Assembly: GCA_902826335.1 (NCBI GenBank)
Contig: CADEEL010000003.1
Span: 25,121-89,120 of the forward strand
DNA length: 64,000 nt
DNA from: an uncultured Alphaproteobacteria bacterium
GTDB taxonomy: Bacteria > Pseudomonadota > Alphaproteobacteria > Caulobacterales > Aquidulcibacteraceae
Direction of reading: 5' to 3'
Below the pieces are notes generated by a model. That model ran no database searches. It saw only the letters and a program-made list of their open reading frames with translations, and was not told the DNA's origin. Both the position numbers and the translations under genes were made by a program. This document shows, piece by piece, positions 1-64,000 of this stretch; position 1 is the stretch's first letter; each line of letters opens with the position of its first letter.

Positions 1-66
1 GCGCTCAATTTCGACGACTTCACCCGCGCCGCCATTGTCGGCTATGCGCGGGGGGATGGAACCTAG
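1..66 (+). CDS. 3' end of an unidentified gene (partial)
   Basis: An open frame runs in from the left edge and ends at a TAG at 64-66, giving the C-terminal 21 residues ALNFDDFTRAAIVGYARGDG plus T. The fragment is too short to assign a family. It is on the same strand as the tRNA gene that follows about 150 bases later, and the two are separated by a GAGTAGGG-type inverted repeat. It is judged coding because codon composition is like that of the neighbouring genes; the evidence is weak. Confidence 0.5.
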   Translation, partial: ALNFDDFTRAAIVGYARGDGT

Positions 67-71
67 AAATC

Positions 72-163
72 AGGGAGTAGGGAATGGGGAGTAGGGAGTA
101 GAGATTTGCGCAAGCTCTGCCGCGCCGCGACTTACGTAATCCCTACTCCCCACTCCCTACTCT
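72..163. repeat. Imperfect inverted repeat built from GGGAGTA units
   Basis: The left arm (72-102) contains several GGGAGTAGGG/GGGGAGTA units. The right arm (139-163) is their reverse complement, with TCCCTACTCCCC and ACTCCCTACTCTC. The arms enclose about 36 bases. Transcribed, this would fold into a long stem between the upstream stop codon and the tRNA. There is no long T-run after it, so it is not a classical intrinsic terminator. No other copy is seen in the window. Confidence 0.6.
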
Positions 164-214
164 CATTTGCTCTTGACGATCGCCGCGCGCCTCTTCACTG
201 CCCTTCGCCCCACG

Positions 215-290
215 GGGCCCGTAGCTCAACGGTTAGAGCCGGCCGCTCATAACGGTCTGGTTGTAGGTTCGAATCCTACCGGGCCCACCA
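215..290 (+). tRNA. tRNA with anticodon CAU, probably tRNA-Ile2 (lysidine type)
   Basis: A 76-base cloverleaf. The acceptor stem GGGCCCG pairs with CGGGCCC and is followed by an encoded ACCA. The D-stem is GCTC/GAGC. The anticodon stem GGCCG/CGGTC carries the loop CTCATAA, so the anticodon is CAT. The T-arm contains GTTCGAATC. A CAU anticodon fits elongator Met, initiator Met or Ile2. The 1-72 pair is G-C, against the initiator type, and C4-G69 and C5-G68 pairs are present, which are TilS recognition features in E. coli Ile2. Ile2, with C34 converted to lysidine to read AUA, is therefore favoured over elongator Met. The tRNA call is firm; the isoacceptor is inferred. Confidence 0.93.
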
Positions 291-536
291 TTCTTGTTTG
301 CGCGCCGCCGCCGCCGCCGCCCGCCAACCCGGCGCGCGGGTTCCGGTTCGAGGATTCTCTTCTCACCGCCACCATCGCCGCACGCTGGCCGAATTTGTCC
401 TACCTTGCTTTGTTAAGGCCGTCGTCCGGATTGGCGCCGACACCTGTCCTTCGACTGCGTCTGTGGGAGAGACCGGAAATCGCCGATTGCAGACGTTCCC
501 TAATTCGCTCAGAATCGCTTCCCACCGGGGTTCGCG

Positions 537-839
537 ATGTCTGCCGTCACGGCGATAGCATTCGCCATCTTCTTTGCCTGCTGCATCGCCCAGTTTCCAC
601 TTGGGCGAGAGTTTCGGCGCGTTTTGACCGAGCGTCATCCGGACGTGTGGGCGGAGATCTCCCGGAAATCCTGGTTCCTGGACAATGCCGTTTTATCGTT
701 TGCAACAAGCGACCGCGTGCGCGCGCTCGGCGATCCTGAACTTTCCCGCGCCGCGTTGCGTATGAAGTGGCTGCAGGCAATTGCGATTGGCTCTTGGCTC
801 GTACTTGCGGCCAGCATGTTCTTAGGCGCCGGAGGCTAA
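537..839 (+). CDS. Small two-helix membrane protein, function unknown
   Basis: Predicts 100 residues. A hydrophobic helix spans about residues 3-20 and a second about 78-96. Between them is a hydrophilic section containing LTERHPDVW, with Leu-Gly-type contacts. The layout of helix, LRxxxPxLW-like segment, basic stretch and C-terminal helix recalls UspB-like small membrane proteins, but the similarity is one of architecture only. A purine-rich GGGG lies upstream of the ATG. It stands alone between the tRNA and the methyltransferase gene. It could be a spurious frame; the paired membrane segments favour a real gene. Confidence 0.55.
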   Translation: MSAVTAIAFAIFFACCIAQFPLGREFRRVLTERHPDVWAEISRKSWFLDNAVLSFATSDRVRALGDPELSRAALRMKWLQAIAIGSWLVLAASMFLGAGG

Positions 840-1049
840 CGATTGCATTGGGCCAATCCCAGCCGGATGCACACAAGGTCGCGAATGCCTTATGGCCCCA
901 ACATGGTCGACTAGCCACGCCGGCTCCGCGGCGCCCGCTTTGGCTTCGGCGGCGCAGCCAGTGTCAAAACCCAGCGCCCAGTTTTACTCTCCCCGACCCG
1001 CCGCGATTCTCTCCGCTTTCCGGCGCCGCCGCGCCACCGCCAATTCTCG

Positions 1050-1787
1050 ATGTCAGACGTCAATGTGACCTACGCCGCACTCACGCGGGACGATCCAAAT
1101 CCAGCGAAGCGCTGGGTGCAGCGGCGGCGCTTGGCCGATGCGCTGGCGCTCGGCGCGCGCGCGGCGCCGGATGCGCTTACCATCCTCGATTATGGCGCGG
1201 GCGATGGCGCGCTGATGGCGCTGGCGCGCAGGCGATTTGCCAACGCGGCGCTGCATTGCTTCGAGCCGACGCCGGCCCTCTACGAAGACTGCGCGGCGCG
1301 CGTTCCCGATGCGCATATGCATGCGCGCGAAGAGACGCTTCCCGCCGGGGCGTTCGACCTCATCTTCTGCACGGAAGTGTTCGAGCATTTGCCGCCGCGC
1401 GAAACGGAGGCTGCATTCGCCGCCATCGCGCGCGCGCTCAGGCCCGATGGCGTGGCGCTCATCGGCGTTCCGATCGAGACCGGGCCGCCGGCCTTGGCGA
1501 AAGGCCTCTTCCGATGGTTGCGACGGCCAGGAGCGCCCGACGCGCGCTTGCGGGCCATATTGGCCGCGATGATCGGCGCCCCGCAAGACCTACGAACGCT
1601 GAGCGAGATCGCGCCGGGGCGCGCTTATCACCCCTATCATATCGGCTTCGAACATCGCGCCTTCGCGCGCGCGCTGGCGGCGCGGTTCGCCATCATCGCG
1701 CGGCGCGGCTCGCCCTTTCCCTTCGCGCCGGCCTGGGCCAATACGGAGATCTACATTCTCGCGCGGAGGCATTCGCCGCACCAATGA
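1050..1787 (+). CDS. Class I SAM-dependent methyltransferase
   Basis: 245 residues with a Rossmann-type methyltransferase fold. Motif I is ILDYGAGDG (45-53), an acidic residue for SAM ribose binding is Glu72, and the post-motif region FDLIFCTEVFEHL (102-114) is typical of Methyltransf_11/UbiE-like enzymes. LRPDG (130-134) precedes the usual beta-strand 5. The substrate cannot be read from the sequence; the EVFEHL motif is common in small-molecule and lipid methyltransferases. Its stop overlaps the start of the next gene by four bases (ATGA), so the two are likely translationally coupled. Confidence 0.88.
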   Translation: MSDVNVTYAALTRDDPNPAKRWVQRRRLADALALGARAAPDALTILDYGAGDGALMALARRRFANAALHCFEPTPALYEDCAARVPDAHMHAREETLPAGAFDLIFCTEVFEHLPPRETEAAFAAIARALRPDGVALIGVPIETGPPALAKGLFRWLRRPGAPDARLRAILAAMIGAPQDLRTLSEIAPGRAYHPYHIGFEHRAFARALAARFAIIARRGSPFPFAPAWANTEIYILARRHSPHQ

Positions 1788-2440
1788 CAAACGCCTATAC
1801 GCCCACGCCGCGCACACGCCCGGTGCGGCGCGCTCAGCGCGCCAGCTATGACAAGGCGCTCGTTCACGCCATTCTCGATGAAGCGATGATCGGCGCCCTC
1901 TGCACCATCATCGAGGGCGAGCCGCACGTGCAGCCCATGATCCATGCGCGCCTGGACGAAACGCTCATTTTCCATGGCTCTTGCGCGAACCGCATGCTCG
2001 GCGCGCTCGCGGCCGGGGCGCGCGCGTGCTTCAATGTGTCGTTGATCGATGGACTTCTGCTCGGACGCAGCGTGCCGGATCACTCGTTCCAATATCGCTC
2101 CGTCACCGTCCATGGCGTGGCGCGCGCGCATACGGACGCGGGGGAGAAGCGACGGCTGATGCGTGTGGTGTTCGATCACATCATCGCGAACCGCTGGGCC
2201 AGCCTGCCGCCGGTGAGCGCGGATTATTTGGACACGATGATGGTGTTAACGCTGCCGCTCAGCGAATGCGTGGCGAAAGTCAATCGCGCCACGCCGGAGG
2301 ATATTCCGGGCGAGCCCGCGCACGCGGTTTGGTCCGGCGTCATTCCGTTTCAGATCGCCGCGGGCGCGCCGCGCCCAGCGCCGGGACCGCAACCAACCCC
2401 GCCTGAAAATGTCACGCGCTATCAGCGGCCGCAAAGCTAG
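1784..2440 (+). CDS. Pyridoxamine 5'-phosphate oxidase-like flavin split-barrel protein
   Basis: 218 residues from the ATG that overlaps the methyltransferase stop. A longer open frame upstream is only a shadow of the methyltransferase. The region YDKALVHAILDEAMIGALC (22-40), followed by short beta-strands and HGSCANRML (64-72), is typical of the FMN-binding split-barrel family (Pyridox_ox_2). Members bind FMN or heme and act as oxidoreductases on mostly unknown substrates. The last 30 residues are Pro-rich and probably disordered. It forms an operon with the methyltransferase and the msrC-like gene, which starts 8 bases after its stop. Confidence 0.85.
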   Translation: MTNAYTPTPRTRPVRRAQRASYDKALVHAILDEAMIGALCTIIEGEPHVQPMIHARLDETLIFHGSCANRMLGALAAGARACFNVSLIDGLLLGRSVPDHSFQYRSVTVHGVARAHTDAGEKRRLMRVVFDHIIANRWASLPPVSADYLDTMMVLTLPLSECVAKVNRATPEDIPGEPAHAVWSGVIPFQIAAGAPRPAPGPQPTPPENVTRYQRPQS

Positions 2441-2448
2441 GACACGCC

Positions 2449-2946
2449 ATGGCCGAACGCGCCTTTGATCTGCCTACGGATAAAACCGCCCGCTATGCGG
2501 CGCTCAAGGCGGAGATCGCCGCCGTGATCGCGGGGGAGCATAATCTCATCGCGCGTCTCGCCAGCGCCGCGTGCCTGATCGCGCACGCGTTTCCCGAGCG
2601 GTTTTTGTGGACAGGGTTTTATCTCGTCGACCCCAAAAAGCCCGGCGAACTCGTGGTCGGCCCCTATCAAGGCACGCTGGGCTGTCTGCGCATCCCGATC
2701 GGTAAAGGCGTGTGCGGCGCGGCGGCGGCGCGGCGCGAGACCGTGCTCGTTCCCGACGTGCACGCCTTCCCCGGCCACATCGCCTGCGACAGCCGTTCGA
2801 ATTCGGAGATCGTCATTCCCGTGTTCGACGCGGCCGGGGCGCTGGCCGGCGTGCTCGATGTGGATTCAGCGGACGCCGACGCCTTCGACGCCGTGGACCA
2901 GGCCGGCCTTGAGGCGATCTGCGCGGAATTGCTCACAAGCGCGTAA
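2449..2946 (+). CDS. msrC: Free methionine-(R)-sulfoxide reductase, GAF-domain type
   Basis: 165 residues, the usual size of fRMsr enzymes. These single-GAF proteins reduce free methionine-R-sulfoxide to methionine with thioredoxin as donor. The three family cysteines are present: Cys79 (GCLRIPIGKGVCG), Cys89 and Cys113 (HIACDSRSNSEIVIPV). The WTGFYLV segment near residue 54 and the C-terminal VLDVDSADADAFD also match the family. It follows the split-barrel gene closely and precedes carA. trxB, which would recycle the thioredoxin, lies near 31.7 kb in the same window. Confidence 0.92.
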   Translation: MAERAFDLPTDKTARYAALKAEIAAVIAGEHNLIARLASAACLIAHAFPERFLWTGFYLVDPKKPGELVVGPYQGTLGCLRIPIGKGVCGAAAARRETVLVPDVHAFPGHIACDSRSNSEIVIPVFDAAGALAGVLDVDSADADAFDAVDQAGLEAICAELLTSA

Positions 2947-2954
2947 TCCCGTTT

Positions 2955-2983
2955 TTGACTTGCGGCGCGACGCCGCCTAAGCA
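2955..2983 (+). promoter_or_regulatory. Candidate sigma-70 promoter of carA
   Basis: TTGACT (2955-2960) matches a -35 box and is followed after exactly 17 bases by TAAGCA (2978-2983), a fair -10. Transcription would begin near 2990, leaving a leader of only about 15 bases before carA, with GGAG at 2996-2999. This is a pattern match only. Confidence 0.35.
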
Positions 2984-3005
2984 CCGCGCGGCTGCGGAGA
3001 TGGCG

Positions 3006-4178
3006 ATGGCGCACGCGAGCAGGGACAAAAAGGCGACCGGCGCGCTGGTGCTGGCGGACGGGACGGTGTTTCTCGGCGAAGGCCTTGGCTCGACAGGCGC
3101 CGCGCTCGGCGAAGTGTGCTTCAACACGGCGATGAGCGGCTACCAGGAAATCGTGACCGATCCTTCCTACGCTGCGCAGATCATCGCCTTCACGTTTCCG
3201 CATATCGGCAATGTCGGCGCCAATCGCGAGGACACGGAATCCAGTTCGCCGGCGGCGAGCGTCGCCGCGCGCGGCGCGATCTTCCGTACACGGCCGACCG
3301 CGCCCTCCAATTGGCGCGCCGAGGGCGATCTCGATGCGTGGCTGAAGGCGCGCGGCGTCATCGCGCTCGCCGGAATCGATACACGCGCGCTGACGCGGCG
3401 CATTCGCGAGCACGGGCTGGCGAACGGCGTCATCGCGCATGACCCCAAGGGCGGGTTCGATGTTTCGGCGCTGCGCGCGCAAGCGGCCGCATGGAGCGGG
3501 CTTGAAGGGCTCGATCTCGCCAAGGACGTGAGCTGCCGGCAAAGCTATGTGGTGCGCGAAGGCCGCTGGCGCTGGGGCGAAGGCTTTCCGAAGATTGAAG
3601 CGCCGCGGTTCAAGGTGGTGGTGTTCGATTATGGCGTGAAGCGAAACATTATGCGCGCACTTGGCGATGTGGGCGCGGAAGCGATCGTACTGCCGAGCGA
3701 TGCGCGCGCCGAGGATGCGCTCGCGCATAGTCCTGACGGCGTGCTCCTGTCCAACGGGCCGGGCGATCCGGCCGCGACGGGCGCTTACGCGGCGCCGGAG
3801 ATCCGCAAGCTTGTCGACAGCGGCACGCCGGTAATGGGCGTGTGCCTCGGCCACCAGATGTTGGGCCTGGCGCTGGGCGCCAGGACCAAGAAAATGGCGC
3901 AGGGCCATCACGGCGCCAATCATCCGGTCAAGGATGTGCGCACCGGAAAAGTCGAGATCGTGTCGATGAATCACGGCTTCGCGATCGATCGCGACAGCCT
4001 GCCCGCGGGCGTGAGCGAAACCCATGTGTCGCTGTTCGACGGCTCCAATTGCGGCATCGCGCTTGACGGGCGGCCGGTGTTTTCCGTGCAGTATCATCCG
4101 GAAGCTTCGCCGGGCCCGCAGGATTCGCATTATTTGTTCGAGCACTTCGCCGAGGCGATGGCGGCGCGGCGGGCGTGA
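3006..4178 (+). CDS. carA: Carbamoyl-phosphate synthase small (glutaminase) subunit
   Basis: 390 residues. It hydrolyses glutamine and passes ammonia to CarB to make carbamoyl phosphate for arginine and pyrimidine synthesis. The N-terminal half is the CPSase small-chain domain (GTVFLGEGLG, FNTAMSGYQEI). The C-terminal half is a class I amidotransferase with nucleophile Cys280 in GVCLGHQ and His364/Glu366 in QYHPEASPGP. The ATG at 3006 is preferred because GGAG lies 6 bases upstream; 3000 (ATG) and 2955 (TTG) are in-frame alternatives. Its 3' end overlaps the next gene (GTGA). carB is not adjacent but about 22.5 kb downstream on the same strand. Confidence 0.97.
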   Translation: MAHASRDKKATGALVLADGTVFLGEGLGSTGAALGEVCFNTAMSGYQEIVTDPSYAAQIIAFTFPHIGNVGANREDTESSSPAASVAARGAIFRTRPTAPSNWRAEGDLDAWLKARGVIALAGIDTRALTRRIREHGLANGVIAHDPKGGFDVSALRAQAAAWSGLEGLDLAKDVSCRQSYVVREGRWRWGEGFPKIEAPRFKVVVFDYGVKRNIMRALGDVGAEAIVLPSDARAEDALAHSPDGVLLSNGPGDPAATGAYAAPEIRKLVDSGTPVMGVCLGHQMLGLALGARTKKMAQGHHGANHPVKDVRTGKVEIVSMNHGFAIDRDSLPAGVSETHVSLFDGSNCGIALDGRPVFSVQYHPEASPGPQDSHYLFEHFAEAMAARRA

Positions 4179-5107
4179 GCGTGCGTCTTCTCGTTCACCC
4201 GGCCATGCCGGGACTTGAGCGACTTTTATCCGCCTACGAATTGATTGCGATTCCAACTGACGCGGCGGCGCGCGCGGCGTTCCTGCGTGATGAGGCGCCG
4301 CGCATCGAAGCGGCGGTGATCATCGGCTCGATCGGTTTGCCGGCGGACGTGCTGGCGGCGGCGCGCAATTTGAAGCTGATCGCCGCGTTCGGCGCGGGGT
4401 ATGACGGCGTCGATCCCGCCGCGCTCGCCGCGCGGGGCGTGGCGCTCACCAATTGCCCGGCCATCAATCATGAGGATGTTGCGGATGTGGCGATGGGGCT
4501 GCTCATTTCCGTCACACGGGACATCGCCAAGGGCGATGCGCTGGTGCGCGCGGGGCGGTGGCGCGAGGGGCTCATCTGGCCGCGTACGCTGCGCGGGCGC
4601 AAGCTTGGCATTGTCGGCTATGGCGCCATCGGCCAGGCGATCGCGCATCGCGCGGAGGCGTTTGGGCTCGACATCAGATGGACCGGGCCAAACGCGAAAG
4701 CCGATGCGCGCCACGTGTTCGAACCGGACTTGGGCAAACTGGCGGCGTGGGCGGACATACTCGCCATCGCCGTGCGCGCGGATGCGCAAACGGATAAGCT
4801 CATCGACGCTGACATTATCGCCGCGCTGGGCGCCGAAGGCGTGCTCATCAATGTGTCGCGCGGCTCGGTGGTGGACGAAGACGCGCTGATCGCGGCGCTC
4901 AAGACGCGTGCGCTTTATGGCGCAGGCCTTGACGTGTTCGCCGAGGAACCGACGCCAGCGGCGCGCTGGGCCGATGCGCCGAACGTGACGCTAACGCCGC
5001 ACATCGCCGGCGGCACGCGCGAGTCCATCATCGAATCCGGGCGCGTGGTGGCGGAAAATCTCCGCCGCCATTTGGCGGGCGAGGCGCTGCTGAGCCGTGT
5101 GAACTAG
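4175..5107 (+). CDS. D-isomer-specific 2-hydroxyacid dehydrogenase, NAD(P)-dependent
   Basis: 310 residues from a GTG that overlaps the carA stop. The nucleotide-binding loop is GYGAIG (148-153). The catalytic triad is Arg229 (NVSRGSVVDE), Glu258 (GLDVFAEEP) and His276 (TPHIAGGT). The N-terminal substrate domain contains AFGAGYDGVD, as in glyoxylate/hydroxypyruvate reductases of the GhrB/GyaR type. It probably reduces a 2-keto acid such as glyoxylate or hydroxypyruvate, but specificity cannot be fixed. Cotranscription with carA is likely, though a functional link to carbamoyl phosphate is not obvious. Confidence 0.92.
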   Translation: MSVRLLVHPAMPGLERLLSAYELIAIPTDAAARAAFLRDEAPRIEAAVIIGSIGLPADVLAAARNLKLIAAFGAGYDGVDPAALAARGVALTNCPAINHEDVADVAMGLLISVTRDIAKGDALVRAGRWREGLIWPRTLRGRKLGIVGYGAIGQAIAHRAEAFGLDIRWTGPNAKADARHVFEPDLGKLAAWADILAIAVRADAQTDKLIDADIIAALGAEGVLINVSRGSVVDEDALIAALKTRALYGAGLDVFAEEPTPAARWADAPNVTLTPHIAGGTRESIIESGRVVAENLRRHLAGEALLSRVN

Positions 5108-5111
5108 CCTT

Positions 5112-5219
5112 GAGCCGGATCGATTGGAATTAAATCCATCGCAGACGATCCGGCTCTCATTCAAAAAATTTGAGCGCGATGGCCGCCAAAACCGACATCC
5201 ACTTTTGGCTATTGCGCTC
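5112..5219. repeat. Double-hairpin dispersed repeat, family D, copy 1
   Basis: Two inverted repeats in series: GAGCCGGATCG...CGATCCGGCTC (5112-5156) and GAGCGCGATGGCC...GGCTATTGCGCTC (5172-5219), joined by an AAAAAATTTG spacer. The second hairpin contains GCCAAAACCGACATCCACTT. A copy in opposite orientation lies at 36285-36395. Similar AAAAGTGGATACCGGTTTTGG elements are known as intergenic repeats in other alphaproteobacteria. It fills the gap between the 2-hydroxyacid dehydrogenase and a small membrane protein. Confidence 0.8.
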
Positions 5220-5281
5220 AAGCGCTCGCCAGCAGGCGGCGCGCGTGCGAGGGTGCGGGCTATCTTAGGCGGGGCGCGCAC

Positions 5282-5674
5282 ATGGCTTGGATCGTCGACA
5301 ATATTCAGTGGATCATGCTGGCGAGCGGAGTGTTGACGCTGACCATGGCGCAGGCGGTGTTCGCGCCGAGCCGCACGCTCACCGCGCTCTTCGGCGAGAC
5401 GCTGGAAGGGCCGCTGGCGCGCCTCATCGTGCGCAATTGGGGCTTCCTCATCGTGGCGAGCGCCGGCATGTTGATCTATGGCGCGTTTCACGCCGAGGTA
5501 CGCCCGCTCGTGCTGACCTTCTGCGGCGCGGGCAAGCTCTGCTTCGTCAGCCTCGTCTTCGCCGGCGGCGCGCGCTACGCGAAACGGCAAGCGTTTCTGG
5601 CCGCGATCCTCGATACGGTCATGGTCATTTTGTTCGCGGCTTATTTGGCCGCGACGCTCGCGCCGGCCTTGTAA
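5282..5674 (+). CDS. Small four-helix membrane protein, function unknown
   Basis: 130 residues with four predicted transmembrane segments at about 10-28, 52-69, 76-95 and 108-126. No catalytic motif is seen. The layout resembles small DoxX- or DUF-type inner-membrane proteins of Proteobacteria, and charged residues occur only in the short loops. Its stop is one base from the convergent SIMPL gene stop, so the two transcripts must overlap or share a very short terminator. Confidence 0.75.
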   Translation: MAWIVDNIQWIMLASGVLTLTMAQAVFAPSRTLTALFGETLEGPLARLIVRNWGFLIVASAGMLIYGAFHAEVRPLVLTFCGAGKLCFVSLVFAGGARYAKRQAFLAAILDTVMVILFAAYLAATLAPAL

Positions 5675-5675
5675 C

Positions 5676-6410
5676 TCAGCGCAGCTCGAACACCACGGTC
5701 ACTTGCGCGCTGGTGGTGATTTCGCCGGGCGCGACAGGCGGCGGCGGGGCTGGAACCCCGTCCATGGCGCGCGCCTCCATGCGATAGATGACCGGCATCG
5801 GCGGCGCGCCATAGCCCTCGGAAATGGAGAGGATGCGATTGACGCGCATGCCAGCGGCTTGCGCATACAAATCGGCGCGGGCGCGCGCGCGCGTCATGGC
5901 TTCGCGGCGCGCTTCATTGAGGCGCGGCTCAGGATCATCGACGCTGAAGGAAACACCGTTCAGCGTATTGCCGCCGGCCGAGATCGCCGCATCCATGATG
6001 GCGCCGACGCGCGCCAGATTGCGCACGCGCGCATTGAGCGTGTTGGAGGCCTGATAGCCGGTGATGCGCGGGGGCACGCCATCGCCATAAACATATTGCG
6101 GATTGACGGAGATGTTGGAGGTTTGGATATCCCGCTCGGCCACGCCGGCGCGGCGCAATGTCTGCACCAGCGCGTCCATGCGCGTGGAATTGGCCTGCAG
6201 CGCCTCTTGCGCGGTGCGCCCCTCGGTGGTGACGCCCATATTGACCGTGGCGATGTCCGGCGCGCCTTCGACTTGGCCTTCGGCGCTGACCGTGAGCAGC
6301 GCGCCCTCCATCATCATCTGATGATGACCTGTGTGAGCCTGCTGGGCCATGGCTGGCGCGGCTGTTAGAGCCAGCGCGGACAGAGCGGTTGAAAGAGCAA
6401 GCGTGCGCAT
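5676..6410 (-). CDS. SIMPL-domain (DUF541) periplasmic protein
   Basis: 244 residues. An N-terminal signal peptide ends near APAMAQ (about residue 22). The rest matches the SIMPL/DUF541 fold: LTVSAEGQVEGAPDIATVNMGV, then DIQTSNISVNPQY and ITGYQASNTLNARVRNL, with the helical LNEARREAMTRARARADLYA. Members are periplasmic or outer-membrane proteins (for example YggE, BP26) linked to oxidative-stress tolerance, without a known enzymatic activity. A His/Met stretch (HTGHHQMMME) follows the signal peptide and could bind metal; this is speculative. It is divergent from dnaG. Confidence 0.88.
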   Translation of the reverse strand: MRTLALSTALSALALTAAPAMAQQAHTGHHQMMMEGALLTVSAEGQVEGAPDIATVNMGVTTEGRTAQEALQANSTRMDALVQTLRRAGVAERDIQTSNISVNPQYVYGDGVPPRITGYQASNTLNARVRNLARVGAIMDAAISAGGNTLNGVSFSVDDPEPRLNEARREAMTRARARADLYAQAAGMRVNRILSISEGYGAPPMPVIYRMEARAMDGVPAPPPPVAPGEITTSAQVTVVFELR

Positions 6411-6629
6411 CAGGAATTCCCCTTCTTCTTTACCAAATTCTTCGGCGGCAGGGCCTCATATCTTTATAGCCCACCCCAGAACCAAGCCCAAATTGCGGCG
6501 CCTTGCGCCGTATGCGGATGAAATATGCGATCACGGTTGCGTGTGGATTCCCACGCCGTCCTGCAGGCCGCCCGGCCGGTGAGGGCCGAATCACTGTAAA
6601 ATAGGCGCTCCCCGGAGTTGTCGGTCCCA

Positions 6630-8639
6630 ATGCGGTTTTCGGACGCCTTTTTGCGGTCCTTGCGCGAGCGCGTGTCCATTGCGGACTATGCGGGCCGGCG
6701 CCTCGCCTGGGACCGGCGCAAGAGCCAGCCCGCCCGGGGCGATTACTGGGCGTGCTGCCCGTTCCACTCCGAAAAAAGCCCCTCCTTCCACGTGCTGGAA
6801 GGCAAGGGCATCTATAAATGCTTCGGCTGCGGCGCGGCGGGGGATATCTTCACCCTCTCCATGCAGCTCGAAGGCGGGAGCTTTCCAGAAACGGTTGCGC
6901 GGATCGCCGGCTTCGCGGGCGTGGCCCTGCCGGAGGACGAACGCGAGGATAAGGAAGCGGCCGATCTGAGGCGGCGCCTGCAGGGCTTGGTCGCGCGCGC
7001 GGCGGCGCTCTATGGCGAGGCGCTCACCGGCCCGGAAGGGCGCGCGGCGCGGACCTATCTCGAACGGCGGGGCTTTACGCCCGATCTGTGCCGGCAATTC
7101 GGGATCGGTTATGCGCCAGGGCCCTGGACGTGGACGATCGACAAGCTCAAAAGCGCCTATCCGCTCGATGATTTGGTGCTGGCGGGCCTGGCGCGCGCGG
7201 GCGAAGCCGGCAAGCGCCCCATCGATATGTTCCGTGATCGGATCACATTCGAGATCGCCGACACGGGCGGCAAGGTGATCGCATTCGGCGCGCGCGCGCT
7301 CGACCCCGCCGCGAGCGCGAAATACATCAATTCCCCGGAGACGCCGCTCTTTCACAAGGGGCGCACGCTCTACCGGCTGAAACAGGCGCGCGAACTCGCC
7401 GCCAAGGCCAAGGCCGAGGGGCTGGTGGTCGGCGAAGGCTATCTCGATGTGATCGCGTTCGAGCGCGCGGGGATTGGGGCTGCCGCGCCGCTCGGCACGG
7501 CGCTGACGGAAGATCAATTGCAGTTGCTGTGGCGCGCGGGGCCGGCGCCGGTGCTGTGCTTTGATGGCGACAGCGCCGGCCAGCGGGCGGCGGCGCGCGC
7601 GCTCGATCTGGCGCTGCCGCATCTGGGGCCGGGCCGCACGGTGAAATTCGCGCTCGCCCCGCCCGGGCAGGATCCGGACGACGTCTTTCGCGCCGGCGGC
7701 GCGGGCGCGCTCAAGGCGCTGATCGACGCCGCGCAGCCGGCGGTGCGCATGCTGTTCGAACGCGAACGGCGCGCCGGGCCGCTCGACACGCCGGAGGCCA
7801 AGGCTGGCTTCAAGCAGCGCCTCAAGGCCGCGGCCGGGCGCATCCAGGATGAAGAAACCCGCCGCTTTTATCTGCGCGAAGTGCTGGCCCTGGCCGATGC
7901 GGCGTTGTGGACACGGGCCCCGCCGCAAGGCGCCGGCGCCTGGAAGGGCCGCGGGCAAGGCCGCGCGCCGCCGGCGGCCGTGACGCCCGAACTCAAGGCG
8001 CTGGCGGGCGCGCGGCGCGACGATACAGTCGAGCGGTTGGTGCGCCTGGCGGTCGATCACCCCTCCCTCCTCGATCGCGGCGGGGATGCGCTGGCGGGCC
8101 TGGCCAGCCCGGACCGCGACATCGAATGCATAAAATCAGCCCTGCTCGACCTCTGGCACGGGGCGCAAAGTGTTGACCGCGCGGCCTTGAGCCTCCATCT
8201 GCGACAATTGGGGGAAATGCGCGCGGCCGCCCGGCTGGACGCTTGGCCCCGTCCCAAGATTTCGTCAGAGGATGGGGAGCGCGACTGGATGGCGTTGGCG
8301 GCGTCGGAGAGCGCGGCGCCCGATGCGCTGAGCGGCCCGGGGCAGACGGGCGTTCGCGTCGCCGTGCGCGGCGAAGCTAAGGCGAAAGTGGCGCGCCCGG
8401 CGCCGCTTTCGGCGTTGAACGGCGCGGAATGGATGGCGGCTGTCGGCGTCGATGCGGCGTCCACCGCGGTGAAGCAGGAAGCGCGGGCGTTGCGCGCCAG
8501 CGTCGATGCGGACGCCGCTTCGATGGCGCGGGGACAGGCATTGTTGCGCGATCGCTGGCGCGCGGATGCGGATGCGCTGCGCCTCAGTCAGCGCGCAGGT
8601 CATGGATCAGGTGAGGCAGATGGTGCGGAAGACGAGTGA
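6630..8639 (+). CDS. dnaG: DNA primase
   Basis: 669 residues. It makes RNA primers for replication. The CHC2 zinc finger uses Cys43, His46, Cys64 and Cys67 ([11 protein letters not shown]...KCFGCG). The TOPRIM catalytic residues are Glu269 (VVGEGYLDV) and Asp312/Asp314 (FDGDSAG). The C-terminal part is the DnaB-interaction region. The ATG at 6630 gives the family start [15 protein letters not shown]; an in-frame TTG at 6618 is possible. The 3' end overlaps the predicted rpoD start by about 20 bases, the conserved alphaproteobacterial order. Confidence 0.97.
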
Positions 8640-10920
8640 AAAGCAGAGCGTGAAGGCCCCGGCCAAGAGCGCGGCCAAGGCCAAGCCGGCGGCCAAACCG
8701 GCGCCCAAGGCGCCCGCCAAGAGCGCGCCGAAAGCCGCCGCGAAAGCGCCGCCCAAGCCCGCGCCCAAGGCGGCGCCCGCGAAGCCCGCGCCGAAAGCGG
8801 CCGCGAAGGCCGCGCCAAAACCCCCACGGCAAAAAGCCGCGCCGCCCAAGCCCGCGCCGAAGCCGCCCGCCGCGTCTGTCGCCAAGGCGGCGGTGAAAAC
8901 CGTTGAGACGGCGCCGCCCGCACCAAAGCCCGCGCCGGCCTCCGAAGACGCCAAGGTGCGCAAGGCCAAGACCGGCAAGGATGAGGCCGGCGGCGACAAG
9001 GAAGAAGCGGCGGACGGGCCGATCCTCGATCTCACCGACGCGGCGGTGAAGAAGATGATCAAGGCCGCCAAGGCGCGCGGCTTCGTCACGCACGAAGAAT
9101 TGGCGAAAGTTCTGCCCAGCGAGGAAGTCAGCTCCGAGCAGATCGAGGACACGATGTCGATGCTCTCGGACATGGGCATCAATGTCGTCGACAGCGAAGA
9201 AGAAGCCGAGGTCGAACAAGAAGATGGCGCGGGCGCGGCCGTCGCCAAACGGGAAGACGGCAAGCCGCCCGTCACCAATATGCGCGAGGACGCGGACCGC
9301 ACGGACGATCCCGTGCGCATGTATCTGCGCGAGATGGGCACGGTGGAGCTGCTGTCGCGCGAAGGCGAAATCGCCATCGCCAAGCGCATCGAAGCGGGCC
9401 GCGACGCCATGATCCGGGGCCTGTGCGAAAGCCCGCTGACGTTCGAAGCCATCATGGTGTGGCGCGACGAACTCCGGAATCAGCAAATCCTGCTGCGCGA
9501 CATCATCGATCTTGAAGCCACTTATGGTGCCGAAACCGGCCCCGCGCCCGCCGCGCTCGAAGCGGTGGAAGGCGCGGGCGAGCCAGAAGCGGAAAAGCCC
9601 GAAGGCGCGGCGGAAGGCGAAAATCCGGATTCGGACGATTTTGACGATGAAGCGGCAATCTCCATGTCAGCCATGGAGGCCGAGCTCAAGGAAGGCGTGA
9701 TGGCGACGCTCGACGCCATCGCCGCCGCGTTTGAGGAATTCCGCAAGCTGCAGGACAAGCGCATTTCCGCGCGCATCAAGGGCCGCTCCCTGCCCGGGGC
9801 GCAGACGGAAGTCTATGAAGGCGCGCAGAACACGATCATCGAGGAGCTGAAGAAGCTCAAGCTCAACAATGCACGCATCGAGAGCCTGGTTGAGCAGCTT
9901 TACGCGATCAACAAGAAGCTCATCTCGCTCGAAGGCAAGCTGATGCGCCTCGCGGACGCGAACGGCGTGGCGCGCGGGGACTTTCTCGACGCCTATCAGG
10001 GCGCGGAGCTCGATCCGCGCTGGATCGACAAGGTGGCGGCGCGCTCGAAATCCTGGGCGCGGTTCGTCGACAGCGAAGGCGAGACGATCGGCGACATTCG
10101 CAATGAAATCTCGGCGCTGGCCAAGGAAACCGGCGTGCCGATCGATGAATATCGCCGCATCGTGCACGCCGTGCAAAAGGGCGAGCGCGAGGCCCGCCAG
10201 GCGAAGAAGGAAATGGTGGAGGCCAATCTGCGCCTGGTCATCTCCATCGCCAAGAAATACACAAATCGCGGCCTGCAATTTTTGGATTTGATTCAAGAAG
10301 GCAATATCGGGCTGATGAAGGCGGTCGATAAATTCGAATATCGGCGCGGCTACAAGTTCAGCACCTACGCGACCTGGTGGATTCGCCAGGCGATTACGCG
10401 CTCAATCGCCGACCAGGCGCGCACGATCCGCATTCCGGTGCATATGATCGAGACGATCAACAAATTGGTGCGCACCAGCCGCCAGATGCTGCACGAGATC
10501 GGCCGCGAACCGACGCCGGAGGAATTGGCGGAAAAGCTCGGACTACCTCTCGAGAAGGTCCGAAAAGTGATGAAAATCGCCAAGGAGCCGATTTCCTTGG
10601 AGACGCCGATTGGCGATGAAGAGGATTCGCATCTCGGCGATTTCATCCAGGACCCGAACGTGGTGCTGCCGGTGGACGCCGCGATCCAAAGCAATCTGCG
10701 CGAAACGACGACGCGGGTGCTGGCTTCGCTCACGCCGCGCGAAGAGCGCGTGCTGCGCATGCGCTTCGGCATCGGCATGAACACCGATCACACGCTGGAG
10801 GAAGTGGGCCAGCAATTTAGTGTGACGCGCGAACGGATCAGGCAGATCGAGGCGAAAGCGCTGAGGAAATTGAAGCATCCGAGCCGCTCCAGAAAACTGA
10901 GAAGTTTTCTGGACAATTGA
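8620..10920 (+). CDS. rpoD: Primary RNA polymerase sigma factor (sigma-70)
   Basis: About 766 residues. Residues 1-125 are an unusual Lys/Ala/Pro-rich tail (many AKPAPK units). Region 1.1 lies at about 135-195, region 1.2 at [20 protein letters not shown], then an acidic non-conserved region. Region 2 starts at [16 protein letters not shown] (about 532) with [17 protein letters not shown] for -10 recognition. Region 4 holds the helix-turn-helix [19 protein letters not shown]. The ATG at 8620 has GAGG three bases before it; 8602 (ATG, MDQVRQ) is an alternative. The gene ends in RKLRSFLDN encoded by AT-rich codons that form a hairpin, followed by a second copy of that tail. Confidence 0.97.
10889..10912 (+). 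repeat. Perfect 10-bp hairpin inside the last codons of rpoD
   Basis: CCAGAAAACT (10889-10898), loop GAGA, AGTTTTCTGG (10903-10912). It lies within the codons for SRKLRSFLD, and the AGA and AAA codons needed for the stem are unusual in this GC-rich gene. No T-run follows, so it is not an intrinsic terminator. It could stabilise the mRNA 3' end or be the edge of an inserted sequence. Confidence 0.75.
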
Positions 10921-10955
10921 AAGCGCGGAAGCTGCGGAGCTTTTTGGATAATTAG
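10920..10955 (+). pseudogene. Second copy of the rpoD 3' end, out of frame
   Basis: Starting at the last base of the rpoD TGA, this stretch encodes [11 protein letters not shown] followed by TAG. Its RKLRSFLDN is identical to the actual rpoD C-terminus. The 27 coding bases differ at 8 positions, all synonymous, and here the codons are GC-rich (CGG, AAG, AGC) as expected for the host. It also contains AAGCT-GCGG-AGCTT followed by TTT, a weak terminator-like hairpin. Confidence 0.7.
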
Positions 10956-10978
10956 GATTTGTCGATAAGGGCGTAACC

Positions 10979-11209
10979 ATGATGAGCATCGATGAGACAC
11001 TTCACAACGCAATCGCTCGCGGACGGCCGATCCGGTTTCGGTATGAGGGAAATCGAATTCGCGCGGAGCCGATTGGCCTACGATATGTCGGTGGCGAGTT
11101 CATGCTCACCGCGAGGGTCTCAACTGTAATTGGAGCTACGACGGAGAGGGAATTTAAAGTGTCGAAGATCGCGGACCTAGCTTTGGGCGCTGCGACCAAA
11201 GCAGCTTGA
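10979..11209 (+). CDS. Stand-alone mini WYL-like domain protein
   Basis: 76 residues. The sequence AIARGRPIRFRYEGN, then RIRAEPIGLRYVGGEFMLTA and EREFKVSKI, follows the WYL pattern (I-x-F-x-Y, R-x-x-EP-x-x-L, L-x-A, R-x-F-x-x-x-x-I). WYL domains are SH3-like ligand-sensing modules, usually fused to an HTH or a defence enzyme; here there is no DNA-binding domain. AAGGG lies upstream of the double ATG. It sits 58 bases after the rpoD stop on the same strand and may be read through from it. Function is not assigned. Confidence 0.6.
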   Translation: MMSIDETLHNAIARGRPIRFRYEGNRIRAEPIGLRYVGGEFMLTARVSTVIGATTEREFKVSKIADLALGAATKAA

Positions 11210-11210
11210 G

Positions 11211-11318
11211 TTATTCCGGACGCGACGCAGTCGCGATCCGGAACCCAGGATGTGACCAAGCGCCGAGCATCTGCCCCTAGGTCCGGGCTCATCGCTTCGC
11301 GATGCCCCGGAATGACGA
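11211..11318. repeat. Palindromic intergenic repeat, family A, copy 1
   Basis: Starts with TTATTCCGGACGCGACGCAG and ends with GATGCCCCGGAATGACGAAA. The ends are inverted repeats (ATTCCGG/CCGGAAT). Inside are two smaller hairpins, GCGACGCAGTCGC and ATCGCTTCGCGAT, and a central GGAACCCAGG/CCTAGGTCC pair. Related copies lie at 22523-22633, 22655-22768 and, as a half, 25979-26016. It fills most of the gap between the WYL-like gene and the next gene. Confidence 0.8.
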
Positions 11319-11468
11319 AAGGTTGCGCGCCCTCGCCCGCACAGCTGTTTATCTCGCCCCACCCCCGACGGAACGCCGCGCCTGACGCGTTTTAAGAGAG
11401 GCGCGCGGACTGGTAGAATTCCGGCGTGCACCTATCTTTCCCATGTATCACAGCCGCAGAGCCTGCCC

Positions 11469-12311
11469 ATGCCCAAACAAACCCCCGCCAGCATCACCGT
11501 GCGCCCGCGCGATATCCACTTTGACGTCGAGGCGGCGCGAACCGGCCATTGGTTGGGCGGCGATCCGGTCGGCACCGCCGTGTTCAACGCCCTCTCACTC
11601 ACCTTCCCGGACGGGGAGCGCCTCTTTATCGACGCCGTGCGCGCCCATCGCGAGGGGCTCTCCGGCAAGCTCGCCGAAGATGTAAGGGGCTTCATCGCGC
11701 AGGAATCCATCCATTCGCGCGAGCACCACACGCTCAATCAACTCATCGACCGCGCGCGCTATCCCGTGGCCGAGATCGAGGCGGAGCTCAATGAGCGCAT
11801 CGCCTTCGCGCGCGGGCGCGGGCCGCTGGCCATGCTCATCTCCACCATCGCGCTCGAACATTTCACGGCGATGATGGCGGAGATGCATGCGCGCCATCAG
11901 GATTTGTTCGAGCGGGTCGACCCCGAGATTGAGCGCTTGTGGCGTTGGCACGCCGTTGAAGAGCTGGAGCACAAGGCCGTGGCGTTCGATGTGTTCATGC
12001 ACGCCGCGCGCGGCTGGCCGCCCTTCCGGCGCTATCTGCGCCGCACCATCGCCATGGCCATCATCTCCGTGATGTTCACGCGCAACATCACGCGCTACGC
12101 CGCGCGCCTTCTGGAAGCGGATGGCTATACGCCCAAGGCCGCGCTGAAGGCGGTGAAGCGGTTTGTGTGGCATGAGCCCGGCATATTCAGCCGCGGGTGG
12201 AAATCCTATTTCGCCTGGTATCGCCCCGGCTTTCACCCGTGGGATCAAGACAATCGCGCGCTCACCGCCGCGTGGACGGCGGAGTTCGATACGGCGCCTG
12301 CGCCGGCGTAA
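11469..12311 (+). CDS. Metal-dependent hydrolase-like protein (PF10118 type)
   Basis: 280 residues. The pattern of Glu and His pairs resembles a ferritin-like di-metal site: Glu50, QESIHSREH (Glu79, His82, His86), IALEHFTA (Glu130), and WRWHAVEELEHKAVAFDVF (His161, Glu164, His168). This matches the family annotated as predicted metal-dependent hydrolase (PF10118), common in Caulobacterales, for which no substrate is established. WLGGDPVGTAVFNALSLTFP near the N-terminus is typical of it. It is a single gene, convergent with the lipoprotein gene that ends 4 bases after it. Confidence 0.85.
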   Translation: MPKQTPASITVRPRDIHFDVEAARTGHWLGGDPVGTAVFNALSLTFPDGERLFIDAVRAHREGLSGKLAEDVRGFIAQESIHSREHHTLNQLIDRARYPVAEIEAELNERIAFARGRGPLAMLISTIALEHFTAMMAEMHARHQDLFERVDPEIERLWRWHAVEELEHKAVAFDVFMHAARGWPPFRRYLRRTIAMAIISVMFTRNITRYAARLLEADGYTPKAALKAVKRFVWHEPGIFSRGWKSYFAWYRPGFHPWDQDNRALTAAWTAEFDTAPAPA

Positions 12312-12315
12312 GGGA

Positions 12316-12966
12316 TCACCCTTCACTCTCCTGCGTTCCCACGTCACGCACGCGCCCGCTTGCGGCTTCATAGGCGGCGCACGTCATTGTCGTACGCGCG
12401 CTCATGAAACACCACATGGGGCGATCGGCGGCGCGCAGCGCCAAATAGGACGCGCGATCCAGATCCTGCGCCGGCGCGAAGGGGAAATCCTCCTCGCCCG
12501 CTTCGAACGGCGCGGGCGCGCCCTCGGGCCAGGGCGCCAGCGCGGTTGTCGACGGCATGGCGCGACCCTCCGGATCGATCCAGCCGACCAGGACGGCGCG
12601 CACGGCATTTCGCATCGCGTCATTTCCATCCGGCCCATCGCCGAGTTGCACATCGAAGGCGCGCGCCGGCGCCTCGAAGCGATAAAGCACACGCCCCTCC
12701 TCATCGACGATGAAGAGCCGCATCGCGGCGTCCGCGCAGGTTACGCCCTCATAATCGGCGAAGACTTGGAGGATGGTCTCGCCGGCATGCCAGAACGTGC
12801 TGGCGCGCAGATTGCACGCGGCCGTTTCGTCCGGCGCGGCCGGCAGCGTGGCCGCTATGACGTGCGCGACATCATCGCCGCCCTCGGCCGCCGTGCGCGC
12901 GGCATCGTGGCGGCCACAAGACGCGAGCAGCGCGAACGCCGCCGCCATGATCATACCACGCCGCAT
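12316..12966 (-). CDS. Putative lipoprotein, function unknown
   Basis: 216 residues. MRRGMIMAAAFALLASCGRH is a lipoprotein signal peptide with lipobox LASC. The mature part has scattered cysteines, for example ACNLRAS and VTCADAAM, and no recognised domain. The ATG at 12966 has a strong AGGAGAGG upstream; the open frame extends farther 5' without such support. It is the last gene of a minus-strand group with the TIGR02466 protein (17 bases upstream) and two sugar dehydrogenases. Confidence 0.78.
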   Translation of the reverse strand: MRRGMIMAAAFALLASCGRHDAARTAAEGGDDVAHVIAATLPAAPDETAACNLRASTFWHAGETILQVFADYEGVTCADAAMRLFIVDEEGRVLYRFEAPARAFDVQLGDGPDGNDAMRNAVRAVLVGWIDPEGRAMPSTTALAPWPEGAPAPFEAGEEDFPFAPAQDLDRASYLALRAADRPMWCFMSARTTMTCAAYEAASGRVRDVGTQESEG

Positions 12967-12983
12967 GCGATCCTCTCCTGCTG

Positions 12984-13595
12984 TCACCATGCATAATTGA
13001 AACTTACGCTTACGCGCGGCTTGCGCGCCTCGTTCAACACCACTTCGTGGCGCAGCCAGCTTTCCCACATGAGCACATCGCCAGCGCGCGGGGCGAGATA
13101 GACGAACGTGCGCTCCGCTTCTGGCGCATCTTCGCGGCGCGGGGGCGCGGCCATCATCAGCGGCAGGCGTGGATCCTCCAGCTTCAAGGCCGAAGCGCCC
13201 TTTGGAATGTCCACATAATAGGCTCCGCTGAGCACGCTGTGCGGGTGGATGTGGCCGCTGTGTGCGCCGCCGGGCGCAAGCACATTGATCCAAATCGAAT
13301 CGAGCGCGAGTTTGCGCCGGCCGAGATCGAGATGAAGTTCCGCGGCGAAGGCGCGCGCGTGGGGATCTAGCGCTTTCTTCAAGTCCGCGAAGGCGGGATC
13401 GCGCTTGGGCAGATCATTGAGCGAGGCGTAAGAGGTGTAGCCTCTATAGCCATGCGCGGCGCTCCAGGCTTTGCCCGCCTCGTCTTGCGCGGCGATCGCG
13501 AGGCATGAGCGCAGCACATCCGCGCGCAGCTTCTCATCCTCGATCCCGGCGCGATAAAGCTTCGAAACGAAGAGGGTTTGCGTTTCTCCGCTCAT
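12984..13595 (-). CDS. TIGR02466-family putative 2-oxoglutarate/Fe(II) oxygenase
   Basis: 203 residues. HSGHIHPHSVLSGAYYV (about 112-128) supplies the metal-binding histidines of the cupin-like barrel, and WLRHEV (His183) plus RVSVSFN supply the distal histidine and the 2-oxoglutarate-binding arginine. This is the signature of the TIGR02466 family, thought to be 2OG-Fe(II) oxygenases of unknown substrate. Its ATG overlaps the stop of the upstream sugar dehydrogenase by four bases, so translation is probably coupled. Confidence 0.87.
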   Translation of the reverse strand: MSGETQTLFVSKLYRAGIEDEKLRADVLRSCLAIAAQDEAGKAWSAAHGYRGYTSYASLNDLPKRDPAFADLKKALDPHARAFAAELHLDLGRRKLALDSIWINVLAPGGAHSGHIHPHSVLSGAYYVDIPKGASALKLEDPRLPLMMAAPPRREDAPEAERTFVYLAPRAGDVLMWESWLRHEVVLNEARKPRVSVSFNYAW

Positions 13596-14722
13596 GCGGA
13601 CGAAAGGCGCATGAGGGCGCCGTCCTCCCCATCCGTCAGTACAAAGACGAAGCCGCCCGGGCCGACGCGCACATCGCGGATGCGGGCGCCGAGATCGAGC
13701 AGCAAATCTTCTTGTTCAGTGACGCGCCCGTCGCGTACGCGCAGGCGCTGCATCTGCGATCCGGCGAGAAACCCGATCAGCAAATCGCCGCGCCAATTGG
13801 GGAAGGCCTCCCCGCGATAGAGCGCAAGGCCAGATGGCGCGAGCGAGGGCGTCCATTGCGTCACCGGCGTTTCAACACCCGGCGCGGTCTGACGCTCGGA
13901 AATGATCGCGCCGCTGTAATCGACGCCATAGGTCACCAGCGGCCAGCCATAATTGGCGCCGGGGCGGATAATGTTCAGCTCATCGCCGCCGCGCGGGCCG
14001 TTTTCATGCGACCAGATGGTTTGCGACTCGGCGTCGTAAATTAGGCCCATCGGATTGCGGTGGCCGTAGGAATAGATTTCCGGTGCGGCGTCCGCGCGGC
14101 CGACGAAGGGATTATCCGTAGGCGGACGACCCTCTCGATTGATGCGCACGATCTTGCCGATGACGGCGCGGAGGTTTTGCGCTTCGGCGCGGAGGTTATC
14201 CGGCAGGCCGACGGCCATGAGCAGGGTTTCATCCGGCAGAAAGGCCATGCGCCCGCCAGGGTGATTGGTTCCACCACGCAGGCCTGCGCGATAGATGACG
14301 CGCCCATCCCGAAGCGCACCGCCCTCATAGCGCGCGCGCCAGAGCGCGAGGCGCGTTCCCTCCGTGTGGCGCTCAAAGAAGGAGATGTAGACGAAGCCGT
14401 TCTCCGCGAAGCGCGGATCGAGAGCAATGTCCTGCAGACCGCTCTGACCCGCCTGGCGCACATTGGCCGGCCCGCCAGAGAGTGGCGCGCTTAAGGCGCC
14501 ATCGGCGAAGCGGCGCACGCCGCCGTGCTTTTCGGTGATGAGCGCCGCGCCGTCCGGCAGAAAGGCGAGGCCCCATGGATTGTTCAAGCCCGTCGCCAAC
14601 ACATCGACGCGCACGCCATCGCTAACGGAGGATTGGGCGGCGCGCGCGCTGGGCGCTTCGCTGACGCAGGCGGCCAACGCGGCGGCGGGGATAATGAGAA
14701 CAGAACGGCGGGATGTGCGCAT
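13592..14722 (-). CDS. PQQ-dependent sugar dehydrogenase (soluble GDH-like beta-propeller)
   Basis: 376 residues. The N-terminal MRTSRRSVLIIPAAALAACV contains both an RR motif and a possible lipobox (LAAC), so it is exported. The propeller includes GLNNPWGLAFLPDGAALITEK, SGLQDIALDPRFAENGFVYI, GHRNPMGLIYD and HENGPRGGDELNII, the hallmarks of the GSDH/sGDH family that oxidises sugars with PQQ and calcium. A 64-base gap separates it from a paralogue upstream. It overlaps the oxygenase gene downstream by four bases. Confidence 0.93.
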   Translation of the reverse strand: MRTSRRSVLIIPAAALAACVSEAPSARAAQSSVSDGVRVDVLATGLNNPWGLAFLPDGAALITEKHGGVRRFADGALSAPLSGGPANVRQAGQSGLQDIALDPRFAENGFVYISFFERHTEGTRLALWRARYEGGALRDGRVIYRAGLRGGTNHPGGRMAFLPDETLLMAVGLPDNLRAEAQNLRAVIGKIVRINREGRPPTDNPFVGRADAAPEIYSYGHRNPMGLIYDAESQTIWSHENGPRGGDELNIIRPGANYGWPLVTYGVDYSGAIISERQTAPGVETPVTQWTPSLAPSGLALYRGEAFPNWRGDLLIGFLAGSQMQRLRVRDGRVTEQEDLLLDLGARIRDVRVGPGGFVFVLTDGEDGALMRLSSA

Positions 14723-14785
14723 CGGCGGCCTCGATTGAGCGAGGCGCAAAATTGGCCGAACACGTGCTGAATGCAAGCAGCGCCC

Positions 14786-15925
14786 TCAGCCTGGGCGCAG
14801 GCGCCAGACCTCCCCCGCCTCATCATCGGTGAGGAGGTAGAGAAAGCCATCCGGCCCAACGCGCACATCGCGGATGCGTGCTTCGCGCTCGTGCAGCAGC
14901 ACTTCTTCGAGCACGGCGATGTTGTCGCGGATACGCACGCGGCGGAGATGTCGAAATGCTAGCGACCCAACGAAGAAATCCCCCCGCCAATTAGGAAACG
15001 CGTCGCCCAAATAAAGCGCGATTCCGGAGGGTGCGATCGAGGGGGAAAAGACCACGAGCGGATTTTCCGCGCCCTCCAACTCCTCATTCGGGGTTATGAT
15101 GGTTCCGTCATAGTCGATGCCGTAGCTGGCGCGCGGCCAGCCATAATTGCGCCCAGCCTGGAGAATGTTCATCTCGTCGCCGCCGCGCGGGCCGTTTTCG
15201 TGCTGCCAGATGGTTCCGTCGCGCGGATCGATCGTGAGGCCCAGCGTGTTGCGATGGCCGTAGGTGAATATTTCCGGCAGCGCGCCCGTTTGCGCGACGA
15301 AGGGATTGTCGGCTGGCGCGGCGCCATCACGATTGAGGCGCAACACCTTGCCCAGGTGCGATCCCAAGTTTTGAGCCGCATCGCGATAATCGTATCCGTC
15401 CCCAACCGCGAGCAGAAGCGTTTCATCTGGAAGAAAGACGATGCGACCGCTGGGGTGAGCCGCGCCGCGCTTATTCGGCGTCGCGCGAAAGAGCACTCGG
15501 CCCTCGACAAGGGCGCGACCATCGAAGCGGGCGCGATACAGCGCGAGGTGATTTGCCTCGATCGTACCTTCTGAGAAGGCGATGTAGACAAATCGGTTCT
15601 CCGCGAAGCGCGGATCGAGCACAATATCGCGCAGGCCGCTTTCGCCATCGTAGAGCGCGCCCTCGGGCCCGCCGGCGAGCGGCTGCGGCTCGAGGCGGCC
15701 ATTGGCGCGCAGCAGGCGCACGCCGCCATGCAATTGCGTGATCAGCGCGTCGCCGCCAGGAAGGAAGGCGAGACTCCATGGGAAGGGAATGCCGCGCGCG
15801 ACGACATCCACGACAAAGGGGGGCGCATCGCCGTCGCGCGCGTCCTCACCTCGCCGCGCGCATCCCGCAGCCAGAGCCAAAGGCAATACGAGCAGCGCGC
15901 GGCGCGGTGGTTTCCAATCAATCAT
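14786..15925 (-). CDS. PQQ-dependent sugar dehydrogenase, lipoprotein paralogue
   Basis: 379 residues with lipobox LAAGC near residue 22. The propeller repeats IPFPWSLAFLPGGDALITQ, SGLRDIVLDPRFAENRFVYI, GHRNTLGLTIDPR and HENGPRGGDEMNIL align with the next gene over its whole length, so the pair arose by tandem duplication. It is expected to be anchored in a membrane facing the periplasm. Substrate and electron acceptor are not visible, and no PQQ biosynthesis gene is present in this window. Confidence 0.93.
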   Translation of the reverse strand: MIDWKPPRRALLVLPLALAAGCARRGEDARDGDAPPFVVDVVARGIPFPWSLAFLPGGDALITQLHGGVRLLRANGRLEPQPLAGGPEGALYDGESGLRDIVLDPRFAENRFVYIAFSEGTIEANHLALYRARFDGRALVEGRVLFRATPNKRGAAHPSGRIVFLPDETLLLAVGDGYDYRDAAQNLGSHLGKVLRLNRDGAAPADNPFVAQTGALPEIFTYGHRNTLGLTIDPRDGTIWQHENGPRGGDEMNILQAGRNYGWPRASYGIDYDGTIITPNEELEGAENPLVVFSPSIAPSGIALYLGDAFPNWRGDFFVGSLAFRHLRRVRIRDNIAVLEEVLLHEREARIRDVRVGPDGFLYLLTDDEAGEVWRLRPG

Positions 15926-16032
15926 GCGATCAAATTGCGGACACTGGCGATGGATTGAACCTTGTATCGATAAGCGCCCTGGCCAGCGCGACGAGCTGTT
16001 GGCGCCGCGATGGCGATGTCCGATAAGTGCCC

Positions 16033-16476
16033 ATGCGCCTCAACCAAGTCACCCTGCCCGCCACCGATCTCGCCGAATCCATCCAGTTTTACGAGGCGCT
16101 TGGCCTTCGGCTCATCGTGCGGGCTGATCACTATGCGCGGTTCGAGCTGCCCGAGGGCGAGGCCACGCTTTCACTGCATGTGAGCGAAGCTGTCGCGCGC
16201 GCCGATGCGCCGGTAATCTATTTCGAGTGCGAGGATATTGACGCCGTGCATGCGCGCCTTGCAGCGGCGGGCGTCGCCTTCGACACCGCGCCAACCGATC
16301 AACGCTGGCTGTGGCGCGAGGCGCACCTTCGCGATCCCGCGGGCAATGCGCTTATTCTCTATTATGCGGGCGAGAACCGAAAGAACCCGCCCTGGCGGCT
16401 TATACCACCAATCCGAAACGCCGCCTCACCACCCATCCCCGGGGCGTCGCGTCAGCGACGAGCCCGGGGCCCATGA
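16033..16476 (+). CDS. Glyoxalase/VOC-family protein with a repeat-derived tail
   Basis: 147 residues. The core (about 1-115) has the VOC betaalphabetabetabeta pattern: RLNQVTLPATDLAESIQFYE, VIYFECEDIDAVHARLAAAGV and EAHLRDPAGNALILYYAGEN. Such proteins are metal-dependent lyases, dioxygenases or resistance proteins. The final 30 residues (from about IPPIRNAASPPIPGAS) are encoded by the start of a family B repeat, and the stop lies inside that repeat. The ATG at 16033 is preferred over a GTG at 16027. Confidence 0.85.
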   Translation: MRLNQVTLPATDLAESIQFYEALGLRLIVRADHYARFELPEGEATLSLHVSEAVARADAPVIYFECEDIDAVHARLAAAGVAFDTAPTDQRWLWREAHLRDPAGNALILYYAGENRKNPPWRLIPPIRNAASPPIPGASRQRRARGP

Positions 16477-16538
16477 ACTCCGTTGTTTCTTGGTTATGGG
16501 CCCCGGACTTCGCTTCGCGAATCCGGGGATGAGTGGGT
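16428..16538. repeat. Palindromic intergenic repeat, family B, copy 1
   Basis: Begins CACCACCCATCCCCGGGGCG and ends CGAATCCGGGGATGAGTGGG, with terminal inverted repeats. Inside are GTCGCGTCAGCGAC and CTTCGCTTCGCGAA hairpins and paired GGGGCCCAT/ATGGGCCCC. Other copies: 36131-36240, 37352-37457, 51011-51122, 57829-57940. It overlaps the 3' end of the VOC gene. Confidence 0.85.
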
Positions 16539-16559
16539 CATTGTTTTGCGCAATTGGTA

Positions 16560-17081
16560 TTAAATAAAGTCCTTCAGCGACGAAAGCGTCTGCCAGGTCC
16601 AGCCATTGGTTTGCAGCACATTCATCAGGCCGCCGAAGAACAAGATCGCCATGGCGATGAAGAGCAGGCCCAGGATCATCAGGACGAGCGCGCCGATCCA
16701 GCCGATGCGCGAGAGGATGAGGCCCGTATTGTCATGCTCCGCCTTGGCGCGGCCAGCGCCGACGACGCCAAACACGAAGGCCGCGATGGTCGGCAAAATC
16801 GGGAACACAAAACCCAGCACGAGGCAGCCGACGGCGATGGCGCCGAACACCGTGCCGCCCGGCGTGGCCGCCGGCGCGGCCGATGCGGCGACCGGGGCTG
16901 CGGGCGCGGCGTAGACCTGGCGGGCCTGGCCATCGGCCAAAACGTAATCGACCCACTGCCCCGCCGCGGGCGCGCCGGGCGAGCGCCATTCGCTCAATGG
17001 AAATTCAAGCCGCTCGCCATCGGCGCCAGACAGAACGCCCGTCTGGCGGATGGAATCGACGCCCAGCATTTGCCCGCGCAT
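16560..17081 (-). CDS. Membrane protein with an N-terminal beta domain, function unknown
   Basis: 173 residues. Residues 1-58 (TGVLSGADGERLEFPLSEW, then VDYVLADGQARQVY) look like the small OB/cold-shock-like domain found before membrane segments in many bacterial proteins. An Ala/Pro linker follows, then hydrophobic helices at about 76-105 and 125-150. Its start is 9 bases from the end of the next upstream gene, so they are probably one operon. Confidence 0.75.
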   Translation of the reverse strand: MRGQMLGVDSIRQTGVLSGADGERLEFPLSEWRSPGAPAAGQWVDYVLADGQARQVYAAPAAPVAASAAPAATPGGTVFGAIAVGCLVLGFVFPILPTIAAFVFGVVGAGRAKAEHDNTGLILSRIGWIGALVLMILGLLFIAMAILFFGGLMNVLQTNGWTWQTLSSLKDFI

Positions 17082-17090
17082 ATATTACCC

Positions 17091-18095
17091 CTAAAGACGG
17101 CCTTCCTGCTTGGCGACGAGAACGGCGCGCGCATTGACGCCGAACATCCCTATGAAAAACAGGTAGGCCGCCGTCAGGATGAGCAGATAGGTGATCCCCG
17201 CCGGGATCAAAGTCGTCGGCTGCAAAAAGGCTTGCAGCGCGGCTTGCGGATCGGGCGTGCCGCCGGCGGTGGCGAGCGAAGCGATCGGCCCGGCGAGCGC
17301 CACGAAGAAGCCAACGCCGCCGATGACGATCACCGCCACAAGGTAAAGCAGCAGCAGCATCGCAAACGATCCGAACAAGGACCAGAACTTTCCGCGCGTG
17401 ACGGCCCAGGCCTGGAAGAAGGAAAAGCGCTTCCGCAAAATCGATGTCGCCGCCGCCGGAGCGAAACGCACGGACACCCAAATCCACAGCGCGATCGCCA
17501 CGAGCGCAAGCACGATGGCGATCAAGGCGCCAACGCCGAAATTCGCCATGTTGGGCTCACCGCCCGCAGAAGCGGCGGCGAGAAAGGCGCCGCCCGCGAC
17601 CAGAAAGATCAAAATCTCCACACAGATGATGAACGCCATGTACATCAGGAACCACAACCAATAGCCGCCCCAGACGCGCCAAGTATCTGCGCCGAAGCCG
17701 AGGCCGACAAACACGCCTCCTGTTTCACCGTGCACCAGCCAGCGCAGGCACGCGGCCTCATAGGAGGCGAGCACGATGTAGACGAGGAAGAGCGTAAGCA
17801 GATAGGTCGGTATGAGCGTGAAGACCGCCGCGGGCGGCATGGCCATCGCGGCGGCGACATCCTCGGGCTTGGCGCCCGGGGCCGCTGTGTTGCGCACAAG
17901 ATCGACGTACCAGCCGAAGTAAGCCCCAAGGCCGGCCCAGTTGAGATAAACAAACAAGCCGATGATCACGATCGTCAGCAAAAGATAACCGAGCGTGGCG
18001 AACAGCAGCACGCCGGAACGGCCGCGATTGCGAAATGCGTCGAACGCCGCGCCCTGCATGGTGAGCGGCGCTTGGGCGCTTGTCGTCTCGGTCAT
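17091..18095 (-). CDS. Multi-pass inner-membrane protein, function unknown
   Basis: 334 residues from the ATG at 18095, with GGGGAGAAG upstream. About six hydrophobic helices are visible, for example VLLFATLGYLLLTIVIIGLF, AVFTLIPTYLLTLFLVYIVL and FWSLFGSFAMLLLLYLVAV. The layout is like the glycerophosphodiester-phosphodiesterase membrane domain/DUF975 group of integral proteins. No catalytic residues are evident. It is followed by the beta-domain membrane protein. Confidence 0.78.
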   Translation of the reverse strand: MTETTSAQAPLTMQGAAFDAFRNRGRSGVLLFATLGYLLLTIVIIGLFVYLNWAGLGAYFGWYVDLVRNTAAPGAKPEDVAAAMAMPPAAVFTLIPTYLLTLFLVYIVLASYEAACLRWLVHGETGGVFVGLGFGADTWRVWGGYWLWFLMYMAFIICVEILIFLVAGGAFLAAASAGGEPNMANFGVGALIAIVLALVAIALWIWVSVRFAPAAATSILRKRFSFFQAWAVTRGKFWSLFGSFAMLLLLYLVAVIVIGGVGFFVALAGPIASLATAGGTPDPQAALQAFLQPTTLIPAGITYLLILTAAYLFFIGMFGVNARAVLVAKQEGRL

Positions 18096-18157
18096 GAGGC
18101 TTCTCCCCTCGGCTTTGCGGCGCGCGCACAATGGCGCGCCATGGCCTGGGCCGCAAC

Positions 18158-19351
18158 TTATTCGGCGATCAGGCGGTTCGGCGCGCGGATCGCATCCGGC
18201 GATTGATTGAGCGCCAGCAATTCCGCCAGCAGCGAGAGCACGGAAGAAGAACGGTCTCCATTCACCGCATCATCCCGGCATGGCCCATCCGGCGCGGCCG
18301 CGCCGCACGAGCGGCCGATCGCCGGGCCGGCATAATAGCGCGCCTCGCCGTAGGCGACGCTGGCGGCGAAATGGCGCGCCGGCGCGATCGGCGCCTCGGC
18401 GCGCGCGCGGCCTTCCGGCAGAATGCGAAATAAGGGCACGCCCGCGCCGCCGCCGCGCAAACCCGCGGCGCGCACCAGGATCGGCGCCTCGATCGGTGCA
18501 TCGGCGCCGGCGTGCATCGAGCCCGCGCGCATCAATTCGCCGACATAATAGACAATATCGTCCAATGATCGGAGGCGAAACGCATAGACATCCGCGCCGA
18601 TGACAAAGTGCGGATCGCAGTGCTGATCTTCCGCCGGCGGCGCGGGCCGCACGGGCGCGGCGGGCGCATAGGCTTCGACAAGGCCGCACAACGCGCGCGC
18701 GCTTGTGTTTGCAGCGAAGGGCGCGGACGCGCCTTGCGCGTCGGCCAGAAACGCGCGCGCCGCGCGCACATAGGCGCAGCCGCCCGTCGTCACTGACGCG
18801 TCACAATTCTGGAAGAGTTCGTTGGCCTCGTTGATTGTCTCAACCGTCGCGCCATCGGGGCTTGTGCGCGCGATGCGTTCGGCCATCAACAACAGCAGGA
18901 GATCGCGCGGCCAGCCGCTGCGCCAATAATGGGCGAACACGTAGGGCTCGATCGGCTCGAACACGGTGCGCGTCAGCGTATCGGCGTTGAACGGCTGTAC
19001 GGCGTAACTCGGGCGCGAAATGGTTTCGCGCTGCGCGCCGAGCCCGCCCACGCCCCAATTGGGCGCGCCCTGGCCGAGCGGGATCGACCCGATCGCGGCA
19101 TTCTCCTGCCAGCGCAGCTGCGGGCTATCTTGAATGCCCGTCATGGCGAGGTAATAGCGGGGCTGGCGATCGCGCGCGCGCAGGATGTTAAGTAGGATTT
19201 GGCTGGAGACGGCGCGGCCATAGGCGTCGTTGAACGCGACCGCGTCATCCGAGATATCGACGCCGCCGCCCGCGCGGCGTGACAGAATCGACGGCGCGCC
19301 GGCGCAGCCGAGCGTTAAGCACGCACACAATATCGCGGCCAAGATTCTCAT
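18158..19351 (-). CDS. Putative lipoprotein, large, function unknown
   Basis: 397 residues. MRILAAILCACLTLGCAGAP is a lipoprotein signal with lipobox TLGC. The mature part begins with DAVAFNDAYGRAVSSQILLN, then NILRARDRQPRYYLAMTGIQ, a pattern seen in uncharacterised proteobacterial lipoproteins, and contains several cysteine pairs. No enzymatic motif is found. It is transcribed toward the membrane-protein pair and is divergent from the carbonic anhydrase gene. Confidence 0.78.
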   Translation of the reverse strand: MRILAAILCACLTLGCAGAPSILSRRAGGGVDISDDAVAFNDAYGRAVSSQILLNILRARDRQPRYYLAMTGIQDSPQLRWQENAAIGSIPLGQGAPNWGVGGLGAQRETISRPSYAVQPFNADTLTRTVFEPIEPYVFAHYWRSGWPRDLLLLLMAERIARTSPDGATVETINEANELFQNCDASVTTGGCAYVRAARAFLADAQGASAPFAANTSARALCGLVEAYAPAAPVRPAPPAEDQHCDPHFVIGADVYAFRLRSLDDIVYYVGELMRAGSMHAGADAPIEAPILVRAAGLRGGGAGVPLFRILPEGRARAEAPIAPARHFAASVAYGEARYYAGPAIGRSCGAAAPDGPCRDDAVNGDRSSSVLSLLAELLALNQSPDAIRAPNRLIAE

Positions 19352-19451
19352 TTGGATGGCGTAGCAAATCCCGCCTGGACGTGCACCGCCTCTCGCGCCG
19401 GCCGCGAGGCGGCTTGATCGCGGCGTGGTTTTGCGGTTCCACCTGAGCCGT

Positions 19452-20051
19452 ATGCAGACATTGATCGCTGGCTATCGAAGGTTCAGGGGGCGACGCTGGC
19501 CGGAACTCGCGGCGCTCTACCGCAAGCTCGCGGCGGGCCAGAGCCCGCGCCTGCTGGTGATCGCGTGTTCCGATAGCCGCGTCGATCCTTCGACGATTTT
19601 CGATTCTCCGCCGGGCGAACTGTTCATCGTACGCAACGTGGCCAATCTCGTGCCGCCCTATGAGCCGGACGCCGGCTATCACGGGGCCAGCGCGGCCATC
19701 GAGTTCGCGGTGACGCGCCTCAAGGTGGAAACCATCCTGGTGCTGGGGCACGCCCATTGCGGGGGCGTCGCCGCCGCGCTCGACGGGGGCGCGCCGGGCG
19801 CGTTCATCGGCCGCTGGCTCGATCTTCTGGCCCCCGCGCGGGCGCGGCTGAGCGGCGTTGAAGCCGATCCGCACGCCGCGCTTGAGTATGAATCGATCCG
19901 CGTGAGCCTGGCCAATCTCGGCACGTTTCCATTCATCCGCGCGGCCATGGCGGCCAGGACCCTCACCCTCGCCGGCGCGCGGTTCGGCGTTTCGGACGGG
20001 GTGTTGGAGGTGATGGACCAAGAATCTGGTGAATTTTCACCCATCGACTGA
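19452..20051 (+). CDS. Beta-class carbonic anhydrase
   Basis: 199 residues. It interconverts CO2 and bicarbonate. Zinc ligands are Cys39 (ACSDSRVDP), His100 and Cys103 (GHAHCGGV). The Asp41-Arg43 dyad is present. Further family segments are GELFIVRNVANLVPPYEP and GASAAIEFAVTRLKV. The ATG at 19452 starts the conserved region; 27 bases of in-frame upstream sequence are not needed. Bicarbonate is a substrate of the CarA/CarB enzyme in the window, but there is no operon link. Confidence 0.94.
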   Translation: MQTLIAGYRRFRGRRWPELAALYRKLAAGQSPRLLVIACSDSRVDPSTIFDSPPGELFIVRNVANLVPPYEPDAGYHGASAAIEFAVTRLKVETILVLGHAHCGGVAAALDGGAPGAFIGRWLDLLAPARARLSGVEADPHAALEYESIRVSLANLGTFPFIRAAMAARTLTLAGARFGVSDGVLEVMDQESGEFSPID

Positions 20052-20188
20052 GTCTTGTCGCATTTCAAGCACACACCCCCCTGTGCGCGCGCTTTTGGCG
20101 TGATATGCACCTTTCTTGCATGGTTGCCTGAATGTTGACGGCAACCCAACGGCGCGGGGTCGCGCCTGGCACTGGCGACGGAGACGGC

Positions 20189-22027
20189 ATGGCGGACGTT
20201 CTCATCGTCTGTGTTCGCGAAGATGAGCCTCTGGCGAAGGCTTTCGCGGACATGTTCGAACGCGCGGGACTGCATGTGGGAGGCGCCCCCGGGGCCCCCG
20301 ACGACATGCGCAATTGTGGGGCGGCCCTGGTGGTCTGGTCCCAGGCGAGCATCCGATCGCGTGCGTTTTTGGACGCGGCGCAGCGCGCCGTGAACGCCGG
20401 CAAGGCCGTGGTGGCTTGCCTCATCGCGCCGCCGCCGGCGGCGAGCATCAACCATGCGCCGGCCTTCGATCTCTCGCATTGGGCCGGCGATCCGGACGAT
20501 CCGACGCTTGATCCCTTGTTTTTCGCGGTTGACCGCATGGTCGCCGCGGTGCGCGCCTCGGCAGGGGCCGCGGCGCCCGTCGCCGCCACGGCCGCCGCCG
20601 CGCCGGCGCGGTCCGAGCCCGCCTCCTATTTCAACGCGCCCCAGGCGCCTGCCCCGCAGGCTTCGCCGCCCTATGCGCGTGCGCGCAGCACACCGACGGC
20701 CCGGCCCGCCGCCGCGCCCGGCTATGACATTCCCCGCGCGCCGGCCGCCGCCGCGCGCCGCCCTGGCCCCGCGCCGGGCCAACGCGATCCAGACAATGTC
20801 GCGGCCGAAGCCCAGAACTGGGCGGCGATCCGGCACAGTCGCAATCCCGAGGATTTCCTGCGCCACTTGGCCGATTTCGGCTCCGAAGGCGCGTTCGCGG
20901 AGCTGGCGCAAATGCGCCTGGCCGAGCTTGAGGCCGAAAACCGCCGCCGCCGCCCAGGCGCGGCGAGCCCACGCGGCGAAGCGCCCGCGCGCGGCGGCTC
21001 GGTTCGTCTCGATCCGCCCAGACCCGCCAGTCCCCGCGCCGAGCCCCGCATGGAAGCCCCGCGCGGCCGGGGCGGCGCCTCGCGCCCGCCGCCGGCCGCG
21101 TTCGAACCGATTCGCTCCGAACCGCCCCAACAGCGCCTGCGCGGCGCGCCAAGCCGGGGCGAAGCTCCGCCCGCGTGGCGGGACGATGGACGCGCGCTGG
21201 CCCGCCGCCCCGACGTGGGCGGCCCGCCGCGTCAAAGCAGCCGCACGATCCGCATGATGGCGATCATCGTGGTGCTCGGCGGGGCCGCGCTCGGCGCGGG
21301 CCTGTTCGCCGGAGACCGCTTCGGGGCCCTGAATTTCCTGACCGGCGGCGGGGCCGAGCAATCGGCTGACGCCAGCGCCTGGGAAGACGCCCCACCCGGC
21401 GAAACCGCCGACGCCAGCGCCAGCCTCGATTTCGGCGGCGGCGGCGCCAACCTTTCCGGCCCGGCGGAACCCGATCTTCGCCGCTCCAACGCCGCGCGCA
21501 TTCCGCAGCGCCCGCCCGCCCAAGGCGGGCCGACGATCGAGCGCGAACCCGCCGCGCGCGAGATCAACCCGCTGCGCACCGCGCCGCCCGCCGAGCGCGA
21601 AGCTGCGCCCGCTCCTGTCGCGCTGACGCCGGCGCCCGCGCCGCTACAATTGACGCCGGCGCCGCAGCCGCAAATCCAGACTGCGGCCGTTGAGCCGCCG
21701 GCCCCGGCTCAAGTGGGCCCGCCGCGCACGCCGCAGGTGGTGTGGGCCGCGCGGCCCGGTGCGCAACGCATCAACGAGCTCTTCCCGTCGCGGGCGCTCC
21801 GCTCCAATCAAGGCGGACGCGTGGAGCTTGATTGCCTGCTCGATGCGGCCGGCGTGCCGCGCTGCGCGGTGGCCAATGAAACGCCGAGCGGCTTTGGCTT
21901 CGGCGCGGCGGCCTTGCGCGCCTCCGGCCAGTTCCGCGCGCAGGCCAACCTCGATGACGGCACGCGCTCCGCCGGCGCGCAGACGCGCCTGACAATCGTC
22001 TTCCGCCAGCCGAGCCCCGGCCAATAA
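20189..22027 (+). CDS. TIR-like / transmembrane / TonB C-terminal chimera
   Basis: 612 residues from the ATG at 20189 (GGAG 5 bases upstream). Residues 1-120 resemble a TIR_2 domain (DVLIVCVREDEPLAKAFADM, GAALVVWSQASIRSRAFLDA). Residues 121-200 are Ala/Pro-rich. Residues 203-250 (NWAAIRHSRNPEDFLRHLAD, FAELAQMRLAELEAE) match a helical unit common in bacterial TIR and caspase-like proteins. A basic, Pro-rich linker leads to one TM helix (354-376), a second Pro-rich linker, and a TonB C-terminal domain (about 515-606: GRVELDCLLDAAGVPRC, GFGFGAAALRAS). The expected topology is TIR in the cytoplasm and TonB in the periplasm. The position of the usual TIR catalytic Glu is Asp/Ala, so NADase activity is doubtful. 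Confidence 0.82.
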   Translation: MADVLIVCVREDEPLAKAFADMFERAGLHVGGAPGAPDDMRNCGAALVVWSQASIRSRAFLDAAQRAVNAGKAVVACLIAPPPAASINHAPAFDLSHWAGDPDDPTLDPLFFAVDRMVAAVRASAGAAAPVAATAAAAPARSEPASYFNAPQAPAPQASPPYARARSTPTARPAAAPGYDIPRAPAAAARRPGPAPGQRDPDNVAAEAQNWAAIRHSRNPEDFLRHLADFGSEGAFAELAQMRLAELEAENRRRRPGAASPRGEAPARGGSVRLDPPRPASPRAEPRMEAPRGRGGASRPPPAAFEPIRSEPPQQRLRGAPSRGEAPPAWRDDGRALARRPDVGGPPRQSSRTIRMMAIIVVLGGAALGAGLFAGDRFGALNFLTGGGAEQSADASAWEDAPPGETADASASLDFGGGGANLSGPAEPDLRRSNAARIPQRPPAQGGPTIEREPAAREINPLRTAPPAEREAAPAPVALTPAPAPLQLTPAPQPQIQTAAVEPPAPAQVGPPRTPQVVWAARPGAQRINELFPSRALRSNQGGRVELDCLLDAAGVPRCAVANETPSGFGFGAAALRASGQFRAQANLDDGTRSAGAQTRLTIVFRQPSPGQ

Positions 22028-22143
22028 GCGCGCCTACGCCGTTACCATCGGCATCTTGTTATTGACGTTGGGGCCGCGTATCTCATCGCTCGCCTTCGCA
22101 GGCGCAATATGAGCGCGCGAAGCCGTGTGGAGACATCGCCGCC

Positions 22144-22500
22144 ATGCTGCTGACGATGCTGAAGGCAAAGCTGCACCGCGCCACGGTGACCCAGGCCGAT
22201 CTCGACTATGAAGGTTCGATCGCGATCGACCGCGCGCTGCTCGACGAAGCCGGCATCCTGCCGCACGAGCAGGTCGATGTGCTGAACATCAATTCGGGCG
22301 CGCGCTTCACCACCTACGCCATCGAGGCGCCGCGCGGATCGCGCACCTTCGGCGTCAATGGCGCGGCCGCGCGCCTTGTTCAGCCCGGCGACAAGATCAT
22401 CGTCGTCGCCTATTGCCAGATCCCGGCCGAGGAAGCGCGCAATTACGCGCCGAATGTCGTGCTGCTCGATGACGAGAATTGCGTGAAGCGCGCGGCGTAA
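22144..22500 (+). CDS. panD: Aspartate 1-decarboxylase
   Basis: 118 residues. It makes beta-alanine for pantothenate and CoA. It self-cleaves between Gly24 and Ser25 (DYEGSIAID) to form the pyruvoyl cofactor. Lys9, His11, Arg54 and Tyr58 of the active site are present, and [14 protein letters not shown] and [10 protein letters not shown] match the family. The ATG at 22144 gives [15 protein letters not shown], aligned with the E. coli start. It is a single gene, followed by two family A repeats. Confidence 0.96.
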
Positions 22501-22522
22501 CGCGATCAGCGCACATTTGTCC

Positions 22523-22633
22523 CTCGTCATTCCGGACGCGCGTGAGCGCGATCCGGAACCCAGAAGGTGACAAACCGCTGTGCATTCGCCCCTGGGTTCC
22601 GGGTTTGGCCTGCGGCCGCCCCGGAATGACGAG
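22523..22633. repeat. Palindromic intergenic repeat, family A, copy 2
   Basis: Ends are perfect inverted repeats CTCGTCATTCCGG and CCGGAATGACGAG. Internal hairpins include GCGCGTGAGCGCG and a GGAACCCAG/CTGGGTTCC pair. It lies 21 bases before copy 3, in the same orientation. Confidence 0.85.
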
Positions 22634-22654
22634 TGGTGCAGCGTCGCTTTGCAG

Positions 22655-22768
22655 CTCGTCATTCCAGACGCGACGAAGTCGCGATCTGGAACCCAGGTGA
22701 TGTCAAAGCGCCGTGCGGTCGCTCCTAGGTTCCGGGCTCATCGCTGCGCGATGCCCCGGAATGACGAG
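22655..22768. repeat. Palindromic intergenic repeat, family A, copy 3
   Basis: Begins CTCGTCATTCCAGACGCGAC and ends GATGCCCCGGAATGACGAG. It shares the internal GAACCCAG...CTAGGTTCC pair and the GCGACGAAGTCGC hairpin with copy 1. It separates panD from the convergent TadG-like gene. Confidence 0.85.
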
Positions 22769-22784
22769 GGCGCGCGCGACCGCC

Positions 22785-24545
22785 TCAGTGCGTGATGCGC
22801 AGCTCGCCGATGCCGGAGCCGATCGCCCGGAACACGGCGCGCAGCTCTTCTTGCGTATCGGCCGTGAAGTAGTGATCGTCATCGGTGGCGCAGTAGCGCA
22901 CGAGATCGCGGGCCGTGCCATCCGTCTCGCGGAAGATGACGGTGTAGATCTCGATGCCCTGCGCCTTGATGGCGTCGCACAGCGCGCGCTGGCGGGCGTT
23001 GATGTAGTTCACGAACGAGCCTGTGCTGGTGATGTTGCGCCGATAGGCGACCGGCATATCGCCGCGCGTGACGCCATTGACGGTGACGCCGGAACGGAAC
23101 GTCGTCCACAGGTTGAGATGATTGAAGGCCGAATAATCCGAACCGAGCACGGTCGAGTCGCTCAGATTGGTGTTCTGCCCGTCCGTCATCAGCACGATGA
23201 CCTTGCGCACGTCCGGGCTGTAGGGATCGCCTTGCGTAAACGGCGCGCCGGGCGAGAGCACGCGCCAGCCCCAAGCCAGACCCTCGGCCTGGTTTGTGCC
23301 GCCGCCGCTCCAATGGCGCATGGCGCGCACGGCGTTGACCATCTCATCGCGATCAGACGTCAGCGGAACGATCGGCGTGGGGCAGCCGCGATTGGGGCCG
23401 GTGACGCTCGGCGCCACGGTGGTGATGACCGGGTTCGAGGCCTGGTTCCGATATTTGAACACGTTGAACGTATCGGATCGACGCGCGCCGGTGTTGGTGG
23501 TCGACGTATCGCCGGCCGTATAATTCATGCGCACGTTCGTCGATGTGTTTATCGACACATTCGGATGATAATTGGTGTCCTCGCCGTCAACCCAGAAATA
23601 GGGCGTAAAGAGCGATGCGGGCGTCGAGGTGCTCGGCGCATCGTCGCTGATGTCATATGGCTCGGGCCGCGTCTCGACGCAGCCGCCCCAGGGCGCATCG
23701 GACGGATACAAGTCGAAATAGTTGATCACGTCCGGCGTGTAGGCGAGGCAATAGCCGCCAGAGCCCGAGCCGGAGCGCACCCAATTGATGCGATACGTGC
23801 CCGTATAGCCGGTGAACGGCAGCGTGCTGAGATTCTGGCAATTTGTGCCCGAGCTTGACGCATAGGTGCGCCAGCCGATCTGGCGGCCCTCAAGCAATTC
23901 GCCATTGTAGGGCGCGATCCCGGTTGTATCCATCCAGGCGTTGCGGTTCGACGCGCTGTTGCCGATGTTCACTTGCGCCACGAACGGCACAAGCGAGAGC
24001 TCAACGGTGTCGCCATCGATGTTGAACAGGAAGTTCACCATCTCCTCGGCGCCGTCACGCAAGGTTTGCATATCGGCCGACATCGAGCCCGTATTGTCGA
24101 GCACAAGGGCGACTTCGATCGGCGGACTCGCCTCCGACACGGCGTCCGCCTCCACGACGATGCGCCAATCATCCGGATTGATGAGGCGGGCGAGCCCCGT
24201 CTCCATATCGACGGCGGCGGTGACGCGATGGCCGCCTTCAGGCAATTGCGCGACCGTGAACGATGCGTTGCTGGTGTGCGGCTGCGTGCCGAGCGTCGCC
24301 TCGTAAAACGAGCGCGCGGCCGTGGTGCGTTCATCGAGCGAGAGGTTCGAGGAGCGCTCGGCCACCAGGGCGGCGGCGTCGGCCGCGTTTTGCATCTGCG
24401 AACGCAGCGACTGCGCCTGGGCGAAATCGATCGACACGCCGACCATGCCGGTCAGCACCGTCGCGGCCAGCGCCCAGAGCATGGCGACATTGCCGCCCCG
24501 CGCCGCGCTGAACGAGCGCGCCTGTTTCTTTCCCCAGCCCAGCAT
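22785..24545 (-). CDS. TadG-like pilus-assembly protein with a von Willebrand factor A domain
   Basis: 586 residues. The N-terminal part is TadE/TadG-like: after a short basic stretch, GGNVAMLWALAATVLTGMVG (18-37) is a membrane/prepilin-like helix, followed by SIDFAQAQSLRSQMQNAADA. A vWA domain follows with MIDAS residues Asp150, Ser154, Ser156 (LVLDNTGSMS) and, near the C-terminus, RKVIVLMTDGQNTN. Several Cys residues and Ser/Thr/Asn-rich inserts occur between. TadG proteins help build or anchor Flp/Tad pili. No other tad gene is in the window. Confidence 0.88.
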   Translation of the reverse strand: MLGWGKKQARSFSAARGGNVAMLWALAATVLTGMVGVSIDFAQAQSLRSQMQNAADAAALVAERSSNLSLDERTTAARSFYEATLGTQPHTSNASFTVAQLPEGGHRVTAAVDMETGLARLINPDDWRIVVEADAVSEASPPIEVALVLDNTGSMSADMQTLRDGAEEMVNFLFNIDGDTVELSLVPFVAQVNIGNSASNRNAWMDTTGIAPYNGELLEGRQIGWRTYASSSGTNCQNLSTLPFTGYTGTYRINWVRSGSGSGGYCLAYTPDVINYFDLYPSDAPWGGCVETRPEPYDISDDAPSTSTPASLFTPYFWVDGEDTNYHPNVSINTSTNVRMNYTAGDTSTTNTGARRSDTFNVFKYRNQASNPVITTVAPSVTGPNRGCPTPIVPLTSDRDEMVNAVRAMRHWSGGGTNQAEGLAWGWRVLSPGAPFTQGDPYSPDVRKVIVLMTDGQNTNLSDSTVLGSDYSAFNHLNLWTTFRSGVTVNGVTRGDMPVAYRRNITSTGSFVNYINARQRALCDAIKAQGIEIYTVIFRETDGTARDLVRYCATDDDHYFTADTQEELRAVFRAIGSGIGELRITH

Positions 24546-24704
24546 GGCCCCTACCCACTCCGAATTTGGGAAAAATCCTTACCTCAGAGGGCTTAACGGC
24601 CGATTTGCAAACACGGTGAATGGCGCGCCGGCCGGCGTTTCAGGGCTTGCGGGGGCGCATTTTTGATCTTACTTTGATATCGTTTTCATAGCAGGAGCGC
24701 GCCC

Positions 24705-25601
24705 ATGCCCACGCCAGCCGCCTTAACCAAGACCCACGAGCGCGCGGCCCAGACCGTCGCCGGCGGGCCGCTTTTGCTGCTGGCGCTGGGCCTCATCGGG
24801 CTCACGATCTGGCACGCGATGAGCCTGGCCAACGCCTATGACAAGGGCCTCCTCGTGCTGGCCATGATCGTGGAGATGGTGGTCGCCTTCATCATTCTGC
24901 TGGGCCTTTATTCGCTGCAGCCGAACGAGTCGGTCGCGATCACCCTGTTTGGCAATTACAAAGGCACGGACCGGCGGCCGGGCCTGCGCTGGATGCTGTT
25001 CTGGTACGGGCGCAAGAAAATCTCGCTGCGCGTGCGCAACGTGACAAGCCAGACGCTCAAGGTGAATGATAAGCGCGGCAATCCGATCGAGATCGCGGCC
25101 GTCGTCGTGTGGCGCGTGACGGATACGGGCGCGGCGCTCTTCGACGTCGATCATTATGACTCGTTCGTGAACATCCAGATTGAGACGGCGCTGCGCGAGA
25201 TCGCTTCGCACTTCGCGTATGATCACGCCGAGCATGCCGAGCCGACGCTGCGCGCCGACGCCGAGCAAGTCTCGGCGCTCTTGCGCGAGAAGCTGCAGGA
25301 GCGCGTGGCCGTCGCGGGCGTGGCGGTCGATGAAGCCAAGCTCTCCCATCTCGCCTACGCGGCGGAAATCGCCGGGGCCATGTTGCGCCGCCAGCAGGCG
25401 GAAGCCGTGCTCGCGGCGCGGCGCTACATCGTGCAAGGCGCGGTGGAGATGGTGCAGCACGCGCTGGAGCAATTGAGCGAACGCGACATCGTCAAGCTCG
25501 ACGATGAGCGCCGCGCGGCGATGGTGTCCAATCTGTTGGTCGTGCTGTGCGGGGATCGCGACGCGCAGCCAGTGGTCAATACGGGCACGATTTATCAATG
25601 A
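24705..25601 (+). CDS. SPFH-domain (stomatin/prohibitin-like) membrane protein
   Basis: 298 residues. Two hydrophobic helices (about 20-40 and 50-70) precede an SPFH domain that starts at SLQPNESVAITLFGNYKG and continues through VRNVTSQTLKVNDKRGNPIE, VVVWRVTDTGAALFDVDHYD and a coiled region AEIAGAMLRRQQAEAVLAAR. These proteins form membrane microdomain scaffolds and often regulate membrane proteases. AGGAG lies upstream. The small ribbon-helix-helix gene after it is a usual partner in alphaproteobacteria, here separated by an inserted repeat. Confidence 0.92.
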   Translation: MPTPAALTKTHERAAQTVAGGPLLLLALGLIGLTIWHAMSLANAYDKGLLVLAMIVEMVVAFIILLGLYSLQPNESVAITLFGNYKGTDRRPGLRWMLFWYGRKKISLRVRNVTSQTLKVNDKRGNPIEIAAVVVWRVTDTGAALFDVDHYDSFVNIQIETALREIASHFAYDHAEHAEPTLRADAEQVSALLREKLQERVAVAGVAVDEAKLSHLAYAAEIAGAMLRRQQAEAVLAARRYIVQGAVEMVQHALEQLSERDIVKLDDERRAAMVSNLLVVLCGDRDAQPVVNTGTIYQ

Positions 25602-25621
25602 CGCCGACCACTGCGCCGCGC

Positions 25622-25733
25622 TTCTCCCCCGTTCACGGGGGAGGTGATCGCGCAGCGATCAGAGGGGGCGAACTTGCGCCCCCTCAGTCGGCACGTTTCG
25701 CGCGCCGACAGCTCCCCCGTGAACGGGGGAGCA
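25622..25733. repeat. Palindromic repeat, family C, copy 1 (between SPFH and RHH genes)
   Basis: Starts TTCTCCCCCGTTCACGGGGG and ends CTCCCCCGTGAACGGGGGAG, so the two ends are inverted copies of each other and each is itself a hairpin. Inside are GATCGCGCAGCGATC and GGGGGCGAACTTGCGCCCCC hairpins. Related sequence occurs at 50290-50342, 50368-50415, in carB (28411-28437) and at 39476-39506. Confidence 0.85.
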
Positions 25734-25754
25734 AAACCGAGCCGCGCGCGCACC

Positions 25755-25940
25755 ATGCCCGCTGAGAAAAAGCCCTTCGCGCTGCGGCTCGATGCGGGCC
25801 TTTACGCCACGATCGCGCGGCTGGCGGGCGTTGAGCTGCGCAGCGTCAATGGGCAGATCGAATATCTGCTGCGCGAGGCGCTGCGCGCGCGGGGCGTTTC
25901 TCCGCCTGCGGATGAAGATACGGAAAGCGCGGCCAGATAA
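25755..25940 (+). CDS. Small ribbon-helix-helix (Arc-like) DNA-binding protein
   Basis: 61 residues. KPFALRLDAGLYATIARLAG (5-24) is the beta-strand and first helix of an Arc/MetJ-type RHH fold; ELRSVNGQIEYLLREALRAR is the second helix with the conserved NGQIEYLL. Genes like this commonly follow an SPFH gene in alphaproteobacteria. It may repress its own operon or act as an antitoxin-like protein; no toxin is adjacent. The ATG at 25755 is chosen because the frame upstream is repeat sequence. Confidence 0.82.
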   Translation: MPAEKKPFALRLDAGLYATIARLAGVELRSVNGQIEYLLREALRARGVSPPADEDTESAAR

Positions 25941-25978
25941 GGACTCAGCGATTGAACGCCGCTTCCGCCCTTGCTGTT

Positions 25979-26016
25979 GGGTCCGGGTTCGCGCTCCGCG
26001 CGCCCCGGAATGACGG
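25979..26016. repeat. Family A repeat, half copy
   Basis: The stretch GGGTCCGGGTTCGCGCTCCG followed by CGCGCCCCGGAATGACGG corresponds to the right half of family A repeats. The left half is missing. It lies between the RHH gene and the AHSA1-type gene. Confidence 0.65.
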
Positions 26017-26044
26017 AAGCGTCGGCGCCGGAGAACGCGCCACC

Positions 26045-26512
26045 CTACCCCAAGCTCTTCGCCAGTTCATTCAGTTGATCGGCGGCGGCGTTCCAGCCCT
26101 GCTCGAACCCCATGGCGATGTGCGCTTCGCGATCTTCCTCGCTCCAATGGCGCGCGCCCCAGATCATGCGCGTTGCATCGCCTGGCGCGTCCGACAATTC
26201 GACGTAACCAACCATGAAGGGCTTGCCGGCCGGGCGCCAATCGCCCTCGAATGCATCGGTGAACACGAGGCGCTCGCCTTCTTGCACTTCGAGGAATTGA
26301 CCGGGCCAGCGATTCTCCTCGCCGTTCGGCCCATTCATGATCACCAGGCTTGCGCCGCCGGGACGGATGTCCTGCTCTACGTGGCTGACATACCAGGGCT
26401 TCGGACAATACCATTGTTTCAGGAGTTGAGGCTCAGTCCAGCAGCGCCAAACGATCGCGCGCGGGGCATCGAGCGTGCGGGAGATGGAGAGTCCGTATTT
26501 GGCTGGCGTCAT
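26045..26512 (-). CDS. SRPBCC/AHSA1-family protein
   Basis: 155 residues. LSISRTLDAPRAIVWRCWTE (9-28) and LKQWYCPKPWYVSHVEQDIR start a START-like (Bet v1) fold; the long C-terminal helix is EDREAHIAMGFEQGWNAAAD. Members bind hydrophobic ligands or act with Hsp90 (AHSA1) or in stress responses; the role here is unknown. The ATG at 26512 is used; the open frame continues upstream without conserved sequence. It is divergent from carB. Confidence 0.87.
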   Translation of the reverse strand: MTPAKYGLSISRTLDAPRAIVWRCWTEPQLLKQWYCPKPWYVSHVEQDIRPGGASLVIMNGPNGEENRWPGQFLEVQEGERLVFTDAFEGDWRPAGKPFMVGYVELSDAPGDATRMIWGARHWSEEDREAHIAMGFEQGWNAAADQLNELAKSLG

Positions 26513-26702
26513 TGGGCACGCTCGGCGGCGCTCTTCGCCACACGCAACATAGCGGGTTTTGGGGCTGCGGCGCCGCCTTGATAAACCCATGGGCGGGCTG
26601 ATTGCAACGCCAGCGCCAATCGCCTAAGCAGCCGCGATCCACCGCAGGATCGATTCCAGGGGCCGCCCCCCGAACCCAAAGGGAAGGCGGAAACACGCGC
26701 GC

Positions 26703-29700
26703 ATGCCGAAACGGACCGACCTCTCCTCGATCCTGATCATCGGCGCGGGGCCAATCGTCATCGGCCAGGCGTGCGAGTTCGACTATTCTGGCGTGCAGGC
26801 GATCAAGGCGCTCAAGGCCGAGGGTTACCGAGTCATCCTGGTCAATTCCAATCCCGCCACGATCATGACCGACCCGTCCCTCGCGGACGCCACCTATATC
26901 GAGCCGATCACGCCGGCCATGGTGGAGAAGATCATCGCCGCCGAACGGCCCGATGCGCTCCTGCCCACGATGGGCGGGCAGACCGCGCTCAATTGCGCGC
27001 TCGATCTCGACCGCGCGGGCGTGCTGGCGAAATACAAGGTCGAGATGATCGGCGCGCGCGCGAACGTGATCGACAAGGCCGAGGACCGCCAGAAATTTCG
27101 CGACGCGATGGAGACGATCGGGCTCGAATGCCCGCGCTCGCGCATCGCGCATTCGATGGACGAGGCGCTGGCCGCGCTGGATTATGTTCAGCTGCCGTCG
27201 ATCATTCGCCCGAGCTTCACGCTCGGCGGGCTGGGCGGGGGCGTGGCGTACAATGTCGAGGAATTCCGCGACATCGTCGAACGCGGGCTCGCCGCCTCGC
27301 CCGTGCATGAAGTTCTGGTCGAGGAAAGCATCATCGGCTGGAAGGAATTCGAGATGGAGGTGGTCCGCGACCGAGCGGACAATTGCATCATCATCTGCTC
27401 GATCGAAAATATTGACGCCATGGGCGTGCACACCGGCGATTCCATCACCGTGGCGCCCGCGCTGACGCTGAGCGACCGCGAATACCAGGCGATGCGCAAC
27501 GCCTCGATCGCGGTGCTGCGCGAAATCGGCGTGGAGACCGGCGGCTCGAATGTGCAATTCGCGATCCACCCGCAGACCGGGCGCATGGTCGTCATCGAAA
27601 TGAATCCGCGCGTGTCACGCTCCTCGGCGCTGGCGTCGAAGGCCACCGGCTTTCCCATCGCCAAGGTCGCGGCGAAACTGGCCGTTGGCTTTACGCTCGA
27701 TGAGATCGCCAACGACATCACGGGCGGGGCCACGCCCGCGAGTTTCGAGCCCACGATCGATTATGTGGTGACGAAAATCCCACGCTTCGCGTTCGAGCGT
27801 TTTCCCGGCGCCGATTCCACGCTGACGACCTCCATGAAAAGCGTCGGTGAAGCCATGGCGATCGGGCGCACATTCCAGGAAAGCCTGCAAAAGGCGCTGC
27901 GTTCGCTCGATATCGGGCTATCGGGCCTTGATGAAGTCGCCATCGCCGGCGCCCAGGATGAAGACCAGGGCCGCGCGGCGGTGCGCGCGCGCCTGATTGC
28001 GCCGAAGGCGGATCGTCTGCTGGTCGTCGGCGAAGCGCTGCGGCGCGGCCTGCCAATCGAAGAGATTTGCGCGGCCTCCCATTATGATCCGTGGTTCGTG
28101 CGTCAGATCGGCGAGATCATCGAAGCGGAAGCGCGTGTGCGCGCCGAGGGCCTGCCCGAAGACGCCGCCGCCTTCCGCGCGCTCAAGGCGATGGGCTTTT
28201 CCGATGCGCGGCTCGCAAAGCTCACCGGCGCGCGCGAACAAGAGGTGCGCGCGGCGCGCCGGGCCCTAGGCGTGCGCCCGCAATATAAACGCATCGATTC
28301 CTGCGCGGCGGAATTCCAGGCGACAACGCCATACATGTATTCGACGTATGAGACGGGCGCGTACACGCTCCAACCTGTTTTATCCGGGAGCGGATCATCA
28401 AGTTCGATCTCTCCCCTCCCCCTAGAGGGGGGAGGGGGCGCGCCAAGTTCTGACGTGCTCGTCGTCGTGGCAGCGGAATGTGAAGCTCACCCCACTGATC
28501 GAGACAAGATCGTCATCCTCGGCGGAGGGCCGAACCGGATCGGCCAGGGCATCGAGTTCGATTATTGCTGCTGCCATGCCGCGTTCGCGTGCGCTGAGCT
28601 TGGCGTTGAATCCATCATGGTCAATTGCAATCCGGAAACGGTCTCGACCGATTACGACACGTCGGACCGGCTCTATTTTGAGCCGCTGACGACCGAGGAC
28701 GTGCTTGAAATCCTTGAGACGGAGAAGGCGAACGGATCGATCCGTGGGCTGATCGTTCAATTCGGCGGGCAAACGCCGCTCAACCTCGCCAAACCGCTCG
28801 AGGAGGAAGGCGCGGTCATTCTCGGCACGAGCGTCGATTCCATCGATCTGGCGGAGGATCGCGAACGCTTTCAGGCGCTGCTCAAGACGCTTGATTTGAA
28901 GCAGCCCGAGAACACGACCGCGCGCTCGGCGGAAGAAGCGCTCGAAGGCGCACGCGCGATCGGGTTTCCGGTGGTGCTGCGCCCCTCCTTCGTGCTCGGC
29001 GGACGGGCCATGGAGATCGTCCATGACGAGGACGGCCTCAAGCGCTACATCACCGAAGCCGTGCAAGCCTCGCAGGAGCGCCCGGTTCTGATCGATCGCT
29101 ACCTGCGTGACGCCATTGAAGTGGATGTCGATGCGCTGTGCGACGGCAAGGACGTGTTCGTCGCCGGTGTGATGGAGCATATCGAGGAGGCGGGCATCCA
29201 TTCGGGAGATTCCGCCTGCTCGCTGCCGCCGCATACGTTATCGAAAAAGCTCATCACGGAGATCGAAACCAAGACGCGGTCGCTGGCGCTCGGCCTCAAT
29301 GTCCGTGGACTGATTAATATCCAATTCGCCATCAAGGACGGCGATATCTATGTGCTCGAAGCCAATCCGCGCGCCTCGCGCACGGCGCCGTTCGTGGCCA
29401 AGGCGATCAAACTGCCGATCGCGGCGGGCGCGGCCAAGCTGATGGCGGGCAAGACGCTCAAGGACCTCAAATTCAGCCGGCCGGCCCATGCTCATGTGGC
29501 GGTCAAGGAAGCGGTGTTTCCGTTCGCGCGCTTCCCCGGGGTCGATCCGGTGCTGGGGCCCGAGATGCGCTCGACCGGGGAGGTGATGGGGCTCGACCTC
29601 AGTTTCGAGGCGGCGTTCGCCAAGAGCCAGATCGCCGCCGGCTCGAACCTGCCGACCGAGGGGTGCGTGTTCATCTCCGTGAAGGACAGCGATAAGAAGG

Positions 29701-30050
29701 CGATGGTCTCCGCCGCGCGCGAGCTGGCGGGCCTTGGCTTCACCATTCTGGCGACTGGCGGCACGGCCGCGCATCTGGAGCGGGCGGGCGTGGCGGTCCG
29801 CCCTGTCAACAAGGTGGCCGAGGGCCGGCCCCACATCGTCGACGCGATGAAGAACGGGGGCGTGCAGCTGGTCTTCAACACCACCGAGGGCGCGCAATCC
29901 TATCGGGATTCCTTCTCCATCAGACGCACCGCGATCAGCCAAAATATCCCTTATTACACAACAGTTTCGGGGGCGAAGGCCTCGATCCAGGCGATCCGGC
30001 GGCTGCGCGACGGCGCCCTCAACGTAAGGCCCCTTCAATCCTATCTATGA
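26703..30050 (+). CDS. carB: Carbamoyl-phosphate synthase large subunit with an inserted 41-residue segment
   Basis: 1115 residues, longer than the usual 1070-1100. Two ATP-grasp halves are intact: [20 protein letters not shown] and [11 protein letters not shown] in the first, [19 protein letters not shown] and [18 protein letters not shown] in the second; the C-terminal MGS-like allosteric domain begins near [14 protein letters not shown]. Residues 551-591 (28353-28475) separate YMYSTYE from [11 protein letters not shown], which are joined directly in E. coli CarB. The inserted DNA holds a GC-rich palindrome and encodes Ser/Gly/Pro-rich sequence. The frame is kept open, so the protein is probably functional. 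greA follows. Confidence 0.97.
28353..28475 (+). mobile_element. In-frame palindromic repeat insertion within carB (family C-like)
   Basis: 123 bases at the linker between the two CarB halves. The core palindrome at 28411-28437 is CTCCCCTCCCCC-TAGA-GGGGGGAGGGG. It translates as [10 protein letters not shown] inside a Ser/Gly-rich stretch. The length is a multiple of three and no stop is introduced. The CCCTCCCC...GGGGAGGG core resembles the intergenic family C copies. The exact borders are estimated from the E. coli CarB sequence. Confidence 0.75.
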
Positions 30051-30130
30051 GGCCCTTCGCGCCCGTCTTGACGGCCCGGAAATCCGGGTACACCCTTATT
30101 TCATCGGAACAGACCGAAAGCCCCACACAC

Positions 30131-30604
30131 ATGGAAAAAGTGCCTATGACGGCCGAGGGCTACGCCGCCCTCGACCAAGAACTGAAACGTCTCAAGACGG
30201 AAGAACGGCCGACCGTGATCTCCGCGATCGCCGAGGCGCGCCTGCACGGGGACCTCTCCGAGAACGCGGAATATCACGCCGCCAAGGAGCGCCAGAGCTT
30301 CATCGAGAGCCGCGTGGCCGAGCTTGAGGACAAGATCGCCCGCGCGCAGGTGATCGATGTATCGCGCCTTTCGGGCAAGCAGGTGAAGTTCGGGGCGACT
30401 GTCAGCGTGCTCGACGAAGACACCTCGCAGAAGGCGAATTACAAAATCGTCGGCGAGGACGAGAGCGACGTCAAAGCGGGCAAAATCTCCATCACCTCGC
30501 CGCTGGCGCGCGCGCTGATCGGCAAGGAGGTCGGCGATGTCGTGGAGGTCGCCGCGCCGGGCGGGGCGAAATCCTATGAGATCTTGAAAATCCGCTGGGC
30601 GTGA
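30131..30604 (+). CDS. greA: Transcription elongation factor GreA
   Basis: 157 residues, the normal length. It rescues backtracked RNA polymerase by stimulating transcript cleavage. The N-terminal coiled coil has the catalytic acidic tip in [20 protein letters not shown], and the C-terminal FKBP-like domain ends with [20 protein letters not shown]. The ATG at 30131 gives [18 protein letters not shown]. It lies 80 bases after carB and overlaps the ELM1 gene by four bases. Confidence 0.97.
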
Positions 30605-31602
30605 GCGGCGCGCGCCTCGCGCCCGCGCCGCTGCGCATCTGGGCGGTCAGCGACGGGCGCGCGGGCATCGAAAATCAGGCGCTGGGGCTCGCCGAAGCGA
30701 TCGCGCGGCGCACGCCCAGCGAAATCGTGACCAAGCGCATCGCGCTGCGCACGCCGTGGGCGTGGCTGCATCCCGGCTTCACGCCAGCGCCGCGCCAGGC
30801 CCTCACGATCGGCTCCGATCCCATCGCGCCGCCCTGGCCGGATGTGTGGATCGGCGCGGGGCGCCAATCGATCCCGTTCTCGATGGGCGTGCGGGCCTGG
30901 TCCGGCGCGCGCACCTTCGTGGTGCAATTGCAGGATCCGCGCGTCAATCCGCGTGAGTTCGACCTTGTGGCGCCGCCCGTGCATGACGGCCTCGAAGGGC
31001 GCAACGTGATGGCCATTGTCGGCGCGTGTCACCGCATCACGGCCGAGCGCATCGGCGCGGAAGCGGGCCCGCTGCTGGATACGCTGCGCGCGGAAAGCCA
31101 ACCGCGCTTCGGCGTGCTGATCGGCGGCAAAAGCAAACGCCAGACCATCACCGGCGCGCGCGCGCGGCGGATCAGCACAATGCTGGCGCGGCTGAAGAAC
31201 GCCACGGGCGGGGCGCTGCTCGCCACGCTCTCGCGACGCACGCCGCAAGGCGCGCGCACGGCGTTCACCGCGCACCTGGCGCCGCATTGCGCGCTCTTCT
31301 ACGATCCGGTGAACGATCAGGGCGCCAATCCGTATTTCGCGCTGCTCGCGGCATCGGACGCGCTCTTCGTCACAGCCGACAGCGTCAATATGGCGACGGA
31401 GGCCGCCGCCACGGGCAAGCCGATCCATATCCTCCCCGTCGACGGCGCGGGCGGCAAGCTTGACGGATTTCATCGTTCGCTGATCGCGCGCGGCTGCGCG
31501 CGGCCGTTCAATCTGCCGCTCGAATTCTGGCAATATCCGCCGCTCAATGAAACCGACCGCCTCGCCCAGGCCGTACTCGCCCTTATGGCGCAGCGGCGGT
31601 GA
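30601..31602 (+). CDS. ELM1/GtrOC1-family protein (mitochondrial fission ELM1-like)
   Basis: 333 residues, starting at a GTG that overlaps the greA stop. [20 protein letters not shown] (13-32), [31 protein letters not shown] and [20 protein letters not shown] are features of the ELM1 family (PF06258), which has a glycosyltransferase-like double Rossmann fold. Bacterial members are uncharacterised, and a nucleotide-sugar role is suspected. It is likely co-transcribed with greA and trxB. Confidence 0.87.
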
Positions 31603-31660
31603 GAGGGTTCCGCTTAACCGCGGCGCACGCCATATTCAGCGCGCTTCTCGAAGGTTCTGC

Positions 31661-32623
31661 ATGACCGCGACCCACGCCCCCATCCTCATCATCGGCTCTG
31701 GGCCCGCCGGCCTCACCGCCGCGATTTACGCCGCGCGCGCGCTGCGCGAGCCATTGGTGATCAGCGGCGTGCAGCCGGGCGGGCAACTCACCATCACCAC
31801 GGACGTGGAGAATTATCCGGGCTTTGCTGCAACAATCCAAGGCCCGTGGCTAATGGACCAGATGCGCGCGCAGGCAGACCATGTCGGCGCCAAATTCACG
31901 GCCGATCACATCGTATCGGTGGATTTAGCGCGCCGCCCGTTTCGTCTCACCGGCGATGGCGGGCAAGTTTATACGTGCGATGCGCTGATCATCGCCACCG
32001 GCGCCAGCGCGAAATGGCTCGGCTTGCCAAGCGAAGCGCGCTTTCAGGGCTTTGGCGTCTCGGCCTGCGCGACGTGCGACGGCTTCTTCTATCGCGGCAA
32101 GGAGGTCATCGTCGTCGGCGGGGGCAATACGGCGGTGGAGGAAGCGCTGTTCCTCACCAATTTCGCCTCGAAAGTGACGCTGGTGCATCGGCGCGATCAT
32201 CTGCGTGCGGAGAAAGTGCTGCAGCAACGCCTGCTTGCGCACCCGAAAATCGAAATGGTGTGGGATACGGCGCTCGAAGAAGTGCTCGGGACGGACGAGC
32301 CACGCGGCGTCACCGGCGTGCGGCTCAAGCATGTGAAGAGCGGCGCGCTTAGCGAACGCGCGGCGCATGGCGTGTTCATCGCCATTGGACACGCGCCGGC
32401 CACGGATTTGTTCAAGGATAAATTAGCGATGAAGCCGAACGGCTATCTGATCGTGAAACCGGGAACGACGGAGACGAATATTCCCGGCGTGTTCGCTGCC
32501 GGAGACGTTGCGGACGAAACCTACCGGCAAGCCGTCACCGCCGCCGGGCTCGGCTGCATGGCCGCGCTTGAAGCGGAGAAATTTCTCACCGAGGCCGCGC
32601 ATGCGGACTCGGCTGCGGCGTAA
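31661..32623 (+). CDS. trxB: Thioredoxin-disulfide reductase
   Basis: 320 residues. It uses NADPH and FAD to reduce thioredoxin. FAD-binding IIGSGPAGLTAAIYAARA (10-27), redox pair Cys136/Cys139 (SACATCDGFFY), NADP-binding VVGGGNTAVEEALFL and C-terminal GVFAAGDVADETYRQAVTAA are all present. The upstream in-frame extension lacks homology. Its TAA stop is immediately followed by the stop of the convergent sugar dehydrogenase gene. Confidence 0.97.
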   Translation: MTATHAPILIIGSGPAGLTAAIYAARALREPLVISGVQPGGQLTITTDVENYPGFAATIQGPWLMDQMRAQADHVGAKFTADHIVSVDLARRPFRLTGDGGQVYTCDALIIATGASAKWLGLPSEARFQGFGVSACATCDGFFYRGKEVIVVGGGNTAVEEALFLTNFASKVTLVHRRDHLRAEKVLQQRLLAHPKIEMVWDTALEEVLGTDEPRGVTGVRLKHVKSGALSERAAHGVFIAIGHAPATDLFKDKLAMKPNGYLIVKPGTTETNIPGVFAAGDVADETYRQAVTAAGLGCMAALEAEKFLTEAAHADSAAA

Positions 32624-33931
32624 TCAGCTTTCCGGCGCGACGCGCCAGACGATGTTTCCCAAATCGTCCGCCACGAGCAACGCGCCGGCGCGGTCCATCG
32701 CCACGCCCACGGGCCGGCCGCGTGCACGGCCATCTTCGGTGATGAAGCCGGTGAGGAAATTCTCGGCCGCGCCTTGGGGACGGCCATCCGTGAACGGAAC
32801 GAAGATCACCTTGTAGCCGGCGGGCGCGCGACGATTCCATGAGCCGTGCTGGCCGACAAAAGCGCCATTGCGGTAGCGCGCGGGCAACGCCGCGCCCGTA
32901 TAGAAGAGAACGCCGAGCGAGGCTGTGTGCGCGCCGAGCGCGAAATCCGGCGCACGCGCGCGCGCGACCATGGCGGGATTGGCGGGCGTCACGCGCGCAT
33001 CGACATGATCGCCCCAATAGGACCAGGGCCAGCCAAAGAAATCGCCATCCCGAACGCTTGTCATGTAATCGGGGACGAGATCATCGCCCAGCATGTCGCG
33101 TTCATTCACGGCGGCCCACAGCGCGCCGCTCTCCGGATTCCAGGCAAGGCCGTTTGGATTGCGCAGGCCCGAAGCGAAGATGCGATGGCGCCCGCTGGCG
33201 AGATCGATCTCCCAGATCGCGGCGCGACCCTCTTCGACCTCCAGTCCGTCATCGGCGATGTTGCTGGCCGAACCGATCCCTACATAGAGGCGCGCGCCAT
33301 CGGCGCTAGCGAGCAGATCGCGCGTCCAATGGCCGTTATCGCCGGCATTGTACGGCAAGCGCGCGACGATCTCGCCCGGCGCATCGATGCGGGTTTGACC
33401 CTCCGTATACGGAAAACGTAATACGGCGTCGGTATTGCCGACATAAAGGTGCGACCCGATCAGCGCCATGCCGAACGGCTGGTTGAGATTTTCGATGAGG
33501 ACGCCGCGCTGATCGACATCGCCATCCCCGTCCGCGTCGCGCAGCAGCGTGATGCGGTCCGCGCTGTCATCGAGCGCGCCGGCCGCGCGCATCACCTGGT
33601 TGGTGACCCAGCCCATCAATCCACCGCCGCGCGTGGGGCGTGTCGAAGCTTCCGCGACGAGCACATCGCCATTGGGCATGCGATAAAGCCAGCGCGGGTG
33701 GGCGAGCCCTTCCGCGTAGCGCGTGACGGCGAAGCCGACGGGCGCCGTCGGCCCCTCGCCAGCGCGCCACGGCGCGGGCGTCGCCACGTTGACCACGGGC
33801 AAGGCGCCGCTTTCGGGCGCGACGAGCGCAGGGCTTGGCCCATAGCCGGTGCGCGCATCCTGCATGTCCGGCGGGGTTTCCCCGCACGCCGCCGCCAATA
33901 ACCCCGCAACCGCCGCAACCCAGCGCTTCAT
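32624..33931 (-). CDS. PQQ/sorbosone-dehydrogenase-like lipoprotein
   Basis: 435 residues. The lipobox is AAAC with Cys16 (MKRWVAAVAGLLAAACGE). The beta-propeller shows YAEGLAHPRWLYRMPNGDVL, GSHLYVGNTDAVLRFPY, YVGIGSASNIADDGLE, FASGLRNPNGLAWNPESGAL and FVGQHGSWNRR, typical of sorbosone dehydrogenase/GSDH-like proteins. It is a distant relative of the tandem pair at 13.6-15.9 kb. GGAG is upstream of the ATG. It is divergent from the LysR-type regulator, which may control it. Confidence 0.9.
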   Translation of the reverse strand: MKRWVAAVAGLLAAACGETPPDMQDARTGYGPSPALVAPESGALPVVNVATPAPWRAGEGPTAPVGFAVTRYAEGLAHPRWLYRMPNGDVLVAEASTRPTRGGGLMGWVTNQVMRAAGALDDSADRITLLRDADGDGDVDQRGVLIENLNQPFGMALIGSHLYVGNTDAVLRFPYTEGQTRIDAPGEIVARLPYNAGDNGHWTRDLLASADGARLYVGIGSASNIADDGLEVEEGRAAIWEIDLASGRHRIFASGLRNPNGLAWNPESGALWAAVNERDMLGDDLVPDYMTSVRDGDFFGWPWSYWGDHVDARVTPANPAMVARARAPDFALGAHTASLGVLFYTGAALPARYRNGAFVGQHGSWNRRAPAGYKVIFVPFTDGRPQGAAENFLTGFITEDGRARGRPVGVAMDRAGALLVADDLGNIVWRVAPES

Positions 33932-34024
33932 GCCGCCCGCTCCTTCTCCACGCGCCGCCAACATGGGCGCTGGCGTGCGCCAGGCAAAGGGTTGCGCCAC
34001 CGGCTCGACCGGAGGTCCAAGCTA

Positions 34025-34036
34025 TGCAATATTGCA
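34025..34036. promoter_or_regulatory. Perfect 12-bp palindrome before the LysR gene
   Basis: TGCAATATTGCA ends 4 bases before the lysR ATG and lies in the roughly 110-base gap shared with the divergent sugar dehydrogenase gene. It is a plausible operator for the regulator, which would fit auto-repression because the site overlaps the ribosome-binding region. Confidence 0.4.
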
Positions 34037-34040
34037 ATGC

Positions 34041-34931
34041 ATGGACTGGGACAAACTCAAGACTTTCCACAACGCGGCCGAGACCGGCAGCCTCACGGCG
34101 GCGGCCGAGAAGCTGGGCGTCTCCCAATCGGCGGTGAGCCGGCAGATCGCCGCGCTCGAGGCCGGGATGGGGGTGCCGCTTTTCCAGCGCCATGCGCGGG
34201 GCCTGTTGCTGACCGGGCCCGGCATGGCGCTCAGGGAATTCACCCGGGAAATGGCCTCGGCCGCCATGATCGCGGAAAGCGCCTTGAAGGACGCGCGCGA
34301 AAAGGTGATGGGCGATTTGCGCGTGACGGCGCCGGTCGCGTTCGGCTCAACGTGGCTGGCGCCGCGACTCGTGCATTTCGCGGATTCCTATCCGGAAACC
34401 AAGGTTCAATTGCTGCTGGACGATCGCGAGTTCGATCTCCTCAAGCTCGAAGCCGAGTGCGCGGTGCGCCTGTGGGCCGCGACGCACGCCGATCTCATCC
34501 AGCGCAAAATTCTTGAAGTGCATGTCAGCCTCTATGCGTCGCAAAGCTATGTGGCCAAGCACGGCGCGCCGCGCAACGTCGAGGAACTCGATACGCACCG
34601 CATCATCGCCTACCAGGTCAACGCGCCCAACGCGATGCGCGAACTCGATTGGGCCACGCGCGCGGGGCGCGAGGATGCACGCCCGCGCGCGCCGATGCTG
34701 GAGATCAACAATGTCTATGGCATGCTACGCGCGGTGGAATCCGGCTTCGGCATCGCCAGCCTGCCCGATTACATGGCGCGCGGGGCGACAAATCTGGTGA
34801 AGATATTGCCTGACATCGACGGGCCGAGCTTTGAAGTCTATTTCATTTATCCAAGCGATCTTAAGCGCTCGAAACGCATCGCGGCGTTTCGCCAATTCCT
34901 GATCGAGCAAGCCTCCGGCTGGACCGGGTAA
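34041..34931 (+). CDS. LysR-family transcriptional regulator
   Basis: 296 residues from the ATG at 34041. The HTH lies in KTFHNAAETGSLTAAAEKLG followed by VSQSAVSRQIAALE. The C-terminal effector domain contains VTAPVAFGSTWLAPRLVHFA and YGMLRAVESGFGIASLPDYM. The effector is unknown. Neighbours are a divergent sugar dehydrogenase gene and, 16 bases downstream, an MFS transporter that is likely in the same operon; either could be its target. Confidence 0.94.
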   Translation: MDWDKLKTFHNAAETGSLTAAAEKLGVSQSAVSRQIAALEAGMGVPLFQRHARGLLLTGPGMALREFTREMASAAMIAESALKDAREKVMGDLRVTAPVAFGSTWLAPRLVHFADSYPETKVQLLLDDREFDLLKLEAECAVRLWAATHADLIQRKILEVHVSLYASQSYVAKHGAPRNVEELDTHRIIAYQVNAPNAMRELDWATRAGREDARPRAPMLEINNVYGMLRAVESGFGIASLPDYMARGATNLVKILPDIDGPSFEVYFIYPSDLKRSKRIAAFRQFLIEQASGWTG

Positions 34932-34947
34932 GCGGCGGAGCGCGCCC

Positions 34948-36099
34948 ATGACAAGCCAAGCGGGCCCGCCGGCGGCGGATTGGCGGGTGTGGCTCGCTCT
35001 GTTCGGCTTGTGGCTGGCGCCGGCGGTGACTGTGTCGGTTTCGCCGCTGATGAACAGCGCGGCCATGGATGCGCGCGGGCTAAATGAAGCGGCGATCGGC
35101 TTGGCGCGCACGCTCGAAACGCTCGCGGGCGCGAGCCTCACCATCTATCTGGCGACAATCCTGGGGCGGCTCTCGCCGCGCCGATTGGGCGGCCTCGGCA
35201 TCGCGCTAATTTTCATCGGCAATGCGGGCGCGATGTTCGGTGAGGGCTTTGGCGATCTCATCGCCGCGCGCATCGCGGCGGGGATCGGCTCGGCCTGCAT
35301 GATGGCCGCCGGCTCGGCGCTGGTGGCGCGGGTGAAAAGTCCGCAACGCGTAATTGGCGCCTTGGCCGCGCCGATCACGCTCGTGGGCGTGACGGCGACA
35401 ATCGCCGCCGGCGCGCTGGCGCGCGATCAAGGCCAAGCCGGCGCGTTCGGCGTCGTGGCGTTCTGCGCGCTGTTCGCCCTGCCCTTCTGGGCGTTCGCCT
35501 CGCCGCGCGCGAACGCGCCCGATGCGCCGCGCGGACCGGGGCTGCTTGCATTTCTCTCCACATTGCGCGCGCCTTATGTGATCGCCTCCCTCTTCTGCTT
35601 TGTCGGCGGCACGGCGACGTGGGCGTTTTTCGCGCGCATGGGCTTGCGTCTTGGGCTTGATGAAGCCGAGATCGGGCAATTGATCGCGGCGGTGAGCGTC
35701 GGCTCCGGGATTCTGGCGGTGATCGGCGCGGCGATTCCGGATCGCTGGGCGCCGACCATCGCGCTCATCGCGGCGGGCGTTTACATGCTCGCCAATATCG
35801 GCGTCGCGCTTTCGACGACATTGCCCGTCTATGTCGGCTCGTTCGTGTTCGTGTCGATGTCCTACGTCATCATCCAGAACGTCTTCACGGTCGTTGGTGT
35901 GCGGAGCGACCGCACGGGCGGACTCAACGCGGCGGGTAATGGCTGGTCTTCGCTCGCCAATGCGGCCGCGCCCGCAAGCGCCGGCGCGCTGATCGCGGCC
36001 ACGGGCTCGTTCGCGCCGCTGTCTCTGATCGTGCTCATCGTGGGCGTGTTGACGCTGGTGTTCATGGGGATGGCGATCCGGCGCTTGGCGCCGCTTTAA
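34948..36099 (+). CDS. MFS transporter
   Basis: 383 residues with about 12 hydrophobic helices. The segment LARTLETLAGASLTIYLATI and LGRLSPRRLGGLGIALIFIG resembles the loop 2-3 region of MFS carriers, and IPDRWAPTIALIAAGVY marks the start of the second half. The substrate cannot be deduced. It is 16 bases after the LysR gene. Confidence 0.85.
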   Translation: MTSQAGPPAADWRVWLALFGLWLAPAVTVSVSPLMNSAAMDARGLNEAAIGLARTLETLAGASLTIYLATILGRLSPRRLGGLGIALIFIGNAGAMFGEGFGDLIAARIAAGIGSACMMAAGSALVARVKSPQRVIGALAAPITLVGVTATIAAGALARDQGQAGAFGVVAFCALFALPFWAFASPRANAPDAPRGPGLLAFLSTLRAPYVIASLFCFVGGTATWAFFARMGLRLGLDEAEIGQLIAAVSVGSGILAVIGAAIPDRWAPTIALIAAGVYMLANIGVALSTTLPVYVGSFVFVSMSYVIIQNVFTVVGVRSDRTGGLNAAGNGWSSLANAAAPASAGALIAATGSFAPLSLIVLIVGVLTLVFMGMAIRRLAPL

Positions 36100-36130
36100 A
36101 GCCTTCTCCATCAAAATTGAATCGCTGCTT

Positions 36131-36240
36131 CACCCATCCCCGGATGCCGCGAAGCGGCATTCCGAGGCCAATCATCTCCACGCGATTGTGTTCCTGGGTC
36201 CCGGACCCATTGCTTCGCAATGGCCCGGGAATGGGTGGTG
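36131..36240. repeat. Palindromic intergenic repeat, family B, copy 2
   Basis: CACCCATCCCCGGATGCCGC at the left and CAATGGCCCGGGAATGGGTG at the right, with internal GCCGCGAAGCGGC and CCATTGCTTCGCAATGG hairpins and a central TGGGTCCCGGACCCA. It lies just after the MFS gene. Confidence 0.85.
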
Positions 36241-36284
36241 TTTCTGACAGGAAATCGCGGCACACTTTTCCTGAAAACGGCCTA

Positions 36285-36395
36285 GAGCGCGATGGCCAAA
36301 AGTGGATACCGGTTTTGGCGGCCATCGCGCTCTAATTTTTTGATTTAGAGCCTGATTCACGTTTGAGATTGCTTCAATCTCAAACGATCAGGCTC
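36285..36395. repeat. Double-hairpin dispersed repeat, family D, copy 2
   Basis: Hairpin 1 (36285-36332) has GAGCGCGATGGCCAAAAGTG and CGGCCATCGCGCTC; spacer TAATTTTTTGATTTA; hairpin 2 (36348-36395) has GAGCCTGAT...ATCAGGCTC with an inner TTTGAGATTG/CAATCTCAAA stem. It is the reverse complement of copy 1 in layout. The last base falls in the stop codon of the EamA gene, so it may end both the MFS and EamA transcripts. A further CAGGAAA/TTTCCTG hairpin precedes it (36248-36273). Confidence 0.8.
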
Positions 36396-37228
36396 TAGCC
36401 AAATCCAATCAGCAGCGCGCCAGCCGCGACGATGCATGCGCCGATCCAACGCCGGGCGCCCAGGCGCTCTTTCAAGAACAGCCAGGCGATCAGCGCGCCG
36501 AACACAACGGAGGTTTCACGCAGCGCCGTCACCTGCGCAATCGGCGCGAAGGTCTGCGCCCATATGACGATGCCGAAGCCAGCGCTGGACAGAGCGCCAA
36601 CGCCGATCCCGCGCGCGAGATCGCCGCGCGTGGCCGCGACGAGGCCGCGCAAGCCGCGCCGCGCGAGCGCGAAGCTCGCCAACGGAACCGCCGTGCCAAG
36701 CGACATCCAGCCTATGTAATTGAGCGCGTCGCCGCTCGCGCGCGCACCCAGCGCATCGGTGAGCGAATAGGCGGCGATGGTGAGGGCGGTGGCCAACGCC
36801 CACAATGTCGCGCCCAAGGGGGCGCGCGGCGAGACGCCGACGCTCAAGACGCCGAGACTGATGAGCGCCACACCCGTCATCTCCGCTTGCGTGAGCGCCT
36901 CGCGTGCGAACGCGAGGCCGCCAAGCGCAACAAGGAGCGGCGCGGCGCCGCGCGCCAGCGTGTAAACATGAGACATGTCTCCCGCCGCATAGCCGCGCGC
37001 GAGGCACGTCCAATAGGCCGCATGCACGGCGCAAGAGAGCGCGAGATAGGGCCAGGCCTCGCGCGCGGGCGCGCCCGTAAACGCGATGATCGCCACGCCG
37101 AACACGCCGGAGCCAAGCGCGATCAAGAAGAGGTCCGCCAGGCGGTCCCGCCCGCCCTTCAAGGCGGCGTTCCAGCTTGCGTGAATGAGCGCGGACACAA
37201 GCGCCGCGGCGATGGCGAGGACTGGCAT
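36395..37228 (-). CDS. EamA-family (drug/metabolite) transporter
   Basis: 277 residues with ten hydrophobic helices in two halves. ALIHASWNAALKG near the N-terminus, SHVYTLARGAAPLLVAL in the first half, and ALRETSVVFGALIAWLFLKE in the second are DMT/EamA signatures. Substrates range from amino acids to nucleosides; none is indicated. The ATG at 37228 is chosen because the sequence upstream has no EamA homology and then enters a family B repeat. Confidence 0.87.
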   Translation of the reverse strand: MPVLAIAAALVSALIHASWNAALKGGRDRLADLFLIALGSGVFGVAIIAFTGAPAREAWPYLALSCAVHAAYWTCLARGYAAGDMSHVYTLARGAAPLLVALGGLAFAREALTQAEMTGVALISLGVLSVGVSPRAPLGATLWALATALTIAAYSLTDALGARASGDALNYIGWMSLGTAVPLASFALARRGLRGLVAATRGDLARGIGVGALSSAGFGIVIWAQTFAPIAQVTALRETSVVFGALIAWLFLKERLGARRWIGACIVAAGALLIGFG

Positions 37229-37351
37229 TCTTGTCTGCGATAGAGCACGCCGGCGCCCGACAGGAAACACGCGTCGCCGCGGCTGGACTGAGCGGTGCGC
37301 TGTCGGCATGGTGCGCCTTGTGTTCGAAACCACAATTGCGTGGCGCAACCT

Positions 37352-37457
37352 CACCCATTCCCGGATTCGCCGAAGGCGAAGTCCGGGACCCATACACGCG
37401 AACGCTGGTGTTTATGGGTCCCGGGCTCGCCGCTGGCGCGTCGCCCCGGGAATGGGT
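37352..37457. repeat. Palindromic intergenic repeat, family B, copy 3
   Basis: CACCCATTCCCGGATTCGCC at the left, GGGACCCATA and TATGGGTCCCGGGCTCGCC in the middle, CCCCGGGAATGGGT at the right. It contains TTCGCCGAAGGCGAA and CGCCGCTGGCG hairpins. It lies between the divergent EamA and saccharopine-dehydrogenase-like genes. Confidence 0.85.
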
Positions 37458-37509
37458 CTAAGTCCAACTTCAATGATGGCGCGTGCGCGCAACAGGGAGG
37501 CTTCAGGCG

Positions 37510-38721
37510 ATGACCGATCAGGCGCGTGACTTCGACATCATCGTCTATGGCGCGAGCGGGTTCACCGGCCGGCTTGTGGCTGAGTATCTCGCGGCGACAC
37601 ATAAGGATGTGCGCTGGGCGATGGCGGGGCGCGACCGCGCCAAGCTTGAAGCCGTGCGCGCCGAGATCAGCGCGCGCGTGGACATCCTTCATGCCGATGC
37701 GCGCGACGCCGCTTCGATCGAGGCGATGGCGCGGCGCGCCAAAGTGGTGCTGACAACGGTCGGCCCCTATCAGCGCTATGGCGAGCCCTTGGTGGCCGCG
37801 TGCGCGCGCACGGGAACCGATTATGTCGATCTGTGCGGCGAGCCGGCCTGGATGGCGGCGATGATCGGCAGATACGATGCGGCGGCGAAAGCCTCCGGCG
37901 CGCGGATCGTGTTTTCCTGCGGCTTCGATTCCATTCCGTTCGATTGCGGCGTCTTCTTCCTGCAGGAGGAAGCCAGGAAGCGCTTCGGCGCGCCCTGCCC
38001 GCGCGTGCGTGGGCGCGTGCGCGCGATGAAGGGAGGCTTTTCCGGCGGCACGGTGGCTTCGCTGCTAGCCACGCTGGAAGCCGGCGCGCGCGACCCTAAC
38101 GTGCCGGCATTGATGCGCGATCCCTATGCGCTGGTTTCCGATCCGCCGGCGCTTACTCAGCCCGACGGCGCCGACGCGGTGTTCGACCCCGATCTCGGCC
38201 AATGGGCCGCGCCCTTCGTGATGGCGGCGATCAACACCAAGAATGTGCACCGCTCCAACGCGCTGATGAACTGGGCGTATGGGCGCGATTTCACGTATGA
38301 GGAAATGCAATCGATGGGCGCCGGCGAAGCAGGTGCGCGGCGGGCGCGGAGCGCTGTAGGGTCAGCGCGCATGCAAGCAGGGCTGCTTTCGTTCGCGCCG
38401 ACGCGCGCGCTGCTGCGCCGCTTCGCGCTGCCCAAGCCCGGCCAGGGCCCCTCCAAACACGAACGCGAAACCGGCCGCTATGACGTGCTTTATGTGGGTG
38501 ATTTCCCGGATGGTCGGAGCGTGCGCGCGGGCGTCACGGGCGATCGGGACCCGGGCTATGGCTCAACGTCAAAGATGATTTCCGAGGCCGCACTGTGCAT
38601 CGCGACGATTGCGCGCACGCAAACGCCAGGCGGCGTGTGGACGCCGGCGGCGGCGATGGGCGGGGCGCTTATTGCGCGCTTGCAGGAGAAAGCAGGGCTG
38701 AAGTTTCGCATCGAATCTTGA
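37510..38721 (+). CDS. Saccharopine dehydrogenase-like (enoyl reductase type) protein
   Basis: 403 residues. DIIVYGASGFTGRLVAEYLA (9-28) is the nucleotide-binding motif, and TTVGPYQRYGEPLVAACART and YVDLCGEPAWMAAMI are typical of the saccharopine dehydrogenase NADP-binding family that includes mycobacterial trans-acting enoyl reductases. FSCGFDSIPFDCGVFFLQEE also fits. GGGAGG precedes the ATG at 37510. The substrate is probably a lipid or a keto/imino compound. It is convergent with the GST gene. Confidence 0.88.
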   Translation: MTDQARDFDIIVYGASGFTGRLVAEYLAATHKDVRWAMAGRDRAKLEAVRAEISARVDILHADARDAASIEAMARRAKVVLTTVGPYQRYGEPLVAACARTGTDYVDLCGEPAWMAAMIGRYDAAAKASGARIVFSCGFDSIPFDCGVFFLQEEARKRFGAPCPRVRGRVRAMKGGFSGGTVASLLATLEAGARDPNVPALMRDPYALVSDPPALTQPDGADAVFDPDLGQWAAPFVMAAINTKNVHRSNALMNWAYGRDFTYEEMQSMGAGEAGARRARSAVGSARMQAGLLSFAPTRALLRRFALPKPGQGPSKHERETGRYDVLYVGDFPDGRSVRAGVTGDRDPGYGSTSKMISEAALCIATIARTQTPGGVWTPAAAMGGALIARLQEKAGLKFRIES

Positions 38722-38736
38722 CGCCCGCGTGCGCTG

Positions 38737-39405
38737 CTAATCCGGATCGGCGCGGGCCGCGAGGGGAAAGAAGTCGCGCCAGGGCCGCGCCTCATCGACG
38801 ACACGCTTGATCGATGGGCGCGCGAGCAGACGCGCGCGGTATGTTCGCAGCGCCACGTGCGCCTCTGGAATCGGGAACGCCCAATGCGCATAGAAGAGCG
38901 CGGGCGCGGCGGCGATGTCCGAGATTGAAAAGGCGTCATTCGCCGCCCAGGTGCGCGCGGCCATCCAGCGCTCAAGCCAGGCATAACTCTTGTTCAGCGT
39001 CGCTTGCACTTCGTCCTCGACATGAGGGACGCGAACGGCCTCCTCGTGCAGTATGGCGGAGACCATGCGCTGCAGCGGTACCATGACGTAATCATCGAAC
39101 ACGCCGTCCATCTGGCGCGCCTCGACAGCGGCGCGCGGATCGGCCGGAACCATGGGCGGGGCGTCTCCATGATGCAGATCGAGATAGTCGATGATCGCCG
39201 CCGATTCGATCACGACGCGCGCGCCATCGACCAGAACTGGAAACTGGCCGGTCGGCGCATGCCGCGCCACGACCGCGCTGTTATCGGGGTGGTCCGGATC
39301 CACCATCATGAATTCGAACGGCACGGCGCGTTCATAGAGCGCGATGAGCGCCTTCCAGGTGAAGGAAGAAAACGGGTGGCCGTAGATTTGCAACATCGCT
39401 CTCAT
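38737..39405 (-). CDS. Glutathione S-transferase family protein
   Basis: 222 residues. The thioredoxin-like N-domain is LQIYGHPFSSFTWKALIALY with FPVLVDGARVVIESAAIIDY (cis-Pro and the Glu-Ser of the glutathione site). The helical C-domain contains WMAARTWAANDAFSISDIAA with the N-capping box. The ATG at 39405 is used; 39396 (MLQIYG) is also possible. The substrate is unknown. Confidence 0.92.
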   Translation of the reverse strand: MRAMLQIYGHPFSSFTWKALIALYERAVPFEFMMVDPDHPDNSAVVARHAPTGQFPVLVDGARVVIESAAIIDYLDLHHGDAPPMVPADPRAAVEARQMDGVFDDYVMVPLQRMVSAILHEEAVRVPHVEDEVQATLNKSYAWLERWMAARTWAANDAFSISDIAAAPALFYAHWAFPIPEAHVALRTYRARLLARPSIKRVVDEARPWRDFFPLAARADPD

Positions 39406-39475
39406 CTTTAAGAAAATTGTGGCGAATTCGGCGTGGACTTATTCGCCAGATTTGCGCCGCGATTCACCCCACCCC

Positions 39476-39506
39476 CTGCCCCCTCCCCTCAAGTGGAGGG
39501 GGTGGT
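39476..39506. repeat. Family C-like palindrome
   Basis: CCCCCTCC-CCTCAAGTGG-AGGGGGTGG forms a hairpin in the gap between the GST gene and the aminotransferase gene. It is the same CCCCTCC-type element seen in carB and at 25.6 and 50.3 kb. A CGCGAT/ATCGCG pair flanks it downstream. Confidence 0.65.
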
Positions 39507-39544
39507 CCGCGATTTCTCTGCTTCAACCCGCAAGGATCGCGGGT

Positions 39545-40822
<1,278 letters not shown>

Positions 40823-41962
40823 CTACTGAATCGGATAGAAAATCTCAATCCGCACGCGCGTCTCGCCGGGATCGCTCAAGACACGCTCCCAGGGCAGGCC
40901 ATCGCCGCGCCGCTCAACATTGTGCGCCTCAAGATAGGCGTAAGCGCGCGCATAGAGCGCTGGCAATTCCGCGCGCTCGCCTTCGAAGAGGACTCGCATG
41001 ACGCGCCCGGACGGCGTTTCACCGACCTCCTCGCCCGTCAACGTCAAGGGCGCGGGGCCGGAATAGGGATAGCCGATGCGGAACGAAATGCGCTCATCGT
41101 TGAACTGGGTCGTCACGCGCGTCAGCGGGCCGGCGCGGATGAGCTGATTGCTGGTGAGCGCCGTTTCCGCGCGCTGGCGGGCCTGCTCGATGGCGGCGGC
41201 GGTGCGCCGCTCCGTCTCTTCCGCCGCGCGGCGCTGGGCGGCCGCTTCACCGGCCGGCGCCGCCGCTTGCGTCGCCTGCGCCGCGGCGGGGCCGAGATAT
41301 TCGCCGGCTTGCGCGGGCGTCACCGACACCGGGATGTAGAGAAACGGTTGCGGCGGCAGCGACAGGAATTCCGGTGTGAGGCCGGCGAAATCGACATCCG
41401 GCAAGCGCTCGGCCCGCTCCTTCAAGAGCGCGAGGCCGGCGTCGAGATCGCGTTCGATCTGACGCTGCAAGACGAGATTCATATAGCGACACGGAATGTT
41501 GATGGCGCTCGGCGCGCACACGGCGGAGATGCGCCAGACGACATTGGTGACCGCGCCGCGCGGCGCCTGCCCGGTCATCAAGCGCACATCGCTGTCAAAG
41601 GAAGCGCGGCGGCCGAGGCGCAACACCGCATAGACGCCCTCGCTGGGCCGCGAGCGCACGATCGTCAACTCGCCATCGCCGATCTGGCGCTCGCCGCCAT
41701 CCCAGCGCATCCACTGGCCTTCGCCCGCGCTGTCGGCGGAAAACGTATAGGTCGCGGCTGGATCGCGCGCATAGACGGGCGACCATTCCTTGACGATGCG
41801 CAGATCATTGACCTGCGCGAACACGGTGGCGCGCGGACGCTCGATGGTGACGGTGCGCGTTATCTCAAGCGTGTTGGGCAGCAGGAAATAGCCGACGGCG
41901 TAGAGCGCGCCGGCGATCGCCGCGAGCACAACGCCCAGCCCCGCCAGCCATCTCATCGCCAA
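40823..41962 (-). CDS. SRPBCC protein fused to a GyrI-like domain
   Basis: 379 residues. A TM helix at about 4-28 is followed by an SRPBCC domain (TRTVTIERPRATVFAQVNDL, VKEWSPVYARDPAATYTFSA). Residues 225-265 are an Ala/Glu/Gln-rich coiled segment (AAAQRRAAEETERRTAAAIE). The C-terminal part (VMRVLFEGERAELPALYARA, YLEAHNVERRGDGLPWERVL) resembles GyrI/AraC effector-binding domains. It is probably anchored with its domains in the periplasm. The coiled insert between the two domains is unusual. Confidence 0.8.
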   Translation of the reverse strand: MAMRWLAGLGVVLAAIAGALYAVGYFLLPNTLEITRTVTIERPRATVFAQVNDLRIVKEWSPVYARDPAATYTFSADSAGEGQWMRWDGGERQIGDGELTIVRSRPSEGVYAVLRLGRRASFDSDVRLMTGQAPRGAVTNVVWRISAVCAPSAINIPCRYMNLVLQRQIERDLDAGLALLKERAERLPDVDFAGLTPEFLSLPPQPFLYIPVSVTPAQAGEYLGPAAAQATQAAAPAGEAAAQRRAAEETERRTAAAIEQARQRAETALTSNQLIRAGPLTRVTTQFNDERISFRIGYPYSGPAPLTLTGEEVGETPSGRVMRVLFEGERAELPALYARAYAYLEAHNVERRGDGLPWERVLSDPGETRVRIEIFYPIQ

Positions 41963-42036
41963 TCCCCTTTCACGTGCTTAGCAGACCGCATCGTCGCGGG
42001 CGAGGGCGCGCTGCACAAGCGCGCGCCGCAGCGCCG

Positions 42037-42399
42037 CTATTCCCCCTGAGCGCGAATTGCACCGGGCGCGTGCGCACGCAGGCGATCGAAGACGTCGAAT
42101 TCATAGGCGATGCAATTTTCCATCATGGTACGCCAAACCGGCTCGGCGATGCGCCAGGCGAGGCCCGCGGCGACGGCGTTGGCGCGCACATTGGCCAGGA
42201 CCTGGGCGATGCGGGCCTCATCCCGCACCGCTTCGCGATGAGGCTTGATGCGCGCGGCGGCGTCCATATAGCCCTGGCGACGCGCGATCAGGCGCACGAG
42301 TTGGCGGTCCACCTCGTCAACGCCAGCGCGCACCTCGGCCATGGTGGCGCAGGCGGCCGGATCGGGCGCGGTGAAACTCAGCGAGACGACATCTTTCAT
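42037..42399 (-). CDS. Chorismate mutase, AroQ type
   Basis: 120 residues. TMAEVRAGVDEVDRQLVRLI starts helix 1 with the active-site Arg and Asp; RRQGYMDAAARIKPHREAVR and AWRIAEPVWRTMMENCIAYE complete the three-helix AroQ fold. It converts chorismate to prephenate for Phe/Tyr, or could act as an isochorismate-pyruvate lyase-like homologue (PchB group). The aspartate aminotransferase two genes downstream could transaminate the product; this is an inference. Confidence 0.87.
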   Translation of the reverse strand: MKDVVSLSFTAPDPAACATMAEVRAGVDEVDRQLVRLIARRQGYMDAAARIKPHREAVRDEARIAQVLANVRANAVAAGLAWRIAEPVWRTMMENCIAYEFDVFDRLRAHAPGAIRAQGE

Positions 42400-42475
42400 A
42401 AGGCCATCTGCGACGGGCGCGCCGGGCTTGTCCAGGCGGCGCTTCGACGCCCTCCGGCGCGCATCCGAGGACGCC

Positions 42476-42925
42476 CTATTGAGCGGGCGAGGCGCCCTCC
42501 TCCACCTTCGGCTCGGCGGCGTCCTCTGGGCGCGCGATATCCCGCGGATCGGCGATCTCGTCCAGGGAACGGAGCGCGCAGCGCCGCCCGTCGATCAAAA
42601 TCCAGGTGAAGCGATCGAGCGTGTCGAAGCCGCGCCGGAGATCGAGGCCGATGCGGTGCTCCCATCTGAGGTCGCGCGCGCAGCCGCGATCGAGTTCGCC
42701 GCGATACCAGTGACGCCCGGTCCCATCGAAGATCACCGAGCGGCGATCGACGCCGATCTGGAACCCATTGATGGTGCGGGATGCAAACGGCACACGAACA
42801 TTCTCACGCAGAACGACATAGGGGCTATCCGCCTCGGCTTGCGCCGGCGGCGATTGATCTTGCGCAAATGCTGGGCCGATCGCCAGCGCGCCCAGAGCCA
42901 AGGCGACGAGCCAGGATTTCGTCAT
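42476..42925 (-). CDS. Secreted DUF6491-like protein
   Basis: 149 residues. MTKSWLVALALGALAIGPAF is a signal peptide (cleavage near AFAQ). NGFQIGVDRRSVIFDGTGRH, YRGELDRGCARDLRWEHRIG and RCALRSLDEI match the pattern of the small periplasmic DUF6491 family of Caulobacterales and Sphingomonadales, with two conserved cysteines. Function unknown. The ATG at 42925 is preferred to an upstream extension without similarity. Confidence 0.75.
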   Translation of the reverse strand: MTKSWLVALALGALAIGPAFAQDQSPPAQAEADSPYVVLRENVRVPFASRTINGFQIGVDRRSVIFDGTGRHWYRGELDRGCARDLRWEHRIGLDLRRGFDTLDRFTWILIDGRRCALRSLDEIADPRDIARPEDAAEPKVEEGASPAQ

Positions 42926-43010
42926 TTTACGCCTCCGCGTGAAATTACAGCCTCCACATGGGCGCCGCGACGCCTCGGCGCCAGTCACCTTTGCGTGAGA
43001 CGCGGAGACG

Positions 43011-44822
43011 TTACGCCGCAGCGGCGGGCTCGATGTCGAACTCGGCGACCAGATGCCCGGGCGCCACCTCCCGCAACAACGGGCGGTATTGTTCCGCATC
43101 CGGATCGTCGATCACACGGGATTTGAGAAAGCGCAGGCTGGCGCGGCTATCGAGCGGGCTTGGCAAATCCCCACTCAAGCGCACGCGCGCGCGGGCGCGG
43201 GCGGCGGCCGGGTCCGGCGCCGGCGTCGCCGAAAGCAGGGCCTTGGTGTAGGGGTGGCGCGGATCGCGCAGAATGGATTCCGCTGGGCCGTACTCGACCG
43301 CGCGGCCGAGATAAAGAACCAGCACGTTGTGGCTTACTTCGCGCACGACCGCGAGGTCATGGCTGATGAACACCATGGCGAGCTTCAATTCCTTCTGCAG
43401 GGCGATCAGTAGGCGGACGATCTGGGCCTGAATTGATACATCCAGCGCGGAAACCGCCTCATCGCACACGACAAGCTTCGGCTTCATGATCATGGCGCGC
43501 GCCACGCCCACGCGCTGATTTTGCCCGCCGGACAATTCATGCGGATAGCGGTTGATGAGATCGCCATCGAGGCCGACCTGCGCCATGATGGCGCGCGCGG
43601 CCTCCTCCCTCTGCGCGCCATTCAGCTCTGGCCGGAAGGATAAGAGCGGTTCGGCGATCGAGCGCCCGATCGTCATGCGCGGATCGAGGCTGGCCAGAGG
43701 ATCCTGGAAGACGATCTGCAAATCCTTGCGCGCGGCGCGAATGGCGCGCTGATCGCCGGGGCCAAGGCCGCGGCCAAGGAACGTCACCGCGCCGCCGCTC
43801 ACCGGCAGAAGCTGCACGATTGCGCGCGCGAGCGTGGACTTGCCGCAGCCGCTTTCGCCGACGACGCCCAGCGTTTCGCCCGCGTGAAGATCGAAGGAGA
43901 CGCCGTCCACCGCGCGCAGCTGCTTGGTGCGGCCGAACACACCTCCCTCGACGTGAATGGGAAAGTGGACCTTGACGTCCCGCGCCTCGAGCAGCGGCGC
44001 GCCAGCGTCAGGCACGGCCAATTGCGGCTTGGCGCCTTCGATGCGCGGCACGGCGGCGAGCAGCATCTTGGTGTATTCGTGCGTGGGCGCGGTGAAAATC
44101 TGATCGACCGGCCCGCTCTCGACAATCAGCCCGTGCCGCATCACGACGACGCGCTGGGCCATGCGGGCGATGACGCCCATGTCGTGGGTGATGAGCGCGA
44201 CAGCCGCGCCCGTTTCGCGGCGCAAATCCTCCATAATGTCGAGCACCTGGGCCTGCACGGTCGCGTCCAACGCGGTGGTGGGTTCGTCCGCCACCAGCAA
44301 TTCCGGGCCGCCCATCATCGCCATCGCCAGCATGACGCGTTGGCGCATGCCGCCGGAGAGTTCATGCGGATATTGGCGCAAGCGACGCGCGGCCTCCGGG
44401 ATGCGCACGCGCTCCAGCCACTCCAGAGAGGCGCGACGCGCCTCCTCGCCGCTCTTGCCGAAATGGTGCGCGAGCACTTCGCGCATCTGCGCCTCGACCG
44501 TCATGTGCGGCGTCAGCGCGGTCAGCGGATCCTGGAAAACAAAGGAAACTTTCCGCCCACGGAAGGAATTGAGCGCCGCGCGCTTGAGGCCGAGCACCTC
44601 CTCGCCCTGAAACTTCACCGAGCCGGCGACGCGCGCATTCTCCGCCGAGAGGCCGAAGGCGGCGAGAAACGTCTGGCTCTTGCCGGAACCGGATTCGCCA
44701 ACCACGCCCAGGCATTCGCCGGCGGCGATCTGCAGCGAGAGCCCGCGCACGGCCTCGACACGCCCATCGGGCGTATCGAAGGAGACTTTGAGATCGGCGA
44801 TATCGAGCACTGAACTGGTCAT
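43011..44822 (-). CDS. ABC transporter ATP-binding protein, two fused NBDs (peptide/nickel type)
   Basis: 603 residues. Two ATPase domains in tandem, each with Walker A (GESGSGKS near 42-49 and GESGCGKST near 321), signature (LSGGMRQRV and LSGGQNQRV) and Walker B (LLVADEPTTALD and LVVCDEAVSALD). This is the DppD-DppF or YejF arrangement of oligopeptide/dipeptide importers. No permease or binding protein is adjacent, so these partners must be encoded elsewhere. In the second NBD the usual DEP is DEA (Ala after the catalytic Glu). It is divergent from the iron alcohol dehydrogenase gene. Confidence 0.93.
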   Translation of the reverse strand: MTSSVLDIADLKVSFDTPDGRVEAVRGLSLQIAAGECLGVVGESGSGKSQTFLAAFGLSAENARVAGSVKFQGEEVLGLKRAALNSFRGRKVSFVFQDPLTALTPHMTVEAQMREVLAHHFGKSGEEARRASLEWLERVRIPEAARRLRQYPHELSGGMRQRVMLAMAMMGGPELLVADEPTTALDATVQAQVLDIMEDLRRETGAAVALITHDMGVIARMAQRVVVMRHGLIVESGPVDQIFTAPTHEYTKMLLAAVPRIEGAKPQLAVPDAGAPLLEARDVKVHFPIHVEGGVFGRTKQLRAVDGVSFDLHAGETLGVVGESGCGKSTLARAIVQLLPVSGGAVTFLGRGLGPGDQRAIRAARKDLQIVFQDPLASLDPRMTIGRSIAEPLLSFRPELNGAQREEAARAIMAQVGLDGDLINRYPHELSGGQNQRVGVARAMIMKPKLVVCDEAVSALDVSIQAQIVRLLIALQKELKLAMVFISHDLAVVREVSHNVLVLYLGRAVEYGPAESILRDPRHPYTKALLSATPAPDPAAARARARVRLSGDLPSPLDSRASLRFLKSRVIDDPDAEQYRPLLREVAPGHLVAEFDIEPAAAA

Positions 44823-44910
44823 GGCGGAACGCTTAGGCGAGCCGCGCGGCGATGAAAAGGCGGCGGCTGCGGCCTTGACGGATTGCGCGACCTGTGGCGC
44901 ACCCGGACCC

Positions 44911-46047
44911 ATGGCCAATATGCAATATCTCACGACCTGCGTGTTCGATTTCGGGGCGCTCAAGCAGGCGCCTGGCGTGCTCAAAACGCTCGGCGTCGCG
45001 CGCCCCTTCATCGTCACCGATCCGGGCCTCAAGGCGAACGGCCTGCTCGACCGGCTGCTCGAAGCGCTCGGCGCGGCTCCGGCGGGCGTCTATGCGGACA
45101 CGCCCGCCAACCCGACCGAAACCGCCGCCAAGGTCGCGGCGGGCGCCTACAAGGCGTCCGGCGCGGACGGGCTCATCGCGCTCGGCGGCGGCTCCTCCAT
45201 GGATATGGCCAAGGCCGTGGGCCTGATGGCCACACACGAAGGGCCGTGGGAGCGGTTCGGCGGCACGCAGCGCGGCATGCGCCTGATCGGCAAAATCCCG
45301 CCCCTGCTGGCCATTCCCACGACGGCGGGCACGGGCAGCGAGGTGTCCGTCGGGTTTGTGCTGATCCTGGAGAACGGCCGCAAGGAGACGTTCGTTTCAC
45401 CGAACCTGATCCCGGCGACGGCGCTGTGCGATCCCGAACTCACGCTCGGCCTGCCCGCGGGCCTCACGGCCGCCACCGGCATGGATGCGGTCACGCATTG
45501 CATCGAGGCGCTGCTTTCGCCGGTCGTGCATCCGCCGGCCGAGGCGATCGGGCTCGACGGCGTGGAGCGCGCGGTGCGCAATGGCATGCTGGAGCGCGCC
45601 GTGCGCGACGGAACGGACCGGGACGCGCGCTGGCACATGATGATGGCGAGCTATGAGGGCGCGCTCGCTTTCGTCAAAGGACTGGGCGCCGTGCACGGGC
45701 TCTCGCACGCCTTCGGGCGGCTTTCCGATTTGAAGCTGCATCACGGCACGCTCAATGCGGTGATCCTGCCCCATGCGCTGGCGCAAATTCAAAGCGCGGG
45801 CGCGGCGGGGGAAAAGCTCGCGCGCTTACGCCGTGCGATGGGGCTTGGCGAGGGCGCGGATGTCGCCGCCGCCATCGCCGACCTTAATGCGCGCATCGGC
45901 ATTCCCGTTTCGCTCTCGGCGCTTGGCGTTACAGACGCGCACTGGCCGGACGCGAAACCCTATGCGCTGAGCGACATCGCAACACTGAGCAACGCCATTC
46001 CAATGAAGGACGCGGAATACGACGCGCTGTTCAAGGCCGCGCTCTAA
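44911..46047 (+). CDS. Iron-containing alcohol dehydrogenase
   Basis: 378 residues. NAD-binding GGGSSMDMAK (92-101), family motif LAIPTTAGTGSEVSVGFV, and iron ligands in GMDAVTHCIEALLS (Asp192, His196), AVHGLSHAFG (His262) and LHHGTLNAV (His278). The probable reaction is oxidation or reduction of a short alcohol/aldehyde. The start at 44911 gives a length close to the family; 44821 is an in-frame alternative. The upstream gap of 88 bases is shared with the divergent ABC gene. Confidence 0.92.
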   Translation: MANMQYLTTCVFDFGALKQAPGVLKTLGVARPFIVTDPGLKANGLLDRLLEALGAAPAGVYADTPANPTETAAKVAAGAYKASGADGLIALGGGSSMDMAKAVGLMATHEGPWERFGGTQRGMRLIGKIPPLLAIPTTAGTGSEVSVGFVLILENGRKETFVSPNLIPATALCDPELTLGLPAGLTAATGMDAVTHCIEALLSPVVHPPAEAIGLDGVERAVRNGMLERAVRDGTDRDARWHMMMASYEGALAFVKGLGAVHGLSHAFGRLSDLKLHHGTLNAVILPHALAQIQSAGAAGEKLARLRRAMGLGEGADVAAAIADLNARIGIPVSLSALGVTDAHWPDAKPYALSDIATLSNAIPMKDAEYDALFKAAL

Positions 46048-46066
46048 CCGTCACGGCGCACTTGCT

Positions 46067-46960
46067 TCACGGCGCCCTGGCGAGGAAATCAATGAGCGCG
46101 TCCCAGGCGGCGGGCTCTTCAAGCGTGGGCGCATGGCCGATGCGCGGGACTTCAACCACGCCTAGATCGCTTTTGAGCGCGCGCATGGTTTCAACGCCGG
46201 CGGGTGAGAGGAGATCGCTCAAAACCCCACGCACGACGAGCACCGGCGCGGCGGCCGCGAGCGCGGCGAAGAGCGGCTTCATATCGGCCTGCCCCGCCGC
46301 ATTATCGCCGCTGAAGGCGTTGGCGATGGCGGGATCGTAATCGGGCGCGAAGGCGCCGTCGGGGCCGCGACGGAACGTGTTTTCCGCAAAGCGCAGCCAG
46401 AAGGCGTCGTCAGCATCGGGAAATGCCACGCCGTTCACCGTCTTGATCGCCTGGGCGGCCTCCTCCCAGGATCGCACGGGACCAACCTTGCCTACATAGC
46501 CGGCGATGCGTGCGATGCCGGCGGGATCGAGTTCGGGGCCGATATCGTTCAAAACGGCGGCGCCGATGCGTTGCGGCGCGAAAGCGGCGAGGATCATGGT
46601 GATGATGCCGCCCATGGACGTGCCGACGAACACGGCGCGCTCGACGCCAAGTTCATCGAGCACCTTCACCGCATCCTGCGCATAGATCGGGCCATTGTAG
46701 CGCTCCGGCTGCGCATCCCAATCGGAGCGGCCGCGCCCACGCGTATCCCAGGCGAGCACGCGCCGGCCGAGCGCGGCGATGCGCGGAGCGACGAGTGAGA
46801 AATCGCGGCTGTTGCGCGTCAGCCCATGCAGGCAAAAGACGGGCAGGCCGGTTTCCGCGCCCACGGGCGCGTAATCGGCGACATGGAGGCTGAGGCCATC
46901 GGCCGTGCGGACGCGGCGGGCGGCGTATTCATCCGTATACGGTGCTTCTAGCGCGCTCAT
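46067..46960 (-). CDS. Alpha/beta hydrolase
   Basis: 297 residues. FCLHGLTRNSRDFSLVAPRI (oxyanion hole), nucleophile Ser115 in FVGTSMGGIITMIL, and His in RIGHAPTLEEP near the C-terminus. The WDTRGRGRSDWD region is typical of the fold. Substrate unknown. Its ATG overlaps the stop of the upstream small membrane protein gene by four bases, so it is the third gene of the S8-protease operon. Confidence 0.9.
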   Translation of the reverse strand: MSALEAPYTDEYAARRVRTADGLSLHVADYAPVGAETGLPVFCLHGLTRNSRDFSLVAPRIAALGRRVLAWDTRGRGRSDWDAQPERYNGPIYAQDAVKVLDELGVERAVFVGTSMGGIITMILAAFAPQRIGAAVLNDIGPELDPAGIARIAGYVGKVGPVRSWEEAAQAIKTVNGVAFPDADDAFWLRFAENTFRRGPDGAFAPDYDPAIANAFSGDNAAGQADMKPLFAALAAAAPVLVVRGVLSDLLSPAGVETMRALKSDLGVVEVPRIGHAPTLEEPAAWDALIDFLARAP

Positions 46961-47436
46961 GGATTTCCTTCCGGCTCGGCGATCAGATTTGCATCGGCGT
47001 ATTCAACACCGTTCATGGCGCGCAGGCGCGCCATCCAGTTGCGCGAGACGGTGGCGCGCTCGGGCGCGGGCGTCGGCGCGCAGCATTCAAGCACGATCTC
47101 GTAGCCGCCGGCGGTGAAGCGGTTGAAGCACAGGCCCGTCAAGGCGCGCTCCGATTGCAGCGCCCGGCGCGCGGCCGCGACCGCCGCATCGTGGCGCCCG
47201 CGCGCCTCAAGCGCCTGCGCGCGCGCCATGGGGTGCGTTGATTCAAATCGCACGACAAAGGACAGATGCGGCGCCCGCGCCGGCGCCTCATAGTTCGCGG
47301 GCGCGACCGCGTTCATCGGCGCGGCGATGCGCGCGGGGCCGATCTCGCCGGCGCCGAACAGGCCGGCGGCGAGCGCGCCGGCCGCGCACGCGCCGCCGAC
47401 GATCACTCCCCACCTCTGCATCGCGCGATCATCCAT
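46957..47436 (-). CDS. Membrane-anchored protein with a protease-propeptide-like tail
   Basis: 159 residues. One TM helix near the N-terminus (WGVIVGGACAAGALAAGLFG, about 9-28), then a periplasmic part ending in MARLRAMNGVEYADANLIAE. This resembles the pre-catalytic segment of the neighbouring S8 protease, IARLESSGQFEYVDPNFIAT. Cysteines at LTGLCFNR and LECCAP may form disulfides. It lies 13 bases after the protease gene and overlaps the hydrolase gene. A role as an intermolecular chaperone or inhibitor of the protease is inferred. Confidence 0.72.
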   Translation of the reverse strand: MDDRAMQRWGVIVGGACAAGALAAGLFGAGEIGPARIAAPMNAVAPANYEAPARAPHLSFVVRFESTHPMARAQALEARGRHDAAVAAARRALQSERALTGLCFNRFTAGGYEIVLECCAPTPAPERATVSRNWMARLRAMNGVEYADANLIAEPEGNP

Positions 47437-47449
47437 GATCGTATCCTTG

Positions 47450-49474
47450 TTAGCGACGCGGCGCGCCGCCACCAGCGGACGCGGCCGCAGGCGAAGCCGC
47501 CGCCCGCGCAAGATCAAGCATGCCGCGCCCGCAGGCGCGCTGGCACATGCCGGCTTCACTGGGGATCGGCGTCGCATTGGCGTTGCGCGCGCATTCGATG
47601 CGGCACTGCGTTGAACCGATCTGGCCGAGCGCACGGGTAAAGAGTGCGTTTTCCAGCTCGCGCCCGCGTAGGCCGGTTTGCGCGGCGAGCAACGCGAGCG
47701 CGGCCGAAACGTGCGGCGCGGCCATCGATGTACCCTGCAGGAACGTGTAGTGGCAGGTCGCCGCGCCGGCGCCGCCGGCGGGATCGTAACAGCCGCTCGA
47801 GGCCGAGCGCGCGGAGAGCACGCCATCGGGGCGACCGTCACTATCTCGATCCGCGAACACATCGCCGCCGGGCGCGAGCACATCCACTTCCGGCCCGAAA
47901 TTCGAGTAGAAGCTCATATTGCCGCGCTCATCATTGGCGCCGACGACGATCACATTGTTGCAGTTCGCGGGCGCGTAATTGCGCGTCGGCCCCGCACGGT
48001 TGCCGGCGGCGACGACGATGACCGCGCCGCGCGCGACCGCCGCATCGATGGCGGCCTGCATGGAAGATGGACACGGCACGCCCACGGAGAGCGAGAGGTT
48101 GATGATGTCCGCCGGATTGCCGTTGGCGAGTTGGCGCCCATCGCTCAGCACGGCCGGCGCGACGCCCGCCGCCCAGCGAATGCCGGAGGCGATGTCGGCC
48201 AATTCCCCGCCGCAGCGGCCGAGCACGCGCACCGGCACGATGGTGACGTTCCAGGCGCCGCCGGCGACGCCGACGCGGTTATTCGTGCGTACGGCACCGA
48301 CCGTGCCGGCCACGTGCGTGCCGTGATAAGAATGCTCGGTCGCGGTTCCGCAGCGATCGCCGGAATCGTAAGCGTCCGCATCGGCGCCGTTGTCATCGCC
48401 GGCGCGCTCCGTGTTGGTGATGAGATCGACGCCGGCCGCGACATTGGGCGAGCCGGCGATTTCAGGGTGGCGCGTATCGAGCCCGGTATCGACCACGGCG
48501 ACGCGCACGGCGCGCGAACCCGTCTGGCGCGCTTGCACCCAAAAGGCTTCAAAACCCGCGCCGCCGGGCGATTGCCCCGTCTGCGTGCCGCGCACGCGAT
48601 AATGCCATTGCAGCGATTCCAGCGGATCGTTGGGCAACGCGCCCGCGGCTGGACTTGGCGTTGGCGTTGGGGTCGGCGTTGGCGCTGGCGGAGGATTGCT
48701 GGGCCGCGCGACGGGCAAACGATCGAACTCCACCGTGGCGATGAAATTGGGATCGACATATTCGAATTGGCCGGACGATTCGAGCCGCGCGATGGCGCAG
48801 CGCATGGCGAGGCCGATGTCGCGCTCGAGATCATCCGCATTGACAAGGCGCGGGCACGCCTCATTCGACCATGCGATCGCCTGCGGCTCCTGAGACTCTT
48901 GTTGCGGCGCGGCCGTCGTCGCTTCTTGCGCGACCAGCGGCAGCGCGGTGGGGCTGACGCCCGAGGCGTGGCTTAAATCGATCGTCACCACGCCGCCGGG
49001 ACGGATGTTCACTTCGCCATCAATGCCGAGGCGCCCGAGCACACGGTTGGCTTCCTGGCGCGCATAGGACGCAGCGGCGGTTTCCGCGCGCGTGCGCACT
49101 TCCGCGAGCATGGCGGCGGGCACATCCTCCAGCGCATCGGCGCCTTCCGTGCGCAGGCGTGTGACCATTGAGCGGGCCAAACCAAGCGCGGCGGCGCTTT
49201 CATCCAATTGCTGCTCCACCTGCGCGCCGACCACGATCTGGCCCGGCGCGACCATGACCTGCTCAGCTTCGAGCAAGGCCGCCATCTCCGCGGCGGGGCG
49301 CACCGCGCCAGCCACCGCGCGCGCATCGAGCGCCACGCTCTGCAAAGTCGCCGGGCCGCCGGCGCGATCTCCGCCGCCTGCCCCGCCCACCACGCCCGCC
49401 AATTGATCGCACGCCATGAGCGCGGCGATCGGCGCCAGCGCCATAAGCAAACGGCCGACAGGGTGTCTCTGCAT
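47450..49474 (-). CDS. S8 (subtilisin-like) serine protease, lipoprotein
   Basis: 674 residues. Lipoprotein signal with lipobox MAC (Cys22). A propeptide-like region (50-250) ends with FEYVDPNFIATVEFDRL. A PTPTPTPTPS linker (265-274) leads to the catalytic domain: Asp329 (VAVVDTGLDTRHPEI), His384 (HGTHVAGTV) and Ser583 (LQGTSMAAPHVSAA). Many cysteines (for example CNNVIV, GCYDP, CHYTF, CRIECARN) suggest disulfides in an envelope location. It heads an operon with the propeptide-like protein and a hydrolase. Confidence 0.94.
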   Translation of the reverse strand: MQRHPVGRLLMALAPIAALMACDQLAGVVGGAGGGDRAGGPATLQSVALDARAVAGAVRPAAEMAALLEAEQVMVAPGQIVVGAQVEQQLDESAAALGLARSMVTRLRTEGADALEDVPAAMLAEVRTRAETAAASYARQEANRVLGRLGIDGEVNIRPGGVVTIDLSHASGVSPTALPLVAQEATTAAPQQESQEPQAIAWSNEACPRLVNADDLERDIGLAMRCAIARLESSGQFEYVDPNFIATVEFDRLPVARPSNPPPAPTPTPTPTPSPAAGALPNDPLESLQWHYRVRGTQTGQSPGGAGFEAFWVQARQTGSRAVRVAVVDTGLDTRHPEIAGSPNVAAGVDLITNTERAGDDNGADADAYDSGDRCGTATEHSYHGTHVAGTVGAVRTNNRVGVAGGAWNVTIVPVRVLGRCGGELADIASGIRWAAGVAPAVLSDGRQLANGNPADIINLSLSVGVPCPSSMQAAIDAAVARGAVIVVAAGNRAGPTRNYAPANCNNVIVVGANDERGNMSFYSNFGPEVDVLAPGGDVFADRDSDGRPDGVLSARSASSGCYDPAGGAGAATCHYTFLQGTSMAAPHVSAALALLAAQTGLRGRELENALFTRALGQIGSTQCRIECARNANATPIPSEAGMCQRACGRGMLDLARAAASPAAASAGGGAPRR

Positions 49475-49529
49475 GGGCTTCTCCCGCCTGGATTGATTGG
49501 GTGTGAACTCTTGCTGTTACACCCCCCAT

Positions 49530-50240
49530 ATGACAAGCGCGAGGCTGGCGATGGCGCTCTTCCCAATCGGCCCGTCCGCTGAGGACGCGCTTTCACCCAC
49601 GGCGGCGAGGGCCCGCACCGCCGAGGAGGCGGCCGCGCGCGCGGGGGGGCCGGTGTTTCTGGCCAGTGAAGAGCTGCCCGCGCGCTATGACACGCCGGGG
49701 GACGCCGAGGCCGCCTATCCGGAGCTTTACGGGTCCGGCCAATTTGAACTGGTGTGGCGTGACAATGGCTGGCGCGTGGCCATGCGATATTGGCGCCCCG
49801 CGCCGCCCGCGCCGGTGGCGCGCAGCGCGCAGGCGGCGGTCAAGGCGCCGCTCGGCCATGCGCGCACGCCGGAGGATGCGCGCGCCCTGCTCGGCCGGCC
49901 CGCCGAACTGGTGTGGCAATCGCTGCCGCAACTTTACATCACACGCCACCGGCTAATGGCGCGCTGGGGCGCTCTGGTGACGAGCGGACTTGCTCATATT
50001 GTCGAACGCGAAAACCGCCTCGCCGTGGCGATCCATTTCTGGCGCCCGATCGCCGCGCCCGGCCACGCCGCGCCGCTGGCGCCGGCCGAGCGCCACGAAC
50101 TCGCCGCGCGCATCGCCGCGCCACTGGCATCGGACGCGCCGCAGGCGGCGATGGATATCGGTTTGTTCGAACAGGTGGCGCCGGAAAATCCCGACATCGT
50201 GCTGGCCGAAGAAGGCGATGGGCGCGTGCGCGGGGCGTGA
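49530..50240 (+). CDS. Unknown protein with an internal duplication
   Basis: 236 residues, no recognised family. The motif FELVWRDNGWRVAMRYWRP (residues about 82-100) is echoed at LAHIVERENRLAVAIHFWRP (about 155-175), each preceded by a Tyr/Leu-Tyr strand, which suggests two copies of a small beta-domain. A start at 49551 (MALFPIGPS) is possible. It is divergent from the S8 operon and is followed by the MITE-like element. Confidence 0.7.
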   Translation: MTSARLAMALFPIGPSAEDALSPTAARARTAEEAAARAGGPVFLASEELPARYDTPGDAEAAYPELYGSGQFELVWRDNGWRVAMRYWRPAPPAPVARSAQAAVKAPLGHARTPEDARALLGRPAELVWQSLPQLYITRHRLMARWGALVTSGLAHIVERENRLAVAIHFWRPIAAPGHAAPLAPAERHELAARIAAPLASDAPQAAMDIGLFEQVAPENPDIVLAEEGDGRVRGA

Positions 50241-50289
50241 GGGGACGTTACTATAGCCGAGTCTAGCAAGCTGTTGAAATTCGATTTTG

Positions 50290-50342
50290 TTCCCCCCTCG
50301 GTCTCGCTCTGCTCGACAGCGCCCCCGTAAACGGGGGAGCAA
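50290..50342. repeat. Family C repeat, copy 2
   Basis: TTCCCCCCTCGGTCTCGCTC on the left and CGCCCCCGTAAACGGGGGAG on the right; the right part is a CCCCCGTAAACGGGGG hairpin matching the CCCCCGTTCACGGGGG hairpin of copy 1. It is inside the MITE-like element. Confidence 0.7.
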
Positions 50343-50367
50343 ATCTTCATTGAAGCGACTCCACTTT

Positions 50368-50415
50368 TTCCTCCCCCGCTTGCGGGGGAGGTGTCGCCGA
50401 AGGCGACGGTGGGGG
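50368..50415. repeat. Family C repeat, copy 3
   Basis: TTCCTCCCCCGCTTGCGGGG followed by GAGGTGTCGCCGAAGGCGACG and GTGGGGG. It contains CCCCCGCTTGCGGGGG and GTCGCCGAAGGCGAC hairpins. It is inside the MITE-like element. Confidence 0.75.
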
Positions 50416-50519
50416 CTTCATGTGCAGCGCGGCTTTTTCAATAGCCTGCTAGATTCCTCTTTGGAGCCTTGGGTGTTGTCATTCGCGGCCGATCGCAAAT
50501 CAGTCTCGCATTGCGCGCC

Positions 50520-50729
50520 ATGAGTTGGGCCGCACTATTTCCCGCCATCATCCCGGTCATGGTGGCGTGTGTGGCATTGTTATGGGGTACTCGCCGAGGG
50601 CGCGCACTGCTTCAGACAATCGATCTCGGGTTGGCGCGTCTTGCGGGCATAGTCTTACTTCTGTGGTCGCTCGCGATTGGCGTGCTCTTGTTATTTGCGG
50701 TGTTGCGGTGGTTTTTCAGCGCTACCTGA
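50520..50729 (+). CDS. Small two-helix membrane protein, hypothetical
   Basis: 69 residues from the ATG at 50520. Two hydrophobic helices: AALFPAIIPVMVACVALLWG and AGIVLLLWSLAIGVLLLFAV, with basic residues between. An upstream in-frame start at 50469 lies close to the MITE-like element. No family is recognised. Base composition is more AT-rich than the neighbours. It may be real, but short hydrophobic frames also occur by chance. Confidence 0.45.
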   Translation: MSWAALFPAIIPVMVACVALLWGTRRGRALLQTIDLGLARLAGIVLLLWSLAIGVLLLFAVLRWFFSAT

Positions 50730-50855
50730 GAAACCGCTAAAGCAGCGGTACTTTGGTTTCGCCAAGCAGGCCATCGAATGGACTGGGGCAGCGTTCGTAC
50801 CCCATGACGCCAAATAACCTAAGTCGAGTGCTTGTGGGTGCGCGGCTTCACACAA

Positions 50856-50871
50856 CGTGACACCTGTCACA
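50856..50871. promoter_or_regulatory. CRP/FNR-like inverted repeat
   Basis: CGTGACACCTGTCACA fits TGTGA-N6-TCACA at nine of ten arm positions. Its centre (50863.5) is about 41 bases before position 50905, the spacing expected for class II activation of a transcript starting there. No measured start is available. Confidence 0.45.
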
Positions 50872-50904
50872 GGCGCGCGGCGGAGCACGCCCTAAGTAGA
50901 AAAC

Positions 50905-50980
50905 ATCGCATCGTCGATTGTCCTCTCCGACATGCGGACCTTGACCGGGCGCGGCGCCCCAAACGCCGCGCCCGTTTTCT
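50905..50980 (+). ncRNA. Candidate small RNA (about 75 nt)
   Basis: A predicted transcript from about 50905 would contain a stem 50907-50936 (CGCAT-c-GTCG / CGAC-ATGCG with an 11-base loop), then the terminator hairpin 50946-50974 and T-run. There is no ORF of sense length. The CRP-like site upstream provides a possible regulator. No RNA family is recognised, and the -10 box is not convincing, so this is a candidate only. Confidence 0.4.
50946..50980 (+). terminator. Strong intrinsic terminator
   Basis: A perfect 11-bp stem CGGGCGCGGCG (50946-50956) / CGCCGCGCCCG (50964-50974) with loop CCCCAAA is followed by TTTTCTTTC. It is oriented for the + strand. The nearest + gene ends more than 200 bases upstream, which points to a separate short transcript. 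Confidence 0.8.
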
Positions 50981-51010
50981 TTCGGACAGGATTTATCGCT
51001 TTGACACGCT

Positions 51011-51122
51011 TCACAACCGATCCCCGGAGGCTGCGGAGCAGCCGTCCGGGCCTCATGAACGGCAACGGTTTCTACTTATGGGTCCCGGGCTCGTTGCTGC
51101 GCAACGCCCCGGGAATGGGTGG
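51011..51122. repeat. Palindromic intergenic repeat, family B, copy 4
   Basis: TTCACAACCGATCCCCGGAG on the left (degenerate) and GTCCCGGGCTCGTTGCTGCG, CAACGCCCCGGGAATGGGTG on the right, with GGCTGCGGAGCAGCC and GTTGCTGCGCAAC hairpins. It ends four bases before the stop of the convergently placed transporter gene. Confidence 0.8.
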
Positions 51123-51126
51123 CGAC

Positions 51127-52449
51127 TCAATCCTCAAGAATGAGGCTTTTTCTTTGCGTATCGCGCATGAAGATCGAGACGAGCAGCGCAACTGTCGCAA
51201 TCACCGCGATGTAAATGAAAAACGCCGCTTCGATCCCCTCCTCCTTGAACCAGAGCGCGACATATTCGGCCGTGCCGCCGAAGATCGCGTTGGCGATCGC
51301 ATAAGGCAGAGCCACGCCCAAGGCGCGCACATGGGCGGGAAAAAGCTCGGCCTTCACCACAGCGCTGATCGATGTGTAGGCGGAGAGCACCATGAGCGGG
51401 GCGAGGATGAGGAAAAAGGCCGTGATCGGATCATCTGTTCGCGCGATGGCCGTGAACACCGGATAGGCGATGGCTGCGCCAATCCCAAAGGCTGCGATCA
51501 ACATCGGCTTGCGGCCCAGGCGATCCGACAGCCAGCCGAACACGGGCTGGGCCAGCATGAAGCAGATGAGCGCGGCGGCGGTGATTTCGGTGGCCGTGTT
51601 GCGCGCAAAGCCGGCGGTGTTGACCAGGTATTTCTGCATGTACGTAGTGTACGCATAGAAGGAGAGCGAGCCCGCCGCCGTCAGCGCCATGATGATGGCG
51701 GTCTCGCGTGGATGGCGCGCGAAGAGCAGCATGGTGTGGGCGCGATCCTCGCCCCGATTTTTCCAGCTTTCACTCTCCTCGATGCCGCGCCGGATCCAGA
51801 AGACGACAATGGCGAGCCCCGCGCCGATGAAGAAGGGAATGCGCCAGCCCCAGGATTCGAGGGCTTCATCGCTCAGCGTGTTCTGCAAGAGGATGAGCAC
51901 GCCCAGCGCGATAAGCTGGCCCATGATCAAAGTCACATACTGGAAGCTCGACCAAAAGCCGCGCCGGCGCCGGCCGGCCATCTCGCTCATATAAGTGGCG
52001 CTCGCGCCATATTCTCCGCCGACGGACAATCCCTGCAGGATGCGCGCGGCGAGAAGGATGATCGCGGCCCAGGCGCCGATCTCGGCATGGCCGGGCGTTA
52101 TCGCGATGATCAGCGAACCGAGGCACATGAGCGCGACGGAGAGCGTCAAAGCCGCGCGGCGCCCGGTGCGATCGGCGTAAAGCCCCATGAGCCAGGCGCC
52201 CACGGGCCGGGCGAGGAAGCCGACGGCGAACAGCGCGGCGGCCTGCAGCAATTGGGCGGTTTGGTCCCCCTCCGGAAAAAACACCGGCGCGAAATAAAGC
52301 GCGAAGGAGGAATAGGCGAACCAATCGTACCATTCGACGAGATTGCCGGCCGATCCGCCCAGAATGGCGCGCAGCCGCGCCCAGGGCGTCAATCCTTGCG
52401 CGCTCAAGGGCGGGCCGCCCTCGTCGGCGCCGGTTTCAGTCGCGCTCAT
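51127..52449 (-). CDS. MFS transporter of the metabolite:H+ symporter type (KgtP-like)
   Basis: 440 residues with about 12 helices. GGSAGNLVEWYDWFAYSSFA (31-50), LMGLYADRTGRRAALTLSVA, LQGLSVGGEYGASATYMSEM and the second-half FGWLSDRLGRKPMLI are signatures of the MHS subfamily that carries 2-oxoglutarate, citrate, proline/betaine or shikimate. The exact substrate is undetermined. It is a single gene with a family B repeat at its 3' end. Confidence 0.9.
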   Translation of the reverse strand: MSATETGADEGGPPLSAQGLTPWARLRAILGGSAGNLVEWYDWFAYSSFALYFAPVFFPEGDQTAQLLQAAALFAVGFLARPVGAWLMGLYADRTGRRAALTLSVALMCLGSLIIAITPGHAEIGAWAAIILLAARILQGLSVGGEYGASATYMSEMAGRRRRGFWSSFQYVTLIMGQLIALGVLILLQNTLSDEALESWGWRIPFFIGAGLAIVVFWIRRGIEESESWKNRGEDRAHTMLLFARHPRETAIIMALTAAGSLSFYAYTTYMQKYLVNTAGFARNTATEITAAALICFMLAQPVFGWLSDRLGRKPMLIAAFGIGAAIAYPVFTAIARTDDPITAFFLILAPLMVLSAYTSISAVVKAELFPAHVRALGVALPYAIANAIFGGTAEYVALWFKEEGIEAAFFIYIAVIATVALLVSIFMRDTQRKSLILED

Positions 52450-52649
52450 GCAATCCCCCGTTCACGCATCTTAACCATAGAACCGATCGCGCGCGGCGCG
52501 AAAGCGTGTCCTCAACGCAACGGCCTACGCGCGATCGAACGCGCACGCATCCCGCGTTCAGCTTCCGCTCATCTTCCGCGCACGTACTGTTCTTCCGTGA
52601 GACCGGCCTTGATCGGTCCGCACGGGGAAACGCCTAGGGAGCGCGCAGA

Positions 52650-53327
52650 ATGGCGCTGATCGATCTCTTCACGCCGGACGAACACGATCTGGCGCCGCAT
52701 TATCCGAACCGGGCCGAGCACGCGGCCGATGGCTGGGTGCATGGTGTGGGCTTTGCGGCCGCGCTGATCGGCGGGGGCGTTCTCCTGGCGCTGGCGCTTG
52801 GACGCGGGGGCGTGCCGCTGGCGACGGGCGCGGCGCTCTATGCGCTCTGCCTCATGGCCATGCTGGCGGCCTCGGCCGTTTACAATCTCACCCGCCCCTC
52901 GCGCGCGAGGCGGCTTCTCAGGCGGCTGGATGAAGCCGCAATCTTCCTGATGATCGCGGGCTCCTACACGCCGTTCACCATCCAATTGCTGCCGCCGGCC
53001 TGGGCGATCGCGGCGACCGTTTTGGTGTGGGCGTTGGCGCTGGCCGGCGCGGCGGGGAAGCTCTTCTGGGCGAGCGTGCCGGACCGGGTGTGGTGTCTTG
53101 TCTATCTCGCGTTCGGGTGGCTCGCCGTTGTGATCCTGGGGCCGGTGGCGCTCTCGCTGCCGCCGCTGGCGCTGACGCTGCTGATCGCTGCGGGGCTCAT
53201 CTATTCAGGCGGCGTGCTGTTGTATCTCAACCATGCGCTGCCCTTCCGCCGCGCGCTCTGGCACGCCTGCGTGGTGCTGGGGGCGGCGGGGCATTATGCG
53301 GCCGTGCTGGTGGGGGTGGTGTTGTAG
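52650..53327 (+). CDS. Hemolysin III / PAQR-family membrane protein
   Basis: 225 residues, seven hydrophobic helices. RAEHAADGWVHGVGFAAALI, AASAVYNLTRPSRARRLLRR with LDEAAIFLMIAGSYTPFTIQ, and the C-terminal HALPFRRALWHACVVLGAAG carry the conserved Asp/His/Ser positions of the PAQR (TrhA/YqfA) family, thought to form a metal-containing hydrolase-like site and to influence membrane fluidity. The hemolysin name is historical. It is transcribed alone. Confidence 0.92.
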   Translation: MALIDLFTPDEHDLAPHYPNRAEHAADGWVHGVGFAAALIGGGVLLALALGRGGVPLATGAALYALCLMAMLAASAVYNLTRPSRARRLLRRLDEAAIFLMIAGSYTPFTIQLLPPAWAIAATVLVWALALAGAAGKLFWASVPDRVWCLVYLAFGWLAVVILGPVALSLPPLALTLLIAAGLIYSGGVLLYLNHALPFRRALWHACVVLGAAGHYAAVLVGVVL

Positions 53328-53426
53328 GGATTTGACCGCACGTGGCGCATTTGTAATTGCGACACCGCCTTCGTTCAGCGCCCGTTCAGGTGAAGCGTTG
53401 GCGAACTGCGACCAACGAGGCGGGCG

Positions 53427-54167
53427 ATGCATGATAGAAGAAGTTTGCTGGCAAATATCGCGGCGGCCGCAGCATGGGGCGCGACGGCAGCTTTGACCCC
53501 GGCGCAGGCGCAGAACTCTGACATTCACCCCAATCAATCACTGCGAGTTAACGGGCGCACACGTCGCTATCGGCTCGTCACCCCGTCTTCCGCACGCGCC
53601 GGCGCGCCGCTGCTGATCGCATTGCACGGCATGGGCGTCGATTCCATATCTTTGATGCCGCTCTATTCCGGGCTCGACGACTTGGCGCGCGCTAATGGGG
53701 CTGTGCTCGTCTATCCAGCCGCCCTCGAAAATCACTGGCCGCTCTCGTTCGGGGGAAATCTAGCCACGGAGTTGCGATTTCTCGACGCTCTGGTCGAGCG
53801 CCTGCAGGCCGTGCACAGAACGAACCCGCGTCAAATCTACCTGCTGGGCATGTCAAATGGCGGCTATTTCGCGGTTGTTGTCGCCTCGCGACGATCCGAG
53901 CATCTTGCCGGCCTCGCCGTGCATTCGGGCTCGGCCGGCGTCTTGGGCGTAGGCTTCCAAACTGCGCGCAAGTTTCCAGTTTATATCGCCCATGGCGCCG
54001 ACGATCCGATCATCAATGTGCGCGATGGGCGTTGGCTCGGCGCCATGTTTGAACGCATGGGACACCCCACACGCTATGAAGAGATCGCCGGCCTCGGTCA
54101 TATATGGGCGCGCGATGGGGGGCTGAACGATCGCATATGGGCGCACTGGCGCAGGCATCCGGCGTGA
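53427..54167 (+). CDS. Secreted LpqC/PHB-depolymerase-like esterase
   Basis: 246 residues. The RRSLLANIAAAAAWGATAAL start has a twin-arginine-like signal, with cleavage near AQAQ. The hydrolase core has ALHGMGVDS, Ser143 in LLGMSNGGYFAVVV, Asp in AHGADDPIIN and His in GLGHIWARDG. It probably cleaves ester bonds of polyesters or feruloyl-type substrates. It is followed after 17 bases by the sialidase-like gene on the same strand. Confidence 0.87.
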   Translation: MHDRRSLLANIAAAAAWGATAALTPAQAQNSDIHPNQSLRVNGRTRRYRLVTPSSARAGAPLLIALHGMGVDSISLMPLYSGLDDLARANGAVLVYPAALENHWPLSFGGNLATELRFLDALVERLQAVHRTNPRQIYLLGMSNGGYFAVVVASRRSEHLAGLAVHSGSAGVLGVGFQTARKFPVYIAHGADDPIINVRDGRWLGAMFERMGHPTRYEEIAGLGHIWARDGGLNDRIWAHWRRHPA

Positions 54168-54184
54168 ACCGAGGGAGGCGCACG

Positions 54185-55381
54185 ATGAGCATGCGTCTAA
54201 CGGGGCTGCTCGTAGCGCTGTTCGCATGGGCGGGTGCAGCCCACGCCCAGCCAGGCGTTGGAGCGGAAGTCGATTGCTCGCCCCCGGCCCGGCAATGCCC
54301 GCTGATTGAGATTGTTGGCGATCGCGCCTCCTCAACACGCACATTCACCGGATTTGCAGACCCGGCACTCATCGCCGATCCGCTTGTCGCGGGCCGACTA
54401 TGGATGGCCTACTCCTATCTTGGAGGCAGACCCGCGCAGCGCGCGGACGGTCGACCGGTGGGCGTACCTCATGCCTCGACACACCTTGCGCGCAGTGATG
54501 ATTCCGGCCGCACTTGGTATTTTGACACGGTGCTGTGGGATTCAGAACTGGTCGACGATCCCGAGGGGCGCGGACCGCCAAGCTATTTCGGTTCGGAGAC
54601 CCCATCCTTGGCCGTTTTGCGCGCAGGCGCCGAGACAACTTGGTTCAGTGTCCGCCTGTCGTATTTTCTTGAGCCCGTCACCGCCTATGAGCCGCGCTAC
54701 GCGACAGGCTGGACCATGCGTGTGGCGCGCGCGACGGGGCCATCTCCGGCTGCGCTCGCGGTTGCGGCCGAGGTTGTTCTGGGCGTGCGTACGACAGCCC
54801 TGGGATATGGAGCGCATGTCGATCTCAACGCGCTTGCGCCCGATCTCACCGACTGCGCGATGTGGAACAACCCCGTTGTCGCCATCGAAGCTGGGAGGCT
54901 GTTTCTGATCGCTGAATGCCTCGCTTTCGACGGCCGCAATATCAATCTCGACGCCACGCGCATGGTGGTGTTGAGCACGAACGCGACCGGCGAAGTGGCG
55001 CAATGGCGGTGGCGCTATGATGGCGTGCTGGCGGATCGGACCCTGGCGCGTGCTGTGGGCGGGGAAAGGCTTGTATCGGCGACCATAGTGCGCGGCGCCG
55101 ACGGCGCGCTCCTGTTCATCGCGACACCGCATATTGGGCGCGAAGTTTTCGGCCAAGGTTGCGTCGTCATGGAGTTGGACAGCCTCGCGCCGCCACGCGT
55201 ACGCCGCGACTCGGCCGGCGCTCCGGTCGTGCGAGCACGGCAAACTTCGCGCGCCGACCGCCATTTCCGAACCGGCGCATGCGCCTATCATCCTGCTTCC
55301 GTGACCGGCCTCATAACCGTCGAGGCGCATACAACGCGCGGCTTACGCGCCGCGCTACGCGCCACAGGGTTGCGGCCGTAG
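54185..55381 (+). CDS. Secreted sialidase/BNR-like protein
   Basis: 398 residues. Signal peptide MSMRLTGLLVALFAWAGAAH, then a beta-propeller-like region with an Asp-box (ARSDDSGRTWYF). Only one clear Asp-box is visible, and the catalytic Arg triad of true sialidases was not identified, so enzyme activity is unproven. A strong GAGGGAGG precedes the ATG at 54185; the longer frame upstream overlaps the esterase gene. It is co-directional with the esterase. Confidence 0.75.
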   Translation: MSMRLTGLLVALFAWAGAAHAQPGVGAEVDCSPPARQCPLIEIVGDRASSTRTFTGFADPALIADPLVAGRLWMAYSYLGGRPAQRADGRPVGVPHASTHLARSDDSGRTWYFDTVLWDSELVDDPEGRGPPSYFGSETPSLAVLRAGAETTWFSVRLSYFLEPVTAYEPRYATGWTMRVARATGPSPAALAVAAEVVLGVRTTALGYGAHVDLNALAPDLTDCAMWNNPVVAIEAGRLFLIAECLAFDGRNINLDATRMVVLSTNATGEVAQWRWRYDGVLADRTLARAVGGERLVSATIVRGADGALLFIATPHIGREVFGQGCVVMELDSLAPPRVRRDSAGAPVVRARQTSRADRHFRTGACAYHPASVTGLITVEAHTTRGLRAALRATGLRP

Positions 55382-55384
55382 GAG

Positions 55385-55445
55385 AAGCGCACGCGCAGCC
55401 GATGGCGCGCACGCCGCCCGTGTAAAGTTTCAGACGCACGCGCCC
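55385..55445 (-). pseudogene. Remnant of an argG 3' fragment
   Basis: On the minus strand this stretch encodes GRVRLKLYTGGVRAIGCACA followed by SP. Intact argG (1.2 kb away on the same strand) encodes [20 protein letters not shown] at the equivalent place; 12 of the 14 residues VRLKLYTGGVRAIG are identical. There is no start or flanking argG sequence. It lies just after the sialidase-like gene's stop. Confidence 0.6.
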
Positions 55446-55588
55446 GGACAGCATGTTGATCCGCGCCCCACGTCGCACGCGCTGAATGCGCCGGCGAATC
55501 GTTGGAATCCGCCAAACGCACTCACGTTGACACTTTGTCGATTCGCCACCCTCACTGCCGCCATCTTTCTGGGGATGGGAGAGCCGGC

Positions 55589-56458
55589 ATGATGGGTTTG
55601 CGCGCGCGCTTGATCGCGCTCGTCTTCGGCGTCGCGATCGCCGGCGCGCTGTCGGCGTGCGCCACGCATGAAGAGCCAGCCGCCCCAATCGCCGCCGCGG
55701 CGCAGTGCTATTGGCTCTCCAATGCGGGCGCGGGCTGGGTGGCGCGGCCCGATCTATCGGAAGCCGAAATGTGCTTCGAGATGGATAGCTGCTCAGGTGG
55801 CGTGGGGCTATCGGGCGGCGGTTGCTACAAATGGGCGATTGGCGCGGACGCGCCAGCCATTCCCTGGTCCGAGCTCGGCCTTGCGCCATTGTCCCGCGCG
55901 GCGCCGGCCGCCGAATCGCGAAACCCGGCGGCGCCCGCCAACACACAGCTCGCCGCCGATATTCCCCCGCCCCAGGATATCTACCAAGGCGATTTCGAGC
56001 GGACGAGCGAATGCACCAATGACGCCTGCACGCCGCCTTCCGCGCGCATCGTCATCGCCACGCCAATTTATGCGCGCACCGATCGGTCCTCGCCGCTTGT
56101 TGGCGAAGTCGCGGCGAACGAGTGCGTGAGGCCGGAAGATTATAGAATTCTCTCAACGCCGCTGCGCGGCGTGGTGCTCACGCCGTTTGGCCCATTCGCT
56201 GCGGGCGATGTGATCTACCACTTGGCCGATGTCGGTGAGGGATTATCCACCTTTTGGCGGCGGGGCGAATATGTGGAGGAATTCTATGACGGTTCTGCAG
56301 TCCGATGGGACGAACCATCAAGCCCTCCCGCTCCAAGAGTGGGCAATTGGATGGAGCTCACGCGCGCCAATGGCATGCGCGGCTGGGCGCTGATGCCTGA
56401 AATGAATATCGACGGATGCGCCTTCGTGATGCAGAGATCGCGCGCGGCCAATCGATGA
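55589..56458 (+). CDS. Putative Cys-containing lipoprotein, function unknown
   Basis: 289 residues from the ATG at 55589 (55592 also possible). Lipobox LSAC in LIALVFGVAIAGALSACATH. The mature part has repeated cysteines (AQCYWLSN, MCFEMDSCSGG, GGCYKW, SECTNDACTPP) likely in disulfides, and an SH3-like region near ARIVIATPIYARTDRSSPLV and NGMRGWALMPEMN, reminiscent of bacterial SH3 domains that bind cell wall. No firm family. It is convergent with argG. Confidence 0.75.
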   Translation: MMGLRARLIALVFGVAIAGALSACATHEEPAAPIAAAAQCYWLSNAGAGWVARPDLSEAEMCFEMDSCSGGVGLSGGGCYKWAIGADAPAIPWSELGLAPLSRAAPAAESRNPAAPANTQLAADIPPPQDIYQGDFERTSECTNDACTPPSARIVIATPIYARTDRSSPLVGEVAANECVRPEDYRILSTPLRGVVLTPFGPFAAGDVIYHLADVGEGLSTFWRRGEYVEEFYDGSAVRWDEPSSPPAPRVGNWMELTRANGMRGWALMPEMNIDGCAFVMQRSRAANR

Positions 56459-56492
56459 ATGCCGGAATCAACGAGCGATAGAGATGCGCTCC

Positions 56493-57764
56493 CTACTCAT
56501 TCTTCCCGCGCCTTTTATCCCGCTCGGCGGCGATGCGCAGACGGAGCGCAGTCAATTTGATAAAGCCTTCGGCGTCGGCCTGGTTATAGCCGCCGGCTTC
56601 GTCGAAGCCGACCAAAGCTTTTGAATAAAGCGAATACGGTGAGGCGCGGCCGATGACGCGCACGCCGCCCTTATAGAGCTTCAAGCGCACAATTCCCGCC
56701 ACGCTTTCCTGGCTTTCATCGATGGCGGCCTGCAGCATGCGGCGCTCCGGCGTCCACCAGAAGCCATTGTAAATGAGTGTTGCGTAGCGCGGCATCAGCT
56801 CATCCTTCAAATGCATGGCGCCGCGATCGAGCGTGATGGACTCAATCGCGCGGTGCGCGTGCCAGAGAATGGTTCCACCGGGCGTTTCGTAATAACCGCG
56901 CGACTTCATGCCGACGAAGCGGTTTTCCACCAGATCGAGCCCGCCGATGGCGTGCTTCTTACCCAGGCGATTGAGTTCGGCGAGCAGCTCATGGGCCTTC
57001 ATGCGCTTGCCATCGAGCGCGATGAGATCGCCGCGTTCGAATTCGAGCGCGACGATCTCGGCCTTGTCCGGCGCCTCCTCCGGCGTGATCGTGCGGCGAT
57101 CCGCGCGTTTGGAGACGATGTCCGGCACTTCCGTATCCGGATCTTCGAGCGCGAGCCCTTCGGACGACGTGTGCAGCAGGTTTGCGTCGATGGAAAAAGG
57201 CGCGGCCTCCTCCTTGCCTTTGGCGATTTCGATGCCGTGCTGCTTGGCGTAGGCGATGAGATCGGGCCGGCCTTCGAAACTCCATTCGCGCCAGGGCGCG
57301 ATGATGCGCACATCCGGCTTCAGCGCATAGTACGAGACTTCAAAGCGAACCTGATCATTGCCCTTACCGGTGGCGCCGTGGCAGACGGCGTCGGCGCCCA
57401 CAAGCGTGGCGATCTCGATCTGGCGCTTGGCGATGAGCGGGCGCGCGATCGACGTGCCCAGGAGATACTGCCCTTCATAGAGCGTGTTGGCGCGGAACAT
57501 GGGGAAGACGAATTCGCGCACGAATTCCTCGCGCAAATCGTCAATAAAAATATTCTCCGGCTTGACGCCCATCTTGAGCGCCTTCTCGCGCGCGGGCGCC
57601 AATTCCTCGCCCTGGCCGAGATCGGCGGTGAATGTCACCACCTCGCAAGCGTACGTATCTTGCAGCCATTTGAGAATGATCGAAGTGTCGAGCCCGCCGG
57701 AATAAGCGAGCACGACTTTCTTCACGGGCGTGGGCTTGGGCGTTGGCTTGGGCGCTTTTGTCAT
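56493..57764 (-). CDS. argG: Argininosuccinate synthase
   Basis: 423 residues. It joins citrulline and aspartate using ATP. The ATP-binding motif is [20 protein letters not shown] (17-36); [20 protein letters not shown] and RALVNRF-type contacts are present ([20 protein letters not shown]). The frame extends upstream to 57920 through a family B repeat, but [20 protein letters not shown] at 57764 is the credible start. A Lys/Pro-rich stretch ([14 protein letters not shown]) precedes the conserved N-terminus. Confidence 0.97.
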
Positions 57765-57828
57765 GGCGCGGATGCATAGCGGGGCGCCAAGCGCGATGCT
57801 AGAGTTCGCATTTATTGAAGCGAACGCT

Positions 57829-57940
57829 CCACCAATCCCCGGGACGCCGCGAAGCGGCGGGACCGGGGCCCATAAGCCCAAGCGCTTGTGGATATGGGTC
57901 CCGGACTGAATGCCGCGCATTCATCCGGGAATGGGTGGGG
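57829..57940. repeat. Palindromic intergenic repeat, family B, copy 5
   Basis: CCACCAATCCCCGGGACGCC on the left and GCATTCATCCGGGAATGGGT on the right; internal GCCGCGAAGCGGC and a central GGGGCCCATAAG/ATGGGTCCC pair. It is located upstream of argG and of the divergent MpaB-like gene. Confidence 0.8.
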
Positions 57941-57981
57941 TGGATGCCTCAATGAACAATTGTTCGGGGCGCTCGGGCCTA

Positions 57982-58845
57982 ATGATGCGGCTCAAGGATT
58001 TCGGCGCGGCGCCGCCGGGCGTGCGCGCGGTGGATTTTTCCGCGCCCGCCGGCGCGGCGGCCTTGACGGCGCCGGACAGCGTGACGTGGCGCGTGTTCAA
58101 AAACCCCGTGGCGCTCTTCATTGGCGGGGTGACGGCTGTGCTCCTCGAACTCGCCGAGCCGCGCGTGCGCACCGGCGTGTGGGATCACACCACGTTTCGC
58201 ACCGATCCGATCGGGCGCATGCGGCGCACGGGCTATGCGGCGATGGTCACCGTTTATGCCCCGCGCGCGGCGGCGGAAGGCATGATCGCGGGCGTTTCGC
58301 GCGCGCACGCACGCGTGGCCGGTGTGACGCGCGAAGGCCTCGCCTACCGCGCCGATGATCCGGAGCTGCTCGATTGGGTGCAGGCGACGGCGGCGTTTGG
58401 ATTTTTGAACGCGTATCACCGCTTCGTACGGCCATTATCATTGGTCGAGCGCGACCGCTTCTACGCCGAAGGCGCGCCGGCCGCGGCGCTTTATGGCGCG
58501 ACGGGCGCGCCGACTTCGGAAGCCGCGTGCGAAGCCTTGCTCGCGCGCATGAAGGGCAAGCTTGCGCGGAGTGACATCATTTTTGAATTCCTGGACATCG
58601 TGCGCCGCGCACCCATCGCGCCCGCGCCGCTGCGCGGCGTGCAACACCTTTTGATCAAGGCGGCGATTGATTGTGTTCCTAAGGATGTGCGCGCGCTCTT
58701 GGGTCTTGAGACACGCTTTTCAGCGCTCGATGCGGCGCTTGTGCGCTTGCTCGGCGCTGCGGCGGATCGGATCGTGCTGAACGACGCCCCGCCGGCGCGG
58801 GCGTGCGTCAGGATGGGATTAACAGCTTCTTATCTCTATCGCTGA
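57982..58845 (+). CDS. Oxygenase MpaB-family (DUF2236) protein
   Basis: 287 residues. NPVALFIGGVTAVLLELAEP followed by RVRTGVWDHTTFRTDPIGRM and TGYAAMVTVYAPRAAAEGMI are typical of the MpaB/Lcp (latex-clearing protein) heme family. LDWVQATAAFGFLNAYHRFV is the second conserved block. Members are heme-b oxygenases in some cases; the His ligand cannot be assigned with certainty. The ATG at 57982 is chosen; 57985 and 57952 are alternatives. Confidence 0.88.
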   Translation: MMRLKDFGAAPPGVRAVDFSAPAGAAALTAPDSVTWRVFKNPVALFIGGVTAVLLELAEPRVRTGVWDHTTFRTDPIGRMRRTGYAAMVTVYAPRAAAEGMIAGVSRAHARVAGVTREGLAYRADDPELLDWVQATAAFGFLNAYHRFVRPLSLVERDRFYAEGAPAAALYGATGAPTSEAACEALLARMKGKLARSDIIFEFLDIVRRAPIAPAPLRGVQHLLIKAAIDCVPKDVRALLGLETRFSALDAALVRLLGAAADRIVLNDAPPARACVRMGLTASYLYR

Positions 58846-58873
58846 GCGCACGGCTTGCGCGACCTGGACATTT

Positions 58874-58888
58874 GTATACAATGTATAC
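58874..58888. promoter_or_regulatory. Palindromic operator of the toxin-antitoxin operon
   Basis: GTATAC-AAT-GTATAC, two 6-base palindromes forming a longer inverted repeat, 20 bases before the antitoxin ATG and immediately before its ribosome-binding site. Such sites are bound by ribbon-helix-helix antitoxins that repress their own operon. Confidence 0.55.
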
Positions 58889-58908
58889 GAGCATCCAGGG
58901 AGGTTCAA

Positions 58909-59193
58909 ATGCCTGAGTCAGAAGTCCTTTCAATCCGCCTGCCGCGCAAGGTCAAAGCCAAGCTCGAAAAGCTCGCCAAGCTTTCCGGCCGCAGCAAATC
59001 CTGGCACGCGGCCGAAGCGCTTAACGCCTATGTCGATTACCAGATGCCGATCGTGAAGAGCATTGTGGAGGCCATGGAGAACGCCAGAAACGGTGGGGTC
59101 ACCTATTCGCTGGATGAGGTTAAGGCGCGAACAGGCAAGATTATCGAGCGCGCGAAAGCCGCGAAAGCAAAACACGCAACGCGACAGAAATGA
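58909..59193 (+). CDS. Ribbon-helix-helix antitoxin (ParD/RelB type)
   Basis: 94 residues. SEVLSIRLPRKVKAKLEKLA forms the RHH DNA-binding arm; the tail (EAMENARNGGVTYSLDEVKA) would bind the toxin. GGAGGTTCAA precedes the ATG at 58909. The gene overlaps the toxin gene by four bases (ATGA), which sets the toxin level through translation coupling. Upstream lies a GTATAC-type palindrome. Confidence 0.88.
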   Translation: MPESEVLSIRLPRKVKAKLEKLAKLSGRSKSWHAAEALNAYVDYQMPIVKSIVEAMENARNGGVTYSLDEVKARTGKIIERAKAAKAKHATRQK

Positions 59194-59489
59194 GGCGAAT
59201 TCAGATCACGCCCGAGGCGCTCGCCGACCTCGAGCGTATTGCGGCCTACATTTCCTCGGACAACCCGATCGCCGCTTCCCGCATCGAAGAGCGCATCTAT
59301 GGCGCCATCGACAAGCTGGCCTTCATGCCGGCGGCGCGCGCAGGCCGCGCTGCGGGAACGTACGAAAAACCCGTGCGGGGTTTGCCTTACATCGTCGCCT
59401 TCGCTTTGCCGGACAAACTTACTTTACGCGTGCTTCGCATCATTCATTCGTCGCGCGATTGGCCCACCGGCGGATGGCCAGAGGCATAA
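59190..59489 (+). CDS. RelE/ParE-family toxin
   Basis: 99 residues. RRIQITPEALADLERIAAYI (2-21), ASRIEERIYGAIDKLAFMPA, VRGLPYIVAFALPDKLTLRV and LRIIHSSRDWP have the alpha/beta layout of ParE/RelE. RelE toxins cleave mRNA on ribosomes, ParE toxins poison gyrase; the sequence does not decide which. Its 3' end overlaps the convergent membrane-protein gene by 46 bases. Confidence 0.9.
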   Translation: MRRIQITPEALADLERIAAYISSDNPIAASRIEERIYGAIDKLAFMPAARAGRAAGTYEKPVRGLPYIVAFALPDKLTLRVLRIIHSSRDWPTGGWPEA

Positions 59490-59953
59490 GGCGGGCGCGG
59501 ACGGCCCGCGAGGAGCCAATAGAGGAGACCGGCCGCAAGGCCGTAGAGCATCGCGAGTTGCGCCACAGACAGTTGAGCTTGCGCCGAGCTCATTCCGCCC
59601 GGAAATCTTAGATCAGAATAGGTCGTCAATTGAAAGACATCTGAACGTCCATCCAATACAAATAGGAAGAAAATGCATAGAATGGGCAAAATACTCGACA
59701 CCGCGAATATCACCATATCAGCGACAGGCCGCGCCCATTTGCGATGTCGCGCGAACGGAAGCCAAATCGGCAACGCAGCGCCAGATGCCAATATGTACCA
59801 ACCTTCCGACGCTAGCACATACGACTGGAAGCCGATAACTTCAAAGTAAGGGCCCACGTTAGGAAACAAGGCCACCAGATTTGCCACGACATACATAGCC
59901 GCGCACGAAATAGCCCATGCCGCAATTGCTCGCCTCTTGCTTCCAACCGGCAT
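59444..59953 (-). CDS. Four-helix membrane protein, function unknown
   Basis: 169 residues with hydrophobic helices at about 10-30, 48-66, 79-101 and 131-148. No family is recognised. Base composition is richer in A and T than neighbouring genes, which hints at transfer. The 3' end overlaps the toxin gene by 46 bases on the opposite strand. A basic start (PVGSKRRAIAA) points to a cytoplasmic N-terminus. Confidence 0.7.
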   Translation of the reverse strand: MPVGSKRRAIAAWAISCAAMYVVANLVALFPNVGPYFEVIGFQSYVLASEGWYILASGAALPIWLPFARHRKWARPVADMVIFAVSSILPILCIFFLFVLDGRSDVFQLTTYSDLRFPGGMSSAQAQLSVAQLAMLYGLAAGLLYWLLAGRPRPPYASGHPPVGQSRDE

Positions 59954-60003
59954 GCCCTAGAATAGCCGTGCGCCGCGCATGCGACAAGATTACGGTGATA
60001 AGG

Positions 60004-61953
60004 TCACACCATCACCTGATTGCCCAGCTCCACCGCGCGCCCGATCGGGATGTGGAAGAAGTCGGTGGCGTTGGTCGCGTTGCGCGCGAGGAAGATGAAC
60101 AAATGATCCTGCCAGAGCGGCATGCCGCTGCGCTCGCTCGCCACGATGGTGCGGCGGCTTAAGAAAAAGCTGGTTTTCATGATGTCGAACTTGAGCCCCT
60201 GGGCGCGCGCGGCAGTCAGGGCCTTGACGACATTGGGCGTCTCCATGAAGCCGAACGTGAGCGTGACGCGTTTCACATCAGGCGCCAAATCCTCGATCTT
60301 AATGCGTTCGGCCTCCGGGGCGCGCGGCGTCTGCAGCGTCTTCACCGTGAGAATGATCAAGTTTTCGTGCAGCACCTGATTGTGCTTCAGATTGTGCATG
60401 AGCGCGGCGGGCGCGACCTCTGGATCGCCGGTTAGGAATATCGCCGTGCCGCGCGCGCGATGCGGCGGATGGAGCGAGAGCGTCTCGAACAATTGCATCA
60501 GGGGTTCGTCGCGCCGCACGGTTTCAGCCAGGAGGCGCGAGCCGCGCGTCCATGTCCACATGACGATGACGAGGCCCGCAGCGAGCAGGACCGGCACGAA
60601 GCCGCCTTGCAAAAACTTGGTGAGGTTGGAAGCGAGGAAAACCGCCTCGATCGCCACGAACGGAATGAGCGCGGCGAGCGCGCCGACGACCGGCCATTTC
60701 CACAGACGCCACATGACGATGAAAGCGAGGCATGAGGACATGATCATCTCGCCCGTGATGGCGATGCCATAGGCCGCCGCCAGGCGCGTCGATGACGCGA
60801 ACGCCAAGGTGAGCAGCAGCACGCCGGCGAGCAGCAGCCAATTCACCTGCGGCATATAGATCTGGCCGTATTGGGTTTCGCTGGTGCGGCGAATTTCAAG
60901 GCGCGGCAGGAAGCCGAGCTGGATCGCCTGCTGCGTCAATGAAAACGCGCCGGAGATCACGGCCTGGCTGGCGATCACGGTGGCGGCCGTCGCCAGAATG
61001 ACCAGCGGCAAGCGGAACCAATCCGGCGCGAGCATGAAGAAGGGATTTTCAACCGCCTCGGGATGAGCGAGCACCATGGCGCCCTGCCCGAAATAATTGA
61101 GCATGAGGCAGGGCAGCACGATCGCGGCCCAGCCGATGCGGATCGGCAAGCGGCCGAAATGGCCCATGTCCGCATAAAGGGCCTCCGCACCCGTCACCGC
61201 CAGGAAGACGGAGCCAAGCACGACGAAACTCAAGCCCGGATGCAAAACGATGAAGCCGATGGCGTTGGACGGGAACACCGCCGTCAGGATTTCCAAATCC
61301 TCGCGCAAATGCACCGCGCCGAGCACGCCCATGGTGAGGAACCAGACGAGTGTGATTGGGCCGAAAAAGGCGCCGACGCGCCCCGTGCCGCGGCTCTGGA
61401 TGAAAAAGAGGCCGATCAGGATGACGATAGCGATGGTCACCACCGCCTGCTGCGTGACGCGGCCTTCGAGGCCCGGCACTTCGGCGAGGCCCTCCACGGC
61501 GGAGAGCACGGAAATCGCCGGCGTGATGATGGCGTCGCCGTAAAAAAGCGATGCGCCGACGACGCCGATGATAAACAGAAGCGGCGTGCGCCGCCCCAGC
61601 GCACGCTGCGCCAATGCCGCGAGTGAGAGCGTGCCGCCCTCGCCCTTATTGTCCATCTGCATGATGATGAAGACGTATTTCAACGTCACCACGATCATCA
61701 GCGCCCAGAAGATGAGCGAGATGACGCCGATCACTTCCGCGCGGTCGAGCCCGCCCGCGGCGACATGGCGGATGGATTCCTCGAACGCATAGAGCGGGCT
61801 GGTGCCGATATCGCCGAACACGACGCCGATGGCGCCGATCAGCAGCGCCCAGAAGCCGCCGTGCTGGAGCCCGTGGCGCGCTTGCGCGCCGCGTCCTTCG
61901 GCCAAGCTCTGCGGTTTGGCTGGCGACGGCGCGTGCGCGTCCGTTTCGCCCAT
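60004..61953 (-). CDS. kup: Kup-family potassium uptake transporter
   Basis: 649 residues. About 12 helices begin with ALLIGAIGVVFGDIGTSPLY (35-54), followed by NKGEGGTLSLAALA, GASLFYGDAIITPAISVLSA and SLTQQAIQLGFLPRLEIRRT with GQIYMPQVNW. The C-terminal third is soluble (AIFLTGDPEVAPAALMHNLK). It takes up K+ with H+. It is transcribed away from htpX; a hairpin with a T-run lies between the two starts. Confidence 0.96.
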   Translation of the reverse strand: MGETDAHAPSPAKPQSLAEGRGAQARHGLQHGGFWALLIGAIGVVFGDIGTSPLYAFEESIRHVAAGGLDRAEVIGVISLIFWALMIVVTLKYVFIIMQMDNKGEGGTLSLAALAQRALGRRTPLLFIIGVVGASLFYGDAIITPAISVLSAVEGLAEVPGLEGRVTQQAVVTIAIVILIGLFFIQSRGTGRVGAFFGPITLVWFLTMGVLGAVHLREDLEILTAVFPSNAIGFIVLHPGLSFVVLGSVFLAVTGAEALYADMGHFGRLPIRIGWAAIVLPCLMLNYFGQGAMVLAHPEAVENPFFMLAPDWFRLPLVILATAATVIASQAVISGAFSLTQQAIQLGFLPRLEIRRTSETQYGQIYMPQVNWLLLAGVLLLTLAFASSTRLAAAYGIAITGEMIMSSCLAFIVMWRLWKWPVVGALAALIPFVAIEAVFLASNLTKFLQGGFVPVLLAAGLVIVMWTWTRGSRLLAETVRRDEPLMQLFETLSLHPPHRARGTAIFLTGDPEVAPAALMHNLKHNQVLHENLIILTVKTLQTPRAPEAERIKIEDLAPDVKRVTLTFGFMETPNVVKALTAARAQGLKFDIMKTSFFLSRRTIVASERSGMPLWQDHLFIFLARNATNATDFFHIPIGRAVELGNQVMV

Positions 61954-61995
61954 GATGACAGTCCCCGGCGGCCGGCCGCGCCGGTCAAAGCAGCC

Positions 61996-62015
61996 GGGCG
62001 TCTACGCCCTTTTTT
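61996..62015 (+). terminator. Terminator-like hairpin in the kup-htpX gap
   Basis: GGGCG (61996-62000), loop TCTA, CGCCC (62005-62009), then six T (62010-62015). It is oriented for the + strand but lies upstream of htpX, about 100 bases before its start, so it could be an attenuator for htpX or end an antisense transcript of the kup 5' region. The stem is only five pairs. Confidence 0.35.
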
Positions 62016-62112
62016 GCTGCGCCGCAACGCGGCCAAAACCGGCCCGCCCCCGCCAGTGGAAACCGCGCGGGCGGCTTCTCATATGAGGCGCTGAAAGGAC
62101 GTGAACCCACCG

Positions 62113-63027
62113 ATGAATTCCCTCAAGACCTTCATGCTTCTGGCGGCGATGACCGCCCTGTTCATGGCGATCGGCTACTTCGTGGGCGGAACGGGCGGCA
62201 TGGTCATCGCCTTCCTGGTCGCGCTGGCGCTGAACGCCTTCGCCTATTGGAATTCCGACCGCATGGTGCTTTCGCACTATCACGCCCAGCCCGCCGAGGC
62301 GTATGGCGATCCGCTGGTGCGCGCCTATGCGGCCGATACGCTGGAGATGGCGGCCCGCGCGGGATTGCCGGCGCCGAAAGTCTACATCGTCGAGAACGAC
62401 CAGCCGAACGCGTTCGCGACCGGGCGCGATCCCGCGCATGCGGCGGTGGCGGCCACGACCGGCCTCCTGCGCCGGCTCTCCCGCGAGGAAATTCGCGGCG
62501 TCATGGCCCATGAACTCGCCCATGTGCGTCACCGCGACACGCTGACCATGACGATCACCGCCACGCTCGCCGGCGCCATCGGCATGCTGGCGAATTTCGC
62601 GCTCTTCTTTGGCGGCGGCAATGGCGAGCGGCCCAATCCGATCGCCGCGATCTTGATCATGCTGCTGGCGCCGCTGGCGGCCGCGCTGGTGCAGATGGCG
62701 ATCAGCCGGTCACGTGAATACGAGGCCGATCGCGGCGGGGCGGAAATTTCCGGCGATCCCGCCGCGCTGGCGCGGGCGCTCGAAAAGATCGAGCATTATG
62801 CGCGCGGCATTCCGAACATGGACGCGGAGCGCAATCCGGCCACGGCGCACGTCTTCATCATCAACCCGCTCTCCGGACGCGGCGCGGACAATCTCTTCTC
62901 AACGCACCCGGCGACGCACAACCGCGTGGCGGCGCTGATGCAATTGACGGGCGGCGCGGCCCGCGCGTTCGCGCCGGCGGCGCCCGGCGCGGGCCCATGG
63001 GGGCGCCGGCCCGGGCCATGGGGGTGA
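62113..63027 (+). CDS. htpX: Zinc metalloprotease HtpX
   Basis: 304 residues. M48 protease of the inner membrane that removes damaged membrane proteins. Zinc motif HELAH at 133-137 ([16 protein letters not shown]) and the third ligand Glu in [11 protein letters not shown]. Hydrophobic helices at about 8-46 and 150-200. A C-terminal Pro/Gly-rich tail ([14 protein letters not shown]) is extra to the family core. A GTG at 62101 in frame is a possible alternative start. Confidence 0.95.
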
Positions 63028-63034
63028 GCGCGGT

Positions 63035-63415
63035 CTATTGCGCGTTCTGCGGCAAACCGTCGGCGATGTTGTAATAGTCGCCTTTGTCGGCGACGAAGAT
63101 GTGCTTGGCGAGGTGCGCGCCGGTCGGCCTATCGAGTGCGCCCATGGCGACGGCGATCTTGTCCTTGCCAATCGGGGCCCAGAGGAGCGCCGACCCACAG
63201 GTCGCGCAAAAGCCGCGCCGCACTTTCTCCGAGGATTGAAACCAGGTGAGGCGCTCTTCGCCGTAGAGGCGCAGCGCCGCGCGGGCGACATCTGTGGAGG
63301 CCCAGAAGTGGCCCGATTGCTTGCGGCATTGCGTGCAATGGCAGGCGTCCGGCGGGTGAAGATCACCCTCTATTTCGAACCGCACCGCGCCGCAGAGACA
63401 TGATCCTGTGTGCAT
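63035..63415 (-). CDS. GFA-family (glutathione-dependent formaldehyde-activating) protein
   Basis: 126 residues. Zinc ligands in GSCLCGAVRF (Cys6, Cys8), CHCTQCR (Cys25, Cys27, Cys30) and CATCGSAL (Cys70, Cys73). Members include Gfa and centromere protein V relatives; most are of unknown activity. The start MHTGSCLCG at 63415 matches the family; a longer start at 63463 exists. Convergent with htpX (stop 7 bases away). Confidence 0.93.
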   Translation of the reverse strand: MHTGSCLCGAVRFEIEGDLHPPDACHCTQCRKQSGHFWASTDVARAALRLYGEERLTWFQSSEKVRRGFCATCGSALLWAPIGKDKIAVAMGALDRPTGAHLAKHIFVADKGDYYNIADGLPQNAQ

Positions 63416-63501
63416 CGCCGGCTTTCTCACTACATCTCCCTGGTGTTCGCTTGCCGTGCCCATAGCCTTGCCGGCGTCGACGCGCCACGCCACACCAGCG
63501 C

Positions 63502-64000
63502 ATGGCGCCCGCCGCCTCCCCCCGCCTCGCCGCCGCGCGGGTGCTAAGCGCCATCCTCGACGAGGGCCGCGCGCTTGATGACGCCTTGGCGCAGGCGGCG
63601 GCCTTCGAAGCGCTCGAGGGCCGCGACCGCGCATTCGCGCGCGCGCTTATCTCGGCCGCCTTGCGCCGGCTCGGCGGGCTCGACGCCGTCCTCGCGCACT
63701 GCCTTGAACGGCCGCTGCCGCAAACCGCGACCCTGGCGCGCGCGCTGCTGCGCATCGGCGCGGCGGATTTGCTGGTTCTGGGCGCGCCGGCGCATGCTGG
63801 CGTTTCGGAAGCCGTCTCGTGCGCGCGATCCGACCGCGCCAGCGCCGGCTTCGCCAATCTGATCAACGCCGTGCTGCGCCGCGTGGCGCGCGAGGGCGAG
63901 GCGTTGCTTACCGCGCAGGCCCCGGGCGCTGATCTACCCGCGTGGCTATTCACACGTTGGCGCGCGGCCTATGGCGAAGCTGCCGACGCACTCGCACGCG
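63502..64000 (+). CDS. rsmB: 16S rRNA (cytosine-967-C5) methyltransferase, N-terminal part (runs off the window)
   Basis: An open frame from the ATG at 63502 runs to the end of the window without a stop. The first ~130 residues form the NusB-like RNA-binding domain of RsmB: AARVLSAILDEGRALDDALA, RDRAFARALISAALRRLGGL, ARALLRIGAADLLVLGAPAH, and AGFANLINAVLRRVAREGEA with the conserved F-x-N-A-x-LR. The methyltransferase domain is beyond the edge. htpX next to rsmB is a common alphaproteobacterial order. Confidence 0.88.
   Translation, partial: MAPAASPRLAAARVLSAILDEGRALDDALAQAAAFEALEGRDRAFARALISAALRRLGGLDAVLAHCLERPLPQTATLARALLRIGAADLLVLGAPAHAGVSEAVSCARSDRASAGFANLINAVLRRVAREGEALLTAQAPGADLPAWLFTRWRAAYGEAADALAR

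Follow-up and report, generated by a model that had tools for sequence, protein, structure and literature searches.

Bacterial immunity often involves TIR domains, which in bacteria have been studied mostly as NAD-consuming defence enzymes. Non-enzymatic TIR scaffolds are represented by adaptor TIRs of the MAL/MyD88 type. On the side of the TonB-like proteins, the cytoplasmic domain of GltJ contains zinc-ribbon and GYF modules. GltJ is a modular protein of the TolA/TonB-like type and has one transmembrane helix; its TonB C-terminal (TonB_C) motifs are believed to extend as far as the outer membrane (PMC5349195). In Escherichia coli TonB, Ser16 and His20 of the SHLS motif contact ExbB (PMC12215075), and SjdR, a TonB-like protein of Anabaena, shapes the peptidoglycan of the septum and has been proposed to function independently of TonB-dependent transport (PMC8262864). 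A search of the open-licence literature for the combination of TIR and TonB, and for TIR in Hyphomonadaceae, returned nothing relevant.

The window analyzed here (the whole stretch of DNA, 64,000 nucleotides) contains a gene whose product joins a TIR domain, a helical FAELA unit, a transmembrane helix and a TonB_C domain in one polypeptide (Table 1). This composition had been proposed from the DNA letters, and it is borne out by the predicted folds, by a family-wide profile and by 14 orthologs of the same layout. The open reading frame coincides exactly with that of the original prediction. Its likely start is the ATG at 20189, since the MADV encoded there is common to the orthologs, which do not conserve the in-frame start at 20132. 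The protein is assembled from already known parts, and their combination is a new variant.

Table 1. Coordinates of the fusion gene, its parts and its two neighbours in the window
Feature	Position	Strand	Basis
TIR-FAELA-TM-TonB_C gene	20189..22027	+	612 aa plus stop; orthologs
TIR-fold domain, residues 1-127, non-catalytic	20189..20569	+	Pfam TIR_2, AlphaFold2 model, fold match 5uzb
Residue 63 (Ala), aligned with catalytic Glu of paralogous TIR domains (WVxxE)	20375..20377	+	paralog alignment
Pro/Ala-rich linker, residues 128-200, predicted disordered	20570..20788	+	pLDDT mostly <55
FAELA unit, three helices, residues 201-251	20789..20941	+	model; unit recurs in other proteins
Pro/Arg-rich cytoplasmic linker (predicted side), residues 252-355	20942..21253	+	17% Pro from residue 130 to TM helix
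Transmembrane helix, Gly-rich, residues 356-375	21254..21313	+	hydropathy 2.25, charge bias
Pro-rich periplasmic linker (predicted side), residues 376-513	21314..21727	+	18% Pro
TonB C-terminal domain, residues 517-608	21737..22012	+	Pfam, family profile, model, fold match
Cys549	21833..21835	+	invariant column; strand 1/2 position in model
Cys559	codon 21863-21865	+	invariant column; strand 1/2 position in model
Beta-carbonic anhydrase, upstream neighbour	19425..20051	+	Pfam Pro_CA 2.6e-41; synteny
panD, aspartate decarboxylase, downstream neighbour	22144..22500	+	Pfam Asp_decarbox 1.6e-48; synteny

Folds and membrane layout of the fusion protein

A Pfam scan of the 612-residue protein returned TIR_2 and TonB_C only, both under their own curated cut-offs: TIR_2 on residues 4-100 with an E value of 2e-4 and 22.3 bits for the domain taken alone (cut-off 28 bits), and TonB_C on residues 532-605 with 22.4 bits (cut-off 24.6). 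At the level of the family, TIR_2 is matched at E<=0.1 by all 19 members of the alignment and TonB_C by 19 of 20 members (best E 1.9e-10), and the family profile run against the PDB finds TonB2 at E 2.1e-8. In the AlphaFold2 model of residues 1-252, most of the stretch 1-120 has a pLDDT above 90, and VIA-align superposes residues 1-123 of this model on the MAL TIR filament 5uzb_A with Z 13.7 and an rmsd of 2.1 over 115 aligned residues; the best 50 entries for this model are TIR-domain structures almost throughout. Judged from the model, the fold of the N-terminal domain is that of a TIR. A response-regulator identity had been raised by PDB matches of the N-terminal profile, all of them weak (E 0.006 and worse), and was dropped because the model fits TIR structures far better. 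The C-terminal region, modelled with a mean pLDDT of 87.7, aligns with E. coli TonB (1u07_A) at Z 10.7, and the same protein stands first in the Foldseek list of this model. Structure prediction of the N-terminal 120 or so residues and of the C-terminal region has therefore returned the TIR and the TonB folds that had been expected of them.

The hydrophobic stretch of the transmembrane helix spans residues 356-374. The 15 sequences compared have 2-4 Lys/Arg residues ahead of this helix and 0-2 behind it. Following the positive-inside rule, this excess, found in 15/15, places the N-terminus probably in the cytoplasm, and the charge pattern supports the predicted N-in/C-out topology with a cytoplasmic TIR and a periplasmic TonB_C domain. 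Cys549 and Cys559 lie in neighbouring strands of the modelled TonB_C domain, so that they would probably form a disulfide across the beta hairpin, in keeping with a periplasmic site. In the TonB_C tree the fusion proteins form a cluster and the labels need to change only twice, though the basal branches are weakly supported; a single origin of the TIR-TonB_C fusion appears likely from these sequences. Another gene, at L050 (6685-7518, minus strand), encodes two tandem TonB_C-like domains with no transmembrane anchor after a probable signal peptide.

The FAELA unit is modelled as confident helices at residues 201-214, 220-230 and 237-251, and Pfam and PDB-sequence searches gave no convincing match for it. 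It is also found between a Glu-bearing TIR and a transmembrane segment in proteins of relatives (L085, L160, L161 and L172), and the C-terminal end of L085 and L161 may be read as a periplasmic FGE/SUMF1-type domain. The genome that carries the window (G000, 2.9 Mb) has 13 TIR_2 matches, 12 of them above the cut-off, and these 12 are candidate inner partners of the fusion protein. Several TIR_2 proteins of this genome have a transmembrane segment after the TIR. At L048, in the same genome, the gene of a TIR-TM protein that has the Glu and a periplasmic tail (6932-8014) precedes one for a small protein that contains a TonB_C-like domain (8224-8727), a two-gene echo of the fusion. Genes at L073 (7602-9812) and L074 (8207-10312) encode a Glu-bearing TIR followed by several transmembrane helices and WD40-like repeats, and the gene at L091 (5389-7215 on G000:C3, where the contig reads partly as N), immediately ahead of the window start, has a TIR near its C-terminus.

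Catalytic features, constraint and descent of the TIR domain

In helix C, the column of the catalytic Glu is occupied by Ala63, and Glu is present there in 0/17 of the family TIR sequences aligned. The replacement of the catalytic Glu of TIR NADases, suspected in the original prediction, is thus confirmed, and a shortening was found besides: in nearly all orthologs the BB-loop/helix-B region is about 12 residues shorter than in the Glu-bearing paralogs. Pairwise dN/dS values, which are only rough because dS is close to saturation, are 0.022-0.13 for the TIR domain, 0.03-0.16 for FAELA, 0.10-0.38 for TonB_C and 0.17-0.67 for the linkers. The ranking TIR < TonB_C < linkers holds in every pair with all three measured, and the TIR domain is the segment under strongest constraint in most pairs compared; in the pair of the window and G001 FAELA falls below it. 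Purifying selection on a TIR domain that lacks the Glu favours a binding role over NADase activity, in agreement with the role predicted at the outset. As far as sequences tell, a conserved dead enzyme domain must serve another job, most likely binding. The faster evolution of TonB_C might mean that the contact made by this domain is a loose one.

The TIR tree groups the fusion TIRs with four other Glu-less paralogs, set apart from the Glu-bearing TIRs by a branch with support of 100/99, and within this group the TIRs of the fusion proteins are not monophyletic. The loss of the Glu hence seems old in the group, the fusion TIR being one branch of a wider Glu-less set. Glu-less TIR proteins other than the fusion protein are encoded at L076, L077, L082 and L083, three of them with a probable transmembrane segment and a short tail and without a TonB_C domain.

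Distribution and genomic setting

The full layout is present in 14 orthologs from several genera of one Caulobacterales family (Hyphomonadaceae-type MAGs), with at most one copy of the gene per genome. A scan of GTDB genome contigs yielded 28 loci, by title mostly Hyphomonadaceae or Caulobacterales/Alphaproteobacteria MAGs and including one Terricaulis; the exceptions by title are one Hydrogenophilaceae and two Proteobacteria without finer rank. Strong TIR-FAELA matches were confined to that one family among 299 genomes of the order, only the genome of the window scored at 1e-15 among 385 genomes of the class, and the viral contigs searched held no relative of the gene. In one ortholog (L114, CP096134.1) the frame is broken after residue 312 and the match continues beyond, by a frameshift or a sequencing error.

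Most relatives with spanning contigs have the gene order carbonic anhydrase, fusion gene, panD, vWA/TadG-like gene, SPFH gene and carB, though panD went undetected at some loci. In three relatives the fusion gene overlaps or abuts panD (junctions TGATG, TAAATG and ATGA), which makes cotranscription likely. The fusion gene occupies a stable position among core genes and does not lie in a defence island. The metabolic neighbours give no information on envelope signalling, and the tests run recognized no partner gene of the fusion protein. As for genomes without the fusion gene, in G003 both carbonic anhydrase and panD were undetected in searches, and in G012 and G005 different genes lie beside carbonic anhydrase or panD. 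Elsewhere in the window (13592-15925, minus strand), two adjacent ORFs, similar to each other by eye and of PQQ-type sugar-dehydrogenase-like character, have probable exported N-termini.

Proposed role and comparison with known systems

The fusion protein is a conserved inner-membrane protein that probably carries or anchors information across the envelope, and probably not an NAD-destroying defence enzyme. We propose, as a tentative reading to which we give a little less than an even chance, that it is a single-pass inner-membrane adaptor whose TIR domain is a non-catalytic scaffold on the cytoplasmic side and whose TonB_C domain makes contacts in the periplasm. In the model, the cytoplasmic TIR fold, having lost the NADase machinery, would offer a surface for binding proteins; the contacts would probably be of the TIR-TIR kind, between copies of the fusion protein or with another of the cell's TIR proteins. 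Together, the FAELA unit and the Gly-rich transmembrane helix would keep the TIR at the membrane, possibly as an oligomer, while the long Pro-rich linker would extend the putatively disulfide-stabilized TonB_C domain through the periplasm, where its target may be a strand or peptide belonging to a protein of the periplasm or outer membrane. Binding or pulling at the TonB_C end would then be conveyed to the TIR end, or would position it. The binding partners and the direction of signalling named here are guesses; a link between envelope contact and a cytoplasmic scaffold is our best guess for the whole. In a quite unlikely elaboration, the catalytically dead, membrane-anchored TIR would behave like adaptor TIRs and gather or restrain active TIR-TM proteins of the same cell under control of the contact between TonB_C and the outer membrane.

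The long Pro-rich linkers, the stable inheritance and the likely expression with a housekeeping gene would also suit a purely structural trans-envelope tether, in which the TIR only fastens the protein to a scaffold or pole in the cytoplasm, TonB_C holds the wall or the outer membrane, and no signal is passed. The septal role of SjdR, which may work outside TonB-dependent transport (PMC8262864), points in the same direction. A tether does not by itself account for why a TIR fold, and not another binding domain, has been kept so strictly, and we consider it somewhat unlikely. A distinct proposal is an energized TonB paralog, whose docking to ExbBD would power an outer-membrane transporter and be regulated by the cytoplasmic TIR. 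The true TonB fold argues for it, as does the two-Cys subtype, which is the same as in the exbBD-linked TonBs of the genome. Against it, the SxxxH motif is absent from the transmembrane helix in 15/15 sequences, a weak test because both exbBD-linked TonBs of the same genome apparently lack the transmembrane His too. Moreover, the fusion gene is not linked to exbBD: neither exbB nor exbD is among the neighbours examined, which are instead carbonic anhydrase and panD, and the exbB-exbD-exbD-tonB-tonB cluster of this genome lies on a different contig (L049, 7065-10483, minus strand). Energy coupling through ExbBD, considered along with the original prediction, is therefore unsupported; such coupling is possible but unlikely, and the energized paralog as a whole is an unlikely reading.

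Bacterial TIR domains being so common in immunity, and a dozen further TIR proteins being encoded in the genome, the fusion protein might be taken for a receptor in anti-phage or stress defence, which would set off TIR effectors upon envelope breach. The catalytic residues are missing, however, PADLOC matched no defence family at E<=1, the viral contigs hold no relatives, and the synteny with metabolic genes, including the panD overlap in some relatives, is stable and free of any mobile or island context. The defence sensor that had been suggested is consequently not borne out, and we judge such a receptor improbable, although an adaptor for active TIR proteins could itself act in defence. A reading in which the shortened TIR is still an enzyme, with another residue such as Asp62 acting on NAD or a related nucleotide, draws on the strong constraint and on this acidic residue beside the lost Glu position, invariant in the closer orthologs (the 19-member set). 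Nevertheless, the alignment reads Glu at position 62 in L043 and Ser there in L044, and the BB-loop/helix-B region is deleted too, which makes this reading highly improbable.

The single-pass adaptor that we favour concerns a Glu-less TIR that is kept as a core gene in one lineage and wired to a TonB-type envelope domain. On it one can test the idea that bacterial TIR domains serve as non-enzymatic scaffolds, and TonB_C domains as sensors or anchors instead of nutrient-uptake motors. Among known TIR domains, the adaptors MAL and MyD88 give the top fold matches by Z, at about 10-18% identity, and the match is not specific for adaptors since SARM1 and plant TIRs reach Z 11-13. The Caulobacterales TIR-FAELA-TM proteins (L085 and L161, and L160 and L172 with other membrane parts) have the same order of parts as the fusion protein; unlike it, they retain the Glu and the full BB loop in their TIRs, and their C-terminal part is other than TonB_C. 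The TonB energy transducers (E. coli TonB, Vibrio TonB2) share with it the C-terminal fold and a Pro-rich periplasmic linker, whereas the fusion protein has a large cytoplasmic part, no SxxxH in its transmembrane helix and no linkage to exbBD. SjdR is likewise TonB-like, but without a reported TIR domain. By analogy of layout, the fusion protein seems most like GltJ (AgmX) of the Myxococcus xanthus Agl-Glt gliding machine, with which it has in common the single transmembrane helix and the periplasmic TonB_C domain; it differs in that no AglRQS-type genes were noted near its gene, and in that its cytoplasmic module is a TIR fold, with no zinc-ribbon or GYF domain in the Pfam scan.
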